DNA from: Candidatus Poribacteria bacterium
Lineage (GTDB): Bacteria; Poribacteria; WGA-4E; WGA-3G
Direction: 5' to 3'
DNA length: 64,000 bases
NCBI GenBank assembly: GCA_028824125.1
Contig: JAPPES010000031.1
Coordinates: 1 to 64,000 of the forward strand
Shown: in pieces, positions 1 through 64,000 of the stretch
Numbering within the stretch: the first letter of the stretch is position 1
How the letters are laid out: each line of letters begins with the position of its first letter
Translations under genes and position numbers: made by a program
Notes under the pieces: model-generated
Seen by the model: the letters and a program-made list of their open reading frames with translations, nothing else
What the model was told of the DNA's origin: nothing
Databases searched by the model: none

Positions 1-53
1 AACTTTAGGACAACCGCCCTATTTATTCAATCATTTTTTTGGCGAAGGTATTG
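1..53. repeat. dispersed intergenic repeat, copy 1
   Basis: About 50 bases here match the stretch at 12485-12537, upstream of the WD40 gene at 12576, with a few substitutions and small indels (shared words include atttattcaa and ttttggcgaag). Neither copy lies in a gene. The rest of 54-248 is AT-rich and I see no gene in it. The function is unknown; a decayed mobile-element end is possible. Confidence 0.55.
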
Positions 54-248
54 ATAGTATATAAAATATATTAAGTCAAATAAACGTGAAAGATAATAAT
101 ATGAATAGTGTAATAAAAACATTATCAGACCCTTAATATCATTGATCTGTACCGCCCATTTGACAATTTCCACTAAACGTATTGCAATTCAGATATTAAC
201 AGTGCCAATGTAAACTACTGGCACTGTTAATAATTTTAATCTTCATCC

Positions 249-566
249 CTAAGATATTTTCCTATGTAAAAGTTGAAATATCCATCCAGATTGAACTAAT
301 CGATATACGCCACGCTTCACTCTTTTAATTTGATTGTCTTTAATTAATTTTTGTATTGTTTTATCGATAGATTGCTCAATACCAAAATCACGCCCACGAC
401 TTTTAGAGATAATTGGTGTACTAAATTCTATAAAACCTTTTCTCTCAAATTCCGTCATAAACTCTGTGATTTCACTTTTATTGCTTATTCGATTTGAATA
501 ATTGAGTAAATAATCTGCAATACAAAATCCGACTTCATCAGCTAACGCAATCTTATCACTACGCAT
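249..566 (-). CDS. small hypothetical protein, possibly winged-helix
   Basis: This 105-residue basic, soluble protein is not one I recognise. A good ribosome binding site (AGGAG) sits just before the ATG, inside a small palindrome (ATGTTCT/AGAACAT). The C-terminal half (IKRVKRGVYRL) resembles the wing of winged-helix regulators, such as those heading some abortive-infection antitoxins, but the match is short and by eye. It stands alone at the edge of an islet of small unknown genes and hairpins. The palindrome over its start could be an autoregulatory operator, which is inference only. Confidence 0.6.
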   Translation of the reverse strand: MRSDKIALADEVGFCIADYLLNYSNRISNKSEITEFMTEFERKGFIEFSTPIISKSRGRDFGIEQSIDKTIQKLIKDNQIKRVKRGVYRLVQSGWIFQLLHRKIS

Positions 567-642
567 AATGTTCTCCTAGAACATACATGTACCACGTTCC
601 ATCACAATTTGACAAATTTCATGGAACATGGTAACATGTGTG

Positions 643-672
643 TTAATGCATGTGTGCCAACACATGCATTAA
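643..672. repeat. perfect inverted repeat, 13-bp arms, 4-nt loop
   Basis: The arms ttaatgcatgtgt and acacatgcattaa are exact complements around the loop gcca. It lies in the gap between two minus-strand genes, upstream of the 105-aa gene. No T-run follows on either strand, so an operator or RNA structure is as likely as a terminator. Confidence 0.8.
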
Positions 673-702
673 TCAACTACAAGGCGGCTGGCAAACCTGC
701 CT

Positions 703-765
703 TCAATGTTGTTTCCTTAGGCACCTCAATTAGTAGTGTAATGAGCACTGATTGAGGTGCTTTTA
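703..765 (+). ncRNA. candidate sRNA A: conserved 18-mer plus terminator hairpin
   Basis: An 18-base word ending GTTTCCTTAG (703-720) is followed at once by a hairpin with 10-bp perfect arms gcacctcaat/attgaggtgc (721-730 and 751-760) and a T-rich tail (ttttatttatt). The same 18-mer occurs once more, at 1556-1573, also directly before a hairpin of unrelated sequence. A conserved unstructured word followed by an intrinsic-terminator hairpin is the usual layout of a trans-acting sRNA. The word contains TTTCCTTA, which is complementary to Shine-Dalgarno sequences. No promoter was clearly seen for this copy. The hairpin may instead simply terminate plus-strand transcription, because the neighbouring lipoprotein gene (767) converges here. 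Confidence 0.35.
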
Positions 766-766
766 T

Positions 767-1348
767 TTATTCCACTAGAATAGGTTGATGCACAATCTTT
801 TTATCTTCAGTCACGATAAATTCGGATTGGATATGCCATCGCCCATTCCAATCAGCATGAGTTTTGAGTTCATAGATTCTGACTTTGAATTTATATTTCT
901 TATTCGGAACAATATCTTCCTCTTCGCCATCTTCATCTAATACATGGATATCAGCACCATGAGACGTTATGTTGAAAGTCATGCCTCTCCTATTTGTAAA
1001 TAAGTCTACAGAACGTGCATGATGCAGTTTCTTTACGGTCGCCTCAAAAGTCAATATTTTATCGAGAAATTGTTCAGGATCATTGAGTATCTCTGAAAAC
1101 AACACATCCATATTTGGATCACTTGTATCGCGTTTGGATAGATCCACAAGGCACGGACTGTCAGCCTTGATTGTAATAACATCGCCTTCTACAGATGGAG
1201 TTTCTACAAGGCATTCGGACAGTCGATCTATATCACCCTCATCTCTGAACATACCTATGAAATAATTAGGTTTTACATCAGTTCCACATCCAATTGCCAG
1301 AACTAGTGCCGTTAGGATTAAAATCCCTAAACATCTTGAAATGAACAT
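767..1348 (-). CDS. predicted lipoprotein of unknown function
   Basis: This 193-residue protein has a classic lipoprotein signal: a short basic start, a hydrophobic stretch and a lipobox ending AIGC near residue 21. The ribosome binding site AAGGAG lies correctly before the ATG. The mature part is acidic in its middle and ends in a beta-rich segment (YKFKVRIYEL...WHIQSEFIV) that looks like a small beta-barrel or OB-like fold, but I recognise no family. It probably sits in the inner or outer membrane facing the periplasm. It has no operon partner. Its 3' end meets the hairpin at 721-760. Confidence 0.75.
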   Translation of the reverse strand: MFISRCLGILILTALVLAIGCGTDVKPNYFIGMFRDEGDIDRLSECLVETPSVEGDVITIKADSPCLVDLSKRDTSDPNMDVLFSEILNDPEQFLDKILTFEATVKKLHHARSVDLFTNRRGMTFNITSHGADIHVLDEDGEEEDIVPNKKYKFKVRIYELKTHADWNGRWHIQSEFIVTEDKKIVHQPILVE

Positions 1349-1496
1349 TCTTATATCTCCTTGAATTATGTAATTATGAGAAACAGCTGCTATCCCTCAA
1401 TCAAAGGAAGTATGTATAATTAAGCAAAAAAGCCAATATTCTGCACAGGTAATTCACAGTACTCTAAAAAATATTGTAAATTGCAGTACAAAAATA

Positions 1497-1526
1497 TTGA
1501 CAAACTTCTGCAAGGCATGTTATACT
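1497..1526 (+). promoter_or_regulatory. sigma70-like promoter before candidate sRNA B
   Basis: TTGACA (1497-1502) and TATACT (1521-1526) are separated by 18 bases, a near-consensus pair. No credible ORF follows on the plus strand for 400 bases; instead there is the 18-mer and two strong hairpins, which suggests a noncoding transcript. Confidence 0.5.
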
Positions 1527-1532
1527 TAAACT

Positions 1533-1670
1533 AACGAGGGATAGCAAATTGAATCTCAATGTTGTTTCCTTAGTTACAGACAAGGTTTTCACTACCAATG
1601 GTAACCTTGTCGACCAAAATTTGACTCGTTGTGATAAATCTACGTGATGACTCACAACGAGTCATCAACA
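1533..1670 (+). ncRNA. candidate sRNA B: 18-mer and two hairpins
   Basis: Downstream of the promoter at 1497 lies the second copy of the 18-base word (1556-1573). It is followed by hairpin 1 (gacaaggtt/aaccttgtc, 1579-1587 and 1603-1611) and hairpin 2 (13-bp perfect arms around tgactcgttgtga, 1622-1634 and 1652-1664). The ORF that the track places here on the minus strand (1464-1655) runs through both hairpins and has no ribosome binding site. Promoter, shared word and structures together support a noncoding RNA of about 130 nt. There is no T-run after hairpin 2, so the 3' end is uncertain. Confidence 0.35.
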
Positions 1671-1763
1671 CGTCTATTATTGTAACATATCAAATCTGGA
1701 TTGTCAAATAAAATTACACTTTTTTGACCTTTTGACTGATACCTGATTACTGAACAACAGAAA

Positions 1764-1829
1764 TTAACAAGAACTAAGCGTCAAATCCCCATGATGAATC
1801 ATGAGGATTTGACGCTTAGTTCTTGTTAA
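1764..1829. repeat. 32-bp-arm hairpin, IS200/IS605-like palindrome
   Basis: A nearly perfect palindrome with 32-bp arms, one mismatch and a 2-nt centre. Its core (aaatcccc...gaggattt) resembles the subterminal hairpins of IS200/IS605-type elements and palindrome-associated repeats, but there is no transposase nearby. Immediately after it (1828-1858) comes a second, smaller hairpin, aaaacctgcac...gtgtaggtttt, which recurs in inverted orientation at 2689-2711. Confidence 0.75.
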
Positions 1830-1830
1830 A

Positions 1831-1853
1831 ACCTGCACAGAAATTCCGTGTAG
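1831..1853 (+). repeat. shared 23-nt hairpin element, copy 1
   Basis: CCTGCACAG-AAATT-CCGTGTAGG forms a stem-loop. The reverse complement of 2689-2711 gives the same layout with the same AAATT loop and the same G-T pair at stem position four, while other pairs differ. Retention of the fold with changed bases suggests that the RNA or single-strand structure matters. Both copies are flanked by A/T runs, so they may be intrinsic terminators, this copy for plus-strand and the other for minus-strand transcripts. Confidence 0.5.
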
Positions 1854-1860
1854 GTTTTGC

Positions 1861-1889
1861 TTGACTTTACCTCAACCCTATGCAATACT
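1861..1889 (+). promoter_or_regulatory. possible promoter for the 71-aa gene
   Basis: TTGACT (1861-1866), a 17-base spacer and AATACT (1884-1889) lie about 40 bases before the ATG at 1927, whose ribosome binding site is ACGGAGG. Confidence 0.4.
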
Positions 1890-1926
1890 AACCCTGTTTT
1901 AATTTTAAAAACGGAGGTTCAGTACA

Positions 1927-2142
1927 ATGGCAACTTGTGAAATAATGGAACGTAAACTAATCGAAAAAGAAAAGCAGGTAACAGATCTTCATATACTATG
2001 TTGTGAATTAGAAATTATAGAAAGAAAAAGAGGTACTTGGGATAAAGGTGCAAGGCAATTTATTAAACGACTTCGCAAAGCAGCTAAGCGTCATGAGATG
2101 ATATATCGTCAGATGGTTTATCAGCAGAAGCAGCACTCTTAA
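1927..2142 (+). CDS. small charged helical protein, unknown
   Basis: This 71-residue, highly basic protein has a strong ribosome binding site (ACGGAGG) and a plausible upstream promoter. It is predicted to be almost entirely helical (MERKLIEKEKQVTDL..., then RKRGTWDKGARQFIKRLRKAAKRH), so a short coiled coil or nucleic-acid-binding helix is plausible. I recognise no family. Its 3' end overlaps by 59 bases the 3' end of the convergent 80-aa gene on the other strand, an unusually deep convergent overlap. Confidence 0.55.
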   Translation: MATCEIMERKLIEKEKQVTDLHILCCELEIIERKRGTWDKGARQFIKRLRKAAKRHEMIYRQMVYQQKQHS

Positions 2143-2326
2143 GTCGATTAAGTAGGTTTGAAAGATTATATTGATGATCTTTAATAAGTTTTATTACTGC
2201 AGATAATTCTTTAACGTCTTTTGGATGTTGATTTGCAATAATATTAACAGTCCTTATAAGGTCATCAATTTCAGGTTTCACATGGCGTTCACAAAATAAT
2301 TCTTCAAGTGTAGGTTCATTATTCAT
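2084..2326 (-). CDS. small acidic helical protein, unknown
   Basis: This 80-residue acidic helical protein is preceded by a strong AGGGGG ribosome binding site. It has no signal peptide and no recognised domain. It overlaps convergently with the basic 71-aa gene (2084-2142). One protein is basic and the other acidic, and both are helical, so a partner pair is possible but unproven; the 3' overlap would also allow antisense control between the two mRNAs. Confidence 0.55.
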   Translation of the reverse strand: MNNEPTLEELFCERHVKPEIDDLIRTVNIIANQHPKDVKELSAVIKLIKDHQYNLSNLLNRLKSAASADKPSDDISSHDA

Positions 2327-2387
2327 AATTTTAATACCCCCTTAATTATTTATTAATTGAGAGTAATTATATATTATCAAAGATAAA

Positions 2388-2421
2388 AAGTCAATCTAAA
2401 TCTCATGATCTAGATTGACTT
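2388..2421. repeat. inverted repeat, 11-bp arms
   Basis: aagtcaatcta and tagattgactt are exact complements separated by 12 bases. It lies upstream of the 80-aa minus-strand gene in a gap (2327-2841) that holds three different hairpins and a decayed reading frame. Confidence 0.7.
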
Positions 2422-2443
2422 ATACTTCAAACCTAAATTCTAA

Positions 2444-2632
2444 CGGAAAGTCGCTAAACAATATTCATTCAGTCAGCACTACTTCTGTAAGCCAAGATCT
2501 GCTGGGTATCTACATCCACAAGCTAAAGCATGGGGATGTAGATACCCAGTTCTTGCTAATGATGGACAACCTGCGGAATGGGCGATTGAATATTTTTATA
2601 TGGTTAATAAGGAATTATTGGATACGCCATAA
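2444..2632 (+). pseudogene. possible decayed reading frame (no start codon)
   Basis: A 63-codon open frame ends NDGQPAEWAIEYFYMVNKELLDTP and reads like real protein in its last third, but it has no start codon or ribosome binding site after the preceding stop at 2441. The palindrome at 2502-2549 runs through its middle. It may be the end of a gene disrupted by the palindrome. The overlapping ORF in the track (2415-2666) looks less protein-like and starts inside a hairpin. Neither frame is well supported. Confidence 0.25.
2502..2549. repeat. IS200/IS605-like palindrome, 16-bp perfect arms
   Basis: ctgggtatctacatcc and its exact complement flank a 16-base centre containing agctaaagc, the kind of loop seen in IS200/IS605 end hairpins. 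It aligns over its length with the palindrome at 3254-3295 (shared: atctacatcc...ctaaag...ggggat), so the two are members of one family. No tnpA or tnpB is present in the window. Confidence 0.65.
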
Positions 2633-2673
2633 AAATATCATGTTAAGATTGATATTATATCAATGATATGCAT

Positions 2674-2726
2674 ATAACAAGTAAAAATCCTACACAGAAT
2701 TTCCATGCAGGATTTTTACTTGTTAT
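2674..2726 (-). terminator. 18-bp-arm hairpin containing element copy 2
   Basis: The arms ataacaagtaaaaatcct and aggatttttacttgttat are perfect complements. The centre (2689-2711) is the inverted copy of the 23-nt hairpin at 1831-1853. On the minus strand the stem is followed by an AT-rich stretch. It could terminate a minus-strand transcript, or be part of a mobile palindrome. Confidence 0.55.
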
Positions 2727-2841
2727 TATTTAGAAAACGCGGTAACATATTAATAATCTATTATTACAGAGCACAACAACTGCAATCTCTGAGAAAGACT
2801 GCAGTTGCTTATAGTGCCTTAGAACTAAAAGGAGAAGAACG

Positions 2842-3126
2842 ATGATCACTTTTATATTCCAAGATCTTGTTATGGAATTTGAAACTACAGATGAACTTTT
2901 TAATGATCCATTATTCAAATTGATATCAAAGAGATTCGAACTTGAAAATCAGATGCAAGAAACTAATCAACAGATGATATTATCGAATATTAGAATGCAA
3001 CACATCTTAGGTGTCAATGAAAAAAGTATCGGCTTTTCACTAAACGATGACGAAGCAAAATTCAAGCTGGATCATCTTTCAAAAACAAATCAAATTCCAA
3101 GCGTATTATACCAGTTTGTGAATTAA
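2842..3126 (+). CDS. small hypothetical protein
   Basis: This 94-residue protein has a good ribosome binding site (AAAGGAG, seven bases before the ATG). It is acidic and mostly helical in the middle (FELENQMQETNQQMILSNIRMQ), with no membrane segment, signal or recognised domain. It is the last of four small orphan genes in the hairpin-rich islet. Its sequence style resembles small accessory or phage-derived genes, but nothing specific supports that. Confidence 0.6.
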   Translation: MITFIFQDLVMEFETTDELFNDPLFKLISKRFELENQMQETNQQMILSNIRMQHILGVNEKSIGFSLNDDEAKFKLDHLSKTNQIPSVLYQFVN

Positions 3127-3253
3127 TTGTCAAGCAAAAACCCTTATACCCACTGGATTCATGACGGTTTTTTATGCCCAAAAACCACTCACTGCAAATC
3201 AATTTGAATGTATTTGAGTCAGATAGGATTATTGGGCATACTAAGTCCTACTG

Positions 3254-3295
3254 GACATCTACATCCCCGATCTAAAGATGCGGGGATTTGATGTC
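3254..3295. repeat. IS200/IS605-like palindrome forming the end of a WD40 gene
   Basis: gacatc...atccccg and cggggat..gatgtc form a stem around atctaaagatg. On the minus strand this palindrome encodes the last residues (DIKSPHL) and the TAG stop of the WD40 gene at 3272. The sequence is related to the palindrome at 2502-2549. The gap 3127-3253 holds no gene; it has an 8-bp inverted repeat tgcccaa/ttgggca. Confidence 0.6.
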
Positions 3296-4942
3296 AAGAA
3301 GTGTGTTAAGTGTCGCAAGTTTTTCACCAGTTTTGACATCCCATAAGTGTGTTTCACCAGGCGCGCCACCTGTAGCAAGAATGGTCCCATCGGGAGAGAA
3401 GCCCACTACCACGTCACCAATAAATTGGCGCGCCTCAAGGCGAAAAAGTTCTGCACCAGTTTTGACATCCCATAAAAGAGTTTCATTGGCATCGCTTGTC
3501 GCAAATATCTTTTTATTTGGAGAGAACGCAAAGGCGTTTACTTTCCCAATCAGCGTAAGGAGTTCGTCCCCCGCGGGCAAATTCCACAGCTGAGTTTTAT
3601 TGTGCGGTATCAACGTTGTAGGAACGTTACTCCCCTTCGACTCAACTATAGTATCAACTCCGTGACTGGCAAACAGCGTTGCATCCGAGGAAAATACCGC
3701 TCCCACAGTGCTATCATAGGACGCTACGGATGGAGCAGCTATATCTTTTCCTATTTTTAGATTCCATATCTGAACTGTACCATTAGATGATGCACTCGCA
3801 AGCATGGTATTATCCACAGTGAAAGCTAAGGCTTTGACCGACTCTGCATGTTCAGTGGTAAAAATAGAACGTTCTTGGCCAGTATTTACGTCCCAGAATC
3901 GCACTGTCCCATCAGCACTTCCGCTGGCAAGAAGCCCTTTTTCGGTAGGAGAGAACGCTAATGCTTTGATACTATTCTTATGTCGTGTAAGCATTCCGCG
4001 CCACTTCCCATTTTGGACATTCCATAACTGAATTGTGTTGTCGAAACTGCCGCTCGCAAGCATAGTACTGTCGTGTGAAAAAGCCAAGGCATCAATCTTT
4101 TCTGTATGCCCTTTAAGAATAACACGCTCGGTCTTTGTTGCCGTATCCCATAATCGCACTGTATTGTCATCATGTGCACTTGCGATGGTTTTACTGTCCG
4201 GGGAATACGCTATTGCTTGAACTCCTTTTGACACCTCCTTTTCATCCGCGTCATCGTTGAGCAATTCTGGAATGGGATTCACTACAACTGGTTGTTCCTT
4301 CTCTTTGAAAATTTCCTCTTCGTGTCCTGAGCCAGTATACCCTAAACGGACATTACCGTTTTCTTCGTGTCCAGTGACAAAGGTTTTACCATCTTGCGAG
4401 AATGCTAATACTCTTCTTGGCAAAAAACTACTTTTCTGTTCCAGTTTTTCGCCGGTTTCTACATCCCATTCAGTGATATAAAGATTTAAGCCAAGACCGG
4501 TAAGCGTTTTGTTCTCCTTCGTAAATACTAATGTTGAAACTCTTGCGATTCTGTCGGGCACCTCAATGGATAAACGTTTACTACCAGTTTCTGTATCCCA
4601 CAACTGAATACTTGCGTTTAGAGTTCCACAGCTTGCGAGGATTTTTCCATCTGTTGAAAATGCAAGTGAATTGAAATATCTAACATCCCCCGTAGGCAAA
4701 GATATCTCTTTTCCATCCTCTACATCATATAACCAAACCCCAACATCCGTTCCCACTGCCAGGCGAGTACCATCCGGTGAAAACCGCATCACATTAATCC
4801 CGCCTTTGCCAAGACGAGCGATTGCACCTTCTGGTAGACCGACCTGTGTGTTGTCTTGCGCAAAGCTGGCTGAAATCGGAAGAAGACTCAGAACTAAAAT
4901 TGAAAAATAAAAAATAGAATGGCAGTACCGCCCCTTTTTCAT
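3272..4942 (-). CDS. exported WD40 repeat protein
   Basis: A secreted beta-propeller protein. The start at residue 6 of the track ORF (MKKGRYC...) is preferred because GGAGG lies eight bases before it. A signal peptide ends near SASFAQ. The mature protein opens with LPEGAIARLGKG, a block shared with the WD40 proteins at 12576 and 34150, followed by about ten WD40 repeats with FSPDG/LASGS/LWD motifs from about residue 45 to the end. Such propellers are protein-interaction scaffolds; no enzymatic domain is present. The last repeat stops abruptly after LATLNT, and the final residues come from the palindrome at 3254-3295, so the native C-terminus may have been replaced. Confidence 0.88.
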   Translation of the reverse strand: MKKGRYCHSIFYFSILVLSLLPISASFAQDNTQVGLPEGAIARLGKGGINVMRFSPDGTRLAVGTDVGVWLYDVEDGKEISLPTGDVRYFNSLAFSTDGKILASCGTLNASIQLWDTETGSKRLSIEVPDRIARVSTLVFTKENKTLTGLGLNLYITEWDVETGEKLEQKSSFLPRRVLAFSQDGKTFVTGHEENGNVRLGYTGSGHEEEIFKEKEQPVVVNPIPELLNDDADEKEVSKGVQAIAYSPDSKTIASAHDDNTVRLWDTATKTERVILKGHTEKIDALAFSHDSTMLASGSFDNTIQLWNVQNGKWRGMLTRHKNSIKALAFSPTEKGLLASGSADGTVRFWDVNTGQERSIFTTEHAESVKALAFTVDNTMLASASSNGTVQIWNLKIGKDIAAPSVASYDSTVGAVFSSDATLFASHGVDTIVESKGSNVPTTLIPHNKTQLWNLPAGDELLTLIGKVNAFAFSPNKKIFATSDANETLLWDVKTGAELFRLEARQFIGDVVVGFSPDGTILATGGAPGETHLWDVKTGEKLATLNTLLDIKSPHL

Positions 4943-5058
4943 AACTAAATCCTCCAAATCGGCTGTTAGATGTTATATCAGGGAACATGGACTACGTAAT
5001 AGATGGGTAAACACTGTTAGAATAAGACCATTTATGAGGTCCGTTGTAACTTCAATTT

Positions 5059-5092
5059 AGGCACACCCCTCTTTTACTTTACGGGTGTGCCT
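5059..5092 (-). terminator. hairpin after the DUF1501 gene
   Basis: AGGCACACCC and GGGTGTGCCT are perfect 10-bp arms with a 14-base loop, seven bases beyond the DUF1501 stop codon. The following T content is weak, so termination strength is uncertain. Confidence 0.55.
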
Positions 5093-5098
5093 ACCACT

Positions 5099-6538
5099 TT
5101 ATGCTAAAATGTCGCGGACAACATGCCCGTGCACGTCTGTGAGGCGGAAATCTCGACCTTGGAAACGGTACGTCAGTTTTTCGTGGTCAATGCCGAATAG
5201 ATGCAGCATTGTTGCATGGAAGTCATGCACATGCACAATGTTTTCAACGGCGTTGTAGCCAAGTTCATCAGTGTTACCGTAACTAATACCGCCTTTGACA
5301 CCGCCGCCTGCCATCCACATCGAAAATCCCTTGATGTGATGGTCGCGCCCGCTACCTTGTGCCATCGGTGTTCTGCCGAACTCGCCACCCCAGATAATCA
5401 AAGTCTCATCTAACATGCCGCGCTGTTTTAAATCGTTAACGAGTGCTGCTGTTGCCTTATCGACATATCCTGCAGTTGTCTTAATAGCGTTCTGTATACC
5501 ACCGTGATGATCCCATCCGCGATGATAGAGTTGGATAAAGCGAACGCCACGTTCTGCTAACCTTCGGGCAAGTAGGCAGTTTGATGCGTAAGACCCATCG
5601 CCAGGCTTTGCACCATACATATCAAGGATGTTCTGTGGTTCTTTGGAAATATCAGTCAATTCAGGGACACTCGTTTGCATGCGGAATGCCATCTCATATT
5701 GATTGATACGTGTAGCTATAGTTGGGTCATCAACCGTTTCGTTCAACATGCTGTTTAGGGTTTGTACTGCGCCAACAACGTCATGCTGCTGTTCCTGGCT
5801 TACACCGCCAGGACTTGAGACATAATGAACAGGATCGCCACTTGAATGGAACTGAACACCCTGAAATTGTCCAGGGAGAAACCCGCTATGCCACTGTCGA
5901 GTTGCAATCGGTTGGTCTTGTCCACCACCAGAGGATATTAGAACAACATATCCGGGAAGATTCTCATTTTCACTGCCGAGACCGTATAACAACCACGACC
6001 CCATGCTCGGTCTTCCTGAAATAGCAGTCCCTGTGTTCATAAAGGTGTGGGCAGGATCGTGATTAATCTGTTCGGTACGTAGTGATCTAACAATGCAAAT
6101 ATCGTCTGCAAGACTACCAATGTGTGGAAACGCAGAACTCATCTCCTGTCCCGACTCCCCGAATTTTTTGAATTCATGGGTTGGTCCAAGACATTTAAGC
6201 GAATTTGCCTGCCCCTGTAGCTGCGCAATCGGTTGTCCTTTGGTGAACGACTGCGGCATCGGTTTACCGTGCATCTCTGCCAATTTCGGTTTGTAATCCA
6301 AAGTCTCTAAATGCGAGGGACCTCCCGCCATACAGAGATGAATCACACATTTTGCTTTCGGTGCCACGTGCGGCTCTGTAATTATGCCGGGCCACCGTTC
6401 AATCTGCGGTGCGGCATCTAATATTGAGGGTGTAAGTAGGGATGCAAGTGCAAACGACCCGATGCCGCGTGCTGTTTTCCCTAAAAATGTACGCCTTGTA
6501 AGGCGCAGTTTCGTTTCTTGATGAATATCCATAGCCAT
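5099..6538 (-). CDS. Tat-exported DUF1501 protein
   Basis: A 479-residue DUF1501 protein of the alkaline-phosphatase/sulfatase-like superfamily, typical of planctomycetes and Poribacteria. The N-terminus carries a twin-arginine signal (TRRTFLG, residues 14-20) and a hydrophobic stretch ending DAAP, so it should be exported folded. Family landmarks include the early HLCMAGGPSHLETLDYKP block, RSLRTEQINHDPAH, the WDHHGG segment and GGEFGRTP near the C-terminus. The biochemical activity of DUF1501 proteins is not established. These genes normally pair with DUF1549/DUF1553 cytochromes; here that partner lies at 9203-12289 on the same strand. It starts 18 bases after the aspartic protease gene, so the two are probably cotranscribed. 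Confidence 0.92.
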   Translation of the reverse strand: MAMDIHQETKLRLTRRTFLGKTARGIGSFALASLLTPSILDAAPQIERWPGIITEPHVAPKAKCVIHLCMAGGPSHLETLDYKPKLAEMHGKPMPQSFTKGQPIAQLQGQANSLKCLGPTHEFKKFGESGQEMSSAFPHIGSLADDICIVRSLRTEQINHDPAHTFMNTGTAISGRPSMGSWLLYGLGSENENLPGYVVLISSGGGQDQPIATRQWHSGFLPGQFQGVQFHSSGDPVHYVSSPGGVSQEQQHDVVGAVQTLNSMLNETVDDPTIATRINQYEMAFRMQTSVPELTDISKEPQNILDMYGAKPGDGSYASNCLLARRLAERGVRFIQLYHRGWDHHGGIQNAIKTTAGYVDKATAALVNDLKQRGMLDETLIIWGGEFGRTPMAQGSGRDHHIKGFSMWMAGGGVKGGISYGNTDELGYNAVENIVHVHDFHATMLHLFGIDHEKLTYRFQGRDFRLTDVHGHVVRDILA

Positions 6539-6556
6539 ATTTCTCCTTCATAGTTG

Positions 6557-6970
6557 TCAGAGGATTTTTATCATCCATTCACCATCATGTGCAGGGTTAT
6601 GGATTAATCCTTTTTTTATGTCAACACAGAGGTCCAGAGCTTTCAAAATTATGTGTCCAACGAGGACAGGCATTCCTTCTGAAAGTTCAGTTGCGCGGAT
6701 AGTGTCACTTCGCTCCAAGACAGTATATTCTACCTCTGAATAAACGAAGCGTTCCACGATGCCGTTTGCAGTTTTTACTTGAATCTTTCTAAGTGGTATA
6801 AGTCCAAGTTGTTCGATGAGCGGTATCGGTAAGCAGAGCCCGGTTGCCCCCGTATCAACGAGTGCATCTTTGACGGTGAGTTGCCGTACATCTTCTGGGT
6901 TCTTAATCCCAGCTCTTACTAAAACCAGATCATCCTGATTTGCGAGTTCGATTCGTGTTGTCTGTTCCAT
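6557..6970 (-). CDS. retropepsin-like aspartic protease
   Basis: A 137-residue single-domain clan AA aspartic protease. The catalytic motif DTGAT lies at residues 39-43 (ALVDTGATGLCLP), followed by a LIGxxxLxxL-like segment (VLVGHIILKALDLCVD) near residue 105. The length matches bacterial retropepsin-like proteins, which must dimerise to build the active site with one Asp from each chain. There is no signal peptide or membrane helix, so it should act in the cytoplasm. The DUF1501 gene follows after 18 bases. The substrate is unknown; it might process its operon partners, but that is only inference. Confidence 0.85.
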   Translation of the reverse strand: MEQTTRIELANQDDLVLVRAGIKNPEDVRQLTVKDALVDTGATGLCLPIPLIEQLGLIPLRKIQVKTANGIVERFVYSEVEYTVLERSDTIRATELSEGMPVLVGHIILKALDLCVDIKKGLIHNPAHDGEWMIKIL

Positions 6971-7096
6971 TTTAATGCTTCTTGTTTTTTCATTAAGACT
7001 TATGCAATAATATAGAATTGTGTTATACTACCCGTTATTATACAAATGAGTTAGTATGTTTCAACCCAATTAACCTATTTTAATGGACTAAATTGC

Positions 7097-7402
7097 TTAT
7101 TCTTTATTCGTAAAACCTACTGCAATCCAATAAATGATGAAGTAAATTGACCAAATGATAGCAGAAGTTCCAATAAATACTGCCATAAATTTTCCTAATT
7201 GAAAACCATTTGCATAATAGGTAGTCCCATATTGACCACCGAGAAACCATGTCAAGAAATCAAACCACCCATCATAACTCCGATCTTGTAGTTTCCCGGC
7301 TTCGTTACCTAAAAATCCACCAATTATAATGGATAAAACAAGTGTTAATCTAAAGGGTCCTTTTTTAGGATTTAATGCCTTCTTGATAAATCCTTTCATC
7401 AT
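7097..7402 (-). CDS. small two-helix membrane protein
   Basis: This 101-residue protein has two predicted membrane helices (about residues 18-33 and 72-95) and a loop with YDGWFDFLTWFLGGQYG. The start is set by GGAGG nine bases upstream. It resembles two neighbours, the 108-aa protein at 8809 and the frameshifted gene at 8554: all have a first helix after a GPF/GFF-type start, a variable loop, and a second helix with (W)xxYFII and an aromatic tail such as VGFTNKE or KGFTG. I do not recognise the family. The three flank the TolB-like gene. Confidence 0.7.
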   Translation of the reverse strand: MMKGFIKKALNPKKGPFRLTLVLSIIIGGFLGNEAGKLQDRSYDGWFDFLTWFLGGQYGTTYYANGFQLGKFMAVFIGTSAIIWSIYFIIYWIAVGFTNKE

Positions 7403-7525
7403 TTATAGCGCCTCCATTGGAAACTTACATACCTCAACCCGTAAACCCTTCTAATACAAAAACGATGTATTAGAACGTACCGCTGGATAATTCTGCCAAA
7501 CTCATCTCAAGAATATCTAAAGTCC

Positions 7526-8515
7526 CTACTCCTTTTTCATTTGTCCCCATTTCGTCGTTAGCGACTCCGACTGAGGTGAAACCGGCAACGTATTCGCATA
7601 CGCTGGATCAAACCAATCCCCACCAAAATCGCCTCCAGTACGTGTCAGCACCGTCCGAACCCCGCTGTTTACATCAACTTTGGAAATTTGCAACGCACCG
7701 TTACGCTGTGTAAAAAGCACTTCCGATCCATCCGGCGAAAACTCAGGGTCCCATGCATCAGAACCGGCTTCATCAACAAGCTGCCGGAGACCGGTGCCGT
7801 CGCGATTGACAATGTAGATCGTCTGTTTGTTCTTCCATACGCGGTGCAGGTCCCTATCCAAGATGACCGGCAACGGATGCTTGTTCGCAGAAATGGCGAG
7901 TCTGTCACCCGCAGCTGACCAGGACAGATCCAATTGCCATCGTAGTACTTCTTCGGGTAGCGGTTGTTCTCGTTCTTTTGTACGGACGTTGATAAACGTA
8001 AGTCGGGAACGGGCACTGCAGGCTATTTCTGAACCATCAGGAGACCACGCCGGTGAACTTCCATCCCCGATGAGTTCGGCATCTTCTTCTCCAAGCGTCG
8101 CAATATGGAGAAGGAACTTTAAAGCGTTCCAGTCCTTGGTCTGGAAAACAAACTGTTTGCCATCAGGAGACCACGCCGGACTTCTTCTTTGAGCCTCTGT
8201 TTTTCGCTTGAAGACGCGTCGGACATTCGAGCCATCCGCATCCATCAAATATAGGTCTCGCGTGCCCTCACGATCCGAGACAAAGAGAATCTGCTCACCG
8301 GTCAGAGACCAGGCTGCCTCAAGATCAGCAGCAGGATGCTGTGTCATGTTCACCTGTTCAGAACCATCTGGATTCATGATGTAGACCTCATAATTGCCGT
8401 CCCGCAAGGAGGTAAACAGAATTTTAGGTGTTGTTGGGGCTTTAGCGAAAAGTTCACACACCGTCCCACACATCAGCAGCAAAACGATTATACAAAATAT
8501 CAATACCAATCTCAT
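7526..8515 (-). CDS. TolB-like PD40 beta-propeller, exported
   Basis: A secreted propeller of the TolB/PD40 type. Start at residue 8 of the track ORF (MRLVLIF) is chosen because AGGAG lies nine bases before it. A signal sequence ends near CELFAKA. Five to six repeats follow with motifs such as LFTSLRDGNYEVYIMNPDGS, AWSPDGKQFVFQ and FSPDGSEVLFT. The protein lacks the N-terminal TolB domain, so it is a free propeller rather than true TolB. It ends SLTTKWGQMKKE, a tail resembling the end of the unrelated LamG protein at 41462 (LAMTWGQLK). It sits between related small membrane protein genes. Confidence 0.82.
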   Translation of the reverse strand: MRLVLIFCIIVLLLMCGTVCELFAKAPTTPKILFTSLRDGNYEVYIMNPDGSEQVNMTQHPAADLEAAWSLTGEQILFVSDREGTRDLYLMDADGSNVRRVFKRKTEAQRRSPAWSPDGKQFVFQTKDWNALKFLLHIATLGEEDAELIGDGSSPAWSPDGSEIACSARSRLTFINVRTKEREQPLPEEVLRWQLDLSWSAAGDRLAISANKHPLPVILDRDLHRVWKNKQTIYIVNRDGTGLRQLVDEAGSDAWDPEFSPDGSEVLFTQRNGALQISKVDVNSGVRTVLTRTGGDFGGDWFDPAYANTLPVSPQSESLTTKWGQMKKE

Positions 8516-8553
8516 ACCTATTTCTCCTATTGTCAATTTTTTGATCTATGCTA

Positions 8554-8819
8554 TTAACCTGTGAAACCCTTTACGACAAAAATGACGAGATAGTAAAGAG
8601 GCCATTGAATTATGAAGTATGCTAACCAAACGAATACAGAAGATAAGATGAAATATACCAGAAAAACAGATTTAGGAACCGTCAAATATTTTGATGGAAG
8701 ATCTCCATCATCCTCATCTGCAAGTTTCCCTTTCTTGGCGAGATGTGAGAAAATGTTCCTCCTAATATGCCAACAATGAAAAAGAATTCGCTGTCTGACG
8801 ATACCTCTTCAATTATCAA
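8554..8819 (-). pseudogene. frameshifted small membrane protein; possible -1 programmed shift
   Basis: Missing from the ORF track because it is split over two frames. A TTG start overlaps the end of the 108-aa gene (TTGATAA), and the zero frame encodes a first membrane helix, EFFFIVGILGGTFSHI. Then at A_AAG_GGA, a heptamer of the canonical X_XXY_YYZ form, a -1 shift leads into KGKLADEDDGDLPSKYLTV and a second helix ending YLVIFVVKGFTG before the stop. The joined product (about 88 residues) has the same two-helix plan as the proteins at 7097 and 8809. Either a one-base indel broke the gene or the slip site is used; the sequence cannot decide. Confidence 0.55.
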
Positions 8820-9132
8820 GCGAGAAATTTTCCTTTTTGGTTTTATCAATCCCTATCCTGGAGTTTGGAAAAACAACACGAGTTATTATAAAGTAAACTA
8901 ACCATGTCAAACCGAAAGGCACAGCAAAAGTAATAAGAAATTCAGCAGCAATGTATAGTTCTGTCCCCAACTGTCTGGGGACATGAACCGACATCACATT
9001 CATTTTTTGACGAGACATTGCCCTAAGAAACTCCATGTAAAGAGATGATTTTGTAATCCCCCAAAATCCTAATAGAAGGGACGATATAAGCGTTAGGATG
9101 AAAAAACCTCGCTGCCAAATGATTGATTTCAT
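8809..9132 (-). CDS. small two-helix membrane protein
   Basis: Start at residue 12 of the track ORF (MKSIIWQRGFF) follows AGGAGG at ideal spacing. The 107-residue product has a first helix (GFFILTLISSLLLGFWGI), a periplasmic or loop segment, and a second helix (VPFGLTWLVYFIITRVVF), then a basic tail. The layout matches the proteins at 7097 and 8554. It lies 70 bases after the large cytochrome gene and overlaps the start of the frameshifted gene, so the set is likely one transcript. The function is unknown. Confidence 0.7.
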   Translation of the reverse strand: MKSIIWQRGFFILTLISSLLLGFWGITKSSLYMEFLRAMSRQKMNVMSVHVPRQLGTELYIAAEFLITFAVPFGLTWLVYFIITRVVFPNSRIGIDKTKKENFSLDN

Positions 9133-9202
9133 TAGTAACCTCCTGTGAGTTAGGTTGACGAACAAATTTCATATACAATTTGACAATAAGAATACACATG
9201 GA

Positions 9203-12200
9203 TTAATACCGCGTAATAGTTTCATGCAAGTTCAAAATTACACGTGCAACAGAGGTCCACGCTGCAAGTTCGATAGGTTCAATACCTTGTGTTGACGGAG
9301 TCTCACCCATTGCCACTAAAGTCTTCGCTGCATCAGGATTATCGGTATATTCGGTTCTGTGTTTTTCGAACAATCCTGTCATAATTTCCAACTCTTTCGG
9401 TTGTGGCAGGCGTGATAATGCTCTATGGTATGCCCAATTGATGCGATCTTCTGAAGTTTGTCCGCCTTCTTTGATAATTCGTGCAGCAAACACACGTGCT
9501 GTCTCAACATAAGTTGGATCATTAAGCAAGGTAAGCGCTTGCATAGGCGTGTTAGAAGTTGATCTTTCCGCAGTACACTCCTGCCTACTTGGGGCATCGA
9601 AAGCCATCATGCTTGGATGCAAGAAGGTACGCTGCCAGTGTGTATAAAGCCCTCGGCGATATTGACTTTCCCCTTTGTCATGCACATATTTGCGTTTGGG
9701 GAAATTGAGATTAGAATAATATCCCACAGGCTGATACGGTCTAACACTCGGCCCACCAATTTTAGGTACGAGAAGTCCACTCAGCAGAAGGGCATTATCC
9801 CGCACAATTTCGGCGTCCAATCGCCAGCGGGACTGTCGTGCAATTAGGCGATTGTAAGGGTCTTTTTCGCGCAGGGCTTCATTCGGTTTCGAAGACTGGC
9901 GATAGGCGTTTGACGAAACAATGAGTTTCACCAGGTGTTTAACATTCCATCCACTTTCCATAAATTCCACCGCTAACCAATCAAGCAGCTCAGAATGTTC
10001 TGGCGGTTCACCTTGTGCGCCGAGGTCGTCAAGCACGCGAGAGATACCAGTGCCAAAGTAAAGTGCCCAGAGCCTGTTTACAAATGTCCGCGCGGTCAAT
10101 GGGTTGTTCCTTGAGACCACCCATTTCGCCAAGTCAAGTCGTGTCGCGCGGCGATTTTTGATGCCAAGATCCCCCATGAATTCCGGTATCATCGGTTCAA
10201 CAATTTCACCTGAATCGTCCAACCAATTGCCTCTCGGTAAAATGCGGGTTGTTCGAGGTTGAACCGAAACGGTTGTTAGGGAATATGGACTCGTGGAATT
10301 GATCTCATTTTTACGTTTTTCGAGGTCGACCATCTGGTTACGTATACCATCAAGTGCGGGAGCAATGCGTCGATAATAATCAGCAATCTGTTTCCGTTGG
10401 TTTGTGGTTCTGACAAAAGAATCAACCTGAATTACTTTTATAACAGCATCATCGTGGGTATTTTTGGTTGCTATGCCGAGAGTAGTTGCGATACCAGCCA
10501 TATCCCAATAAACTTTACCGCCAAACTGTGTGAAAGCCATTCCGTTCAGCACACTCCCCGCTTTCAATCCAACTACCGTCGGATCAACTTCAAGACGTAC
10601 CCATTCGCCGAGGTTAGGGAGATCACCCATCGGTTTATGAGCAGGTGTATCATTTCCTATTTCACCATAAGTAATTTTATCTTCGCCCCAGAATGCCCGA
10701 TGGTCCCAGTTTCCATCGTTCCACTGCAGCATAACCGTTTTAGGCGGATTTTCGGGGTCTAACCACACATAAGCAAAAAGTTTGTCGCCTTCAGCCAACG
10801 TAATTTTCCGGTTTGCGCCTCGGAATGCATGCTGCACAAGTTGTTCAGGCGCTGCGGTCTGGACCCGTGAACGCTCTTTGCTGAAAACGGGTGCCTCATT
10901 TTTGCCTACAAATTTCCACGTACCTTCAGTTCTGCCACCATTTGATTGTGCATCGTCTATCCATGCGAAATCAGCATCTTCTGTTGAAGTGAGAAGTGAA
11001 CGGATCTCTTCCTCCCACTTTGCTTGTTCTGCTTCCAATCCAGGCGACGACAATTCAAACACTTTGCGCAATCTTGCTAACTCAGTATCGATCTCTTGCA
11101 ATTCAGTTTGTTGTTCCGGTGACGGCAGCATTACAACGGGATCCCATTTGCTTCCACCGCCATAGACACCAGGTCCCTGTATATCAGCGAAGAAGGCAGC
11201 AAAACTGTAGAAGTCTTTCGCAGTAAAAGGATCGAATTTGTGATCGTGGCATTGTGCGCAGCCGAGTGTCGCGCCTAACCAGACAGATGCAGTGGTCCGC
11301 ACTCTGTCTGCTGCATAGATTGCAAGGTATTCTTTTGCCTGCGCGCCACCTTCGGCAGTCGTTTGATTTAATCTATTGTAACCCGATGCAACCTTCTGTT
11401 CTGGTGATGCATTCGGCAGCAGATCGCCGGCAAGGTTTTCCAGTGTAAATTGATCAAACGGCATGTTGTCATTAAATGCCTTAATCACATAGTCTCGATA
11501 AGGCCAAACACTAACGTTCTCGTCCGAATGGTAGCCGCTTGTATCAGCATAACGCACCAGATCAAGCCAGTAAATTGCAAGCCTCTCACCGTACTGTGGT
11601 TTAGATAACAACCGATTGACCAATTCTTCATAAGCTTCAGGACGTTTATCTCGGACAAATTGATCAACTTCTGCGGGTGCCGGTAGTAAGCCGGTCAAAT
11701 CAAAGTGTAGTCGACGGATGAGCGTGCGTTTATCTGTTTCTGGGGACGGTTCAAGTCCTTCTTTTTCTAACCTACCAAGAATAAATTGGTCAACGGGATT
11801 TTGCACCCAATCGGACTTTTTAACTTCTGGCGGATCAATCCGTTTTAATGGGTTATATGCCCAATGTTCCTCCCACTCGGCCCCTTCAGCAATCCATTGA
11901 ATTAAAGTGTCAATCTGTTCTTGTGTAGGTTGTCGATTTGAGGTCTGCGGTGGCATTCGCCTATCAATGTCTTCGTGTGTGATGCGCAATACTAATTCAC
12001 TGCTCTCAGGATCACCCGGAACAATAATTGGGTAACCGCTCGGTTCAGAAAATGCGCCTTCTTTGGTGTCAAGCCGTAGTTCAGCTTGCCGTACCGCCGG
12101 ATCAGGACCGTGGCACGCGTAGCACTTATCGGACAAAATTGGACGAATATCTCGGTCAAATTGAATTTTCTTAGCATCGGCGAGCTGCATCACTGTCGTT

Positions 12201-12289
12201 AGCAGTATGCCAATCACTAAAAGACTAACGAATCCTTTGTACAACGGTATCAACGAAAATAACCCTTTTTGTTGGTGTGTCCTAAACAT
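9203..12289 (-). CDS. PSCyt1-DUF1549-DUF1553 cytochrome protein
   Basis: A 1028-residue exported protein. After a membrane-targeting segment (about 20-38) comes a planctomycete-type cytochrome c domain with CYACHG (residues 56-61) and the usual DRDIRPILSDK lead-in. DUF1549 follows (VDQFILGRLEKEGLEPSPET; RRLHFDLTGLLPAPAEV; DLVRYADTSGYHSDE), with a second heme-like motif CAQCHDHKFDP near residue 346. After an insert, DUF1553 covers the C-terminal third (NPLTARTFVNRLWALYFGTGI; EFMESGWNVKHLVKLIVSSNAYRQSS). Such proteins pair with DUF1501; that partner is at 5099 on the same strand. They are proposed to be periplasmic redox proteins, but the activity is unknown. Confidence 0.93.
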   Translation of the reverse strand: MFRTHQQKGLFSLIPLYKGFVSLLVIGILLTTVMQLADAKKIQFDRDIRPILSDKCYACHGPDPAVRQAELRLDTKEGAFSEPSGYPIIVPGDPESSELVLRITHEDIDRRMPPQTSNRQPTQEQIDTLIQWIAEGAEWEEHWAYNPLKRIDPPEVKKSDWVQNPVDQFILGRLEKEGLEPSPETDKRTLIRRLHFDLTGLLPAPAEVDQFVRDKRPEAYEELVNRLLSKPQYGERLAIYWLDLVRYADTSGYHSDENVSVWPYRDYVIKAFNDNMPFDQFTLENLAGDLLPNASPEQKVASGYNRLNQTTAEGGAQAKEYLAIYAADRVRTTASVWLGATLGCAQCHDHKFDPFTAKDFYSFAAFFADIQGPGVYGGGSKWDPVVMLPSPEQQTELQEIDTELARLRKVFELSSPGLEAEQAKWEEEIRSLLTSTEDADFAWIDDAQSNGGRTEGTWKFVGKNEAPVFSKERSRVQTAAPEQLVQHAFRGANRKITLAEGDKLFAYVWLDPENPPKTVMLQWNDGNWDHRAFWGEDKITYGEIGNDTPAHKPMGDLPNLGEWVRLEVDPTVVGLKAGSVLNGMAFTQFGGKVYWDMAGIATTLGIATKNTHDDAVIKVIQVDSFVRTTNQRKQIADYYRRIAPALDGIRNQMVDLEKRKNEINSTSPYSLTTVSVQPRTTRILPRGNWLDDSGEIVEPMIPEFMGDLGIKNRRATRLDLAKWVVSRNNPLTARTFVNRLWALYFGTGISRVLDDLGAQGEPPEHSELLDWLAVEFMESGWNVKHLVKLIVSSNAYRQSSKPNEALREKDPYNRLIARQSRWRLDAEIVRDNALLLSGLLVPKIGGPSVRPYQPVGYYSNLNFPKRKYVHDKGESQYRRGLYTHWQRTFLHPSMMAFDAPSRQECTAERSTSNTPMQALTLLNDPTYVETARVFAARIIKEGGQTSEDRINWAYHRALSRLPQPKELEIMTGLFEKHRTEYTDNPDAAKTLVAMGETPSTQGIEPIELAAWTSVARVILNLHETITRY

Positions 12290-12484
12290 TGTAGAACATC
12301 TCCTCCTTGCAAGTAGACGAAAATATTGGTACTATAAACTTTAGATTTGTATGTCAAGTAATTTATCATAAGAACGAAATATATGCAAATCAAACTTTCA
12401 GACCTCATTGTGGATAAACATGGATTAAGTTACAGTAAAAGTGCTATAATTTCTGAGATGGGTGATTGTCCTTTCTAAGTTATG

Positions 12485-12537
12485 TTAACTTTAAGGCAAA
12501 CGCCCCATTTATTCAACGATTTTTGGCGAAGATATTG
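12485..12537. repeat. dispersed intergenic repeat, copy 2
   Basis: Matches bases 1-53 with few changes and ends about 40 bases before the WD40 start codon. It might carry promoter or mobile-element end sequence. The rest of the gap 12290-12575 shows no gene. Confidence 0.55.
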
Positions 12538-12575
12538 GGTTGAAGGATCGTAGCATTTATTAGGAGTCCAAAGCA

Positions 12576-14792
12576 ATGAAAAGTAAACTATTTTCCATGT
12601 TTTTGACATTACTTATCTTTTCAACACCGTTTCTATCGAACACCTTTGCGCAAGACTATACGCAATTGAATCTACCGGAAGGTGCCAAAGCACGTCTCGG
12701 AAAAGGTGTCCTAAACGATATGCAGATTTCCCCAGATAACACCAAATTGGCAATAGCAAGCTCAATCGGTGTGTGGCTATATGATATTAACACAGGTGAC
12801 GAAACTGCTCTCATTTCGGGGCATACAGATGTTGTTAGACATGTAGCATTTTCACCAGATGGAAAGATACTTGCAAGTAGTGCTGATGACAAGGCCGTTC
12901 GACTCTGGGACGTTAAAACAAGAAAAAACTTGCAGACATTAAACACACCTGAAGACCTGGTTAGTTCTTTGAAGTTCTTAGAAGATAGTAAAACACTTGT
13001 GGGTCAGAATTCAAAAGGCACTGTCAACTTTTGGGATATCACCAATGGACAACAATTGAATTCATTCACACCAAAACTGCCTAAACTTAGTTACAGAAAA
13101 TATAGAACATGGCGACTTGCAAGAGATGCTTTTGCCAGTCACGTTGATAGCGTTACTTTTTCGGTTGGGAATAAAGATGGCACAATTAGTATACAAGATG
13201 GACGCGCCCATCGCCTAATAAAAACACTTGTAGGGCGTATACAAGATATCCCACCCTTCCCTATCCAATTTGGAGCGCCACACTCCCTAGACAGAACAAT
13301 GTTAGGCGGACAACCGGCTATGAAATGGGCGAATGCCTTAAGTTTTTCGCCGGATGGTAAAATACTTGTAAGCACTGTTGACTACCGGGCTACAACTCGA
13401 AGGGGTTGGCAAGGTGCTGAAGGTCATATTGAACTCTGGGATGTGAAGACCGGGAAACAGCTCGCTGCACTTCCATGGTCGGACATAAAGTTTTCTGGTG
13501 ATGGAAAAACACTCGCTATTATCCAGCGAACTGCCTGTGCAATATGGGATATGACCACCCGCCGTAAAATCGCCACGTTCCCCGATGCGAAAACCGTAAG
13601 ATTTTCTGGTGACGGCAAAACACTCGTTATTATAAAGGACAATGGTTATGTGATATGGGATATTGCTACGCGTCGTGAAATTGCCAAGTTGAATCCAGTT
13701 TTAGAGGCGTTTAAACCTTTTCCGGAACGTTTTGTGTTATCACAAGATGGTTCCATTCTTATCACCGCAGATGAACACGGCACAGTGGGTGTGTGGAAAA
13801 CACAAACTGACAAACCACTGCGTACTCTTACTACGGACTATACAAAACCGTTCACAGCATTGGTGTTTTCACACGATGGTAAAATAGTCGCCAGCGGCGA
13901 TAGAACTGGCAACATTCGGCTTTGGAATACAAACATTGGCAGCACACTTCTAACGCTTAAATCCAGTGAAAAAAGTATTGGCGATTTAGCTTTCACGGCA
14001 GACAACAAAACCCTTGTCAATGAGAGTGATGGGAACGTCTATGTATGGGGCATAGAAACGGGGAAACAGGTGAACACCCACAAAGTAATCCCAGATGCGT
14101 TTTTAGGATGGTATGGAAATTCGTTTGATGATGGCACTTCAATTAGTCTTCGCAATGCATGTGTGTTTACCTCAAATGGTGAAAAACTAATTATTGATAC
14201 AAAAGACGGCATTACAATTTGGGATGTTGCCAATACTAAACACCTTAACACACTTACAAGCACCAAAAATTATATTTTGGCAGTATCTTCTGATGGGAAA
14301 TTGTTGGCAGATACCATTGGAGATGCGGCACGCTTGTGGGATACACATACAGGAAAACAGATTACCACACTTAAAACGTCCAAAAATTGGATAGGTAGGT
14401 TTTTAAATTGGTTTAAAAAGGACGATATTTATGCCTTAGCGTTTTCTCACAATAAAAAAATTTTGGCAGTTGCAACAAAAAATAAGGAAATCCAGTTGTG
14501 GGACCTTACCACACATCAACGTATCAGAACCCTGAAAGCGCACAAACATATAGTTTGTCAATTAGTATTTTCTCAAGACGGGACAGTACTTGCAAGTGGT
14601 GATACAGGCGGTAAAATTCATATATGGGAACTTCCCTCTGGTCATTCCCTTGCTATCTATGATGGACATAAAAGTTTTGTTCGCGCGCTGGCGTTTGCTC
14701 CTGATGGGAAGACGCTCACAAGCATAAGCGGTAACGAATATCGCATGAACTCAGGTGGAACTATTTTCCTCTGGGACGTGCCTTCTAAATAA
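12576..14792 (+). CDS. exported WD40 repeat protein
   Basis: A 738-residue secreted propeller protein. AGGAG lies nine bases before the ATG, and a clean signal peptide (residues 1-25, ending NTFAQ) precedes the shared opening LPEGAKARLGKG, also found in the WD40 proteins at 3272 and 34150. WD40 repeats fill the rest, probably two propellers, with FSPDGKILASSADDKAVRLWD-type blocks, ending in GGTIFLWDVPSK. There is no enzymatic domain. The intact final repeat contrasts with the truncated end of the 3272 paralogue. A MITE follows 25 bases after the stop. Confidence 0.9.
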   Translation: MKSKLFSMFLTLLIFSTPFLSNTFAQDYTQLNLPEGAKARLGKGVLNDMQISPDNTKLAIASSIGVWLYDINTGDETALISGHTDVVRHVAFSPDGKILASSADDKAVRLWDVKTRKNLQTLNTPEDLVSSLKFLEDSKTLVGQNSKGTVNFWDITNGQQLNSFTPKLPKLSYRKYRTWRLARDAFASHVDSVTFSVGNKDGTISIQDGRAHRLIKTLVGRIQDIPPFPIQFGAPHSLDRTMLGGQPAMKWANALSFSPDGKILVSTVDYRATTRRGWQGAEGHIELWDVKTGKQLAALPWSDIKFSGDGKTLAIIQRTACAIWDMTTRRKIATFPDAKTVRFSGDGKTLVIIKDNGYVIWDIATRREIAKLNPVLEAFKPFPERFVLSQDGSILITADEHGTVGVWKTQTDKPLRTLTTDYTKPFTALVFSHDGKIVASGDRTGNIRLWNTNIGSTLLTLKSSEKSIGDLAFTADNKTLVNESDGNVYVWGIETGKQVNTHKVIPDAFLGWYGNSFDDGTSISLRNACVFTSNGEKLIIDTKDGITIWDVANTKHLNTLTSTKNYILAVSSDGKLLADTIGDAARLWDTHTGKQITTLKTSKNWIGRFLNWFKKDDIYALAFSHNKKILAVATKNKEIQLWDLTTHQRIRTLKAHKHIVCQLVFSQDGTVLASGDTGGKIHIWELPSGHSLAIYDGHKSFVRALAFAPDGKTLTSISGNEYRMNSGGTIFLWDVPSK

Positions 14793-14816
14793 CGGTTATT
14801 AAAAACTATAGTGAAC

Positions 14817-14967
14817 TTTAAAATTATTGGGACACTTTGATAAACCTGTTTTGGAAACACAACGGACAACAGAAGTTGAGCATCAAACTTTTAGTTTGTG
14901 CCATAATGAGTCGCAAACTAACAGTTTGCGCTACAGAAGTGTCCCATTAATTATAGGTTTTACTATA
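14817..14967. mobile_element. MITE-like element, TATAGT family, copy A (151 bp)
   Basis: The ends form an imperfect inverted repeat of about 30 bp: TATAGTGAACTTTAAA...GGGACACTT on the left and its counterpart ending GTTTTACTATA on the right. The centre is itself an inverted repeat (caaacttttagtttgtg... gcaaactaacagtttgcg). Near-identical termini occur at 34008, 37876, 38916, 44861 and 61487. TA-rich ends resemble IS630/Tc1-type MITEs, but no such transposase is in the window. Confidence 0.75.
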
Positions 14968-15046
14968 AATGTACTGTGTAGCACAAACCGGTTGACTAAC
15001 AACCTGAATTTCGGGTAAAGTTTTATAAAAAGACGTGGAGAAAAAG

Positions 15047-15568
15047 ATGAAATCGCTCCTAATGTTCTGCTTAGCAGTATTGCTAATGGGATGTGGTCTA
15101 AAAAGCATTCCGCATTCACAAAACACGGATGCCTCTGAACCGAATGAAGCTGCGCTATCACATTATAATTGGGGACTTACTTATGCAAAGCAGGGTAATC
15201 TCGCGCAAGCGGCCACGGAGTTTAAGTTGGCAATTCAGAATGAACCGGGATGGGCAATCCCCTATTTCAATCTCGGTGCAGTGTATGGGAATATGGGTGA
15301 CCTTGAACAAGCTATCCGTGCGTGGGAACGTGCAACACAACTGGATGTAGATTTCGCGAAGGCGCATTACAATCTTGCTGTTGCGTATTCTCTGAGGGCA
15401 GACGGTTCGCAAGTTACTGATATTGAAAAATCAATCACCTCTCTTCGTGAAGCAATTCGGACCGATAAAGCTGCACTTGCTGCTGCAAAAACAGAGCCGG
15501 CATTTGATAAAATTCGGGACTTGCCTCAATATAAAGCGTTAGTCCACGCCTCTGAACCGAAACAGTGA
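15047..15568 (+). CDS. TPR lipoprotein
   Basis: Start at residue 5 of the track ORF (MKSLLMF), just after GTGGAG. A lipoprotein signal ends at LLMGC (about residue 16). The mature protein has two to three TPR units (HYNWGLTYAKQGNLAQAATEFKLAIQNEPG; PYFNLGAVYGNMGDLEQAIRAWERATQLD; HYNLAVAYS), a fold for protein-protein contacts at the membrane. The last codons and the 20 bases beyond them lie inside a 41-bp sequence (15548-15588) that is repeated exactly at 17883-17923, after the restriction-modification genes. Before that insertion this gene probably ended about 20 bases upstream of the kinase gene now at 17922. Confidence 0.88.
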   Translation: MKSLLMFCLAVLLMGCGLKSIPHSQNTDASEPNEAALSHYNWGLTYAKQGNLAQAATEFKLAIQNEPGWAIPYFNLGAVYGNMGDLEQAIRAWERATQLDVDFAKAHYNLAVAYSLRADGSQVTDIEKSITSLREAIRTDKAALAAAKTEPAFDKIRDLPQYKALVHASEPKQ

Positions 15569-15588
15569 CACCTCACGTTACATCCCAT
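15548..15588 (+). repeat. 41-bp direct repeat, left copy flanking the R-M module
   Basis: Identical over 41 bases to 17883-17923. This copy covers the end of the TPR gene (codons for SEPKQ and the stop) plus downstream bases to the AT of the next ATG. The two copies bracket exactly the methyltransferase and nuclease genes. Confidence 0.95.
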
Positions 15589-15654
15589 AGTAACTTTCAC
15601 AATCAACGCGCCGCTGAACTATTTTGTTGTTGACCGTAGAAAAGGAGTATGAAT

Positions 15655-16719
15655 ATGTCCTATACTGATGATAACTTACCAATTGACCAAATATTATGCG
15701 GGGATAATTTGGAACTCATTCGACAATTGCCTGATTGTTGTATTCAATTGGTGATCACCTCTCCCCCTTATTTCCAACAGCGTGATTATGGCGGCGGAAT
15801 GGGAAATGAAAAGAATGTTCATGAGTACATTGATACGTTACTTTGTCTCTTTCAAGAATGTGTGCGTGTTGTGAGAGATGATGGCAATATAGTTTTTAAT
15901 ATAGGTGACAAATATCAGGACAGCAACTTACTTCTGGTTCCGTATCGTTTTGCGCTTGCCGCAATGGACACAGGATCAGTTAGACTTGTAAATGAAATCA
16001 CGTGGGTCAAAAGAAATCCAACTCCGCGCCAGTTTAGTCGTCGTCTCGTCAGTAGTACTGAGCCGTTCTTCCATTTTGCCAAGTCAGATCGTTATTTCTA
16101 TGCCCCCAAAGCTTTCTTGGCAAAATCGCGTGCTTCGCAGCCCTCTAAAAAGAAAACTAGTACTAACGTGGGACAGCGATATTTTGAGATTATTGATGAA
16201 TCAGACCTATCTGAAGCAGAGAAATCTGCTGCGCGGATTGAACTTGCAGAGGTTATTCAAGAAGTCAAACGTGGCAAAACGCAAAGTTTTCGGATGAAAA
16301 TTCGCGGCATTCATGCTGCCCCATTTGGAGGACAGGAAGGAGGTCGCACATTACAGCTAAAAAATAAAGGTTTTACAATAATTAGAATTCACGGCAATAA
16401 ACTCAAGCGAGATGTAATTAAAACTGATGATGTGATTGAAACACCAGATGTGATTGAAACACCCGTTGCTACACTTAAGGGGAATAAACACCCAGCAATC
16501 TACCCAGTGGAAGTAGTGGAGGAATTTTTACATCTACTCACACCCACTAATGCCTTGGTTCTCGATCCGTTTATGGGTTCTGGCTCAACCGCAGTTGCCT
16601 GCAAAAATCTGGGTAGACATTATATCGGCTATGATATTAATGTTGAATACTGTAAAGATGCTCGGCAGCGTGTTGATGATACTCCAATTACGATGCAACA
16701 TTTGTTTGAGGGAACATAA
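15655..16719 (+). CDS. DNA methyltransferase of a type II R-M system
   Basis: A beta-class amino-methyltransferase (N4-cytosine or N6-adenine) of about 354 residues. The second ATG is preferred, since AAAAGGAG lies eight bases before it. The catalytic motif SPPY is near residue 37 and the AdoMet-binding DPFMGSG near residue 304, in the order catalytic then AdoMet, with the target-recognition region between. That middle region carries three in-frame 18-bp repeats (16411-16464) encoding DVIKTD-DVIETP-DVIETP, a spot for length variation. The stop overlaps the nuclease start (TAATG). Methylation should protect host DNA from the partner enzyme. Confidence 0.9.
   Translation: MSYTDDNLPIDQILCGDNLELIRQLPDCCIQLVITSPPYFQQRDYGGGMGNEKNVHEYIDTLLCLFQECVRVVRDDGNIVFNIGDKYQDSNLLLVPYRFALAAMDTGSVRLVNEITWVKRNPTPRQFSRRLVSSTEPFFHFAKSDRYFYAPKAFLAKSRASQPSKKKTSTNVGQRYFEIIDESDLSEAEKSAARIELAEVIQEVKRGKTQSFRMKIRGIHAAPFGGQEGGRTLQLKNKGFTIIRIHGNKLKRDVIKTDDVIETPDVIETPVATLKGNKHPAIYPVEVVEEFLHLLTPTNALVLDPFMGSGSTAVACKNLGRHYIGYDINVEYCKDARQRVDDTPITMQHLFEGT
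16411..16464 (+). repeat. 18-bp tandem repeat, three units, inside the methyltransferase
   Basis: Three consecutive 18-base units beginning gatgtRattRaaac; units two and three differ only at the last base. Because 18 is a multiple of three, unit gain or loss would keep the frame and change spacing before the AdoMet-binding motif. Confidence 0.85.
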
Positions 16720-17903
16720 TGGATAACATACGTGCAATTTTGGAAGATGCTTATCAGTTAGCAGAATCAAAACGTGATCTCCGGCCAGGGCTTTCAGGAA
16801 ACCAAATAAAATGGATTGAGACAATTATGGAAAAAGCGGAATCTCAGAAAGCTGTTATCGCAGTTCTGATTACGTCCTTAGTGAAAAAGATTGAAACCCC
16901 TGCCCAAGATGTCCGCTACCATAAAAAGGAACTCCCTAACGGTTATTCAGGGAGAGGTTTTGATACCTTGCACGTGACACCTTTTATTTCAGAAAAGTTT
17001 CAGAGATTTGCTATGAAGGGTGGAAGTGGTTGGCTGACGCGTTCGCTTGAGCAGGCTCACCCGTTTACACTTAATTTTCCTGGTAAGATTCGCAATGTAT
17101 CCGTTAAGGAAGCTTTTCTTCAAATTCTAAACGATATTGAAGAAAATCGAGCTGATCCAAAAAAATACCTTCATGCAACATTTATTGCCTTGATTGACTT
17201 GATGGAAAGATCAAGAATTAATCTTGACTTATTTGAAATTGCAAATGTAGATTTCAGAAAAGCACAGCAAACAGAAACAGTAACAATAGAAAAAATAGTA
17301 AATCTCCTAAAACGACACTTTTCAATTGGATATGGCGTTGCTGGTGCTTCACGTCTGCCTGTATTGGCAGTTTATTCTGCTTATGAAATGCTTATGGCAA
17401 TTGAAAGGTTTGAAGGTAAGACGCTCTTGCCATTGAAAAGCCATACTACAGCGGATAGCAAATCTGGTGGGATAGGAGACATTGAAGTCTTAGACAAAAA
17501 TGGAGATTTTTTTGAGGCAGTTGAAATCAAACACAATATCCCAATTTCTCCAGGAATTATTCAAGTTGCCTATGAAAAATTTTTGCAGACACCTGTTTGC
17601 CGTTATTATCTACTTACCACAGCAGAACCAAACGTTGAGGATATTGACTCCGTAGGTGAATTAGTTAGTGAAATTCACGCACAGCATGGTTGTGAAGTAA
17701 TTGTTAACGGGATTCTACCATCATTAAAATACTACTTGCGTTTGTTAAGCAATCCTAAACTTTTTATAGAACGTTATTCTGAAAACCTCCAATTAGATTT
17801 TAATCAAAATACAGACATTAAAGAAATTCATTTACGCTACTGGGAAGACTTGTTAAAGTATTTGTTAGGAGACAGCTCACAAGCCTCTGAACCGAAACAG
17901 TGA
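16719..17903 (+). CDS. putative type II restriction endonuclease (PD-(D/E)XK)
   Basis: A 394-residue protein translationally coupled to the methyltransferase (TAATG). A PD-(D/E)XK-like core is visible at about residues 252-272: GDIEVLDKNGDFFEAVEIKH, giving D254, E269 and K271. I do not recognise the exact isoschizomer family, but the position beside the methyltransferase and this motif support a restriction nuclease. The last residues (ASEPKQ) are identical to the end of the TPR protein at 15047, because the C-terminal codons lie in the right copy of the 41-bp repeat. The native C-terminus may thus have been replaced on insertion. The gene is AT-richer than its flanks, in keeping with transfer. 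Confidence 0.8.
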   Translation: MDNIRAILEDAYQLAESKRDLRPGLSGNQIKWIETIMEKAESQKAVIAVLITSLVKKIETPAQDVRYHKKELPNGYSGRGFDTLHVTPFISEKFQRFAMKGGSGWLTRSLEQAHPFTLNFPGKIRNVSVKEAFLQILNDIEENRADPKKYLHATFIALIDLMERSRINLDLFEIANVDFRKAQQTETVTIEKIVNLLKRHFSIGYGVAGASRLPVLAVYSAYEMLMAIERFEGKTLLPLKSHTTADSKSGGIGDIEVLDKNGDFFEAVEIKHNIPISPGIIQVAYEKFLQTPVCRYYLLTTAEPNVEDIDSVGELVSEIHAQHGCEVIVNGILPSLKYYLRLLSNPKLFIERYSENLQLDFNQNTDIKEIHLRYWEDLLKYLLGDSSQASEPKQ

Positions 17904-17923
17904 CACCTCACGTTACATCCCAT
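17883..17923 (+). repeat. 41-bp direct repeat, right copy
   Basis: Exact copy of 15548-15588. Here it supplies the nuclease C-terminus and stop and ends on the first two bases of the kinase start codon. Removing one repeat and the 2.3 kb between restores a TPR-gene/kinase-gene junction with a 20-base spacer. Confidence 0.95.
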
Positions 17924-18848
17924 GGCACGTTACACAACCCTTTCACCTGAAGAACTCGCGGAGATAGTATCACATTATGCAATCGGCACACCACTGAAGC
18001 TTACGGAAATTTCAGGCGGATTTGGAAACAGCAACTTTAAGTTGACAACAACAGATGACAGGTTTCTCCTGAAAATATGTGATGAGAAAAATCCAGCAGA
18101 ACTGCATAAGCAAATTGAACTGTTGGAACATCTTCGTCAACACGCCTATCCGACAGTGTATCCAATTTTACAAAAAAACGGTGCGGCACTTTTCGAAACG
18201 CCAAACTACCGCGTGATGATCTACCCGTTTTTGGATGGAGGAACACCGAAACCTTCGCAACGCGTATTGACACAGATCGGTGAAGCGTTAGCCAAGTTAC
18301 ATCGCATTCCTCCACTTGTAGAACTTCCGCTTTTTCCGATGGGGATTACACAAATAACACCTTTTCTAAAAGAGGTCAAAAACACACAATTTACCACACA
18401 TCCGTTTTTTATTTGGCTAAAATCGGAACTTGAATGGATAAAACCTGAATTAGATAAACCACTTCCTACGGGGCTTCTACACGGAGACCTGTTTTTAGAC
18501 AACACTCTTTTTGATGGTGACCAAATGGCAGCAATTCTTGACTTTGAAGAAGGGTGCCATGATACATTGTTAATTGATGTCGGAATGACGATAATTGGCT
18601 GTTGTTATACGGCACAACATGAATTGGATGTGGCATCTGTCCACGGTTTCTTGGATGCTTACAATGCATTACGCCCTTTGACAGATAAAGAATGGGAGAG
18701 TTTGGATTGTTTTGTTCACTATGCAGCAGTGGCTATAGCGTTTTGGCGATTTAGACAATTCAATGTCCGCCATCCCGATGCGCGAAGTACCGAAACGTAT
18801 CAGGAGATGATTACCCGCAGCGCAAATTGGCAATCAATACGTCTGTAA
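17922..18848 (+). CDS. ThrB/APH-family kinase (homoserine-kinase-like)
   Basis: A 308-residue phosphotransferase of the aminoglycoside phosphotransferase/type II homoserine kinase fold. The N-lobe has ISGGFGNSNFKL and a lysine-bearing strand (FLLKIC). The catalytic loop HGDLFLDNTLF is near residue 187 and the metal-binding DFE near residue 207. HGDLFxDN resembles ThrB2-type homoserine kinases, which phosphorylate homoserine in threonine synthesis, but a choline or sugar kinase role cannot be excluded. There is no signal peptide, so it is cytoplasmic. Its start codon abuts the right 41-bp repeat, and it was probably once cotranscribed with the TPR lipoprotein gene. Confidence 0.8.
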   Translation: MARYTTLSPEELAEIVSHYAIGTPLKLTEISGGFGNSNFKLTTTDDRFLLKICDEKNPAELHKQIELLEHLRQHAYPTVYPILQKNGAALFETPNYRVMIYPFLDGGTPKPSQRVLTQIGEALAKLHRIPPLVELPLFPMGITQITPFLKEVKNTQFTTHPFFIWLKSELEWIKPELDKPLPTGLLHGDLFLDNTLFDGDQMAAILDFEEGCHDTLLIDVGMTIIGCCYTAQHELDVASVHGFLDAYNALRPLTDKEWESLDCFVHYAAVAIAFWRFRQFNVRHPDARSTETYQEMITRSANWQSIRL

Positions 18849-18891
18849 TAAATATACTTGTAATAGGCAGATAGTCCACATCTAAAATATT

Positions 18892-20628
18892 ATGTCTTTA
18901 GTAACAATCGCCAATGTCACAAAACGTTATGACCCAAATATAATTCTGGATGATATTTCGGTCGCAATTGCGCTTGGAGACCGGATAGGGTTAATTGGTC
19001 GTAACGGATCTGGGAAAACAACGTTATTAAAAATAATGTGTGGCATGCTCACCGATTTCAAAGGGGATGTTGTTTTGGCAAAGGGTCGCCGTATTGGATA
19101 CCTAAGCCAAGAACCAGAGTTGGAACGTGACTGCACGCTACGTCAGGAAATTCTCAAGGTCTTTAAAGAACGACTGGCACTTGAGGATAAAATGCTCATG
19201 CTGGCTGAGGAGATGGAAGCACAAGAAACGCCCCATCTTTTGCAGGAGTACGCGCGCATTCACGAGAAACATGAACGGCTGGGTGGATACGATTACGAGC
19301 ATCAGATAAATCGTGTCCTCAGTGGATTAGGTTTTAGTGATCAGGATTTCAACCTGCCAGTCCATGTCTTGAGTGGCGGTCAAAAGAGTAGGGCTACGTT
19401 AGCAAAACTGCTACTTGAAGAACCCGACCTATTACTCTTGGACGAACCCACGAATCATCTTGACATCAATGGCATCGAATGGCTGGAAAATTATCTCAAT
19501 ACCGAATACAACGGTGGCGTTCTTGTTGTTTCGCACGATAGATATTTTTTAGATAAGATCGTTCGTAAGGTGTGGGAACTCGCTGAAAATAAAATAAATA
19601 TCTATCGAGGTAACTATTCTAAGTACTTGGAATTAAAAAATATAGAACAGCTTGTTGACAGACGCGCATTCAAAATACAGCAAGCATTTATTGCACAAGA
19701 AAAGGAGTTCATTGAGCGTAATATAGCCGGGCAGCGAACTCGTGAAGCACAAGGAAGGCAGAAAAAACTGGATCGGTTAGAGACAATTGAAAAACCGAAA
19801 ACGGATACGCGAACTTTGAAACTCAACTTTACACAAAGCACACGGGGTGGAGACGACATTTTACGATGCCAAAATGTTGGTAAACAGTTTGGCGATAAAG
19901 TGTTATTTACAGGTCTCAATTTTGAGGTGTATCGTGGTGATGTGGTCGGAATTATCGGACCGAACGGGTCTGGAAAAACGACACTTTTCAGAATGATTTT
20001 GGGGCAGGAGCACCCTACACAAGGTAACCTTTGGGTTGGTCCTGGTCTCAGGCTTGGGTATTATACACAAGAATTGGAGGGGCTTAACCCAGATAATGAA
20101 ATCCTGGATGAAATTTGGGCACTTTGTCCGGATCAGACACCTTTTGAAGTACGAAGTTTTTTAGCGAAGTTCCTATTTTCCGGTGATGACGTGTTTAAGC
20201 GGATTGGAAACTTGAGCGGTGGCGAACAGAGTCGCGTTCAATTGGCAAAGCTGCTATTGGAAAAGGCGAATGTCTTTCTACTTGATGAACCGACAAATCA
20301 TTTGGACATTCCAGCACGCGAAGCACTTGAAAACGCACTTGCCGATTATCCCGCTACGCTTTTTATAATCTCTCACGACCGCTTCCTTTTGAACCGTCTG
20401 GCAACCAAATTGTTAATTCTTAATGTTACAAAAGAGGGAACAACAACGCGCTTTTTTGAAGGCACTTACGCCGAATATGAAGCAGAACAACAGAAACAGG
20501 TTGCTGATGCTAAACAGAATCAGCAGCAACTTAAAAACGTTCAAAGCAGTCCACCATCAAAACAGACGAAGCCTAAATCCAAGCGAAAACGGAAAATGAA
20601 GGCGCAACGTTTGGTAGGAAGTAATTAA
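18892..20628 (+). CDS. ABC-F ATPase (Uup/EttA-like)
   Basis: A 578-residue protein with two ABC domains and no membrane part. Walker A motifs GRNGSGKTT (about 37) and GPNGSGKTT (about 357), signatures LSGGQKSR and LSGGEQSR, and Walker B LLLLDEPTNHLD and VFLLDEPTNHLD are all intact. The inter-domain linker (about 240-310) is charged, and the C-terminus is a lysine/glutamine-rich tail (KQTKPKSKRKRKMK) as in Uup-type proteins that bind nucleic acid or ribosomes. The family acts on translating ribosomes or DNA junctions. There is no clear ribosome binding site; the gene follows the kinase gene by 43 bases. Confidence 0.92.
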   Translation: MSLVTIANVTKRYDPNIILDDISVAIALGDRIGLIGRNGSGKTTLLKIMCGMLTDFKGDVVLAKGRRIGYLSQEPELERDCTLRQEILKVFKERLALEDKMLMLAEEMEAQETPHLLQEYARIHEKHERLGGYDYEHQINRVLSGLGFSDQDFNLPVHVLSGGQKSRATLAKLLLEEPDLLLLDEPTNHLDINGIEWLENYLNTEYNGGVLVVSHDRYFLDKIVRKVWELAENKINIYRGNYSKYLELKNIEQLVDRRAFKIQQAFIAQEKEFIERNIAGQRTREAQGRQKKLDRLETIEKPKTDTRTLKLNFTQSTRGGDDILRCQNVGKQFGDKVLFTGLNFEVYRGDVVGIIGPNGSGKTTLFRMILGQEHPTQGNLWVGPGLRLGYYTQELEGLNPDNEILDEIWALCPDQTPFEVRSFLAKFLFSGDDVFKRIGNLSGGEQSRVQLAKLLLEKANVFLLDEPTNHLDIPAREALENALADYPATLFIISHDRFLLNRLATKLLILNVTKEGTTTRFFEGTYAEYEAEQQKQVADAKQNQQQLKNVQSSPPSKQTKPKSKRKRKMKAQRLVGSN

Positions 20629-20665
20629 TTTTTTTCATAAAATACCGTCTTTTTGACATTTTAAT

Positions 20666-20710
20666 TTGACATTGACAAACATCTATAGTATAATTTATGT
20701 CGTATACGAC
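20666..20710 (+). promoter_or_regulatory. consensus promoter with GTCGTATACGAC operator
   Basis: TTGACA (20666-20671), exactly 17 bases, then TATAAT (20689-20694): a perfect sigma70-type promoter. A 12-bp perfect palindrome, GTCGTATACGAC (20699-20710), covers the expected transcription start, where a MarR dimer bound there would block initiation. The MarR-like gene starts at 20744, so autoregulation is likely. Confidence 0.8.
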
Positions 20711-20743
20711 GGAATATACCTCTAACATAGGACGTATTTAGAG

Positions 20744-21625
20744 ATGTCAGTAGAAAAACCGGAGTTCAATCAAGAAATTGATGTTGTGATGCGTGTGATG
20801 CATCACGCACAAGCAGCTGTCAAATCCAGGTTTATTCAGGAAGTAGTCCCCAACCGCCTCACAATTGTACAGTTTAACGCCTTACAGCACCTGCATTGGT
20901 ATGGTCGTGAATCTGGTATGTCTGTAAGTGAGTTGGGAGAGCATTTAGGTCTTGCTCATAATACAGTTTCTGGCTTAGTCAGTCGACTTGAAAAGCACGG
21001 TTGGGTTGTCCGTCGTAAATGTGATGAGGATCGGAGGCGTGCACGTATTCAACTTACACCGCAATCAGAACAGCTTTTCCGAGAACGGGTGCAACACGCT
21101 GCAGACTTTTGGCAAAACACCTTTGGCCAACTTTCTCCTGAAGAACGGGAAAACTTGATTGGGAGTTTAAAAAAGTTGAAACAGGTGATGGCAAAGCCGG
21201 TGTGGCCAAGTTATGCGCAGCTGCATCCCCGTGATGCTGATCATTTGCGGGAAAAGTTTGAAACCGAGCTCGACGAACTTGCACAAGCAAAACTCAAACT
21301 CGTCGGGATCCGGTTGATTCTCGCTCAAATCGCGGAAAAGCAAAATGAACATGAACTCGCAGCGTACCTGAACCAAGCAGCCTCTGAAGAGATCAAACAT
21401 ACAAACCAATTGTTCAACCTACTCGGTCATGGGGAAAATTTTGATAAGCTGCTTTCAGCCCTCGTTGATGAAGACAAAGCTGTGTACGAGGAGTTGTTAG
21501 CGTTACTTGATGATGCCCCTTGTGCTGAAGAAGATGAGGAATTAGTCATCCTCCAACAAATGCTTCAAGATAGCCACAGATATAAACGATGGTTTCGCAG
21601 TGTCCACAAACAAAAAAATCGGTGA
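20744..21625 (+). CDS. MarR regulator fused to a ferritin-like domain
   Basis: A 293-residue fusion. Residues about 10-145 are a MarR winged-helix domain (SVSELGEHLGLAHNTVSGLVSRLEKHGWVVRRKCDEDRRRARIQLT). After a short linker, residues about 165-290 look like a ferritin/rubrerythrin-type helical bundle: helix pair around QIAEKQNEHELAAYLNQAASEEIKHTNQL with an ExxH-like EIKH, and a second half ending LQQMLQDSHRYKRWF. Not all usual di-iron ligands are evident by eye. The fusion suggests a repressor that senses iron, oxygen or peroxide directly. It has a consensus promoter with a palindromic operator just upstream. The sigma factor gene follows after 61 bases. Confidence 0.8.
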   Translation: MSVEKPEFNQEIDVVMRVMHHAQAAVKSRFIQEVVPNRLTIVQFNALQHLHWYGRESGMSVSELGEHLGLAHNTVSGLVSRLEKHGWVVRRKCDEDRRRARIQLTPQSEQLFRERVQHAADFWQNTFGQLSPEERENLIGSLKKLKQVMAKPVWPSYAQLHPRDADHLREKFETELDELAQAKLKLVGIRLILAQIAEKQNEHELAAYLNQAASEEIKHTNQLFNLLGHGENFDKLLSALVDEDKAVYEELLALLDDAPCAEEDEELVILQQMLQDSHRYKRWFRSVHKQKNR

Positions 21626-21686
21626 TTTTATTCTATCAATGGCCGCCTGCGTTTCAGTTGCGGCCACTGACACTTGAGAGGAGAAC

Positions 21687-22301
21687 ATGCAGTCCCAACG
21701 CCACGAAAATATTCCGCTACCCTGTAATGATGATGCCCAACTGATTGAACAATTTCAGAAAGGCGATACGGCTGTGTTTGATACACTTTTTACTCGCTAC
21801 CAAAAACGTACTTTTCGGTTAGTGCAGCGGTTTGTTCCAAACCACGAAGATGCCCTTGATATTACGCAAGATGCGTTTATTCGCGCGTATCAAGGGTTAG
21901 GGGATTTCAAGGGGCAGTGCCAGTTTTATAGTTGGCTTTACCGCATTACATTCAATCTCTGTATCGATTTCTTAAGAAAAAAAGCGCGTTCAGAAGTGAT
22001 GGTATATGAATCTGACGAATCTGACGAGTTGCCGATGGCAAATTTCCCGGATTTGCGGTCAGATTCCCCTGCCAAAGCTGCCGAGAACAAAGAACTCAGA
22101 GGCCAGATTCGGAAAGCGATCCGTCAACTACCACCAAAGCAACGTCAAATCTTTATCCTGCGTCACTGGGATGGATTGTCACTTAAAGATATTGCGGCTG
22201 TGGTCGGTAGATCAGATGGAACGGTCAAAGCTCACCTATTTCATGCACATCGTAATCTCCGCAAACACCTTCAGTCCTATCTTAAGGAAGAAGATGTTTA
22301 G
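21687..22301 (+). CDS. ECF-type RNA polymerase sigma factor
   Basis: A 204-residue sigma70-family factor with region 2 (LIEQFQKGDTAVFDTLFTRYQKRTFRLVQRFV...DALDITQDAFIRAYQGL) and region 4 (IRQLPPKQRQIFILRHWDGLSLKDIAAVVGRSDGTVKAHLFHAHRNLRKHL), without region 3, as in extracytoplasmic-function sigma factors. GAGAGGAG precedes the ATG. There is no anti-sigma factor gene downstream; the next gene (ftsY) converges. The MarR-ferritin gene upstream could be cotranscribed, hinting at a stress response, but this is inference. Confidence 0.92.
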   Translation: MQSQRHENIPLPCNDDAQLIEQFQKGDTAVFDTLFTRYQKRTFRLVQRFVPNHEDALDITQDAFIRAYQGLGDFKGQCQFYSWLYRITFNLCIDFLRKKARSEVMVYESDESDELPMANFPDLRSDSPAKAAENKELRGQIRKAIRQLPPKQRQIFILRHWDGLSLKDIAAVVGRSDGTVKAHLFHAHRNLRKHLQSYLKEEDV

Positions 22302-22371
22302 TAGGTACAAGTTTAGAAGATTTAAGCCCTTAGTGTTAAGTTTGTATTATACCAATGTCTAAGTAGCGTGT

Positions 22372-22419
22372 CCCACAGCCAGGCAATGCAACAAAAAGTT
22401 GTTATGCTTAGGCTGTGGG
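22372..22419. terminator. bidirectional hairpin between sigma factor and ftsY
   Basis: CCCACAGCC and GGCTGTGGG are perfect 9-bp arms around a 30-base loop, placed between two convergent genes; the ftsY stop codon is in its right edge. Confidence 0.5.
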
Positions 22420-23415
22420 CTACGTTTCTGTGGTATCCTCTGCTGCGAAAAGTGCTTCCACGAAATCTGCCCCCGCGAAATCCCGCAAGTCGTCAAGTTT
22501 TTCACCAATACCGATTAGCTTTACGGGGGCACCGAGTTCGGCTTTTACCGCTAATACAATCCCACCTTTAGCTGTGCCATCCAGTTTTGTGATTGCTACA
22601 CCTGTAATCGGCACAGCTTCGTTGAAAATCTTCGCCTGCATCAATGCGTTTTGTCCCACTGTACCATCAATAACAAGTAGCACCTCGTGAGGCGCGCCTG
22701 TATGCGCTTGTCCCATTACACGTCCAATTTTGGATAATTCATCCATCAACGGTTTTTTCGTATGGAGTCTGCCTGCCGTGTCAACGATTAGCACATCTGC
22801 TTCACGATTTTTTGCTGCGTGAACTGCATCAAAAACTACAGAAGCGGGTTCTGCCTTTTCCCCGCCACGAATCAGTTCTGCACCCGCGCGTTCGCACCAA
22901 ATTGCCAATTGATCTTCCGCAGCGGCGCGAAATGTATCGCCTGCGGCAACAAGAACACGATTACCATCGGTATTGAAACGGCTTGCGAGTTTGCCGATAG
23001 TTGTCGTTTTTCCTGCACCGTTCACACCGAGAACTAAGATCGCATAAGGCGGTTCACCCTCAAATTTCAAAGGAGCGTCTTCACCGAGTAGATTCAGAAT
23101 TTCTTCTTTTATGACTGTTTCCAATTCAGAAGAATCACCTAATCCTTTTTCTTTAACAGTTTCTCTAACGTTATCCATCAGTGTTAACGTCGTATCAACT
23201 CCCACGTCAGCTTGGATCAAAATCTCTTCAATCTCTTCCATCAGTTTTTCGTCAATTTTTCTACCAACCCGAAGTAGTCCTGACAGTTGAGAGATAAAAT
23301 TGTTTCGAGTCTTCGCTAAACTGGATTTTAGGCGATTGAACCAACTCTCTTTTTCTGCTGCCTCTGGTTCAACGCGGTTTTTATCACCACCTTTAAACAA
23401 GTTTCTGAGCATCAT
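22420..23415 (-). CDS. ftsY: signal recognition particle receptor FtsY
   Basis: A 331-residue SRP-type GTPase: short acidic N-terminus (about 1-30), four-helix N domain (about 30-115), then the G domain with GVNGAGKTTT (130-139), DTFRAAA, DTAGR near residue 212 and TKLDG near 283, ending LRDFAGADFVEALF. It docks ribosome-SRP complexes at the inner membrane. AAGGAGAA precedes two adjacent ATG codons, so the start may be one residue later. The gene is monocistronic here, with convergent sigma factor and divergent cytochrome genes. Confidence 0.96.
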   Translation of the reverse strand: MMLRNLFKGGDKNRVEPEAAEKESWFNRLKSSLAKTRNNFISQLSGLLRVGRKIDEKLMEEIEEILIQADVGVDTTLTLMDNVRETVKEKGLGDSSELETVIKEEILNLLGEDAPLKFEGEPPYAILVLGVNGAGKTTTIGKLASRFNTDGNRVLVAAGDTFRAAAEDQLAIWCERAGAELIRGGEKAEPASVVFDAVHAAKNREADVLIVDTAGRLHTKKPLMDELSKIGRVMGQAHTGAPHEVLLVIDGTVGQNALMQAKIFNEAVPITGVAITKLDGTAKGGIVLAVKAELGAPVKLIGIGEKLDDLRDFAGADFVEALFAAEDTTET

Positions 23416-23639
23416 TTCTCCTTTATTCCAAAATCAACTAATTCTTTAAAACATATATGAAAGTGTTCAGTTTAAATCTGCACTATCCGCATATCATATA
23501 ATACATTAACAGAACCGGAATGACAAATAAAAATGAATCTCTCTGAATTTTAAATTTGGTTGATTCGGGTAGGGATGTAAAACAATTCTGTATCCAAGCG
23601 TTTATATTGTGAAACATCAAAACATTCTAAAATTATTTA

Positions 23640-23668
23640 TTGCTATGATTGTCTTTTTGTTATATACT
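23640..23668 (+). promoter_or_regulatory. promoter for the cytochrome operon
   Basis: TTGCTA (23640-23645), 17 bases, TATACT (23663-23668), about 30 bases before the start codon at 23697. The gap from ftsY otherwise shows no gene. Confidence 0.5.
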
Positions 23669-23696
23669 AAAGACACATTAAATGAGGAGAGTAACA

Positions 23697-24275
23697 ATGC
23701 GAAGCAAAAAATTCAACCAACTATTCTTAAGGTTTTTTCTCTGTGTTGCTATCGTGCTAATTCCTTGTGTGATTTTCACGTCTTGTGTGGAAGAAAAGCA
23801 GTTAGATGAACTTGTTCAGGAAGCAAATCAAGAAGACACAGAACAGAATTCTGAAGAACCTGTGGTGGCACTTCCAGGACTCCCTGAAGATGTAGCAGGT
23901 TATGAGAAGTGGCTTAAATTAAACGCCGAACCGATTCCGCCTGTTCCAGGTGGAGACCCACACAATGGTACAAAGAACGTTTATGTCAACCAAGAACGTG
24001 GGACCATTGCACCGGATGGTGAACAACAATTTCCATATCCTGATGGAAGCATTGTCGTAAAAGAAGCATTTCGACCAAATAAAGACTATGTGGGACTCAT
24101 CGCAATCATGCGCAAAAAAGCAGGAACTGATCCAGACCACAACGATTGGGAGTTCATAGAATATACCCGAAACGCACCAGATGCTGATTTCAAAGTTATC
24201 GCCTCCGGTGGAATATGTTGGAATTGTCATGTCAGAGTCGAAGACATAGATTATGTTTTTACTGAACTTGACTGA
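23697..24275 (+). CDS. cytochrome P460-like heme lipoprotein
   Basis: Start at residue 6 of the track ORF, after GAGGAG. A hydrophobic signal ends in FTSC, so it is probably a lipoprotein. After an acidic linker, residues about 65-190 resemble the cytochrome P460 domain (PYPDGSIVVKEAFRPNKD...LIAIMRKKAG...DWEFIEYT), closing with the heme-binding CWNCH and DYVFTEL. P460 cytochromes oxidise hydroxylamine or bind NO, but related domains have other or unknown substrates, and the lysine cross-link that defines P460 cannot be judged by eye. It is 22 bases upstream of the cytochrome-barrel gene, a likely electron-transfer partner. Confidence 0.8.
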   Translation: MRSKKFNQLFLRFFLCVAIVLIPCVIFTSCVEEKQLDELVQEANQEDTEQNSEEPVVALPGLPEDVAGYEKWLKLNAEPIPPVPGGDPHNGTKNVYVNQERGTIAPDGEQQFPYPDGSIVVKEAFRPNKDYVGLIAIMRKKAGTDPDHNDWEFIEYTRNAPDADFKVIASGGICWNCHVRVEDIDYVFTELD

Positions 24276-24297
24276 CGTTAAAAAAGGAGTACGCTTT

Positions 24298-25530
24298 TTG
24301 AATATATATCACAATAGACTTGTAAGGCATTTTCTTGCACTGTTTACATTTACGCTGATAATTAATTTTTTATGTGTGAGTTTTTGGACAAACGTCGCGG
24401 AAGCGCGACCTGAGTTTGCAACTGAATTAGACAAAGACTGTAACTTCTGTCACATTGACCCTGCAGGTGGCGGTCCTCGAAACCGAATTGGGGAAATTTT
24501 CGAAGAGAACTATTTTGAATTTCCCGAAGATTTTGATATGGATGCAGTCACCGAAGAAGCTAAGGAGGTTGTTAAACAACTCACCACATCACTTGAGCTC
24601 CAAACAGCTTTTATCAAAACTACCCATGTAGATGAAGAGGAAGGCACGGTAGCCGGGTGTAACTCATGTCATTCCTCAGTTGATAGGTTTCTCCTCATGC
24701 AAGCTGAGGTAACGTTCAATGCGCAAGCCTCTGAACACGTACGTTTAACCCTTTCTAACAACGTTGGCACTGTACTCAACGCTTTCGCAACAGTAGATGC
24801 TATTCCAAAACATCTTTACGTTAAAGTAGGGCGGTTTCGTCTACCGTTCGGTATCAAACAGAAGGATCATAATATCCTTGTCCGAGAAGGTTACGGACTC
24901 GGTTCTAATAAGCGAGATGTTGGTGTTGAACTCGGTGGCAGTTTAGGAAGAGTGTTTTACAACGGAGCATTTTTCAACGCTGGTAATGCAACAGCGAAAG
25001 GTGTCCTTGGCACTGTTGGTGGACAACTCGGTCCAATTCGTGCTGGGGTCTCATGTATATTTGAGCAGCCTGATGAAGATTGGGACCGTCTTATCGGTGC
25101 ATTCTTCACCGCTTCCTATGCAGGTTTGAGCATCGAAGGGGAATTCAATTTCGGAAACAGTGGTGCAATATCCTCTTTCGCATCAGATGACATTGATTCA
25201 AAGGGATATTATGTCGGTGCTAAATATCGCGTCTTGCCCCAACTCACTGTTGCGGGGCGATACGGCTTGTTCGCCCCAACAGGTAGGATATTTAAGAGTG
25301 ACGACCCAAGCTTGTTTTCCCCAGGGACGACAGTTAAAGGTGACGTAAGCCGGCGGGTGACCTTCAGTGCTCAGTACAATTTTATGGAAAACGGCGCAAT
25401 TTCATTGTTTTATTGGGCGAACCTACCGAACGCAGAGCGAGAACCCGATGAGAACATTAACAGCAAAAGTATGTTAAGACAACTTCAAGGATCAGACCAG
25501 ATTATTTTGATGTCACGGTTCTGGTTTTAG
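24298..25530 (+). CDS. diheme cytochrome fused to predicted outer-membrane barrel
   Basis: Start TTG at 24298, eight bases after GGAG, gives a signal peptide ending NVAEA. Two c-type heme sites follow (CNFCH near 48-52, CNSCH near 121-125). The remaining 280 residues alternate hydrophobic and polar strands (RLTLSNNVGTVLNAF; HLYVKVGRFRLPFG; LTVAGRYGLFA; VTFSAQYNFM) and end in phenylalanine (MSRFWF), the signature of an outer-membrane barrel of the porin O/P type. A heme domain fused to a porin is the plan of Cyc2-type iron oxidases, which carry one heme. This points to electron transfer across the outer membrane. It is cotranscribed with the P460-like lipoprotein. Confidence 0.8.
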   Translation: MNIYHNRLVRHFLALFTFTLIINFLCVSFWTNVAEARPEFATELDKDCNFCHIDPAGGGPRNRIGEIFEENYFEFPEDFDMDAVTEEAKEVVKQLTTSLELQTAFIKTTHVDEEEGTVAGCNSCHSSVDRFLLMQAEVTFNAQASEHVRLTLSNNVGTVLNAFATVDAIPKHLYVKVGRFRLPFGIKQKDHNILVREGYGLGSNKRDVGVELGGSLGRVFYNGAFFNAGNATAKGVLGTVGGQLGPIRAGVSCIFEQPDEDWDRLIGAFFTASYAGLSIEGEFNFGNSGAISSFASDDIDSKGYYVGAKYRVLPQLTVAGRYGLFAPTGRIFKSDDPSLFSPGTTVKGDVSRRVTFSAQYNFMENGAISLFYWANLPNAEREPDENINSKSMLRQLQGSDQIILMSRFWF

Positions 25531-25952
25531 ATTGTTGAAGCGTTTTTGACATTTTGGAAAATAGGTGTGTTAATTTTTACACATGGCAAAATGTTTCCTC
25601 TGTTTTTCGCTTAGATTGAGGCAGATGTCCCCTTGCTGGCGAGGCGGGGAATGCCTAAATGGCATTCATACCGTTGATTTCTTCCTAACCTTGTCACATT
25701 ACCGATTTATTTTTTGTCTTCATTCAGTTTGCGGGACAGCAGTGTCCAAGTAATTATAGGCTTTACTATAGTTGACTATAAGGATAGATAAAGGAGAACA
25801 AAACGACAAAAGATCAACGATTTTAGAGCATTCTTAAGAGATAACGTGATTTTTGGCACGAAAATTGCTCAATACCTCACAAGTTAGAATAAATGTAGAT
25901 AAAATGACCTTCAGAAGATTGAAAAAATAGCAGCTTTAGGAGACATTTTACG
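25531..25952. repeat. 422-bp gap containing a MITE-related segment (25625-25770)
   Basis: No gene is seen. Bases 25635-25690 match, as the reverse complement, the MITE at 38916-39087 (gctggcgaggcggggaat, then ataccgttgatttcttcctaacc), and the segment ends in the family terminus TAATTATAGGCTTTACTATAG near 25770. The left terminus is not recognisable, so the copy is truncated or mosaic. The MITE centre has its own inverted repeat, aatgcctaaatggcatt. Confidence 0.55.
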
Positions 25953-28900
25953 ATGGAATCAAAAAAAATTTTAACTGGTATTGTTGCAGTACTTTCTTTG
26001 CTTGTTTTAGTTATCGGTTCACTCTATATTCATAGTTTGGTATCGGGAGCAAAGACGCGTATCACCGTCAAATCATTTACACCGAAAGGTGAAAAAGTTT
26101 CGCCCTGGGATGATTTTACGTTTACGTTTTCGGAGCCAATAGTTGATAATTCACTGATTAATACTGAATTACCGGATCGTGCAGTTCAATTCACTCCGAC
26201 TGTTAAGGGCGGCGCACGTTGGATAGCGCGCGATACAATCCGCTTCTATTTGGAGAGCCCCTTAGCCCCCTCCGCAAGTTACACCGTAGAACTTGCGCCA
26301 AAGTTAAAACAAAGTTCCCTCGGCTTTGTTATTACCGGTGATCGAAAGTTCACTTTTGCAACAGACCCTTTTCACGTCCAAAACAGACGCCTTGAATTTA
26401 AATACACGAAAACACACGCAAAAGTTGTTGGAAATATAACATTTAATTATCCAGTCAATATTGCCGATTTGCGCGCGAACCTTTCTATTCGACTTCAAGA
26501 GAATGTTGAAATTCCATATACACTTCAGCCAGAGAATGGGATTGCAAGGGAGATTAAATTAGAAACTGAAGAGATTCCACGTCTACTTGGAAACCAAAAC
26601 CTAAAAGTCCAAATTGAAAAAGGATTCAAATGTATCGGTGGAAAAATCGGCTTAAAAGAAGCCAATGTTAAATCAATGACCTTAACAGGTCGTGGTACAC
26701 TCGGTGTTACGTATGCTAATGTCCAAGAGTATTCTGGAAAACCGCGTATTGTGCTACGTTTCAGTTCTCGTATTCCAATTGATATTGTGCAGCCGTATAT
26801 TCATGTTAAACCTGAGTTGGAAACGCAGATTATAGCCCGGAACCGTGATGTTGAAATTCATGGTGATTTCAAGCGGAGCAGCAAATATGAGGTTACAGTG
26901 CAAGAAGGTTTGACAGCTCCCGACGGTTCAGTGTTAAAGAAACCGTATTCTGTGAATCTCATAATTCCGAATGTTCAACCGCAGATTCGTTTTGCTGGGA
27001 ACGGTTTTTTCTTAACCCGAAATCAGAATATGAATCTTGGGTTGGCTTCTATTAATGTACGGAACGTTAATGTGCATATAGAAAAGGTTTTTGGCAACAA
27101 CCTTGTGTACGTATCTAAGGTGAGAAACTGGAGTTCTTGGACAGACGATTTGGGTAAACCAATTCATACTGGCACACTTGCTATTGATTCAAAGTTGAAC
27201 GAAGAAGTGCGGACACCTATTGATCTTGGACAGTACTTGAATGATAAACGTGTTGGGATATTTAGAGTTGCTGTTCGTGACCCCAATAATTATTGGGTAC
27301 GTGCAACACAATGGGTAATGCTGACGGACCTTGGTATCATTGCTAAAAGGGCAGGAGATGAGTTATGGGTGTGGGTCAATTCACTTAGCAACTTAAAACC
27401 TGTTTCACAAGTAACTGTAAAACTGATTAGCGATAACAATCAAACACTACTGAGTGGAAAAACAAATTGGGAAGGTTTCATCAAGTTTACCTCAGTTGCT
27501 CAAAAAACTGAAGGCTTTACTCCGTTTATGTTGACTGTGGAAAAAGCGGATGACCTTTCGTTTCTTCAGTTAAATCGACATCAACTCTCCACAGGCGATT
27601 TCAATATCAGTGGTTCTGCTTACTTAACAGCAGGTTATGAAGCATTCCTCTATACAAGCCGTGGAGTTTATCGTCCTGGGGAGAAAGTCGCGCTTGCGGC
27701 AATTGTACGCGGAAGAAAAAATGTAACACCCCCCTCACTTCCAGTCAACATACAAATATTAGCACCTGATGGGCGAGTTGTTAATGAATTTAAGCAAAAT
27801 ACTGACAGACGTGGGGGTTGTGAGGTGACAATCTCTTTACCTGCATACACACAGACAGGGAGTTATATCGCAAAAATGAGCGTTGCTGGTAAAGAGATTG
27901 GGCGTACGCCGTTTCAAGTTGAAGAGTTTATGCCTGACCGGATGAAAGTTGCTGTTACAACAGACAAATCTGAATATGATTTAGGTGCTGAGGTCGCAAT
28001 GGATGTATCAGCAGTCAATCTATTTGGGCCGCCTGCTGTTAACCGAAAAGTGACAGCGTCTTATACACTTCAGGTTGTCCCGTTCATTCCAATTGAGAAG
28101 TGGCGCTCGTTCCACTTTTCGAGTACTATGCCGTTTGAGAAACAACGGATTACTTTAGAAGATAAAAAGACAGATGCTGATGGCAAAGCACGTTATAGAT
28201 TCCAACTCCCCGATTCTGTAAAAGCACCTTCACAGTTACATGGTGTTCTGACGGCGACAGTGAGCGAACCTGGGGGCAGAGCCGTTACGGCTTCACATCG
28301 CGTTGCAATTCATCCATACTCACATTATGTCGGCATCAAACGTTCAAGTTCTGGGGTTATCAAACGTAATCAAGACGTTTCCTTTAACTATATTGCCGTG
28401 GATAAAAATGGAGATATAGCAGCTGGACGTGACTTAGTCCTCACTGTTTACAAAGTTCATTGGAACACCATAATGCGTAGAAACGCGCAGGGGCGTTATG
28501 AGTATATATCAAATGACCAGATTACCTCTTTGGAATCCCATCAATTTGTGTCAACAACAGAAATGGGAACGTTTACTTTTACGCCTTCCGAATATGGTGA
28601 ATACCGTGTCCGTTTAGAAGATACCACCTCTGGTGCTAAAACGGAACTAAAATTGGAAACCACTGGTTGGGGATCAGTTCCTTTGTCAATGGAAAATCCA
28701 AGTTTGCTTGAGATGACGTTAGATAAACAAGCATATCTACCTGGAGAAACTGCGAAACTTCAGGTTAAAGCACCATTTCCCGGCAAACTAATATTGACAA
28801 TAGAGCGGGAAAAGATTTTGAGTTACCGCACCTTCAACTTAAAAGGCAATACAGCGAGTTTAAACATTCCAGTTAAATCCAATTATAAACCAAACGTATA

Positions 28901-31373
28901 TCTTTCAGGAACATTGATTCGGTCAACGGATTCGTTGGAAGAACATGCACCAGCGCGTGCTTTTGGTATTACCTCACTCAAACTGGACGCGAAATCCAAC
29001 CGTTTTGCTATTGAATTAGACGCACCTGAAGAGATTCGACCAAATAACGATGTGACTGTTAAATTCCGCGTGCGCGGAGGACAAAGCGCGTTTTCGCATG
29101 TTACCATTGCTGCAGTTGATGAAGGGATACTTCAGCTAACCGATTTTCAGGTTCCCGATCCACACGGTTACTTTTACCGGCAGCGTGGTCTGAAAACACG
29201 CGCCTATGATCTCTACTCCGCTATTTTGCCAGAAATTGAGGCTATTCAAGGTGATTCCAGCACAGGTGGTGATGGAATGGGGCGCTTAAGTGGACGCGCG
29301 AAACGGCTTAATACTTCCAGTGTCATGCGGGTGAAACCGGTTTCACTTTGGTCAGGGATTCTGAAAACTGATCGTTACGGAAGGGGTACAGCAAGTTTCC
29401 ATATTCCGCAGTTCAACGGTTCCATACGTCTGATGGCTGTTGCTTTTTCCGGGGCATACTACGGTTCTGCCGAGAAATTTATGACGGTTCGTGAACCGGT
29501 AGTCCTAACACCAACATTCCCACGTTTCCTTTCAGGTGGAGACCATATCCAATTCCCTGTGAGCGTTCACAATGGGACTGGAAAAGATGGCAATTTCCAT
29601 GTCAAGTTACAAGCGAAGGGTGATGTGCAACTCCTATCCGAGAATGTAGAATTGGAACCTCAAGTCCAACAAAATATGGCTCAAAAACAGGTACAGATCG
29701 CGGCAGGCAAGGAAGCGCAACTCATTTTTGAACTTCTTTCACATGATGCGATAGGCAAAGCCTCTTTCACGTTGTCTGCTTCTGGGAATAACGGAAGTAC
29801 GCAGATGTCTGTTCAGCTGCCACTCCGATCCGCTGCCCCGCCAGTAACTGAGACTGGGCATGGCGTAGTTAGTGTAGATGATGCTGGCGACTTCGTATTT
29901 CCTTCCAATTTGATACCGGAGTCCTCTGAGTTTACACTGACTGTTTCACCGTTTCCTGCAATTGAATTTGCCGGTGGACTTCGTTATCTGCTTAAGTATC
30001 CTTATGGATGTCTTGAGCAGACCACAAGCAAAGTGTTTCCACTACTCTACTTTAGCGATGTTGCGCGTACTGTTGATTCTGAACTCGCTTCAGATGAAAG
30101 GGTTGATTATTATATTACGTCTGGCATTGCTAAACTCGAAAGTATGCTTACACCGCAAAATCATTTTTCTTATTGGCCGGGTGGACGTTATATAAACCAT
30201 TGGAGTAGTGTATATGCTTCCCACTTCTTGGTGGAAGCGCGCAAAGCGGGTTATGAAGTCTCTGATCGCGTCTATAATGGATTGATTGATGGATTAAAGG
30301 CGCAAACTAAAACGGTATCAACTGATAAACGATATCAGATTGCGCAAGTAGTCTATGCATGCTATGTGTTAGCGGCAGCTGGGGAACCAGAAAAACCCAT
30401 GATGCACTACTTAAAAGATAATCTCCTTAGCAGTCTTAATGATTATAGCCAATTTCAATTAGCGGGGGCGTTTGCACTCAGTGGTGAGTTGGAGACAGCA
30501 CTTTCTATGCTACCTATTTCTGTTTCATCTCAAAACGGTGGAAATCGTGATACAGGCACAAACTTTGATTCACCTACTCGTTCACAGGCAATTATCCTTG
30601 ATGTCCTTGCGGAAGTCAATGAAAATCATCCATCAATTCCCATGCTTGTTAGTAATCTTAGTAACGCTGCGTCTCAAAGAAAACGATGGGGAACGACTCA
30701 AGAGAATGCATTTGCTTTTCTTGCTCTTGGTAAAATACTGAAAAAGAAAATGGATGGTAATTACATAGGCAAGATAACTCTAAATGGTGACCATCTCGCT
30801 AATTTTGATTCAACAACGCCATCAGTTCGATTGGCGAATACAGATTGGGATGGCGCGCAGGTCAAAATTGCTATTGAAGGTAAAGGTAGTTGTTACTACT
30901 ATTGGTCAGCCTTCGGAATTCGACGGGATTCTTTTATTGAGGAATATGATCGTGATTTAGAGGTGCGGAGACGCTATCTGAACGAAGATGGAATACCTTA
31001 TGATGATGAATTCCAACATGGGGATATGGTGATCGCAGAAATTACAGTAAAGGCACTCACATCAAATCTTGAAAATGTTGTTGTCGTAGATATGTTACCT
31101 GCAGGCTTTGAAATTGAGAATGCACGGTTAGCGTCGCGTGCGGGAATTCCGTGGCTGAAAACGCAAGACTTTAAACCGGATTACGTTGACATCCGAGATG
31201 ATCGGCTTATCTTCTTCGGTGCTTTCCAACGTCAACGGGAACGGAAATTCCATTATGCACTGCGGGCTGTGACCCGCGGAACCTTTACTTTGCCGCCTGT
31301 TTCTGCAGAAGCCATGTATGATCCAACCAAATCTTCTGTCGCTGGTAGTGGTAAGCTCAAAGTAGTAGAGTAG
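25953..31373 (+). CDS. bacterial alpha-2-macroglobulin (YfhM-like)
   Basis: A 1806-residue A2M-family protein. An N-terminal membrane anchor (about 7-30) replaces the lipobox of E. coli YfhM. Macroglobulin domains follow; the conserved FLYTSRGVYRPGEKV block is near residue 565, and the A2M domain core with SLWSGILKTDRYGRG and FLSGGDHIQFPV is near 1130-1200. The thioester motif YGCLEQ is at about 1351-1356, followed by the helical thioester domain, then the C-terminal receptor-binding-like region. It is thought to trap proteases in the periplasm by covalent capture. The pbpC gene lies 106 bases downstream, the classic pair in which A2M protects the wall while PBP1C repairs it. Confidence 0.93.
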   Translation: MESKKILTGIVAVLSLLVLVIGSLYIHSLVSGAKTRITVKSFTPKGEKVSPWDDFTFTFSEPIVDNSLINTELPDRAVQFTPTVKGGARWIARDTIRFYLESPLAPSASYTVELAPKLKQSSLGFVITGDRKFTFATDPFHVQNRRLEFKYTKTHAKVVGNITFNYPVNIADLRANLSIRLQENVEIPYTLQPENGIAREIKLETEEIPRLLGNQNLKVQIEKGFKCIGGKIGLKEANVKSMTLTGRGTLGVTYANVQEYSGKPRIVLRFSSRIPIDIVQPYIHVKPELETQIIARNRDVEIHGDFKRSSKYEVTVQEGLTAPDGSVLKKPYSVNLIIPNVQPQIRFAGNGFFLTRNQNMNLGLASINVRNVNVHIEKVFGNNLVYVSKVRNWSSWTDDLGKPIHTGTLAIDSKLNEEVRTPIDLGQYLNDKRVGIFRVAVRDPNNYWVRATQWVMLTDLGIIAKRAGDELWVWVNSLSNLKPVSQVTVKLISDNNQTLLSGKTNWEGFIKFTSVAQKTEGFTPFMLTVEKADDLSFLQLNRHQLSTGDFNISGSAYLTAGYEAFLYTSRGVYRPGEKVALAAIVRGRKNVTPPSLPVNIQILAPDGRVVNEFKQNTDRRGGCEVTISLPAYTQTGSYIAKMSVAGKEIGRTPFQVEEFMPDRMKVAVTTDKSEYDLGAEVAMDVSAVNLFGPPAVNRKVTASYTLQVVPFIPIEKWRSFHFSSTMPFEKQRITLEDKKTDADGKARYRFQLPDSVKAPSQLHGVLTATVSEPGGRAVTASHRVAIHPYSHYVGIKRSSSGVIKRNQDVSFNYIAVDKNGDIAAGRDLVLTVYKVHWNTIMRRNAQGRYEYISNDQITSLESHQFVSTTEMGTFTFTPSEYGEYRVRLEDTTSGAKTELKLETTGWGSVPLSMENPSLLEMTLDKQAYLPGETAKLQVKAPFPGKLILTIEREKILSYRTFNLKGNTASLNIPVKSNYKPNVYLSGTLIRSTDSLEEHAPARAFGITSLKLDAKSNRFAIELDAPEEIRPNNDVTVKFRVRGGQSAFSHVTIAAVDEGILQLTDFQVPDPHGYFYRQRGLKTRAYDLYSAILPEIEAIQGDSSTGGDGMGRLSGRAKRLNTSSVMRVKPVSLWSGILKTDRYGRGTASFHIPQFNGSIRLMAVAFSGAYYGSAEKFMTVREPVVLTPTFPRFLSGGDHIQFPVSVHNGTGKDGNFHVKLQAKGDVQLLSENVELEPQVQQNMAQKQVQIAAGKEAQLIFELLSHDAIGKASFTLSASGNNGSTQMSVQLPLRSAAPPVTETGHGVVSVDDAGDFVFPSNLIPESSEFTLTVSPFPAIEFAGGLRYLLKYPYGCLEQTTSKVFPLLYFSDVARTVDSELASDERVDYYITSGIAKLESMLTPQNHFSYWPGGRYINHWSSVYASHFLVEARKAGYEVSDRVYNGLIDGLKAQTKTVSTDKRYQIAQVVYACYVLAAAGEPEKPMMHYLKDNLLSSLNDYSQFQLAGAFALSGELETALSMLPISVSSQNGGNRDTGTNFDSPTRSQAIILDVLAEVNENHPSIPMLVSNLSNAASQRKRWGTTQENAFAFLALGKILKKKMDGNYIGKITLNGDHLANFDSTTPSVRLANTDWDGAQVKIAIEGKGSCYYYWSAFGIRRDSFIEEYDRDLEVRRRYLNEDGIPYDDEFQHGDMVIAEITVKALTSNLENVVVVDMLPAGFEIENARLASRAGIPWLKTQDFKPDYVDIRDDRLIFFGAFQRQRERKFHYALRAVTRGTFTLPPVSAEAMYDPTKSSVAGSGKLKVVE

Positions 31374-31425
31374 TTTTGTAATCAGATTCATAAAGCCTTA
31401 GCCCAAATTCGCTGGGAACAGCCGT

Positions 31426-31464
31426 GGGAGAGTAGAAGGGTTTTCCTCTTCCCTCCACTCTCCC
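31426..31464. repeat. hairpin between the A2M and PBP1C genes
   Basis: GGGAGAGT and ACTCTCCC flank a centre with its own GGG/CCC pairs. It could attenuate transcription between the two genes. Confidence 0.4.
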
Positions 31465-31479
31465 GCTATAATACCAATC

Positions 31480-33894
31480 ATGAAACTGACAAACTTCAAT
31501 TTTTTTCATTTCCGAACTTCTTTGCTCATCAAAATTGGGAAGATTCTGCGAAAAAGAGGGTATATTTTGGCATTCTGCTTGATGCCATTCTGTCTTTTTG
31601 CGCTTGCCAACTGGTTTTTTCCACTGCCTAAGGAAAAACTCCAACCTCTCCCATCAACTGTTGTAATGGATAGAAACGGTGAGTGGCTTCGTGCTTTCAC
31701 GTCATCTGACGATATGTGGCGATTGCCGGAAACCTCTCTTGATGCGATTTCACCCCGGTTCCAAACCGCAATGTTGACTTATGAAGATCAATGGTTTTAT
31801 CACCATTGGGGTATCAACCCTGTTTCACTCGTAAGCGCAACCGTTGACAATCTCAAAGCGGGCAGAGTTGTGCGGGGCGGTTCTACAATCACAATGCAGC
31901 TTGCACGCCTTATGGAACCAAAGGACCGCACATTGCCAAATAAATTCATCGAAATGTTTCGATCTCTTCAATTAGAACTAACCTACACAAAATCAGAGAT
32001 TTTGACGTTTTACTTCAATATGTTGCCCTATGGTGGAAACATAGTCGGTTCAGGTGCAGCAGCACGTCTTTATTTTAATAAACCGCAGAGTGCGCTTAGC
32101 TTCGGAGAAGCTGCGCTTTTAGCCGCAATTCCAAATTCACCTGAACGTTTGCGTCTCGACCGATTTCCTGAACGGGCGCGCAAGGCAAGAAAGAAGGTCT
32201 TGCTCCGCATGAGAGATGCAGGAAAAATATCTGAACAGCAGATGCAAGAGGCTTTACAAGAACCGATACCAACAAAACGGTACCCACTCCCTTTCAAGGC
32301 ACCCCATCTATCTCGACTTCTTACCAGCAAACAGTCGTCTTTTACATCTCAAAATGTCGGAAATCAGTGGATACGGACAACAATAGATCAACATTATCAG
32401 GATACCGCTACACGAATTTTACGAGAACGTTTACGACCGTTGCAAGGGCAAGGTGTCTCAACAGGGGCAGTCGTTGTTCTGGATACAAAAAGCCGTGAGG
32501 TGCTCGCGATGGTCGGTTCACATGATTTTTTTTACAAAGCATCTGCGGGACAAGTTAATGGCACACTCGCCTTACGATCACCCGGGTCAACGCTCAAACC
32601 TTTTATCTACGCGCTCGCGATTGATAAAGGATTAATTACACCACAGACACTGTTGTTTGATGTGCCCATTGATTATGCCGGATACACACCTATAAATTAT
32701 GATGAAAAATTTACAGGATATGTTACTGCACGAGAAGCGTTGGCACGTTCCCTCAATGTACCCGCTGTCAATCTCTATGCGGAGATGGGAAATAATCACC
32801 TTTATGGGTTTCTTAAACAAGCAGGGATTTCTACTCTCTCGAATCAAGAAGAATATGGACTTTCGCTTGTCCTTGGCGGATGCGGTATCAATCTACTTGA
32901 ATTAACAAACCTCTATGCGGGATTAGCAAATATGGGTGAGTTCGCGCCATATAAATTAATAGTAGATAGCAACACCGTTAATGAAAAAAGCAAAGAGGCA
33001 TCTGTGTCGCGTCTGTTGCGGCCTGAAACCAGTTGGATTGTCACTGAAATGTTGACGACCTTGAAACGCCCCGATTTTCCCAAGTCTTTTGAGCATACAG
33101 GAACTATGCCAAAGGTGGCGTGGAAAACAGGAACGTCTTATGGTCATAGAGATGCATGGAGTATCGGTTATTCACCAGAACTGACTATCGGTGTGTGGAT
33201 CGGCAATTTCGACGGAACGGGAGCACCTATTCTTAGTGGTTCTGAAGCAGCAGCACCGATTCTTTTCGCACTTTTTACAGCACTCTCTGGAGAAAAGGCA
33301 CATCAGTGGTTTATAGAGCCTGCTAACCTCAAGATCCGGCTGGTCTGTGCACTCACTGGTCTGCCACTATCACCTCACTGCCTAACTTCAACGTCCGATG
33401 TATATATCCCTGGAGTCTCTTCTGTCCGTGAGTGCCACATACACAAAAACATACAGGTAGACATAGCAACAGGCGAACGCCTCTGTTCATCGTGCCGCCC
33501 CGGAAGACAGTTCCGTAAAGAGACGATTACAGTGTGGCCCGCAGAGGTAGCTACATGGTTGAATGCCAATGGGTTTGCTGTCCCCCAACTCCCTCCACAT
33601 AATGCTGACTGCACACGCCTCCTTGCTGGCACACAGCCAATTATTCTATCGCCAGCACGTGGTACTGTGTATCACATCCGTTCTAATGTTCCCGTGGAAT
33701 ATCAAAAGATTCGGTTATCTGCTTCAGTATCGGGCGATACGCAGGAGATTTTCTGGTTCTTGAACGGTGAGCTTATCTTCAAAGGAAAAGCGGTAGATCC
33801 AACGTTCTTAACCCCTGTTGCTGGAAAACATGAATTGACATGTATTGATGGTGCTGGCAGGTCAACAAGTCTCCCTCTTACGATTACACAGTAG
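31480..33894 (+). CDS. pbpC: penicillin-binding protein 1C
   Basis: An 804-residue bifunctional class A-like PBP. A membrane anchor lies at about 28-48. The GT51 glycosyltransferase domain (about 60-260) has EDQWFYHHWGINP, GGSTITMQLARL and the ESM-type helix. The transpeptidase domain has the SxxK motif as STLK (about 371), SLN in SLNVPAVN and KTGTS near 549. The C-terminal BiPBP_C domain (about 710-804) ends SLPLTITQ. It makes and cross-links peptidoglycan in the periplasm. Its neighbour is the A2M gene, as in E. coli yfhM-pbpC. There is no clear ribosome binding site at 31480; a later in-frame start is possible. Confidence 0.95.
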   Translation: MKLTNFNFFHFRTSLLIKIGKILRKRGYILAFCLMPFCLFALANWFFPLPKEKLQPLPSTVVMDRNGEWLRAFTSSDDMWRLPETSLDAISPRFQTAMLTYEDQWFYHHWGINPVSLVSATVDNLKAGRVVRGGSTITMQLARLMEPKDRTLPNKFIEMFRSLQLELTYTKSEILTFYFNMLPYGGNIVGSGAAARLYFNKPQSALSFGEAALLAAIPNSPERLRLDRFPERARKARKKVLLRMRDAGKISEQQMQEALQEPIPTKRYPLPFKAPHLSRLLTSKQSSFTSQNVGNQWIRTTIDQHYQDTATRILRERLRPLQGQGVSTGAVVVLDTKSREVLAMVGSHDFFYKASAGQVNGTLALRSPGSTLKPFIYALAIDKGLITPQTLLFDVPIDYAGYTPINYDEKFTGYVTAREALARSLNVPAVNLYAEMGNNHLYGFLKQAGISTLSNQEEYGLSLVLGGCGINLLELTNLYAGLANMGEFAPYKLIVDSNTVNEKSKEASVSRLLRPETSWIVTEMLTTLKRPDFPKSFEHTGTMPKVAWKTGTSYGHRDAWSIGYSPELTIGVWIGNFDGTGAPILSGSEAAAPILFALFTALSGEKAHQWFIEPANLKIRLVCALTGLPLSPHCLTSTSDVYIPGVSSVRECHIHKNIQVDIATGERLCSSCRPGRQFRKETITVWPAEVATWLNANGFAVPQLPPHNADCTRLLAGTQPIILSPARGTVYHIRSNVPVEYQKIRLSASVSGDTQEIFWFLNGELIFKGKAVDPTFLTPVAGKHELTCIDGAGRSTSLPLTITQ

Positions 33895-34007
33895 GAAGTA
33901 AATAAACTATTTCTCGAACCCTCTCCCTTTTTGATCTTCCTTCAGCGGTTGAATGTACTACCAATCTCCAAAAAACTATATTTTCGGTGTGTTCTGTGGT
34001 AAACTAT

Positions 34008-34121
34008 TATAGTCCAACCCACAATTACCTGGACATTGGCAAGGTTAGGAAACCTTGCCAGCGAAAGCGTGTGGGGATTGTTGTTCATTGAAACGTGAAC
34101 ACATTTTCGGATTTTACTATA
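34008..34121. mobile_element. MITE-like element, copy C (114 bp)
   Basis: Termini TATAGT and ACTATA with subterminal ctggacattgg. The inner caaggtt...aaccttg hairpin is the same position as cgaggtt...aacctcg in the copies at 44861 and 61487, with matching changes on both arms (c-aaggtt to c-gaggtt), so the stem is kept. Confidence 0.75.
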
Positions 34122-34149
34122 AAAACTACGGCACAACAGGAACTGGAAG

Positions 34150-36225
34150 ATGAAAATTTTACGCGTTTTCTCTGTGATACTAATAGCGGTCTTCGGCATC
34201 ATTGCCGTGACTCTATTTGTTCGTTGGAAAACGAATCGGGACTCAACAGAATTGATTTTACAACCATCCAATGTTGAGTATACCCGATGGGAGTTGCCTG
34301 AAGGTGCCAAAACTCGTTTAGGCAAAGGTAAGGTAAACGATATCAAGTTTTCACCGGATGGTACTCGGTTTGCTGTGGCAACTACTATCGGTGTTTGGAT
34401 GTACGATGCACAGACTGGGACAGAAAAATCCTTGTTCAAGGGGCATAGACAAGATCAAGAGATACAAAGAATTGCATTTTCACCAGATGGGAAGTTGATC
34501 ATTGGTGCAATATCAAGCGGAGAGATATCGAGATGGGATGCCGACAATGGCGAACAACTCTCGCCTCTCCCACCTACTGATAAAATCCAAATCTCAGCGG
34601 TCTTCTCTGCAGATGGCACGAAACTCGCAAGTGTAGGTCAGCCAATGGAGGGTGGAATTCATGTCTTTAACTTTGGTGAAAACACAACACAACCTACAAT
34701 TACAACTATGGATTTGGACTTTAAAGTTGGATATAATACTGTTATTGCCCTTTCGCCAGATAAACGTACTCTCGCAAGTACGACTCAACCCAAACAAGAC
34801 AAGCATTTCTCAATAAAAGTCTCAATTCAAGTATTTGATGTTGATACGGGAGATACTTTGTTCTCACTGGTCGGACATAACGGACTAATTAAAGACTTGG
34901 CGTTTTCTCCAGATGGTAAGACACTCGCGAGTGCTGATTACGAAAAAATCCATTTGTGGGACGTGGACACCAAAACATCTCGGGCAACTTTCAAAGCACC
35001 AGGTACAGGTTTCTCTGCGTTGGCATTTTCACCGAATGGCAAATTACTTGCCAGCGGGTGTCGAGATGGAAGTGTACGCTTGTGGAATGCCACTGCAAAA
35101 CAACAAGGCTTGGGAGGAAAAATCGGTCAATTTTTGCCTACGTTAATGCTCAAGAAACATAAAAACGAGGTCTCTGCGTTGGCATTTTCACCGGATGGAA
35201 AAATGCTTTTCACAGGCAGCAAGAATGGGACAATTCGGGCATGGGATACTACGACTGGTAAACAACAGTTCACTTGTAGGGAGCATTTAGATGGAATTTC
35301 GGACATTGCTGCTTCTAAAGAAGGAAATATCTTGACAAGTGTTCATTCATGGAGAAATACTCAGATGCTGCATTGGGACATTGATAACAGAAGCCTACTC
35401 TCTGTATCCTTTTTGAAGCGAACAATCCCTGCAACAATTTCGCCGGATGTTACTACACTTGCTATGATGGACTTGAGAGGAAAAAATAAGTTAAAATTGT
35501 GGGATATTTCCGAAAAACGTTTTAGAGCAACTTTGGAAGGACATGAATATCCATCAAATGCGTTGAATTTCGTATTTGCGTTCTCTTCAGATGGGAAAAG
35601 GTTAGCAAGCACATCAATAGATGACTGGAGTGGTGTAATTCATTTATGGGATATTGCGAATCCGCCTAAATCGTTTTTGAAGAAACTTTTTGCCAGCTCA
35701 AAGACTATTAAGCCACGGTATACGCTTGAGGAACACACAAGTCGGGTCAATGAATTAGCATTCTCACCAGACGGGAAACTGTTAGTAAGCGGCGGCGGTG
35801 ACCGGACAATACACTTGTGGGAAGTGGAGACAGGTAACGCACTTGTTACACTTACAGGACACAATAAGCAAATAACTGCGATAGCATTCTCTCCAAACGG
35901 ACAGAAACTTGTAAGCGCGAGTTATCTGGTAATTTATTCGTGGAATGTAGAAACCGGTCAGTTGCTAACTAAAAGTCAACCTATGTCAACTGCGAAAATT
36001 CTGCGATTTTCGCCAGATGGTAAAATTGTTGTAAGTGGGAGATATGATGGAACAATCCAACTGTGGAATGCGCGCACACTCCGTCTTTTATCTACACATA
36101 TAGGACATACCAGTTCGGTTAACGCATTGAAATTTATAGAGGACGGAAAGACCTTAGCCAGCGCGAGCTACGATGGCACTATCCTACTGTGGGATTGGGA
36201 AAAAATCAAGCAGGAAAATAATTGA
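34150..36225 (+). CDS. membrane-anchored WD40 repeat protein
   Basis: A 691-residue protein with an N-terminal signal-anchor helix (about 5-25) and no obvious cleavage site. The periplasmic part opens with LPEGAKTRLGKGKVNDIKFSPDG, the block shared with the WD40 proteins at 3272 and 12576, then about twelve WD40 repeats (two propellers), ending in ASASYDGTILLWDWEK. The three paralogues differ in length and anchoring but share this head. It is likely a scaffold or sensor; no catalytic domain is visible. Its end lies five bases from the convergent DUF423 gene. Confidence 0.9.
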   Translation: MKILRVFSVILIAVFGIIAVTLFVRWKTNRDSTELILQPSNVEYTRWELPEGAKTRLGKGKVNDIKFSPDGTRFAVATTIGVWMYDAQTGTEKSLFKGHRQDQEIQRIAFSPDGKLIIGAISSGEISRWDADNGEQLSPLPPTDKIQISAVFSADGTKLASVGQPMEGGIHVFNFGENTTQPTITTMDLDFKVGYNTVIALSPDKRTLASTTQPKQDKHFSIKVSIQVFDVDTGDTLFSLVGHNGLIKDLAFSPDGKTLASADYEKIHLWDVDTKTSRATFKAPGTGFSALAFSPNGKLLASGCRDGSVRLWNATAKQQGLGGKIGQFLPTLMLKKHKNEVSALAFSPDGKMLFTGSKNGTIRAWDTTTGKQQFTCREHLDGISDIAASKEGNILTSVHSWRNTQMLHWDIDNRSLLSVSFLKRTIPATISPDVTTLAMMDLRGKNKLKLWDISEKRFRATLEGHEYPSNALNFVFAFSSDGKRLASTSIDDWSGVIHLWDIANPPKSFLKKLFASSKTIKPRYTLEEHTSRVNELAFSPDGKLLVSGGGDRTIHLWEVETGNALVTLTGHNKQITAIAFSPNGQKLVSASYLVIYSWNVETGQLLTKSQPMSTAKILRFSPDGKIVVSGRYDGTIQLWNARTLRLLSTHIGHTSSVNALKFIEDGKTLASASYDGTILLWDWEKIKQENN

Positions 36226-36230
36226 TATTT

Positions 36231-36599
36231 TCACTGCCTAAAGACCGCTATTATCAAACATCCCCACCCAGCAATAAATGCTAATCCGCCAATTGGTGTG
36301 ATTGCACCGAGCCAAGGGGTGTTCGTCAAACTGAGAATGTAAAGACTACCTGAAAAGATGAGAATGCCTGCAACAAAACACCATCCCGCCGCAGTTGTCA
36401 GTGAGTTTTGCCATTGCGACAATGCCCATGCCACGACAATTAATCCTATCCCGTGATACATCTGGTATCGTACGCCAACCTCAAAAACATCTAACATGTC
36501 TGCAGATAGTTTCTTTCCGAGTGTGTGCGCACCAAAAGCACCGAACACAACGCTAAGTAAACTGAATGCTGAACCGAGTGCAAAGAAAAGATTTTTCAT
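36231..36599 (-). CDS. DUF423 membrane protein (YgdD-like)
   Basis: A 122-residue inner-membrane protein with four predicted helices. The start at MKNLFFALG follows AGGAA. Family features are clear: LGSAFSLLSVVFGAFGAHTL, FEVGVRYQMYHGIGLI and the TPIGGLAFIAGWGCL end. The function of DUF423 is unknown. The IS982-type element inserted 31 bases upstream of the start codon, so its native promoter may have been separated. Confidence 0.92.
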   Translation of the reverse strand: MKNLFFALGSAFSLLSVVFGAFGAHTLGKKLSADMLDVFEVGVRYQMYHGIGLIVVAWALSQWQNSLTTAAGWCFVAGILIFSGSLYILSLTNTPWLGAITPIGGLAFIAGWGCLIIAVFRQ

Positions 36600-36629
36600 A
36601 GTTCCTGCCTTCATAAGTTTATGATAATA

Positions 36630-37770
36630 ACGACTTGTGTTAGTTAGTTCTTTTTATGTAATATTATGTTTTACACATTTAGGATTTTCTGTTTTTAAGT
36701 GCATCCTTATGCTACCTTATAGTAAACCACCTATAAAAGGAACATAAGGATGGATTTACAGGATACATTAGAACAATATGTTATGCAACTAAAAAATATG
36801 GAACGTACGCTTGAAGCAGTCGTGTCAGTTTGTCGGAAGATTATGGCAACACTTTATGACCACTATTTCCCGGGTGCAGAAACACTCCGTCCAGGGCCAA
36901 CGAGCCGATGTCCCGACAGCGACATACTTACACTTGCGTGGGTGCTTGAACTGATAGGCAAAGACAGTGAACTATCAGGATACAAACTTATCAAAGCACA
37001 ACTCGGGCATCTTTTCCTATATTTGCCGGAGCGTTCTCGCTTCAATAGAAGACGCCGCAACTTGTGCCACGCAAGCGAAAAACTCCGTCTTATTTTGATA
37101 CAGTTCTTACCAGGTGATGAGATTTTCATTATAAATAGTTTTCCTATACCGCTTTGCGATTTCAAGCGTGCGTCCGCTTCTACATCACCTCTAAAGTTTG
37201 CTGATGGCACAGGCACCTTGGCAACTTACGGAAAGTGTGCCACAAAAGGACTTGGCACTTTCTTCGGATTTCGTGGAAATATAATAACCACTTCTTATGG
37301 GATCCCTGTTGATTTTGCCATAGCGACCGCAAATACGGATGATAGAGTAGTGCTACCTTTGTTCTGTGAGCGTGGCACTTATCTTGTTATCCTTGGAGAC
37401 AAAGGATATATTTGTGAAGAACTCGCAGCCGATTTGCTGCAAACCTATAATGTGTGTCTATTACCGACGCGGCGTAAAATCAAAAAACGCAATATCCGAA
37501 ACCATTTCAGAAACTGCACGGTCAAAAAAGACGACGCATTGAGACAATTATGAGTCAACTTATAGACCAGTTCAATGTTTCACGGATACTCACCAAGACA
37601 CATTGGGGATTTCTAACACGCTTGAGCAACAAGTTTGCTGGCTTTACACTCGGTGTTTTTCTGAACCAATGTTTAGGACGCTCGTTAATGGCACTTAAAG
37701 ATGTTGTTTACGCATAATAAAGACAAAATAGTATTAGATACTTTACAAAAAGTTAACTGGCACAAGTCGT
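36630..37770 (+). mobile_element. IS982-family insertion sequence (about 1.14 kb)
   Basis: Imperfect terminal inverted repeats bound the element: ACGACTTGTGTTAGTTAG... on the left and ...GTTAACTGGCACAAGTCGT on the right. The size and single DDE transposase fit IS982. I see no matching target duplication, so the insertion is old or was rearranged. A solitary copy of the same terminus lies at 50151-50176. Confidence 0.85.
36750..37717 (+). pseudogene. IS982-type transposase, frameshifted
   Basis: The first 267 codons match an IS982 transposase (SFPIPLCDFKRA with the first catalytic D region, KFADGTGTLATYGKCATKGLGTFFGFRGN, VILGDKGYICEELA). The frame breaks after VKKDDALRQL. In the -1 frame the sequence resumes RRIETIMSQLIDQFNVSRILTKTHWGFLTRLSNKFAGFTLGVFLNQ and stops at 37717. 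The break is at a run of six A (gtcaaaaaagacg); one extra A would give the family-typical KKRRRIET. So a one-base loss in the run, or slippage there, explains it. The C-terminal part includes the last catalytic acidic residue, so the zero-frame product alone is inactive. Confidence 0.85.
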
Positions 37771-38300
37771 TAGGTGAGAATTGGTATAAATCTAAACATC
37801 TCTACATGGTAAAATTATAGTCTTTAACAAGTTCGTCGTCAATACTTTGCAATCATGGTATCTGACATAGACTGATATAGTAGACTTTAGAATTAATCGG
37901 ACATTCGGTTAGAGAACCACATCTACCAGCGGTGTTGTAGCGTAAACTTTTAGTTTGTGCATATCCGTGCGCAAACTAAAAGTTTACGCTACAAAAATGT
38001 CCCTTTAATTCTAAATGCCACTATAAAAGATATTCAGTCCAACCACAATTCCGAACATTTTTGGCTTGAATATGTCCAATTTATAGTTGTCGGACTAAAG
38101 TAAGTTAGCATAGAGATTGTTTTAGGTTACATCCGACTAAGGTTGAAGGATTGTGGTATAGTGTATTTCCAGTTGCACTACTACATACATTCATGGTATC
38201 CTATAGATGCACTCTGATGTCTGACTTGAACAACTATTCCAGTAAAACACATCAAAAAACTAAAAATCTAAACTACAACAACACAATTTTAATAGCAAAA
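37771..38300. other. gap without a gene, holding a MITE
   Basis: Between the IS982 element and the chorismate-lyase-like gene I see no coding sequence except a doubtful N-terminal extension of the latter from 38151. The only structure is the MITE at 37876-38025. Confidence 0.5.
37876..38025. mobile_element. MITE-like element, copy D (150 bp)
   Basis: The terminal repeats TATAGTAGACTTTAGAATTAA...GGACATT and TATAGTGGCATTTAGAATTAA...GGACATT (right end read inward) agree over about 30 bases. The centre is a nearly perfect 25-bp-arm palindrome (tgtagcgtaaacttttagtttg...), a module shared with the copies at 14817, 48811 and, in part, 61487. Confidence 0.8.
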
Positions 38301-38912
38301 ATGAATATAGATTCCTTTTCCAATCTTGATACTTTTGTTAATAAACGCGTAAAAGAGTTATTTGTTGCGCAATCTAATAGACCTGCTGCTTTGAAGGACA
38401 TAAATCTTTCACGATTAACACCATTCCACCGAGCTTTACTTGTTGCCGATGGAACCGTCACACGTTTTATTGAAGCGTATAAGCTATCACCGGTGCAGGT
38501 GGTCCTTTTATACCAAGCAAGGCGGACACTCCACAACAAACACTCCTGGCTTGATCTGCCAACAGGCGGTAATATTATCGCGCGAGAAGTCGTTCTACAG
38601 ACACCATCAACAGAAAATCAAACTCCTAAAATCCATGCTTATGCAGTGTCTCAAATTGTCCATGAACGTTTACCCCAAACTGTTGTAAAAGGACTTGAAG
38701 CAGGAATAGATGGGTTAGGGATGCTACTGCAAAACAGTCAATTAGAAACCCGGCGTGATTTGCTTTGGTGGGGGATTGAACAAGCAACCGGTTTGCCAAG
38801 TAGCCTCGCGTATTTTGAAGGAAAACCGCTTCTCAGTCGAACCTATAGAATCGTTGCTAACGGAAATCCTCTTATGCTCATAACTGAGAAATTTCCGCTT
38901 GACGATTCATAA
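38301..38912 (+). CDS. chorismate-lyase-like protein (DUF98/UbiC superfamily)
   Basis: The core runs from MNIDSFSNLD; the 50-residue extension in the track lacks protein character, so 38301 is preferred although no strong ribosome binding site is seen for either. About 203 residues: RLTPFHRALLVADGTVTRFIEAY, REVVLQ, VSQIVHERLPQTVVKGLEAGIDGLG and RTYRIVANGNPLMLITEKFPL are characteristic of the DUF98/chorismate pyruvate-lyase group. Such enzymes cut chorismate to 4-hydroxybenzoate and pyruvate. There are no quinone genes nearby. A MITE starts four bases after the stop. Confidence 0.75.
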   Translation: MNIDSFSNLDTFVNKRVKELFVAQSNRPAALKDINLSRLTPFHRALLVADGTVTRFIEAYKLSPVQVVLLYQARRTLHNKHSWLDLPTGGNIIAREVVLQTPSTENQTPKIHAYAVSQIVHERLPQTVVKGLEAGIDGLGMLLQNSQLETRRDLLWWGIEQATGLPSSLAYFEGKPLLSRTYRIVANGNPLMLITEKFPLDDS

Positions 38913-38915
38913 AAT

Positions 38916-39087
38916 TATAGTGAAATCTACAATTATCTGGACATTGACGAGGTTAGGAAGAAATCAACGGTATGAATCATGGCGAATACGCATAAGGTAT
39001 TCGCCATGATTCCCCGCCTCGCCAGCGTGATGGTGTGGGGATTGTTGTTCATTGAAATGTCCACATATTTTCGGAAATTTACAACTA
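38916..39087. mobile_element. MITE-like element, copy E, with extra hairpin
   Basis: The left end TATAGTGAAATCTACAATTA and ctggacattg match the family; the right end (ggaaatttacaactac) has diverged and overlaps the stop codon of the 39085 gene. Compared with copy C, the centre carries an added palindrome (atggcgaatac...gtattcgccat) between ttaggaagaaatcaacggt and ccccgcctcgcc, also seen in the fragment at 25625. Confidence 0.65.
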
Positions 39088-41232
39088 CTTTCCCCAGGGT
39101 CGTGCTTGCTTGATTGAAATTTTGCCATTGTTTGTAATTTTGAATTCAATTTCCATAGCAAAATCTGTTGTTTGCGATGCGCCACCATACAACTGACTAA
39201 ACTTGTTGTGTACTGTGCCAAGATACAAATTCAATTCACGCAGATATTTGTCTGTCAGAATTCGTTTGTTATCTGTTACTCGGTTTGAGGTTGACACAAT
39301 TCTATAGTTATTGCTATCCCACCAATCCAATAAAATTTCTTCTGGAATGGACTGTTCTTCCGGATTTGTCACGAGGTTTTCCCCAACTTGAATGTTGAGA
39401 TAGTAATTTCCTTCAGTTTGATAAACAACATCATCAGATACAGCAACACCGTTTGCTAATTCGTTCTGAAAATTGGGATGGACAAGTACGCCCATTGCTG
39501 TCGTTAAATGGTCAATTCGAAAAAAGTCCCGTGCCTCAAACGCCCGGAAATTCCATAGACTCGCAAAAACCTGCTTAATCGATTTTGACAAATGTCCTTC
39601 ATCAGGATTGTGCGTAAAGGAATCGTATAACCCCGCACCACTAAAACCGGGCAGGTCCTCACTGTTCGTGCTGGATCGGCATCGGAGAGAAGTTCCGTTT
39701 GGAAATGAATTTTGTAAATCTGAAAGTGCACGCATCATCCACGCTGGCATTTTTCCCTTCTCTATTTCTGACCTAAACTTTATTAGTTCGGTTTCTTTTA
39801 CGTCATGCGAATTCTGGAACGCAGAGGCTTTGAGTAACTCCTCTGCTTTTGTATAAAAACCATTATGCTTCATGAATTCGTCATAAAAATAGAACGGCAC
39901 CCCAAATCCGTCTGGTACTGTGCCTTTAGGAAATCCAAACGTCCTTAGTGTTGCAACGTTAGCTGTTTTAACGCCAAAGCTGGATGAGTCCGCGAACTTG
40001 ATGTCGTCGAGTGGCAAAATCTTTTTAGCAGAAAGATTGCGTTTAGGTTTCTGCGTTTTTGTTGGACGTAAATCAGCAAAATGAGTTTCTACCTCTTCAC
40101 GTGTCGCTGCCCTAATTTCAAAACCATCCGCGTTTACCTTATAGTAGACATATTTTCCGATAAGTGGTGCAATTAATCTGTTTTCCCACGCTTTGGTAAT
40201 AAATGCGTTTGGAACTTTATCTTGAATAGCACGCAAGTTCACGTGTGATAGTGGTGTTTGCCGCACACCTGTGATTGTCCCCGCAACTCGCGGCATTTCG
40301 TTCGGTAACGTCTTGCAGATGACGATATCGCGTAGTGTCGGACGCTCGTTTGCCCCCAGTAGACGCAGCCGACCATACGACTCTGCCTGATTCAGTGGGA
40401 GATAACCGATGTTAGCGTAAAGGTCATCTTCAAAGTAAACGGGAAATTCAGCTTTATCATATAGTGCCTTTTCACGTCTATAAATACCAATAGCACCCCA
40501 TAACGGGCAATAGCCAAGCCTGTTCTTGAGTATCGGCATCTTCGCTACCAGCAAGTCGTGCACAAGTTTAATTTTTTCAAATGGAAATGCATCGTTTGGA
40601 TTAAACTCAAAGGTGTAAACCCCGGGTTCACCGTTCGGTGCGGTAAAAAGTGGGCGATAGCTGAGCACACCGCGCATCTGTCCTTGTCCTCTGCCTAAAC
40701 CCGCAGCCCGCATGAAACTTCCATGGGAACGATGTGTCTTTGTGTTCATAAAATAAAGTTGTGGGTTCTGTGTATGGGTATTTTCAACCTGAATTTTTAC
40801 AAATTCAATTCCAGCAAGTTGAGTGTCAATACGCACATCTGTGCCCTGATATGATAACTTTTTGAAGGTTTTCCGGTCAGGAATCGTGGCTGCTCCATCT
40901 TTGAATTCAACTTGTTCAGGGGTTAGGCGCGGTCCTGAAGGTTCTCTTGAATCACGTCCTCTGCTAAATCCACCTCTTCCGCGAGAGCGTTCATTCCTAC
41001 CGCTTTGCATTTGGCGAATCTCGTTTTCACTGAATTGGACACCTCTGGCATTTTCAATCCTCAGGACTCTTACCATGAGCTCCTTTTCAGATGTGCTCAG
41101 TTCGCCATTTGCATCAAGGTCGAATCGCTTTTCATCTTTTGAGAGTGTTTCTTGCGTCCAAGTGTTTAGGACAACTATTATCGTAAAAATCATTACCAAA
41201 GCGGAAATAATTATGTTATTTTTATTTTTCAT
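39085..41232 (-). CDS. exported PEP/pyruvate-binding (PPDK-like) protein with EF-hand
   Basis: Start at residue 15 of the track ORF (MKNKNN), after GAGG. About 715 residues: a signal-anchor (about 5-25), an EF-hand-like loop (DLDANGELSTSE), an RG-rich linker, a beta domain, then a swivelling phosphohistidine-like segment (TPLSHVNLRA, about residue 350) and a C-terminal PEP/pyruvate-binding ATP-grasp domain with RCRSSTNSEDLPGFSGAGLYDS and ending SIKQARPW. The usual PPDK order is reversed, as in plant glucan water dikinases. Export of an ATP-dependent dikinase fold is odd, because ATP is scarce outside. The stop codon lies in the edge of MITE copy E. Confidence 0.78.
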   Translation of the reverse strand: MKNKNNIIISALVMIFTIIVVLNTWTQETLSKDEKRFDLDANGELSTSEKELMVRVLRIENARGVQFSENEIRQMQSGRNERSRGRGGFSRGRDSREPSGPRLTPEQVEFKDGAATIPDRKTFKKLSYQGTDVRIDTQLAGIEFVKIQVENTHTQNPQLYFMNTKTHRSHGSFMRAAGLGRGQGQMRGVLSYRPLFTAPNGEPGVYTFEFNPNDAFPFEKIKLVHDLLVAKMPILKNRLGYCPLWGAIGIYRREKALYDKAEFPVYFEDDLYANIGYLPLNQAESYGRLRLLGANERPTLRDIVICKTLPNEMPRVAGTITGVRQTPLSHVNLRAIQDKVPNAFITKAWENRLIAPLIGKYVYYKVNADGFEIRAATREEVETHFADLRPTKTQKPKRNLSAKKILPLDDIKFADSSSFGVKTANVATLRTFGFPKGTVPDGFGVPFYFYDEFMKHNGFYTKAEELLKASAFQNSHDVKETELIKFRSEIEKGKMPAWMMRALSDLQNSFPNGTSLRCRSSTNSEDLPGFSGAGLYDSFTHNPDEGHLSKSIKQVFASLWNFRAFEARDFFRIDHLTTAMGVLVHPNFQNELANGVAVSDDVVYQTEGNYYLNIQVGENLVTNPEEQSIPEEILLDWWDSNNYRIVSTSNRVTDNKRILTDKYLRELNLYLGTVHNKFSQLYGGASQTTDFAMEIEFKITNNGKISIKQARPWGK

Positions 41233-41461
41233 GGTTTTCCTCAATAAATATTGAAATTTGGGTAAAATATACAATCAGTCCTTTCTTGTTAGATTAGGCA
41301 AATTAGGAGCCGAATTTGTTCAAAAAAAAAACATCCCATCCATCTTTGAATGTGAAAAGTTCTACAGATGAAACTTGGTTTTTATTTTCAAATTGGTGAT
41401 TTTGTGATATGATATGCAGTACAGTTTAGATTTCAAGATACTTATACAAGGAGATTTTATC

Positions 41462-42250
41462 ATGTCCAACTTTAAAAATTCAACATATTGGTTCATACTA
41501 ACCCTCCTTTTTATATGCGTCATTAGTCTTCCCAGTTTTGCCCAAGACAAAAACACTGTTCTGCTGTATACATTTGAAACCGGTGAAGGAGATACCGTCA
41601 AAGACCTCTCTGGAAACGGGAATGATGGTAAGCTAATGGGTAGCGCGAAGTGGGGCGACGGCAAACCTGGTAGCGGGCTTGTTTTGGGTGGGAACGGACC
41701 GAGGGACTTTGTGGAAATTCCTGATAGCGATACTCTTGATTTAGTTGAAGGGCTCACTGTGGAGATGTGGGTTTTCCTGAATACTCCATCAACTGCTGGC
41801 GGTACAGGTGCAACTAAAGAGGCAGCCTATAAAGTAGGTCCTCGGAGTGACCAGAAAGTGCTACTCCGCATGACAACGACTTCAAAAGCGTGGGGCAGTG
41901 CTGTCGTTATCAGTAATAAGGTGTTAGCTCTTGATAAATGGATACATATCGCTGGAACTTACGATGCGGAGTCCGGTGAAGGTAAGATTTACATTGATGG
42001 CAAAATAGATAACGAAGGCAATATCGGTGGTGATATTGTTTCGAATAACGATAAACTTTGGCTCGGACGCGGTGCTGGCCCGTTTCTGGATGGACGTATG
42101 GACGAAGTGCGAATCTCTAACATTGCGCGTTCCCAGCAAGAAATACAGCAGCTGATGAAAATAGGAATTGAAGGTGTACTTGCGGTAACACCACGCGATA
42201 AGTTAGCAATGACATGGGGACAACTCAAATCGCGTTTTGATACACGGTAG
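41462..42250 (+). CDS. exported LamG-domain protein
   Basis: Start at residue 17 of the track ORF, after AAGGAG. The 262-residue protein has a signal peptide ending LPSFAQ and one LamG/concanavalin-type domain (TVLLYTFETGEGDTVKDLSGNGNDG; FVEIPDSDTLDL...TVEMWVFL; HIAGTYDAESGEGKIYIDGK; WLGRGAGPFLDGRMDEVRISNIARS). Such domains bind sugars or proteins outside the cell. After the domain comes a short tail, VTPRDKLAMTWGQLKSRF, similar to the end of the TolB-like protein at 7526. It converges with the TPR gene at 42258, seven bases away. Confidence 0.88.
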   Translation: MSNFKNSTYWFILTLLFICVISLPSFAQDKNTVLLYTFETGEGDTVKDLSGNGNDGKLMGSAKWGDGKPGSGLVLGGNGPRDFVEIPDSDTLDLVEGLTVEMWVFLNTPSTAGGTGATKEAAYKVGPRSDQKVLLRMTTTSKAWGSAVVISNKVLALDKWIHIAGTYDAESGEGKIYIDGKIDNEGNIGGDIVSNNDKLWLGRGAGPFLDGRMDEVRISNIARSQQEIQQLMKIGIEGVLAVTPRDKLAMTWGQLKSRFDTR

Positions 42251-42257
42251 CCAAGTT

Positions 42258-43142
42258 TTAATAAGGAAATTCAATGGACAAAGTCGCCAAAAACTCATCT
42301 GCTACATGCCGATTGTAAACTCGCGCGGAAATTACGGAACCGTAAATATTCCCCAGATAAAATATACCGCTGAGTGTGCCAAGTGTCCATCCTTTCACAG
42401 ACGAAAGTCCATCTCTACGGAAGCCATCATAAGCTTGCCAACCTGTTAAACCTACGGTAAGCAGAGAATTCACTGCATCGCCAACACGCCCCGTATAGAC
42501 CCGCCCTGCTCCCGGCACAATTGTAGAGAGAAATCCAGCTAATAAGGGACTACGGGTAGGTAGTTTTGCTCCTTGTGCAGCATATTTGCTGTACATTGCT
42601 GCTTTTTCCCGCACCTCTAATATGTCTGATTTCTGTAGTCCAGTGAATAACTTTTCTGCCTCAAACCACTGCTTTTGCATCAGATAAGAGAGTCCTATTA
42701 GTTGCTGCGATTCAGCCCGGTAGCGAATATCCGTTATGCGTGGCAGGGATATCCCAAGATAATTTACCGATTTCTCATAGCGTTCCATGAGAAAATAGGA
42801 AACACCAATTTGAAAATAAGTGCTGCTTGCCAATTCGCTATTCGGAGATTCCTGGAGAAATGTTTCAAATATTTGGATTGCTTGTTCAGTTTTACCACCG
42901 AAACGATGACAAAGGGCAATCCGATAACGAATTACGTCACTTTCTTGCGGTTTATAAAATAGATAACGTTGATATTCACCCACAGCGCGGAGGAAATCTC
43001 CTTGTTCATATAGGTAATCAGCAAATTTGAGAGTGTTTTCAGCACTGTAATAGTCGAGAACCTCTTCGGTATCTGCAATGGACAATAACGTAATATTAAA
43101 GAGGATTATAAGCAGGAAGCTCGATATCCATTTAGTGGTCAT
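42258..43142 (-). CDS. exported TPR protein with C-terminal membrane helices
   Basis: A 294-residue protein: signal peptide (about 1-23, ending SIADT), TPR-like repeats (about 30-190: ADYLYEQGDFLRAVGEYQRYLFYKP; ALCHRFGGKTEQAIQIFETFLQESPNS), then a hydrophobic C-terminal part (PLLAGFLSTIVPGAGRVYTGRVGDAVNSLLTV and WTLGTLSGIFYLGNIYGSV) resembling the two-helix modules of DUF5683-type proteins. It overlaps the YidD-like gene by 11 bases (ATGACCACTAA), so it is the third gene of a translationally coupled operon with a LolA-like and a YidD-like protein. It may be an assembly factor in the envelope; the activity is unknown. Confidence 0.78.
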   Translation of the reverse strand: MTTKWISSFLLIILFNITLLSIADTEEVLDYYSAENTLKFADYLYEQGDFLRAVGEYQRYLFYKPQESDVIRYRIALCHRFGGKTEQAIQIFETFLQESPNSELASSTYFQIGVSYFLMERYEKSVNYLGISLPRITDIRYRAESQQLIGLSYLMQKQWFEAEKLFTGLQKSDILEVREKAAMYSKYAAQGAKLPTRSPLLAGFLSTIVPGAGRVYTGRVGDAVNSLLTVGLTGWQAYDGFRRDGLSSVKGWTLGTLSGIFYLGNIYGSVISARVYNRHVADEFLATLSIEFPY

Positions 43143-43569
43143 AATCTGAAATTGGATCTATATTTTTCCCAGTTTGTAGGTCTTTATGATAGTGCGTTGA
43201 TTGCAAACCGTTGCATCGGATTAGTCTGTCAGCAGTAAGGAGTATACCGCGCAACATTCCATATTCTTGTATACAGGCCATGCCGAAACGCGAACAGGTC
43301 GGTGTGAAATTGCACGATGGTCCGTCTTGACTGGAGATGAATTTTTGATACAACCGAATTAGTCCTGTCGCAGCGAGTTTTAACTCCGAGGTTTCCTGAA
43401 TCTTAAAGTGACTAACTTTTTGTGGTCTTTCTTTTGTAATGGGATTGACTTTTAGGATAAAGGAGAGGTCGGTTGCTTCTCCTGCGTAAGAAGATGTGGA
43501 AAGCGTAATAATAATTAAACACACAGTACAGAAAGGAATAATTTTAGTGTTAAGAGCATGATTTACCAT
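43132..43569 (-). CDS. YidD-domain protein with signal peptide
   Basis: A 145-residue protein. Residues about 70-120 match YidD (GLIRLYQKFISSQDGPSCNFTPTCSRFGMACIQEYGMLRGILLTADRLIRCN), including the conserved cysteines. YidD is normally a 70-90-residue cytoplasmic, membrane-attached helper of YidC. Here an N-terminal signal sequence (about 10-28, ending SYAG) and a 40-residue spacer put the domain on the periplasmic side. The start overlaps the LolA-like stop (ATGGTAA) and the end overlaps the TPR gene start. Neither rpmH, rnpA nor yidC is nearby, so this is probably a paralogue with a different, envelope role. Confidence 0.85.
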   Translation of the reverse strand: MVNHALNTKIIPFCTVCLIIITLSTSSYAGEATDLSFILKVNPITKERPQKVSHFKIQETSELKLAATGLIRLYQKFISSQDGPSCNFTPTCSRFGMACIQEYGMLRGILLTADRLIRCNGLQSTHYHKDLQTGKNIDPISDYDH

Positions 43570-44312
43570 TTGACTACCTTGACTTTCACAGATTCGGGGA
43601 TTGTAAAATTGAGTATTGAATTTTGCGGTTTCGCGTTCACTTGTGGATTACTATAGACAATTTTTTCACGTTGTAGCACTTCAGATTTGGGACCATAAGT
43701 GTTGGATATAACAGCCATTGGAATATAGTTAATGCCAATCTTTTTATGGTTTTGATACAGTGATCTTGCAATGATATGCCCTTTAGGGTTCTTTACTTCG
43801 GCAGAGATGAGTTTGTCCTCGCGCATCCCCAATATGACAGTGCCGAGCTGTTCTTTAGCTTTTTCTGGCGGTTTCCAGTAAGTATAGAGTACTTTGTCCA
43901 CAATGTCATGCTTGTCCAGAGAATACCCAATAGCAGTCAATCCGTATTCCGCTTGTGTGGATTGGATTATGGATTCAATAAAGGGAAACGGAATGCGTCC
44001 TTCAGCAGTAAAACGAAACGCTTGTTTTTCTATTGGATAGTAAATCTCTAACACATTCTCCTTTACAACCATTATTTGCTGGACAGGTTTTGTAACTTGA
44101 ACGACAACTCGCAATGCTTTTACATCATAGTGTAGTGTGCCTGTTATATGTTCAGTTTTACCTTTTTCGGTGAGTTCACGCGTAAAGTCCAACGAAAGGG
44201 TTTTTAACGGTGCTGCCTGAAGCGGAAGTGTTAAAAGAAACGAAAATAAAAAAAATGTTGCGAATCCGATGTTTTTTGACATCAACTTTTCAAACGATGG
44301 AACGGTAAACAT
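43563..44312 (-). CDS. LolA-like periplasmic protein
   Basis: About 240-249 residues; the start may be at MSKNIGFATFF (44282), since neither start has a clear ribosome binding site. The signal peptide ends LPLQAA. The mature part resembles the LolA/outer-membrane lipoprotein carrier fold: LSLDFTRELTEKGKTEHITGTLHYDVKALRVVVQVTKPVQQIMVVKENVLEIYYPIEKQAFRF, then strands such as LGTVILGMREDKLISAEVKNPKGHI. LolA-fold proteins carry lipids or lipoproteins across the periplasm. It is the first gene of the coupled LolA-like/YidD/TPR operon. Confidence 0.72.
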   Translation of the reverse strand: MFTVPSFEKLMSKNIGFATFFLFSFLLTLPLQAAPLKTLSLDFTRELTEKGKTEHITGTLHYDVKALRVVVQVTKPVQQIMVVKENVLEIYYPIEKQAFRFTAEGRIPFPFIESIIQSTQAEYGLTAIGYSLDKHDIVDKVLYTYWKPPEKAKEQLGTVILGMREDKLISAEVKNPKGHIIARSLYQNHKKIGINYIPMAVISNTYGPKSEVLQREKIVYSNPQVNAKPQNSILNFTIPESVKVKVVKW

Positions 44313-44321
44313 CTAAAATTA

Positions 44322-44792
44322 TTACTCTGTTGATTGTAGTGCTTCCTCTAACCCGAGTCCAACTCCAATACCAACAACTATCAACCCAACTGCGGCACCA
44401 CCACTGAGACATCCTGCAGATGCCCAGTTGGCTTGAACACTTCCCCTTTTTGATTTGTAGGTTGATGTGTAAACGGATACATATTCCGGCGTTCTCCCAA
44501 TCAGTCGCGAAACTGGTGGGGCGGGTCGATAAAAATAGGTGCCCGTAAGACCTGCTGGCGGTAAAAGACAGCTGGTCCAACCACCAGGCAAAGGCAAAAA
44601 TACGAGTCCCGAAAGCAGACATCCCGTACCAAACCATAGCGGTTTGTTAACGTCTTTATTCGCATCGGTTGTTGCGTCTGCCTCAGCTTGTGTCACCACT
44701 AAATTTTGCTGGGCAAGCGCAGTAAAAGGCATACTAAAAGTTAGCAATATTACCCAAAAAACTAAAACAGAAAATATTAAATTTGTTTTCAT
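44322..44792 (-). CDS. small membrane protein family member (extended form)
   Basis: A 156-residue protein with a signal peptide (ending TALAQQ) followed by the same domain as the four tandem proteins at 47090-48710: an acidic stretch ATTDANKDVNKPLWF, a hydrophobic segment, YFYRPAPPVSRLIGRTPEYVSVYTSTYKSKRGS, and a glycine-rich second hydrophobic segment. The four others lack the signal peptide. I do not recognise the family. It follows MITE copy F and precedes the LolA-like operon. Confidence 0.7.
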   Translation of the reverse strand: MKTNLIFSVLVFWVILLTFSMPFTALAQQNLVVTQAEADATTDANKDVNKPLWFGTGCLLSGLVFLPLPGGWTSCLLPPAGLTGTYFYRPAPPVSRLIGRTPEYVSVYTSTYKSKRGSVQANWASAGCLSGGAAVGLIVVGIGVGLGLEEALQSTE

Positions 44793-44860
44793 TGCGATTT
44801 CTCCTTATATGGAATTACAAAATATTAGATTATTCTCATTGTGAAAAAGAAGGTTTATGG

Positions 44861-44969
44861 TATAATCCACACTTACTTGGACATTGGCGAGGTTAGGAAA
44901 CCTCGCCAGCGAGAGCGTGTCGGGATTGTTATTCATTGAAATGTCCACATATTTTTGGATTTTACTATA
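44861..44969. mobile_element. MITE-like element, copy F (109 bp)
   Basis: Ends TATAATCCAC and GATTTTACTATA; inner ggacattggcgaggttaggaaacctcgccagcg as in copies C, G and H. It lies between the family protein at 44322 and the MNT-HEPN gene, ending 17 bases before the latter's stop. Confidence 0.75.
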
Positions 44970-44986
44970 ATTTAGTTCCAAAATAC

Positions 44987-45748
44987 CTATTCAATTAGTT
45001 TCAATTGTGTGCGGATGGTTTGGCGCACCTCATTGCAGATTTGCATTGCATGTTGTGTATTCTCAGCTGTAGCGGAATCACCGGGATAGCGCGCATCCAC
45101 TGCATAAGTGGATATGATTTTAAAGTCCGGTTGCCAAGTTTGCCAAATAGACACAGTCGGCACAATCATATCCAGCAATTCTTGAAGGTCATGTGTTTTT
45201 GAAAAAGGGATGTTTGCCTCCTGCAGCCATGCCTTTAGATACTTTTCAATACACTGTTGGACATGGAAACAGATAGAGTTATGAACAGGGTTCGGAGATT
45301 GCTGAAGCCATTTTGCTGAATTATAATCCTCTTCGGCTTTTTCTATCCATTCCAGCGTTAACGGATTCATGTCACCTTTTTCCTTTATGACAGGATCCGG
45401 CGCGTCTTTCGATTTTTCTATATTGTAATGTACATTAGAACCGTGAAGCAGCTCACCTTTTTCAGTAATTTCTCGGAGAAACCAATCGTTATACGAGACA
45501 CGATACGCTATCTCTTCCGGTGATCGCACCAAGAGATCCATGCTAAAACGAAATGGAATCCGTTGACGTATCTCCACAGCTTTATTGCGGAACTCCGATT
45601 TCGGAATAGACATCACAACAAGCAGGTCTACATCTGAGTCTTCCGTTGGTGTGCCGTAAGCATAAGAACCAAAGAGGATAACTTGGAGCGGGGCAAATTC
45701 GCGCACGATGTCATCACACGTCGCCTGAATCTCTTGTCGACTAATCAT
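44987..45748 (-). CDS. MNT-HEPN fusion protein
   Basis: Start at residue 9 of the track ORF (MISRQEI), after GGAGGAG. About 253 residues in two parts. The N-terminal nucleotidyltransferase domain (about 10-105) has GSYAYGTPTEDSDVDLLVV, the GS...DxD motif. The C-terminal HEPN domain (about 130-250) has WIEKAEEDYNSAKWLQQ, ICFHVQQCIEKYLKAWL and KTHDLQELL. Separate MNT and HEPN genes often form toxin-antitoxin pairs in which the MNT enzyme adds AMPs to the HEPN RNase; here they are one chain, as in some KNTase-HEPN proteins of unclear role. The Rx4-6H RNase motif is not obvious, so it may not be a toxin. Confidence 0.85.
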   Translation of the reverse strand: MISRQEIQATCDDIVREFAPLQVILFGSYAYGTPTEDSDVDLLVVMSIPKSEFRNKAVEIRQRIPFRFSMDLLVRSPEEIAYRVSYNDWFLREITEKGELLHGSNVHYNIEKSKDAPDPVIKEKGDMNPLTLEWIEKAEEDYNSAKWLQQSPNPVHNSICFHVQQCIEKYLKAWLQEANIPFSKTHDLQELLDMIVPTVSIWQTWQPDFKIISTYAVDARYPGDSATAENTQHAMQICNEVRQTIRTQLKLIE

Positions 45749-45774
45749 GTGATTACTCCTCCTACTATCCATTT

Positions 45775-45913
45775 TTAGTAGATTTTAGAATTGCTTGGAC
45801 ACTCTGCATCAGCGAGGTTAGGAAACCTCGCCTACCGAGGGACGAAGGCAGCCTATTTATTTTGTAATTCACCATGAATCCTCGGTAAACCGCTATTTTT
45901 TTAACAGTCTATA
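45775..45913. mobile_element. MITE-like element, copy G (diverged)
   Basis: tagtagattttagaattgcttggacac at the left and acagtctata at the right keep the family ends; the gcgaggttaggaaacctcgc hairpin is intact. It fills the gap between the MNT-HEPN gene and the beta-barrel gene. Confidence 0.6.
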
Positions 45914-45915
45914 AA

Positions 45916-46929
45916 TTAAAACAACCAACATCCGGCCCTTCCAGGAACATAATGTTGCGAGAAAAAGATACCAATTGAAATGGGCATCATATCTTGGTTT
46001 GGCAATGAAAAGAAAGGTCTATCCACTCGCAATTCAAGTTTGAGTCGACTCTTCGTGAGACGGAGCATTGAAATTCCACCGACAACATAAGCACCTAACC
46101 CACTATCGCCTTCTGTATTATAATCATCATAGTAGTAGTATTCGTCATCATACCAATCTTTGTCTCTTCTTTCGGTTATGGTTGTATAGCTGCCTCCGAA
46201 GATGGAAACCCCTCCGCCTACATAGGGTGACATATTCTTATTATTGAAGAAATAACGTCCACCAATAGACCAAGATGCGAACATAAAATTGTCGTTTCCA
46301 CTGCCGCGAACCTCTGTTCCCACAGCATATTTTGGTGTTTCATAAGACCACCCAAATTCCCAACCGGGTTCACCGAACACATCTGCCCCAGGCAAGGTAA
46401 CTCCAAAGATTCCGACATTCCAAAGGGATTCACCTGTTATCTTTTTGACCTCGGCTGCTTCTTGTCCGGTAACAGTTTCCATGTCTACAGTAGAGTCAAT
46501 GGGTTTGTTATGAACAATTGCATCAACCAATCTGGGAGCTGCCTTAATCATCTCTTCAATATTGTCAATCCAAAGTTGTTTCTCAAGAGTAACCGTTCCG
46601 GGCGGATTTTCTTGACTCAGATGAACCATGATCTTTTCACCTAAACGGAGGAAAGTAATTCGGTATACATTTCCTGATTTAGGAGTTTTATAAACGGGAT
46701 CACCAACAGAGATACCGAGTTTTCGGAATTCTGCAGCTACTAACATAGCTGCACTTTGGGCATCAACCTCATTAATGCCTGCATGGTCTCCAACCAATAA
46801 AACAGCATTTCTAACTTCAGCAGATGCGGATGATGCGCTTTGTTGGGCATAGGTTGCAAAGGGGAAAACACAGGTTAGGATTGATGATATGAAAAAGACT
46901 AAGATATAAGGCATCGGATTAATTTTCAT
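45916..46929 (-). CDS. predicted outer-membrane beta-barrel protein
   Basis: A 337-residue exported protein with a signal peptide ending ATYAQQ. Residues about 35-150 form a soluble alpha/beta domain (VLLVGDHAGINEVDAQSAAMLVAAEFRKLGISVGD...YRITFLRLGEKIMVHLSQE), reminiscent of periplasmic domains. The C-terminal half has alternating strands typical of a small barrel (WEFGWSYETPKYAVGTEVRG; FASWSIGGRYFFNNKNMSPYVGGGVSIFGGSY; LKLELRVDRPFFSL). It ends GCWLF, with terminal phenylalanine, which favours outer-membrane insertion. An acidic tyrosine loop (DDEYYYYDDYN) may be extracellular. I recognise no specific family. It lies upstream of, or divergent in role from, the small membrane protein cluster. 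Confidence 0.75.
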   Translation of the reverse strand: MKINPMPYILVFFISSILTCVFPFATYAQQSASSASAEVRNAVLLVGDHAGINEVDAQSAAMLVAAEFRKLGISVGDPVYKTPKSGNVYRITFLRLGEKIMVHLSQENPPGTVTLEKQLWIDNIEEMIKAAPRLVDAIVHNKPIDSTVDMETVTGQEAAEVKKITGESLWNVGIFGVTLPGADVFGEPGWEFGWSYETPKYAVGTEVRGSGNDNFMFASWSIGGRYFFNNKNMSPYVGGGVSIFGGSYTTITERRDKDWYDDEYYYYDDYNTEGDSGLGAYVVGGISMLRLTKSRLKLELRVDRPFFSLPNQDMMPISIGIFFSQHYVPGRAGCWLF

Positions 46930-47089
46930 TTTTGCTCCTTTTTAGTTTCTGAACAGATACAATTATTTCAATATAATTATAACGAGATTTTGTATATATT
47001 AGTGATAATTCAGTTAGGTTTTCTTTAAAAAATTAAATTGAGCCTACCAGGTGTGCGCTGTTCTATCACTCTCATAGACTCTTGTTGTG

Positions 47090-47398
47090 TTAAAAGAAAA
47101 GACTGAAAAGAGTTACTACAAAAGGAACGACTAAAATAGGAATTAGGATAAAACCAACAAGAGCGGAAATAAGCTGGATCTTGCGAGCCTTAGCTTTATA
47201 AACCTCTGTGTAAATCAAGACTTCCTCATCCGACTTTGCAAGCAACCGAGTAGATAGTGGAGAAGATTCGTAAAAGTAAGCAACAACAATTCCGATTACG
47301 TTTAAGACTAAACCTGCTATGAACCAGAGTAGTTTGTTGGTATCGGATTGTGCATCTTGTTCAGCGATAACTTGTATGTGGTTTCGGTTAGCATCCAT
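47090..47398 (-). CDS. small membrane protein family, tandem copy 4
   Basis: A 102-residue protein with two hydrophobic helices. It shares with the three genes upstream an N-terminal QVIAEQDAQSDTNKLLWF, the first helix, YFYESSPLSTRLLAKSDEEVLIYTEVYKAKARKIQ and the second helix. This is the most diverged of the four tandem copies in its middle. The family is unknown to me. Charge pattern and the SxEY..YTxAYKAKAR segment between the helices suggest a cytoplasmic amphipathic loop. Confidence 0.7.
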   Translation of the reverse strand: MDANRNHIQVIAEQDAQSDTNKLLWFIAGLVLNVIGIVVAYFYESSPLSTRLLAKSDEEVLIYTEVYKAKARKIQLISALVGFILIPILVVPFVVTLFSLFF

Positions 47399-47464
47399 TT
47401 TTTATTCCCTATTCAAGGTTCTCTTTACGCATCTTAATGGAAAGTTTTTAATTCACATTTCCAA

Positions 47465-47761
47465 TTAACCCCCACTTAGCAAAAGTAAGAAAATTAGAGC
47501 AAATGGGATGACAGAACCTATGATAGCATAAGTGAGCTGAATACCTCTTGCCTTCGCTTTATATGCATCTGTATAATACGCGGTATATTCCTGTGATTTT
47601 TCCAACAAACGTGTTGCTGGTGGTGTCGGTTGATAGATAATAGCGATAAGAATTCCTATTATGTTTGCGAAAAAACCTACAACGAGCCATAGAAATTTAT
47701 TGATATCAGTTTGAGCATCGTGTTCAGCAGAAATCTGTCCTTGATAGTGTTCGTTATTCAC
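47465..47761 (-). CDS. small membrane protein family, tandem copy 3
   Basis: A 98-residue protein: QISAEHDAQTDINKFLWLVVGFFANIIG, then YQPTPPATRLLEKSQEYTAYYTDAYKAKARGIQLTYAIIG and a hydrophobic end. It resembles copies 1 and 2 closely; the proline-rich YQPxPPAxRL(L/F)EKS motif is constant. The genes are spaced by 66-172 bases, and each start has an AGGAG-type site, so they are independently translated. Confidence 0.72.
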   Translation of the reverse strand: MNNEHYQGQISAEHDAQTDINKFLWLVVGFFANIIGILIAIIYQPTPPATRLLEKSQEYTAYYTDAYKAKARGIQLTYAIIGSVIPFALIFLLLLSGG

Positions 47762-47882
47762 TTATCGGTTCTCCTTTAGTATCTATAGTTACGTTTGTGT
47801 AGCAATGGTTACCTACAGCATAGATTTGCACCCTTTCAATATTCTCTTTTCAACGTGTTTTTTACACATCTTAAGAGTAGTT

Positions 47883-48212
47883 TTAATATGGCATTTTACT
47901 AATGCTCCCGATCATAGCCATCGAAGTGATGAAAAATAAAATACCGATCCCAGCACCAATGGCAAATCCTATAGCGGCATAGGTAAGTTGAATACTTCTT
48001 GCCTTGGCGTGATATGCCTCAGTGTAAAACATTGTGTACTCATGTGACTTCTCAAACAAACGTGTTGCTGGTGGATTTGGTTGATAGATATATGCTATGA
48101 GAAGCCCTATTATGTTTGTGAAAAAACCGACAACAACCCATAAAATTTTACTGATATCAGTTTCGGCATCCTGTTCGGCATCAATTCGTGCTTGGTGTTG
48201 CTCGTTATTCAT
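47883..48212 (-). CDS. small membrane protein family, tandem copy 2
   Basis: A 109-residue protein: RIDAEQDAETDISKILWVVVGFFTNIIGLLIAYIYQ, NPPATRLFEKSHEYTMFYTEAYHAKARSIQLTYAAIG, then a glycine/isoleucine helix. AAGGAG precedes the start. It belongs to the same unknown two-helix family and lies in the same tandem array. Confidence 0.72.
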   Translation of the reverse strand: MNNEQHQARIDAEQDAETDISKILWVVVGFFTNIIGLLIAYIYQPNPPATRLFEKSHEYTMFYTEAYHAKARSIQLTYAAIGFAIGAGIGILFFITSMAMIGSISKMPY

Positions 48213-48383
48213 TTTCGAGTCTCCTTCTTAATATAGTTTGAGCAAAAACACTGTTAAAATCTGTAGTGATGAAAACACATTGGCAAACTGCTAATAGATC
48301 CATCCTGTATGTGTTTGTGTAGATGAAGGTTTCAACCCTTTAAAATTAAGTCGCTCTATTACAGACTCAACGTTAAATCTAAC

Positions 48384-48710
48384 CTAAAAAAATAGAAAAC
48401 TGCTCGTAAAAAAAGTCGCTATGCCTATCCAAGTTACAATAGCAAGACCGGTAGGGATAATACACCCAATGATAGCATAGGTAAGTTGGATCCCCCGCAC
48501 TTTGGCTGTATATGCATCTGTATAAAAAATAGTATATTCGTCTGATTTTTCGAAAAATCGTGATGCAGGAGGTGGCGGTTGATAGATATATGCAATAAGT
48601 ATTCCGATTACGTTTAAGGCAAACCCAACTGCAAGCCAAACAATTTTGTTGACGTCAATTTGAGCATCCCTGTCGGCATCAATCTGCATCTGGTGTCGAT
48701 TTGCATCCAT
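48384..48710 (-). CDS. small membrane protein family, tandem copy 1
   Basis: A 108-residue protein: QIDADRDAQIDVNKIVWLAVGFALNVIGILIAYIYQ, PPPASRFFEKSDEYTIFYTDAYTAKVRGIQLTYAIIG and a C-terminal helix. It is the promoter-proximal copy of the four. The fifth relative (44322) has gained a signal peptide. An array of diverged copies suggests either dosage, hetero-oligomers or antagonistic diversification; the sequence does not say which. Confidence 0.72.
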   Translation of the reverse strand: MDANRHQMQIDADRDAQIDVNKIVWLAVGFALNVIGILIAYIYQPPPPASRFFEKSDEYTIFYTDAYTAKVRGIQLTYAIIGCIIPTGLAIVTWIGIATFFTSSFLFF

Positions 48711-48810
48711 TTCTCAAGTCCCTTTAGAAAATTCTGAAAAGAACAGATAAATCTACAATTCATTTTACCTGAATCTCGGTTATGCTGTCAACTTAAATTT
48801 AACAGGACTT

Positions 48811-48924
48811 ATACCATTTCTATCAATTTTTGTCCATTGACGGTTGTTAGAAATGAAGCGGAATGTAGCACAAACTGGAAAGTTTATGCTACAAAAAAGA
48901 GACATTATATATCAGAAATGGTAT
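48811..48924. mobile_element. second MITE-like element (ATACCATTTCT ends)
   Basis: Ends ATACCATTTCTATCA and TATCAGAAATGGTAT. Inside are TGTCCATT and GACATTA boxes and the palindrome tgtagcacaaact-ggaa-agtttatgctaca, the same central module as in the TATAGT copies at 14817 and 37876. A lone right end (tttagaaatggtatta) occurs at about 50563-50580. The remaining gap up to the tRNA (48925-49074) shows no gene. Confidence 0.6.
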
Positions 48925-49074
48925 TACGCACCCGCTTGTGATTTTTGAGATAAGTTGTTGCATCGTAAATTGTAGTAAAATTGCGCGTCGGGTATAAATA
49001 ATTCGTCAGTAAGTGCATTTTAATTTGCAATTAGATGTACGATGGTGTATACTTAAGATGTTAAACAATTTTAT

Positions 49075-49147
<73 letters not shown>

Positions 49148-49244
49148 CTTTAGGTTTGCTGGCGGGCTTGACGTTGAAGGTTCGTCAGCAAAATTTTTTA
49201 ACACGTTCCTGTTCAGATTTTCGCTACTTTCAGTGGAGGGTAAC

Positions 49245-50069
49245 ATGCCTATAAAACTTACCGAGGCACATCTTGACGAATTCGCTGCGAAAGGTTATCT
49301 AATCGTTCCTGACTACTATTCAGGAGAACAGCTCGCTGAGATGCAAGCTGCTCAGCGCCGCGTGTTACCAACGTGGGAAAAGGTCAAAGATGATCCACCC
49401 CCAGGCAGAGCGATTTTGACCGAATTCCCTTCGTCGGAGATGGTGTTACTGCGCGGGATTGTGGACTACGAAGCGTGGGGGTTTGCCCGTAAATGGTTCA
49501 AGACAGAGCACATCCATTTCCGTGCAGGGTGTATGATTGCACGTTATCCAGGTTTCAAAGGTGGTGGTGTTGGTAGCGATGCAAGTGGCTTGCATATTGA
49601 TAACGGCAACAATTCACTGTTACCGCAGTCACAGTCCGCTCCGGAATTCGGACAACTTGTCTTTTGGGTACACCTTGAAGGTGTTGAGGAGGATCAGGCG
49701 CCGCTCAGACTACTCGCTACCGAGTACGGACGGGATATGTCTAAATGTGAACCGCTTGTTTGTAACGGCGGGACCCTCTGTATCTTCAGCAACTATACAT
49801 TGCATTCAGCAAGCGACTATCTGCGTGAAGATGGACAACGTTTTACATGGGGATTCGGTTTAGGACGAGCAGACCACTATTGGGAAGGCTTTCGACACTA
49901 CACGGATAAAGGACGACACGCAACGTTCTCTAAATTTATCGGCACTTTGACAGCATCGGAGCGCGAGGTTTTTCGGTTTCCACCTGCTGGTCATCCATAC
50001 TATACACCCCAAACGCTTCAGGCATTGGAGGAGCAGTATCCCGGTTGGAATGCACGCGGCGAGTATTGA
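49245..50069 (+). CDS. phytanoyl-CoA dioxygenase (PhyH) family protein
   Basis: Start at residue 5 of the track ORF (MPIKLTEAHL), after GGAGGG. A 274-residue Fe(II)/2-oxoglutarate-dependent dioxygenase of the PhyH type: N-terminal EAHLDEFAAKGYLIVPDYYSGEQL, iron ligands HID in LHIDNGNN (about 127) and the distal histidine in YTLHSAS (about 193), then the 2-oxoglutarate-binding arginine in GQRFTWGFGL. Many paralogues occur in Poribacteria and related sponge or planctomycete genomes; substrates are mostly unknown. It is cytoplasmic, monocistronic and downstream of the tRNA. Confidence 0.9.
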   Translation: MPIKLTEAHLDEFAAKGYLIVPDYYSGEQLAEMQAAQRRVLPTWEKVKDDPPPGRAILTEFPSSEMVLLRGIVDYEAWGFARKWFKTEHIHFRAGCMIARYPGFKGGGVGSDASGLHIDNGNNSLLPQSQSAPEFGQLVFWVHLEGVEEDQAPLRLLATEYGRDMSKCEPLVCNGGTLCIFSNYTLHSASDYLREDGQRFTWGFGLGRADHYWEGFRHYTDKGRHATFSKFIGTLTASEREVFRFPPAGHPYYTPQTLQALEEQYPGWNARGEY

Positions 50070-50150
50070 ATCGCATAAAAAGACTATGGCTTGATCTTAG
50101 AATAGATTAAACTATAGGATAAGTAGTTTTGGGCTAAATTTTTGTAGAAT

Positions 50151-50176
50151 TAACGACTTGTGCCAAATAACTTTTA
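50151..50176. repeat. solitary IS982-type terminal repeat
   Basis: TAACGACTTGTGCCAAATAACTTTT matches both ends of the IS at 36630-37770, most closely the right end read inward. No transposase adjoins it, so it is a relic or part of a non-autonomous derivative. Confidence 0.7.
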
Positions 50177-50241
50177 GTAACCAATTGTTTCACATAAATA
50201 AAGGTTTGTCCGAATATCCTTCATTAGTTGAGACGCTCTTC

Positions 50242-50406
50242 AGTCCCGTAGGGACGATATGTTTATAGCAGCTCAGACGACCTCATCCCCTTAGTCCCGT
50301 AGGGACGATATGTTTTGAAGTGCATTAACAATAAATATGCCGTTCCTACGGAACTCAAGAAAGATAGGTTATCACATTTCTATAAACATATCGTCCCTAC
50401 GGGACT
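50242..50406. repeat. four copies of a GTCCCGTAGGGAC palindromic repeat
   Basis: Two direct copies (50242-50268, 50293-50315), one diverged inverted copy (about 50335-50357, ttcctacggaa core) and one inverted copy (50380-50406) share AGTCCCGTAGGGACGATATGTTT. Spacing is irregular (about 20-65 bases) and the orientation mixed, unlike a CRISPR. The outer two form a large inverted repeat. Confidence 0.85.
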
Positions 50407-50486
50407 AAGATGTGGACAGTTCCAATCGTCATGCCTATTCAGAAGGGCTTTTAGAACAAGAAATATTTTCTTAAATTGACGCCTAT

Positions 50487-50508
50487 GGAGCGACCAGGAG
50501 GTCGCTCC
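50487..50508. repeat. hairpin ggagcgacc/ggtcgctcc
   Basis: Perfect 9-bp arms, loop agga, GC-rich in an AT-rich setting. It could end the TPP-enzyme transcript but sits 90 bases past its stop; a dispersed REP-like unit is as likely. Confidence 0.6.
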
Positions 50509-50598
50509 TACAGAAGAGAGTGTTGCATTCGGACAACCGATTTATGAAATAATGTCCTATCATTATTTAGAAATGGTATTAGAATTCGTGACAGCGTT

Positions 50599-52233
50599 TT
50601 AAAAAGCGGTTTTTCGGAGAGCATCAGTTTTCAGCCAACCGATAGAATCAATAATTTCGTCTTGATGTTCCCGCATCATCACTTCAACGAGTGCCGGTTT
50701 TTCAGCAGCGAGCGCGTCCCTCAGGATCGGCTTAAAGTCCTCCAAATTTTCAACTTTCCTTGCATAAGCACCGAAAGACTGAGCAAATTCGACAAAATCG
50801 GGATTATGCAGGTCCGTGTCAATAGTCCGTCCGTCAAAACCTTTCAATTGAGACCCCTTAATCGCTGACAGTGCATCATCATTTATCACAATTGCAATCA
50901 CGTTGATGCCATATTTCATCGCTGTTGCCATTTCCATTGCCCCCATTAGAAAACCGCCATCGCCGCTAAAACATACAACCGGACGGTCAGGGGACGCCAC
51001 CTTAGCACCGATCGCCGCAGGATAGGCATACCCTAACGCCACACCGATATTTGGATAAAGGAAAGTCCGCGGATCGTAAATAGGAAACTCGGCGAAAGCG
51101 GCATAACCGAGAGAGTGAACATCAATCGAATAGATGGCATCTTTTGGCAGGACATCTTGGAGTTCGTGAATGATAGGTAGAGGTGGCTGCGTATCAAACT
51201 TGGCGCGAAGTTGCGGCAATACGTTATCCCAACCGCTTTCATCCGTGGAAATATCCTCAATCAGTGCCTGTAAGGTAAGTTTCAAATCACCTACTAACCC
51301 TATTTCGCATGGATATTCCCGTCCAATTTCGTTCTCATCTTCGTCAATTTGGATGAAAGGCAGCGGCAGTTTCATGCTCCAACTGCGTGTATCAATGGAT
51401 GTAAACCGCGGGCCAATTCCGATTAAACAGTCAGCGTGTTTAAGTGCTTCTTGCCCCAAATAGCCGTAGCAGACTTGCAACGCTAACGGATGGTCTTCTG
51501 ACAAAGCACCTTTTGCACAACGCGAAACAATTACAGGCGCATTCAATTTTTCTGCAAGCAGCTTTAATTCATTTCTGGCATTGGCATGAATAACAGCGGA
51601 ACCAGCAAAAATCAGTGGTAATTTCGCATTGTGTATCGCATCAACTGTTCGACTGAGCGTGGAATTGTCAGGAGGAGACAAATCTTCACGTTCAACATAG
51701 AGGGGTATTTGGACTTCTCCATCTTGAGTGGTTACATCCATCGGGAATTCCAACACCGTTGGTCCCGGTCTACCGTTGCGCATTGCTCTAAAGGCGTTTT
51801 CAACTACAACAGGAATCTCAGAGACAGTGTGGGCAATAGCACAATACTTGGTGATTGGCTCAAAAAACCGCATCTGATCTAAGCCGTGGAACATCTTACT
51901 CGGATGTCTACTATAAGAATCGGAATGGCTCTGTCCAGTAATCAATAAAACGGGAACACAATCAGTGAAGGCCTCCAAAATCCCAGTAGAAGCATTGCTT
52001 GCTCCCGGACCTGGTACAGTGATAGCAACACCGACCTCTCCAGTTGCGCGGGCGAACCCATCTGCCATTTGCGTTGCAGCATACTCATGCCGAACAAGAT
52101 AGTGGTTAATTGCCCCGGATCCTCTACGAAGCAAAGAATCGTAGATATGAATATTTTGCGTGCCGGGCATCCCGAATATTGCCGAAACACCCTGTGCTTT
52201 CAAACATTCAATTAGAATATCGCCGCCGTTCAC
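50599..52233 (-). CDS. thiamine-pyrophosphate enzyme (acetolactate-synthase-like)
   Basis: The GTG at 52233 (residue 15 of the track ORF) is the likely start: AAGGAG lies seven bases before it and the stop of the 44-aa gene is two bases upstream. About 544 residues in the three-domain TPP fold: N-terminal Pyr domain with the catalytic glutamate in YLVRHEYAATQMADGFARATG, central FAD/NAD-like domain, and C-terminal PP domain with GDGGFLMGAMEMATAMKYGINVIAIVINDDAL. Related enzymes include acetolactate synthase, benzoylformate decarboxylase and sulfoacetaldehyde acetyltransferase; the exact substrate is open. It has no small regulatory subunit gene beside it, which argues against biosynthetic AHAS. 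Confidence 0.87.
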   Translation of the reverse strand: MNGGDILIECLKAQGVSAIFGMPGTQNIHIYDSLLRRGSGAINHYLVRHEYAATQMADGFARATGEVGVAITVPGPGASNASTGILEAFTDCVPVLLITGQSHSDSYSRHPSKMFHGLDQMRFFEPITKYCAIAHTVSEIPVVVENAFRAMRNGRPGPTVLEFPMDVTTQDGEVQIPLYVEREDLSPPDNSTLSRTVDAIHNAKLPLIFAGSAVIHANARNELKLLAEKLNAPVIVSRCAKGALSEDHPLALQVCYGYLGQEALKHADCLIGIGPRFTSIDTRSWSMKLPLPFIQIDEDENEIGREYPCEIGLVGDLKLTLQALIEDISTDESGWDNVLPQLRAKFDTQPPLPIIHELQDVLPKDAIYSIDVHSLGYAAFAEFPIYDPRTFLYPNIGVALGYAYPAAIGAKVASPDRPVVCFSGDGGFLMGAMEMATAMKYGINVIAIVINDDALSAIKGSQLKGFDGRTIDTDLHNPDFVEFAQSFGAYARKVENLEDFKPILRDALAAEKPALVEVMMREHQDEIIDSIGWLKTDALRKTAF

Positions 52234-52235
52234 AC

Positions 52236-52370
52236 TTACTCTCCTTTGTGTTTTTTGAGGAAATTTTCCAACCAAGCATCTGGATCACGTCCAAGTTTCC
52301 GCAGAAACTGACATCCAATTTTCTTAACAAAATTCGGAAGTAGGTTAAAAAGTCTTAGCTGCCAATTCAT
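52236..52370 (-). CDS. 44-residue small protein between ABC and TPP genes
   Basis: Too short for the ORF track. An ATG at 52370, 22 bases after the ABC stop, opens a 44-codon frame (MNWQLRLFNLLPNFVKK... ending LENFLKKHKGE) that stops two bases before the GTG of the TPP enzyme. It is amphipathic and basic, with one cysteine. The tight fit between two genes and its in-frame AAGGAG, which serves the next gene, suggest translational coupling. No ribosome binding site of its own is evident. The function is unknown; a small subunit or membrane-associated helper of the TPP enzyme is possible. Confidence 0.6.
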   Translation of the reverse strand: MNWQLRLFNLLPNFVKKIGCQFLRKLGRDPDAWLENFLKKHKGE

Positions 52371-52392
52371 AATAATATAATGAAATTTCGAG

Positions 52393-53529
52393 TTAGGTCA
52401 GTAATGTTTCGCCTGTAACCTTGTCAAAAAGATGAATTCTATCAGGTACAAAAGAAACATAGAGATGTTGTTCAATTTCTGCTTCAAAGTTGGGAGCAGT
52501 ACGGGATTTGATGATCGTCCGAGAACCACCCCCATCGCTTCCGAGCGTAATCTCAACTATCGTTTCTGCACCAAGCGGTTCAACGCTATAAACTTCAGCC
52601 TGAAAAGCATTCGGAATAGGTTGATGGTTAACAAGGACATCTTCTGGATGAACGCCGAATACTAAGTCCCGATCTGTCCTGATTTCACTTACCGCTTTAA
52701 CAATACGATCATCCTGAATCGCAAACGTATTATCTTCGTTTCCATTGCCAGACAAGATCAACTGAAGGCTGCCATTCTTACTGGAGATTCTACACGAAAT
52801 ACAGTTCATACTTGGACTACCGATGAAACCCGCAACAAAAAGATTCGCAGGATGATTATAAATATCGGAAGGTGTCCCCAGCTGTTGAATCTTACCAGAG
52901 TCAAGCACGGCGATACGGTCTGCCATGGACATCGCTTCCACTTGATCGTGTGTCACATAAAATGTAGTAGTACCGAGTTCGCGTTGCCGCCACCTAATTT
53001 CAACACGCATTTCAGCTCGCAGTTTCGCATCAAGATTAGAAATCGGTTCATCCATAAGGAATACTTGTGGACGACGTACCATGGCTCTACCGAGTCCGAC
53101 GCGTTGTGTTTCACCACCGCTCAACTGATTCGGTGTCCGCATAAGTAAATGCTCAATGTGTAGCATCTGTGCAATATCTTTGACGCGGCGATCAATTTCT
53201 TCGGCAGAAAGTTTTCGCGGATGTAAGGGAAATGCCATATTCTCGTAAACGGTGAGGTGCGGATAGAGAATATGAGATTGGAAGACAAAAGCAACATCGC
53301 GCTCAGCAGGTGTTTTGTCGTTGACGCGAACATCATCTAAATAGATGCTGCCTTTTTCAGGTTTGTCTAATCCAGCGACACAGCGGAGCGTTGTAGTTTT
53401 TCCAGCACCTGTCTGACCAAGTAATACAAAGAATTCTTTATCTTTTACATCAAGTGTGATGTCGTCCAGGGCGGTGAGTTCACCGAACCGTTTTGTTACA
53501 TTTTCCAGTTTTACTGTTGCCATATTCAT
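52393..53529 (-). CDS. MalK/UgpC-type ABC transporter ATP-binding protein
   Basis: A 378-residue ATPase: Walker A GQTGAGKTT (about 38-46), Q-loop VFQSHILYPHLTV, signature LSGGETQRVGLGRA, Walker B VFLMDEPISNLD and the switch histidine in YVTHDQVEAM. The C-terminal TOBE region (about 240-378) ends FDKVTGETLLT, as in carbohydrate importers of the CUT1 class. No permease or binding-protein genes are in the window, so it may serve a distant transporter or be shared by several, as MsmK-like ATPases are. It heads the ABC/44-aa/TPP operon. Confidence 0.92.
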   Translation of the reverse strand: MNMATVKLENVTKRFGELTALDDITLDVKDKEFFVLLGQTGAGKTTTLRCVAGLDKPEKGSIYLDDVRVNDKTPAERDVAFVFQSHILYPHLTVYENMAFPLHPRKLSAEEIDRRVKDIAQMLHIEHLLMRTPNQLSGGETQRVGLGRAMVRRPQVFLMDEPISNLDAKLRAEMRVEIRWRQRELGTTTFYVTHDQVEAMSMADRIAVLDSGKIQQLGTPSDIYNHPANLFVAGFIGSPSMNCISCRISSKNGSLQLILSGNGNEDNTFAIQDDRIVKAVSEIRTDRDLVFGVHPEDVLVNHQPIPNAFQAEVYSVEPLGAETIVEITLGSDGGGSRTIIKSRTAPNFEAEIEQHLYVSFVPDRIHLFDKVTGETLLT

Positions 53530-53837
53530 ATTTATTTTAATTCAGATATTGTTTTATTATCACATGATTTCAATTGGATGTCAACAGAAAGGTTTGCAGG
53601 GCAAAGGTTATTAGTTTTCGGTTTTTCTGTGATATTTTCACATTTCAATATAAACCACCTGTAGGTCGGATAGAGTTTACGAAAAAACTCTCAGTAACAC
53701 TCATCAATTGATAATTCTTAAAACTAAATAACCCTGTATGTTTTCTTGATATTTCTTTCGGAATATGCTATTATTTTATTAAGGTTAATTGCCTTAATAC
53801 TGTTGGAAGGGTTCTCTCCAATATAGCATAATCATAT
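53530..53837. promoter_or_regulatory. divergent intergenic region with a promoter at 53746-53774
   Basis: No gene. TTGATA (53746-53751), 17 bases and TATTAT (53769-53774) form a likely promoter for the plus-strand gene at 53838. A small ttaagg/ccttaa inverted repeat lies just downstream. Confidence 0.45.
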
Positions 53838-54272
53838 ATGGAGGTACTGAGAAGGTCAGCAAACATGATACATATAGTAAAGGTTAAATGGCTTATATAC
53901 ACAGTGCTTGTGGGTCTAATACCTGTTGTCTTACGATCATTACTATGGATTATATCGCCTCATCAAACTATCGATCTCTTCAGTGCGTCAGACTTTGTAG
54001 CGTTTGGATTGATTTTGCATATATCCAATATTAACGAGATAGAACACTTCAACGATCTCGAAAAGTCATGGAAAACATTTCAGAACGGCACTTCAATTTT
54101 TCTTATAACAGTCTATAGTTTTTTATTTGCCGCTCACTTATTCAGTCAAGCGAATCCTGGGACAATTAACGTAGATACTGTCAGAACTATTTCTATGCTC
54201 TTAAGTGGTGTGTCATTTTTCCTCAGCTTCTCTGTCTATAATAGGATATCAAAAGTAGAAAGTACTCCATAA
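53838..54272 (+). CDS. small four-helix membrane protein
   Basis: A 144-residue protein (start possibly at MIHIVK, 53865) with about four predicted membrane helices: WLIYTVLVGLIPVVLRSLLWII, DFVAFGLILHI, ISIFLITVYSFLFAAHLF-type, and MLLSGVSFFLSFSVY. The loop NEIEHFNDLEKSWKTFQNG is polar. I do not recognise a family. A promoter lies upstream and a 44-residue single-helix gene follows after 61 bases, so the two may act together in the membrane. Confidence 0.65.
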   Translation: MEVLRRSANMIHIVKVKWLIYTVLVGLIPVVLRSLLWIISPHQTIDLFSASDFVAFGLILHISNINEIEHFNDLEKSWKTFQNGTSIFLITVYSFLFAAHLFSQANPGTINVDTVRTISMLLSGVSFFLSFSVYNRISKVESTP

Positions 54273-54333
54273 ATGTTTAAATGCCAAGATATTACCTTGT
54301 TCTTAAAAGTTCAAAGTAAAGAGGATTAATCAA

Positions 54334-54468
54334 ATGAACATAGCAATTATCATCATAGGTACAGTCGCTGCAATAGTGGGCATTAGTGTTGCGACTTGGT
54401 CCATCATAGACACCAGAAAACGGTATAATGAGGAATATAGGAAGGAAAAACACCGTGCAGAAGATTAA
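54334..54468 (+). CDS. 44-residue single-helix membrane protein
   Basis: Below the size limit of the ORF track. GAGGA precedes the ATG by about eight bases. The product begins MNIAIIIIGTVAAIVGIS, one clear membrane helix of about 20 residues, then a polar, highly charged tail (RKRYNEEYRKEKHRAED). It looks like a typical bacterial small membrane protein, and lies downstream of the four-helix protein. A hairpin with a one-wobble 10-bp stem follows at 54507-54533 and may be the terminator. Confidence 0.65.
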   Translation: MNIAIIIIGTVAAIVGISVATWSIIDTRKRYNEEYRKEKHRAED

Positions 54469-54506
54469 GAATGTTATCTTTCTTATCCAGCCAATCCTAT
54501 AAATCG

Positions 54507-54533
54507 TGCCGGATGCAGCATGTGCATTCGGCA
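54507..54533 (+). terminator. hairpin after the small membrane genes
   Basis: tgccggatgc and gcattcggca pair with one G-T wobble around agcatgt, followed by ttgattta. It probably ends the 53838-54468 transcript. The rest of the gap to 54678 holds no gene. Confidence 0.5.
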
Positions 54534-54678
54534 TTGATTTAGTGCTTTATAGACTTTACGGGAAAGAAAATGTATGGGAATCATAGAGTGACTAAACACG
54601 AATAGTGGCGCTGTCGTTGTGCGGACAGAAAAGGATCGAATTAATCTTCATTCAAGAAGGGAATGCATAAGTCCTGAA

Positions 54679-56364
54679 TTAGCGATTTTCTTCAATTCGG
54701 ATGGCTTGATTCGCTGAAAAATTTTCAAGCTTTTGGATATGCCCTCCCTGCCAATTCACTTCAATTGTCTGCACTTTTGAATGTGTGCCAAGCCCGAAAA
54801 GTAGGGCACGTTCGCTTCCAGATGCGTAGCTGCCGCCGCAGGAAACTTCTTTGACCTGCGTTTTATCACCTGTCTCCACCTTAACTTTAGCACCAATTCC
54901 GTCACGGTTGCTTTTAGTACCGACTAATTGGATTTTTAACCAATTACCCACTATTTTGGAATCATTTCGCAGCAGTATAGGCTTTCCGCCACAACATGAG
55001 ATTAGAATATCCGCGTCGCCATCGTTATCATAGTCCCCGATAGCGGTGCCGCGCGCTACAACGGGACGTGTGAAAAACGTCCCTGCTGCTTTAGATATTT
55101 CTTTGAAACTTCCTGTTCCAGTGTTTTGAAAAAATTGACACGTTTGTTTGTAAGAGAGGGAAGGTGTGATTTGTGAGACGTTATCCCACACATGCCCATT
55201 TGCGACAAAGAGATCTAACGTGCCGTTATTGTCCGCGTCAAGAAATTGGGTGCCAAAACCGAGTTGTGAAAAACTGGGTTCAGCAAGTCCTGATTCAAAC
55301 GTGGTCATTGTGTAAAGCCCACCTCCATCGTTGTGAAAGAGGCTATTTACTTCCAACGAGAAATTTGTGACAAAAAGGTCTAACATCCCGTCGTTATCAT
55401 AATCGCCATTTGCAATGCCCATACTTGCTGTAGCGCGTCCCTCCGAATTAAATGCAATCCCTGCTGTAATCGCATCATCAGTAAATGTGCCATTCCCGTT
55501 GTTCCGGTAAAGAAAATCTTGAACAGCATCGTTAGCTACGAAAATATCGGAAAAACCGTCGTTATTATAATCTGTCCAAAGAACGCCTAATCCTTTTCCC
55601 GCATTGCGCACGCCTGACCGTGCAGTGACATCTGTAAACGTGCCGTCACCATTGTTGCGGTAGAGTGTGTCTCTTGCGCCGGGATATTCGTGTGGGCCAC
55701 AGTAAATATGAACACCTTCAAGTGAACACGCATGCGCTGTTTCAATATGGTAATCAAGGTAATTCACCACATACAGATCAAGGTATCCATCAAGGTTGTA
55801 GTCACCAAAGGATGCACTGACGCTCCAGTGGGAATCGCCAACACCAGCATGGGATGTAACATCGGTAAAAGTGCCATCACCATTATTGCGGTAGAGTTGA
55901 TTTCTCCCAAAATTTGTGAGATATAGGTCTGCATCGCCATCGTTGTCGTAATCAGCGGAGAGACATCCCATGCCGTAGCCGTTATTTTTCTGAAATCCAG
56001 CTTGAGCGGTAACATCGGTAAAAGTGCCATCACCATTGTTGCGATAAAGAACGTTCATCTGATCAGGTGGGGTGCGAGATTGAGAAGCGTTCTCACAAGA
56101 TTTGCCACTGTTGACCAAATAGATATCAAGGAAACCATCGTTGTCATAGTCGAAAAAGAGGCAACCAGCACCCATCGTTTCAGGTAGATATTTTTCTTTT
56201 GATACGCCGTTGATGTGTCTAAAATGGATTCCAGCTGCTTCGGTTTGATCGGTGAAGTGGATAGCTGTTTCATCTGCGCTTAAATACAGATAGGATGTGG
56301 AGAATAATACGCAGAAAAGTAGTAGATGAGAGGCTTTTTTCATCAAATAGAATGATTGTAGCAA
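54679..56364 (-). CDS. FG-GAP/VCBS repeat protein with ASPIC/UnbV domain
   Basis: A 561-residue exported protein; the likely start is MKKASHL (56343) or TTG at 56364. After the signal peptide come about eight FG-GAP/VCBS repeats with calcium-binding loops (DYDNDGFLDIYLVN; DYNLDGYLDLYVVNY; DADNNGTLDLFVANG), each followed by LYRNNGDGTFTDVT blocks, forming a seven-bladed propeller. The C-terminal ASPIC/UnbV domain (about 470-560) has SNRDGIGAKVKVETGDKTQVKEVSCGGSYASGS and IEVNWQGGHIQKLE. The repeats are very similar at DNA level, which may allow recombination. It is the last gene of the VWA-M20-TPR-ASPIC operon; ASPIC proteins with TPR partners are common in these phyla. Confidence 0.92.
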   Translation of the reverse strand: MLQSFYLMKKASHLLLFCVLFSTSYLYLSADETAIHFTDQTEAAGIHFRHINGVSKEKYLPETMGAGCLFFDYDNDGFLDIYLVNSGKSCENASQSRTPPDQMNVLYRNNGDGTFTDVTAQAGFQKNNGYGMGCLSADYDNDGDADLYLTNFGRNQLYRNNGDGTFTDVTSHAGVGDSHWSVSASFGDYNLDGYLDLYVVNYLDYHIETAHACSLEGVHIYCGPHEYPGARDTLYRNNGDGTFTDVTARSGVRNAGKGLGVLWTDYNNDGFSDIFVANDAVQDFLYRNNGNGTFTDDAITAGIAFNSEGRATASMGIANGDYDNDGMLDLFVTNFSLEVNSLFHNDGGGLYTMTTFESGLAEPSFSQLGFGTQFLDADNNGTLDLFVANGHVWDNVSQITPSLSYKQTCQFFQNTGTGSFKEISKAAGTFFTRPVVARGTAIGDYDNDGDADILISCCGGKPILLRNDSKIVGNWLKIQLVGTKSNRDGIGAKVKVETGDKTQVKEVSCGGSYASGSERALLFGLGTHSKVQTIEVNWQGGHIQKLENFSANQAIRIEENR

Positions 56365-56370
56365 GTACTA

Positions 56371-58689
56371 TCAAGGAGAATTGGGGGGTGGATTCTTCAT
56401 TAACTTCGTAATTTTGTCCAACTGTTGGCGTGCATGCGGCACGATACTGCTGTCCGGATATGTGGTGAGCAGCGTTGTGTAGGTATTCAAAGCATTCGTA
56501 AAATCTCTCTTTTTTTGATAAATTTCTGCAATTTGCGTTAGTGCTTCAGCAGCTAACGGACCTTCTTGTGAAACGATTTGTCGGTATGAATGAAGCGCAT
56601 CGCCGTAAGCGTTTTGGGAACGATATATTGAACCGAGAAGCATCCACACATCATCAACAATTAGAGATTTTGGATAAAGTGTAATCGTATCTTCACACTG
56701 TGTAATTGCGGCTTCAATATCACCCGTTAAGTAGAGTTGAAGAGCGTTCGCGTAATCGGTTAGCGGTACAGAGAAATAGTCAGTATTCTCCTGAATCAAG
56801 GCAATTCGTTCTAACGCGTTGTTCGTGAGTTTATCCGATTTTGAGATATGGATGACCTTTTTATAATTTGTAACAGCGTTGTTGAAATCCGCTCCGAAGA
56901 AGTATGAGTCTCCTATCAGCTTTCGTGCAGTTGCACTTGCGCGATTAGTGCTGTCGGCAATTGGTGTTAAAACCTCTCTTGCAAGGGTATATCTCTTTAG
57001 CAGAAGATGACATTCACCTAAAACCAACTGTGCCGCACTAAATTGATTGGATATTAAACGGCGTCTAAGCAGGGGTTGAATGGTGATTTGCGCGGCTTTC
57101 GGATCATGAAGACCATGCAATTGTATCTGTGCCAACAGCAGTTGACTGTCAATAGGAGCAGCACTGTTCTTATTCATTTCTTGGAGGATATTGACTGCCT
57201 CACCCCACTGCTCAGCATTTTGAAACAGCTTTACAAGTTTATACCGTGTATTTGTGAGTACCCTCATGTCTGTAGACAACTGCAACAGTTTTTTATAGTA
57301 ATTTATTGCAAATTGGTTTTGATTGCGTTCTAACGTATTTCCAAATCTCTCTAATGTTGCGTCAATGTAAGTAGGATAGTTTCTGTGGAGTTGCGTGAAT
57401 GTTTTCAGTGCTTCGTCGAGTTGTCCGGCATAGAAGAAAAGTTCACCTAAAGTCAGCGCGATGTTAAGATTTCGCGGTGCAGCCTGATATGATTTTTGGA
57501 ACTGTGCTATCAGTTTTTCACGAAGCGGTTTTTGTCTGTCACCTTGATAAATCTCAAGCATCGCTGTCCATATAGATTCACGTTGACTGCCACTGGGGCC
57601 AACACTTTCCAACCCATCAAGACAAGTAGCAGCTGCTTTTTCAATATCACCCTGAATTTTATGTGTTGCCGCAAGCTGCGTATAGAGATACCCGTATCGT
57701 GGGTTTGCATTTATTGCCTGTTGAAATGCTGCTATCGCTTCAGGGTACATCTTGTGAGAGAGATAAATTGTCCCAAGTTGCTGATATTGATCAGTTTCTC
57801 CTGCGACCAATTTTTTCCATTCAGCTATCGCCTGTTCCTTGTTGCCAAGTTCAATATAGAGAGAACCGAGTTTTCGGCGGATAGAAGTATTTGCAGGATT
57901 TTTTTCAAGCACGCCCTTGTAGAGTTCCAATGCTTGTTGATATTTCCCTTGCTGTTGGTATAACTTTGCAAGTTCCTCCAAAAGAGTGGTGTCACTTGGA
58001 TTTAGTTTCATCCGTTCCGTAATGAGTTTTTCTGCTTCTGCATAACGTTCATTTTCAGTATATAAACGGACAAGGCTGCTTATTGCAGATGAGCGATAGA
58101 TGGAATTCGGAAAATTATCAAGAAAGGACTTGTAACTTGCCATTGCCTCTTCATGTCTTCCTTCTACGTATTCATAGTAGGCAGTGAGGTAGGCAGCAAT
58201 AGCAGCCGCGGAACTGTTAGGATGTTGTTTTACAATATGTTTGCATAACACTATCGCCTCTTTAAACTGATAGCGTTGACTATAGAGGTTAGAAAGTTGA
58301 TGGACAGACTGCGTTGCATAAGACCCATCAGGATTATCATCAATAATTTCCTTGAAGATGCGGCGCGCTTCTGCGTCTTCACCAAGTTTTGCGTAGCTTT
58401 GCCCTAACATAAGCCGCATAGAATCTATTTGGGGCTGCGTAAGTTTAATTTTAAGCAGTGCTTGATATGCTTTAATCGCTTCGGCGTACCTCCGTTCATA
58501 GTAGTGATCGTTTGCGTCCTGAATAGCGTTTAATGTTTGTAGCCTTGCTGCTGGGTCATCTTTAGGTTGCACTTGTGCAAAGACATCGGTACGTGTGCCT
58601 ATGCTGATAAAGAGGAATACCGTTATAATTGGAACTGATATTAAAATTTGCTTTAAGCAAGCAATTGATTGTAGTATTTTTATATTCAT
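56371..58689 (-). CDS. large exported TPR protein
   Basis: A 772-residue periplasmic or outer-membrane TPR protein. A hydrophobic signal (about 15-38, ending DVFAQ) is followed by about eighteen TPR units to the end (HYYERRYAEAIKAYQALLKI; QYQQLGTIYLSHKMYPEAIAAFQQAINANP; FTNALNTYTTLLTTYPDSSIVPHARQQLDKI). The repeats are spaced regularly, and there is no other domain. It should form a long superhelix for binding partners, plausibly the VWA or ASPIC proteins of its operon. Six bases separate it from the ASPIC gene. Confidence 0.9.
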   Translation of the reverse strand: MNIKILQSIACLKQILISVPIITVFLFISIGTRTDVFAQVQPKDDPAARLQTLNAIQDANDHYYERRYAEAIKAYQALLKIKLTQPQIDSMRLMLGQSYAKLGEDAEARRIFKEIIDDNPDGSYATQSVHQLSNLYSQRYQFKEAIVLCKHIVKQHPNSSAAAIAAYLTAYYEYVEGRHEEAMASYKSFLDNFPNSIYRSSAISSLVRLYTENERYAEAEKLITERMKLNPSDTTLLEELAKLYQQQGKYQQALELYKGVLEKNPANTSIRRKLGSLYIELGNKEQAIAEWKKLVAGETDQYQQLGTIYLSHKMYPEAIAAFQQAINANPRYGYLYTQLAATHKIQGDIEKAAATCLDGLESVGPSGSQRESIWTAMLEIYQGDRQKPLREKLIAQFQKSYQAAPRNLNIALTLGELFFYAGQLDEALKTFTQLHRNYPTYIDATLERFGNTLERNQNQFAINYYKKLLQLSTDMRVLTNTRYKLVKLFQNAEQWGEAVNILQEMNKNSAAPIDSQLLLAQIQLHGLHDPKAAQITIQPLLRRRLISNQFSAAQLVLGECHLLLKRYTLAREVLTPIADSTNRASATARKLIGDSYFFGADFNNAVTNYKKVIHISKSDKLTNNALERIALIQENTDYFSVPLTDYANALQLYLTGDIEAAITQCEDTITLYPKSLIVDDVWMLLGSIYRSQNAYGDALHSYRQIVSQEGPLAAEALTQIAEIYQKKRDFTNALNTYTTLLTTYPDSSIVPHARQQLDKITKLMKNPPPNSP

Positions 58690-58701
58690 AATCCTTTTTC
58701 G

Positions 58702-59877
58702 TTACCTATTTCCCATTAAGCCGATGCTTGTGGTAAGTGCCATGCCGTAAATCATACTGGTTTCGTCTATATCAAACTGTGGGTGATGGCACATATTAAC
58801 GATACCTTTCTGTTCATTTCCCGCGCCAACCATGACAAAGCAGGCGGGAATCTTCTCTGAATAGCACGCAAAATCCTCCCCACCGAGGATTGGCGGTATC
58901 GGAAAAATAACATTCTCTTTGCCAACTAATGCTTTTGCAGATGAGACTACCGTGTCAACACAAGGTTCATGGTTGTAAGTTACCGGACATCCCTCCTGAT
59001 AGGCAAACGTGTAAGTTGCCTCATGTGCATTTGCGATTCCAGCGATAAGGTTTTCCAACTGTGTCCTTACCCGTTTCTGGACATCTTTGTCCAGTGTGCG
59101 AACCGTACCGCCAAGTGTTACAGAAGGCGGAATAACGTTTTTGGCATCTCCCCCATGAAACTGTGTAACACTAACCACAGCGGAGTCAAGCGGATCCACA
59201 TTTCTTGAGACAATTGATTGTGCAGCATTTACAAATTGTGTGCCAACAACAATTGGGTCAACAGTGAGATGTGGAAAAGCAGCGTGTCCACCCCTTCCCG
59301 TGATTGTAATCTCAAATGTATCCGATTGTGCAAGCATGGGACCTGTACACGTAGCATATTGACCCACCGAATAGAGCGGAAAAACATGGATGCCGTAGAT
59401 TTCGTCTACATCATCAAGCACTCCATCTTCTATCATTGCTGGTGCACCACCGGGGAACGCTTCTTCACAAGGTTGAAAGATAAATCGGATATTTACTTTG
59501 AGACTACTTTTGAGATGCGATAGGATTCTGGCTGTGCCAATAAGCATAGCGGTGTGTGCATCGTGTCCACATAAGTGTGCTTTACCATCAATTTTTGATT
59601 TATAGGGCACATCAGTTTGTTCCTGAATTGGGAGGGCATCCATATCTGCGCGCAACGCGATTCGTTTTGTTGCCCCAGAAACTTCTAAATCACCGACAAC
59701 CCCAGTTTTTCCGATGCCGGTTTTAACTGATATGCCGAGGGTATTAAGAGCGTCTGCTGCAATCCCAGCTGTACGTTCAACATCAAACCTGAGTTCAGGA
59801 TGTTGGTGAATATCACGTCGAATGGTTACAATGTCATTATAATGCTGATGACACTGTTCAAATATTATATCTTTCAT
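58702..59877 (-). CDS. M20D amidohydrolase (N-acyl amino acid hydrolase type)
   Basis: A 391-residue metallopeptidase-like amidohydrolase of the M20D/HipO/IAA-amino-acid hydrolase group. It has RRDIHQHPELRFD, ADMDALPIQEQ, the metal ligands in HLCGHDAHTAM, FQPCEEAFPGGAPAMIEDGVL, the dimerisation domain (ITGRGGHAAFPHLTVDP) and the C-terminal GGEDFACYSEKIPACFVMVG. These enzymes cleave N-acyl or aryl amides of amino acids. There is no signal peptide, so it is cytoplasmic. It begins five bases after the VWA stop and is followed 12 bases later by the TPR gene. Confidence 0.93.
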   Translation of the reverse strand: MKDIIFEQCHQHYNDIVTIRRDIHQHPELRFDVERTAGIAADALNTLGISVKTGIGKTGVVGDLEVSGATKRIALRADMDALPIQEQTDVPYKSKIDGKAHLCGHDAHTAMLIGTARILSHLKSSLKVNIRFIFQPCEEAFPGGAPAMIEDGVLDDVDEIYGIHVFPLYSVGQYATCTGPMLAQSDTFEITITGRGGHAAFPHLTVDPIVVGTQFVNAAQSIVSRNVDPLDSAVVSVTQFHGGDAKNVIPPSVTLGGTVRTLDKDVQKRVRTQLENLIAGIANAHEATYTFAYQEGCPVTYNHEPCVDTVVSSAKALVGKENVIFPIPPILGGEDFACYSEKIPACFVMVGAGNEQKGIVNMCHHPQFDIDETSMIYGMALTTSIGLMGNR

Positions 59878-59882
59878 TACGA

Positions 59883-61466
59883 TTATTGATATGTTAAAGT
59901 TCTGCGTAAAATACTTTTGTGTCCTCGATCATTTTCAAGACGATAGATGACAGTGTAGATGCCGGGAATAGTTTGAAATGCGTTACTATTAAGCACAGGT
60001 GTTAATTCAATTTCTGTTGAAGTATCCGGGATTTCTCTTTTTTCTATGAATGGCCCATAGCATCTTTCACCTAAAGGGTTAAGCACCTTCCATGTCAACG
60101 TCAGTTGCTTCGGACGCGGCGGGTTGTTAACGTATACTGTGATTTTATCACCGACAGTGCTACCATCAATACTAAGTATTCCCAATTTTGATAACATCTT
60201 CACTGTTAATGTTAACGGCGGCACATATTCGAGATAGCCTTTTCCGGGAATTGCGCGCCAAGTGCCACCTGTAGCAAGTGCAATCTGCTTGATAGGCAGG
60301 TAATCAAGTCCAATCACATCAACGCGAACCTGTTCCTTTTGCAAGGTCGCAATAACCTCGTCCAGACTATAAGCAGACCTACCGTCAAAATCGGCATCAT
60401 GAAATGCAGCATCGCTCGCAAGAATGAAAAAACGTTGTGCGTTTCGGCGGAATTTTATCTTTTTCAATGCTGCCATGAGCGCATCTAATCCTGCCTCCGA
60501 AATGTCTCCGCCGTGATCAACGTCTATCTTGAAAAGCCAGTTTTTGAAGGTGCCGATATCATCTGTTCGTCCATGTGTTCTGGTTTTATCCGTAAATGTT
60601 ACCAACCCATAAGTAGCATCATTCCCGTTTCGTTGGAAAGCATCAAAAACGTATTCAAAATATGCGCGGATACCGCGTATGTTGTCTACCATACTTGCAG
60701 TTTCATCAAGAATGAAAACGACATCAACCTTTTTTGTTGTCGTTGCTGCTGCCAGTTCTTGCGCGATATCCTTCATCATTTTGATATAGATTCCGCCTAC
60801 TTTACCTTCACCGGCATAGCTGCCACCTCCCCATGTATTACCCATTCCTGTTGCTCGGAGTGCTTCCCCGCGCTGACTTCCATAATTAATCTTCGGAGTG
60901 CCGACTTGTAGCGATGCACCGTTTAGTGTACCATTCGCGTCTAAAACAAGCCTCTCTGTATCCGCTTGCGGTGCCGCAGGTGTCGTATCAGATACTGCTG
61001 ATACAGCAAACAGCTCACGATTTATTTTAACAGTTGTTTGCGTGTTCGGTTTTTGTGTTATTTTCGTGTTCCGAACAGTGGAAACACCATCAACGACAGT
61101 GCCTCCATGTTTTCGGGAATCACTCAAGCTGTTTTGCCTACGCATTTGATCAGTAGGAATATATTCTTGATCACTGTCAGCTGTTAGCCAATCGGTGTTC
61201 AAAACAATACTCGGTTTTGGTGTTGGCGGTTTTTCGTCCTCTTCTACAGTAGATGTTTTAAGTTCAGGCGAAGGCGATTTTTTAAATACTTCTGGCGGTT
61301 TGGCAACTGCAGCACGGGGTATCTGAAAAATGTCAACGATAGGCCACTTTCTGTAAAGTAGCTGCGATTCATCTGTCGGAGAAAACCACCATACACACAG
61401 CAGCAGAACAATGTGGATAAATAGTGAATATATCAGATATGGATGTTTATTTTTTCTATATTTCAT
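59883..61466 (-). CDS. membrane-anchored VWA-domain protein
   Basis: A 527-residue protein: N-terminal signal-anchor (about 12-28), a proline-rich stretch (about 50-90: PPEVFKKSPSPEL...EKPPTPKPS) like the TonB linker, a low-complexity middle, then a von Willebrand A domain (about 243-430) with MIDAS-like DETAS (the canonical form is DxSxS), the central threonine in LVTFTD, and DISEAGLDALMAALKKI. A C-terminal beta domain follows. The layout resembles anchored VWA proteins that scaffold periplasmic complexes. It is the first gene of the minus-strand operon and has no clear ribosome binding site. MITE copy H lies 20 bases upstream of the start codon. Confidence 0.85.
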   Translation of the reverse strand: MKYRKNKHPYLIYSLFIHIVLLLCVWWFSPTDESQLLYRKWPIVDIFQIPRAAVAKPPEVFKKSPSPELKTSTVEEDEKPPTPKPSIVLNTDWLTADSDQEYIPTDQMRRQNSLSDSRKHGGTVVDGVSTVRNTKITQKPNTQTTVKINRELFAVSAVSDTTPAAPQADTERLVLDANGTLNGASLQVGTPKINYGSQRGEALRATGMGNTWGGGSYAGEGKVGGIYIKMMKDIAQELAAATTTKKVDVVFILDETASMVDNIRGIRAYFEYVFDAFQRNGNDATYGLVTFTDKTRTHGRTDDIGTFKNWLFKIDVDHGGDISEAGLDALMAALKKIKFRRNAQRFFILASDAAFHDADFDGRSAYSLDEVIATLQKEQVRVDVIGLDYLPIKQIALATGGTWRAIPGKGYLEYVPPLTLTVKMLSKLGILSIDGSTVGDKITVYVNNPPRPKQLTLTWKVLNPLGERCYGPFIEKREIPDTSTEIELTPVLNSNAFQTIPGIYTVIYRLENDRGHKSILRRTLTYQ

Positions 61467-61486
61467 TTTAGCACAAGTCGTATATT

Positions 61487-61643
61487 TATAGTAAAATCCT
61501 CAATTACCTGGACATTGGCGAGGTTGGGAAACCTCGCCAGCAGAGGTGTACACCTGCATTGGATAGAAAATGACCGAATTAATAACTTAATCTTCGGACA
61601 GTTTGTGCTACAGAAGTGTCTCATTAATTGTAAGTTTACTATA
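61487..61643. mobile_element. MITE-like element, copy H (157 bp)
   Basis: TATAGTAAAATCCTCAATTACCTGGACATTGG at the left and AGTGTCTCATTAATTGTAAGTTTACTATA at the right. The cgaggtt/aacctcg hairpin is present, plus half of the tgtgctacagaagtg module of copy A. Its right tip supplies the TAG stop of the GTPase gene (61639-61641), and its left side abuts the VWA gene start region. Confidence 0.8.
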
Positions 61644-62598
61644 AATGAAATTCAACAACATCTCCATCATAAATCACATCATCACGGCTAACAGGTTGGC
61701 CATCAAGCCATTCGGGTCCCCATATCCGAGCAAATTTGAATTCGGCAAAATCTTTGTGTAAGCCGAGCGCAGCATCGAGGACAGTTGAACCGTTCGGGAG
61801 AACAATCGGGGCATCACGTTCTATCGATTTACCGGGTGCTTTCGGATAAATTCGGACAATGTTTAATGTGTTATAAAGTGTTTGCAACAAAGTCTCTTTG
61901 CCTTCGCCTGTTTCCGCAGAGATGGGATAGATTTGTAACTCGTCTCCATAAAACTCTGTCAGAATCTCTAACCTGTCTGGTGCCCCTGGTGCGTCCAATT
62001 GATTAGCAACAACGAGGTATCTGCCCTCGTCATCCTCAACATCGTCTTTTTGATCGTTAAACACTGTTAACACTACATCTAATTCGTCTAACAGACCATC
62101 GCTGGCAAGACTCACGACCCCTAAGCGCAAATCAGCATTTCTAACTAACGTCAACACCGTTGACGAAATGAAATCAGGCATAATAGAAGGTGTATCAATA
62201 AGTTGGAATTGGATATTTTCATATTGGAGCATTCCGACAACAGGCATGGTGGTCGTGTAGGGAGTGGGGGATACCTCAGATTTTGCTTTTGTGAAATTGG
62301 AGAGCATAAGCGACTTACCGCTATTTGGTGGCCCCAACATTACAATTTGTCCAGCCCCCTGCTTCGGAATATGTTCGCTATATCTCTTTTTGCCCGCCCC
62401 TTTGCTCCCTTTTGCAGACGGCCCTTTTTTTATGACAGCAATACGTTTGCGAAGATCAGATACAACTTTCTCTGTGCCTTTGTGTTTCGGAACAATGCGC
62501 AACATTTCCTCTAACAGGCTAAGTCGTTCCTCATCTGTTTTAGCTGCTTCATGTTGATGTTTGAGTTTATAGTATGTTGGAGGTAGATTTGCTGGCAT
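61639..62598 (-). CDS. DRG/Obg-like GTPase with TGS domain
   Basis: Start at residue 10 of the track ORF (MPANLPPTYY), after GGAG. A 319-residue P-loop GTPase: a helical N-terminal part (about 1-80) with a lysine-rich linker, G1 GPPNSGKS (about 90), G2 region TTTMPVVGMLQ, G3 DTPSIMP, G4 NQLD (the canonical form is NKxD) and G5 ISAETG. A C-terminal TGS-like domain (about 255-319) includes IVLPNGSTVLDAALGLHKDFAEFKFARIWG and DGDVVEFHL. DRG-type proteins act on ribosomes in archaea and eukaryotes; in bacteria such proteins are of unknown role. The G4 variation (Q for K) may alter nucleotide choice. The stop codon comes from the MITE end. Confidence 0.85.
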   Translation of the reverse strand: MPANLPPTYYKLKHQHEAAKTDEERLSLLEEMLRIVPKHKGTEKVVSDLRKRIAVIKKGPSAKGSKGAGKKRYSEHIPKQGAGQIVMLGPPNSGKSLMLSNFTKAKSEVSPTPYTTTMPVVGMLQYENIQFQLIDTPSIMPDFISSTVLTLVRNADLRLGVVSLASDGLLDELDVVLTVFNDQKDDVEDDEGRYLVVANQLDAPGAPDRLEILTEFYGDELQIYPISAETGEGKETLLQTLYNTLNIVRIYPKAPGKSIERDAPIVLPNGSTVLDAALGLHKDFAEFKFARIWGPEWLDGQPVSRDDVIYDGDVVEFHL

Positions 62599-62791
62599 GA
62601 TTGGACTCCGACTCTTTGTTTGCAATCTCTCTCAAAAACTGATAAAATCAAAGAGGTTATTGTCTGAAATGCAAGTGATTAACGCTAATAAATATAAGCG
62701 TCAAATAAAGTGTTGTTGTGCAAAACGAGTTATGGAAATGCTACAATTTAACTACTAATTTGTCTTAACATAATATCAAAAATACATTCTT

Positions 62792-64000
62792 ATGTCAAGT
62801 CGTTTTAAGTGTCTATCCAATACACTCTCTGTAGTTTTAATCTACGCTACTTGTTTATTCTCATTTTTTCCTTCAACTTTTGCACATGCTGATCGTAGAG
62901 ATGAACTCATCAAGAAAGTGCAATCCGATTCGCTGGTTTCACACGTTACGGCTCTACAGGAAAATATCGCGTATTCTCGGAATGCGCTGGCGTATCGCAC
63001 ACGCAGCGCGCATCATCGTGAAGCAACTCATAACGTGGCGGATCATATTAAAACCAAGTTTCTTAGTTCCGGACGGTTACTGGTAAGTGAACAGGTTGTG
63101 GGCGGCATTCGAAACGTTGTTGCAGTGCTACCCTCTAAGCCGACTTCATCAAGCAAACACATCTTTATTATTTGTGCGCACTACGACACGCAAGCGTCAC
63201 GAGAACCGAGTTGGAATCCATTGGCATCAAGTGCCCCAGGCGCAAACAAAAACGGCACAGGCGTAGCGGCAATGTTGGCAATTGCCAATATCTTAAGTCA
63301 GTATGAGTATGACCATGAAATAAGATTTATCGCGTTAGGTGGTGAGGAGATCGGTTTTCTGGGGAGTCGCAACTATGTCCGTAAGGCAGTTGGAAATGGC
63401 AGCTCTCAAAATGACGCTTCAATGCTAAAGCGGACGCCAGACTCCGAAAAAATTGCAGCAGTATTTAATTTAGACATGCTCGGGTTCAACTGGAAAAGCG
63501 ACTTAGTTGAGGTAATTTCCAATAGAGATTCAGTGTGGATAAGCCGCGCCCTCGCAATTTCTAACACATGGTACGACATCGGCTTGAAAATACGCCGAAC
63601 ACATGACGAATTTATTGACATCTCATCACACAAATCTTTTTGGGATGTAGGGTATCCGGCAGTCACCTTAATTGAAAGTTCAACACCGTGGCGAGACTCG
63701 CAAAACTATGACGCTAATCCGTTCTATCGGACATTCAGTGATACACTTGATAAAATAAACTTCCGTTTAGTGACAAAGGTTACCCAATTGGTTTTAGTTA
63801 CGATGGATAGTCTCCTCACGGATATGTTTCAACCGAAGCGGCAGATGCCACAGGTTACGCTTGAATTACCAGATATTGTCAAACAGAATCCGCTGCAAAT
63901 CACAGGCACATTTCGTTCAGATTTTCCGATTGACATAATTGTGCATCCGAGTGGTGTAGAGGCAAAGTTAGATAGAGAAAAGCAAACCTACACAGCATCA
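62792..64000 (+). CDS. M28-type metallopeptidase, partial (window end), altered metal site
   Basis: Open to the window edge, so absent from the ORF track as one frame. From ATG 62792: signal peptide (about 10-33, ending TFAHA), a helical pro-like region, then an M28 peptidase domain with the His ligand in CAHYDT (about 130), GEEIGFLGS, NLDMLGFN and the last His in SSHKSFWDVGYPAVTLIES. In the family the bridging metal ligand is an Asp in the GA(N/D)DN(A/G)SG block; here the sequence is GANKNGTG, with Lys at about residue 153. So it may bind one metal or be inactive. After the domain a beta-rich segment begins (VTLELPDIVKQNPLQITGTF). The C-terminus is outside the window. Confidence 0.85.
   Translation, partial: MSSRFKCLSNTLSVVLIYATCLFSFFPSTFAHADRRDELIKKVQSDSLVSHVTALQENIAYSRNALAYRTRSAHHREATHNVADHIKTKFLSSGRLLVSEQVVGGIRNVVAVLPSKPTSSSKHIFIICAHYDTQASREPSWNPLASSAPGANKNGTGVAAMLAIANILSQYEYDHEIRFIALGGEEIGFLGSRNYVRKAVGNGSSQNDASMLKRTPDSEKIAAVFNLDMLGFNWKSDLVEVISNRDSVWISRALAISNTWYDIGLKIRRTHDEFIDISSHKSFWDVGYPAVTLIESSTPWRDSQNYDANPFYRTFSDTLDKINFRLVTKVTQLVLVTMDSLLTDMFQPKRQMPQVTLELPDIVKQNPLQITGTFRSDFPIDIIVHPSGVEAKLDREKQTYTAS

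Follow-up and report, generated by a model that had tools for sequence, protein, structure and literature searches.

The smallest set of cofactors able to carry electrons through an outer membrane is still a matter of debate, and a pair of adjacent genes in a metagenome-assembled genome of Candidatus Poribacteria bears on it. Poribacteria are uncultivated, mostly sponge-associated symbionts. The pair is located at positions 23697-25530 of the window, by which we mean the whole stretch of 64,000 nucleotides that was analysed, and consists of two codirectional genes on the plus strand, a P460 lipoprotein gene followed by a gene for a porin-fold protein. It is flanked by ftsY (minus strand) on one side and by alpha-2-macroglobulin and PbpC-like genes on the other. 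Scans for promoters and terminators performed no better than shuffled sequences, and the NCBIfam search returned no significant family for either protein. Elsewhere in the window, the minus-strand gene at 39085-41274 encodes a large protein in which a PPDK_N (ATP-binding) domain comes after a hydrophobic segment at the N-terminus and a DLDANGELSTSE stretch resembling calcium-binding sequences, an odd combination. The features of the gene pair are listed in Table 1.

Table 1. Features of the P460 lipoprotein gene and the cytochrome-porin gene, in window coordinates.
Feature	Position	Strand	Basis or remark
P460/cytochrome c'-beta family heme lipoprotein, 192 aa	23697..24275	+	PF16694, E 1.8e-12; PDB relatives are c'-beta and P460
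Putative lipobox cysteine, Cys30 in IFTSC	23784..23786	+	Read from the sequence
His89 of P460, heme-cap position	23961..23963	+	Aligned with Phe32/Phe29 of c'-beta; 17/17 homologs
Lys122 of P460, position of the heme cross-link lysine	24060..24062	+	Alignment to 6hih and 7ead, and Table 2 of PMC11928373; 17/17 homologs
Ala136 of P460, position of the distal catalytic carboxylate	24102..24104	+	Corresponds to Gly82 of McCP-beta/TtCP-beta in the alignment
P460 heme-attachment motif CWNCH, residues 174-178	24216..24230	+	C174, C177 and H178 unchanged in all of 17 diverse homologs
Diheme fused cytochrome-porin, 410 aa	24298..25530	+	Likely TTG start; ribosome-binding site AGGAG at 24285-24289
Predicted signal peptide	24298..24405	+	Cleavage expected at AEA/RPEFA; judged from the sequence and from how long the hydrophobic segment is in homologs
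Heme 1 motif CNFCH, residues 48-52	24439..24453	+	Precedes the barrel, predicted to face the periplasm; invariant among monoheme and diheme proteins
Predicted 16-stranded outer-membrane beta barrel, residues 95-410, last residue Phe	24580..25527	+	AlphaFold2 strands; PDB fold matches
Heme 2 motif CNSCH, residues 121-125	24658..24672	+	Loop L1 (strands 1/2), predicted extracellular
Asp190-His191, long loop L3	24865..24870	+	Invariant across mono- and diheme members

The first gene product was matched by the Cytochrome_P460 profile with 48 bits against a cut-off of 27, and its start codon (ATG 23697) has GAGGAG on its 5' side, at 23684-23689. From the N-terminus, the protein is composed of the lipobox, an acidic linker and the Cytochrome_P460 domain with its heme motif near the C-terminus, which bears out the P460-like lipoprotein proposed in the initial annotation; a cysteine closing the hydrophobic N-terminus was found in most full-length homologs. 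With the cytochromes P460 and c'-beta it has in common the fold family and the C-terminal CxxCH, as well as a lysine at the cross-link position, as in P460. The counterparts of this lysine are Lys70 in NeP460 and Phe61 in McCP-beta, and it marks a predicted position for cross-link formation. As differences from these cytochromes, the protein is a lipoprotein with an acidic linker, it carries alanine at the carboxylate position and histidine at the cap, and its gene is linked to that of an outer-membrane cytochrome-porin. The cap residue in characterised members is Phe or Arg, and His is not among the tabulated examples (PMC11928373). Ala136 was nearly invariant among the 17 homologs, with Glu96 as its counterpart in NeP460. 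The same genome has a second P460-family lipoprotein gene (L121:5580-6167, G000:C101), the product of which is 25% identical to the first and has a glycine- and acid-rich tail.

The clear P460/c'-beta homology and the invariant cross-link lysine position speak for a nitrogen-oxide module, in which the lipoprotein would oxidise hydroxylamine or bind NO, while the porin heme or hemes would accept electrons or admit the substrate. NsP460 possesses the cross-link lysine without the carboxylate and does not oxidise hydroxylamine (PMC11928373). Given the fact that the position of the carboxylate needed for this reaction is likewise occupied by alanine in the window protein, hydroxylamine oxidation was ranked low and a hydroxylamine oxidase was rejected as the leading idea, which also weakens the earlier suggestion that the pair serves nitrogen compounds. 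Several families moreover encode the barrel without P460, and we regard the module as improbable.

The second gene had been read from ATG 24253, a start that overlaps the P460 gene; the TTG codon listed in Table 1, with its preceding AGGAG, is the likelier one. The encoded protein ends in MSRFWF, with the stop at 25530. The initial annotation described two CxxCH motifs preceding a 280-residue outer-membrane barrel that ends in phenylalanine. Both motifs exist and the terminal residue is indeed Phe, but CNFCH alone precedes the barrel, CNSCH being placed in the loop between the first two strands, and the barrel is longer, at about 315 residues. A PDB search with the barrel sequence gave no significant match. 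AlphaFold2, run with a 68-sequence alignment, predicted 16 strands over residues 95-409 (pLDDT 68.7, pTM 0.67), and the best 50 Foldseek matches of the model in the PDB were all outer-membrane porins (OmpM1, OmpT, OmpU, OmpC and others; E 4e-12 to 7e-9). This argues against a soluble beta fold of the C-terminal region, a reading that the initial annotation had named as fatal to its proposal. Loop L7 of the window protein is longer by about 15 residues (window ~25276-25323, near PTGRIFKSDDPSLFS), which are absent from the other aligned homologs.

The short loops of porins face the periplasm. In the predicted barrel the strand count was even and the loops alternated between means of 14.9 and 2.4 residues, and this arrangement places heme 1 on the periplasmic side and heme 2 on the opposite, outer side. 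The model, which contains the protein without hemes, had low confidence (below 50) in the heme region (residues 31-77) and in L1 (residues 114-128); the periplasmic heme 1 and the extracellular heme 2 are predicted positions. The distance between the two hemes may exceed the range of electron tunnelling, which counts against an electron conduit.

Conservation was analysed across Poribacteria. The barrel gene was found in 75 of 85 genomes and in 53 of the 56 of good quality; for P460-like genes, paralogs included, the counts were 72/85 and 53/56. All 59 distinct aligned diheme sequences, which reach as low as 42% identity with the window protein, retained both CxxCH motifs, and the motifs are thus not a chance occurrence. 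Of 59 loci, 48 have P460 directly upstream of the barrel gene, the median distance between the two being about 100 bases; among the remaining 11 are loci at contig ends, loci with inserted genes and families in which P460 is elsewhere or missing. The pair was preserved in families f1 and f3, whose flanking genes differ; since f3 keeps the pair among different neighbours, FtsY, alpha-2-macroglobulin and PbpC were set aside as functional partners. No relatives were found in the viral contigs and plasmids searched. The P460 family itself varies in copy number: most Poribacteria genomes have one to three matches, while one (G078) has 14, several of them sharing contigs, and another (G009) has two P460-family genes in tandem (L124:5998-7173) and no barrel relative that we could find.

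The resemblance of the barrel fold to ordinary trimeric porins would also suit a solute porin with structural or sensory hemes, gated by redox state or NO, in which no electrons pass through the membrane. The conservation of two heme motifs between families speaks against this, as does the fact that cytochrome lipoproteins and membrane cytochromes are encoded nearby in two phyla, and we give such a porin little credence.

Cyc2 proteins are defined by the motif AXPXFAR[Q/K][T/Y] upstream of CXXCH (PMC8406198). The window protein reads A-R-P-E-F-A-T-E-L at this position, and thus retains AxPxFA and lacks R[QK][TY]. The Cyc2 motif PXL, four residues after CXXCH, is replaced by IDPAGGGPRN, and two CXXCH motifs are present in all the dihemes where Cyc2 has one; the fused porin itself, with 16 strands in a protein of 410 aa, agrees with the Cyc2 description of about 16 strands and at least 365 aa. 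Membership in Cyc2 was rejected on the R[QK][TY], PXL and single-heme features. Using the published motif as a DNA pattern (PXFAR[QK] plus a spaced CXXCH; PMC8406198), we obtained matches in 0/85 Poribacteria genomes and in 3/7 genomes from other phyla. Five Cyc2-motif cytochrome-porins were found (L142-L146), in Ignavibacteria and Nitrospirae genomes, and these genomes also carry a monoheme porin with the motif CxxCHxNPxGxGxRN.

The relationship to Cyc2 was evaluated by profile alignment with hhalign. The heme domains of the diheme and Cyc2-motif proteins, aligned on their own, gave a probability of 96-97% and E 4e-9 to 4e-10, and reversed full-length controls gave E 0.24-0.31. The barrels alone were not significantly similar with the diheme-only profile (E 0.012), and a mixed profile reached E 0.0002 at 46% probability. 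The Cyc2 relation drawn in the initial annotation is thus upheld for the heme domain, which by sequence comparison is homologous to that of the Cyc2-motif proteins, and does not extend to the diheme barrels alone. With the monoheme porins Cyc2 and Cyt572 the window protein has in common a signal peptide, a short N-terminal heme-c domain, a porin of about 16 strands in the same chain and a predicted periplasmic heme 1; the second conserved motif in L1, the P460 lipoprotein partner and the missing R[QK][TY] and PXL set it apart. The diheme porin may work in a Cyc2-like manner, though it is no Cyc2 by the published definition.

A Cyc2-like Fe(II) oxidase would let dissolved Fe(II) enter the pore and reduce heme 1, with heme 2 and P460 as accessories. 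Cyc2 of strain PV-1 has a reported potential of 208 mV, and Fe(II) is thought to need entry into the Cyc2 pore since there is a single heme (PMC8406198). The homologous heme domain and shared architecture are consistent with such an oxidase, as are the aerobic oxidase encoded in the genome and the invariant Asp-His of L3, which could bind metal; that Asp190-His191 forms a distal ligand or a metal site is a guess. The defining Cyc2 motifs are missing here, no Cyc2 motif was found in any of the 85 Poribacteria genomes, and sponge Poribacteria have been described as carbohydrate degraders (PMC8941161). We consider the Fe(II) oxidase rather unlikely.

A further comparison is offered by monoheme relatives. 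Full-length members were found in Eisenbacteria, Nitrospirae, Ignavibacteria, Marinimicrobia and some Poribacteria, and the diheme porins aligned with the CxxCHxNPxGxGxRN porins at E 8e-39 (hhalign). The two groups share 16 predicted strands and the invariant Asp-His in L3, whereas the monoheme porins have a single heme motif: their loop L1 contains no CxxCH, the position at which the dihemes carry the invariant heme 2 motif. One relative, L113, was likewise predicted with 16 strands (pLDDT 70.5), a result not fully independent of the window prediction since the two alignments have sequences in common. The monoheme porins that were tested matched no Pfam family, and no P460 gene was seen beside them in the loci read. 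In a quick tree the dihemes fell on one side, joined by the single-heme L044; this topology fits one gain and one loss of the second heme, with the caveat that L044 and some outgroups were on long branches. A Marinimicrobia operon (L115:4189-6593, L118:1-2266) encodes a PSCyt1 lipoprotein, a monoheme porin, a CytoC_RC protein and a DUF2231 membrane protein, and is possibly a related conduit of its own.

Candidate redox partners were identified within the genomes. In at least five genomes of f3, the gene following the pair encodes a membrane protein that has two CxxCH motifs and, within the helices predicted for it, conserved histidines. Orthologs were present in nearly all f1-f3 genomes, not adjacent to the pair in f1; that of the present genome is at G000:C162:112170-113225 (L135:8165-9223). 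The membrane part had no Pfam match in the ortholog tested (L033), and our guess from the histidine placement is that the protein may carry b hemes. The genome also encodes a heme-copper oxidase, and three PF01578 matches above the cut-off represent cytochrome c assembly genes, so that the lack of heme attachment machinery considered in the initial annotation does not apply.

The helix histidines and two CxxCH motifs of this membrane protein could allow it to oxidise quinol, and such conduits may operate in either direction; respiratory electrons might thus be exported to an extracellular acceptor, for instance at low oxygen within sponge tissue. We judge export unlikely, as the genome encodes a heme-copper oxidase and no MtrB-type porin system was found in it. 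The estimates for export and for Fe(II) oxidation overlap with that for an outer-membrane electron conduit, since both are special cases of it. We think that export is somewhat less likely than electron uptake, in which Fe(II) or some other small reductant dissolved outside the cell would be the donor.

Taken together, the pair probably constitutes a minimal outer-membrane electron conduit; heme loading, cellular location, electron transfer with its direction and substrate, and the role of the P460 protein are what we infer. The reading is based on the 16-strand porin fold, which a monoheme relative shares, the predicted placement of the hemes on opposite sides of the membrane, the conservation of both motifs in every diheme and the adjacent P460 gene at most loci. 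It is further based on the two-CxxCH membrane protein, next to the pair in f3 and with orthologs through f1-f3, on the Marinimicrobia operon, and on the Cyc2-homologous heme domain together with the cytochrome c assembly genes and the heme-copper oxidase. Heme 1 would plug the periplasmic mouth of the barrel and exchange electrons with periplasmic carriers, ultimately with the two-CxxCH membrane protein, and heme 2 would be positioned on the outer face. Electrons would cross between the two hemes inside one polypeptide, or move to or from the P460 lipoprotein docked nearby, and an aerobic respiratory chain would be at the inner end of the conduit. The barrel, P460 and the membrane protein are not strictly inseparable, as families f4, f6 and f8 encode the barrel but neither P460 nor a close ortholog of the membrane protein, and f7 has P460 without a diheme barrel; this counts against the conduit.

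The MtrCAB, MtoAB and PioAB systems likewise transport electrons across the outer membrane, a function inferred for the window pair. These systems hold a separate decaheme cytochrome in a 26-strand barrel, whereas in the window protein two heme motifs and 16 strands belong to a single chain. No match to PF11854, the MtrB/PioB porin family, was found in this genome, which also counts against the conduit.

A survey tool for electron-transfer cytochromes requires by default at least four hemes in a protein and 15 in a cluster (PMC11475568), so that a two-heme system would escape notice. Our literature searches on Poribacteria with Cyc2 or cytochromes returned no description of a P460/diheme porin pair. 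We tentatively suggest, as a possibility that is less than even, that the pair represents a two-heme trans-outer-membrane wire in a single polypeptide, with one heme on each porin face and a P460-type lipoprotein, and that it forms the core of extracellular electron transfer across most Poribacteria, missed by surveys based on four or more hemes or on the Cyc2 motif. The second, predicted outer-face heme occurs beside otherwise similar one-heme relatives, and a direct comparison of the two is therefore possible. If this suggestion is true, Poribacteria would gain a redox link to their surroundings.
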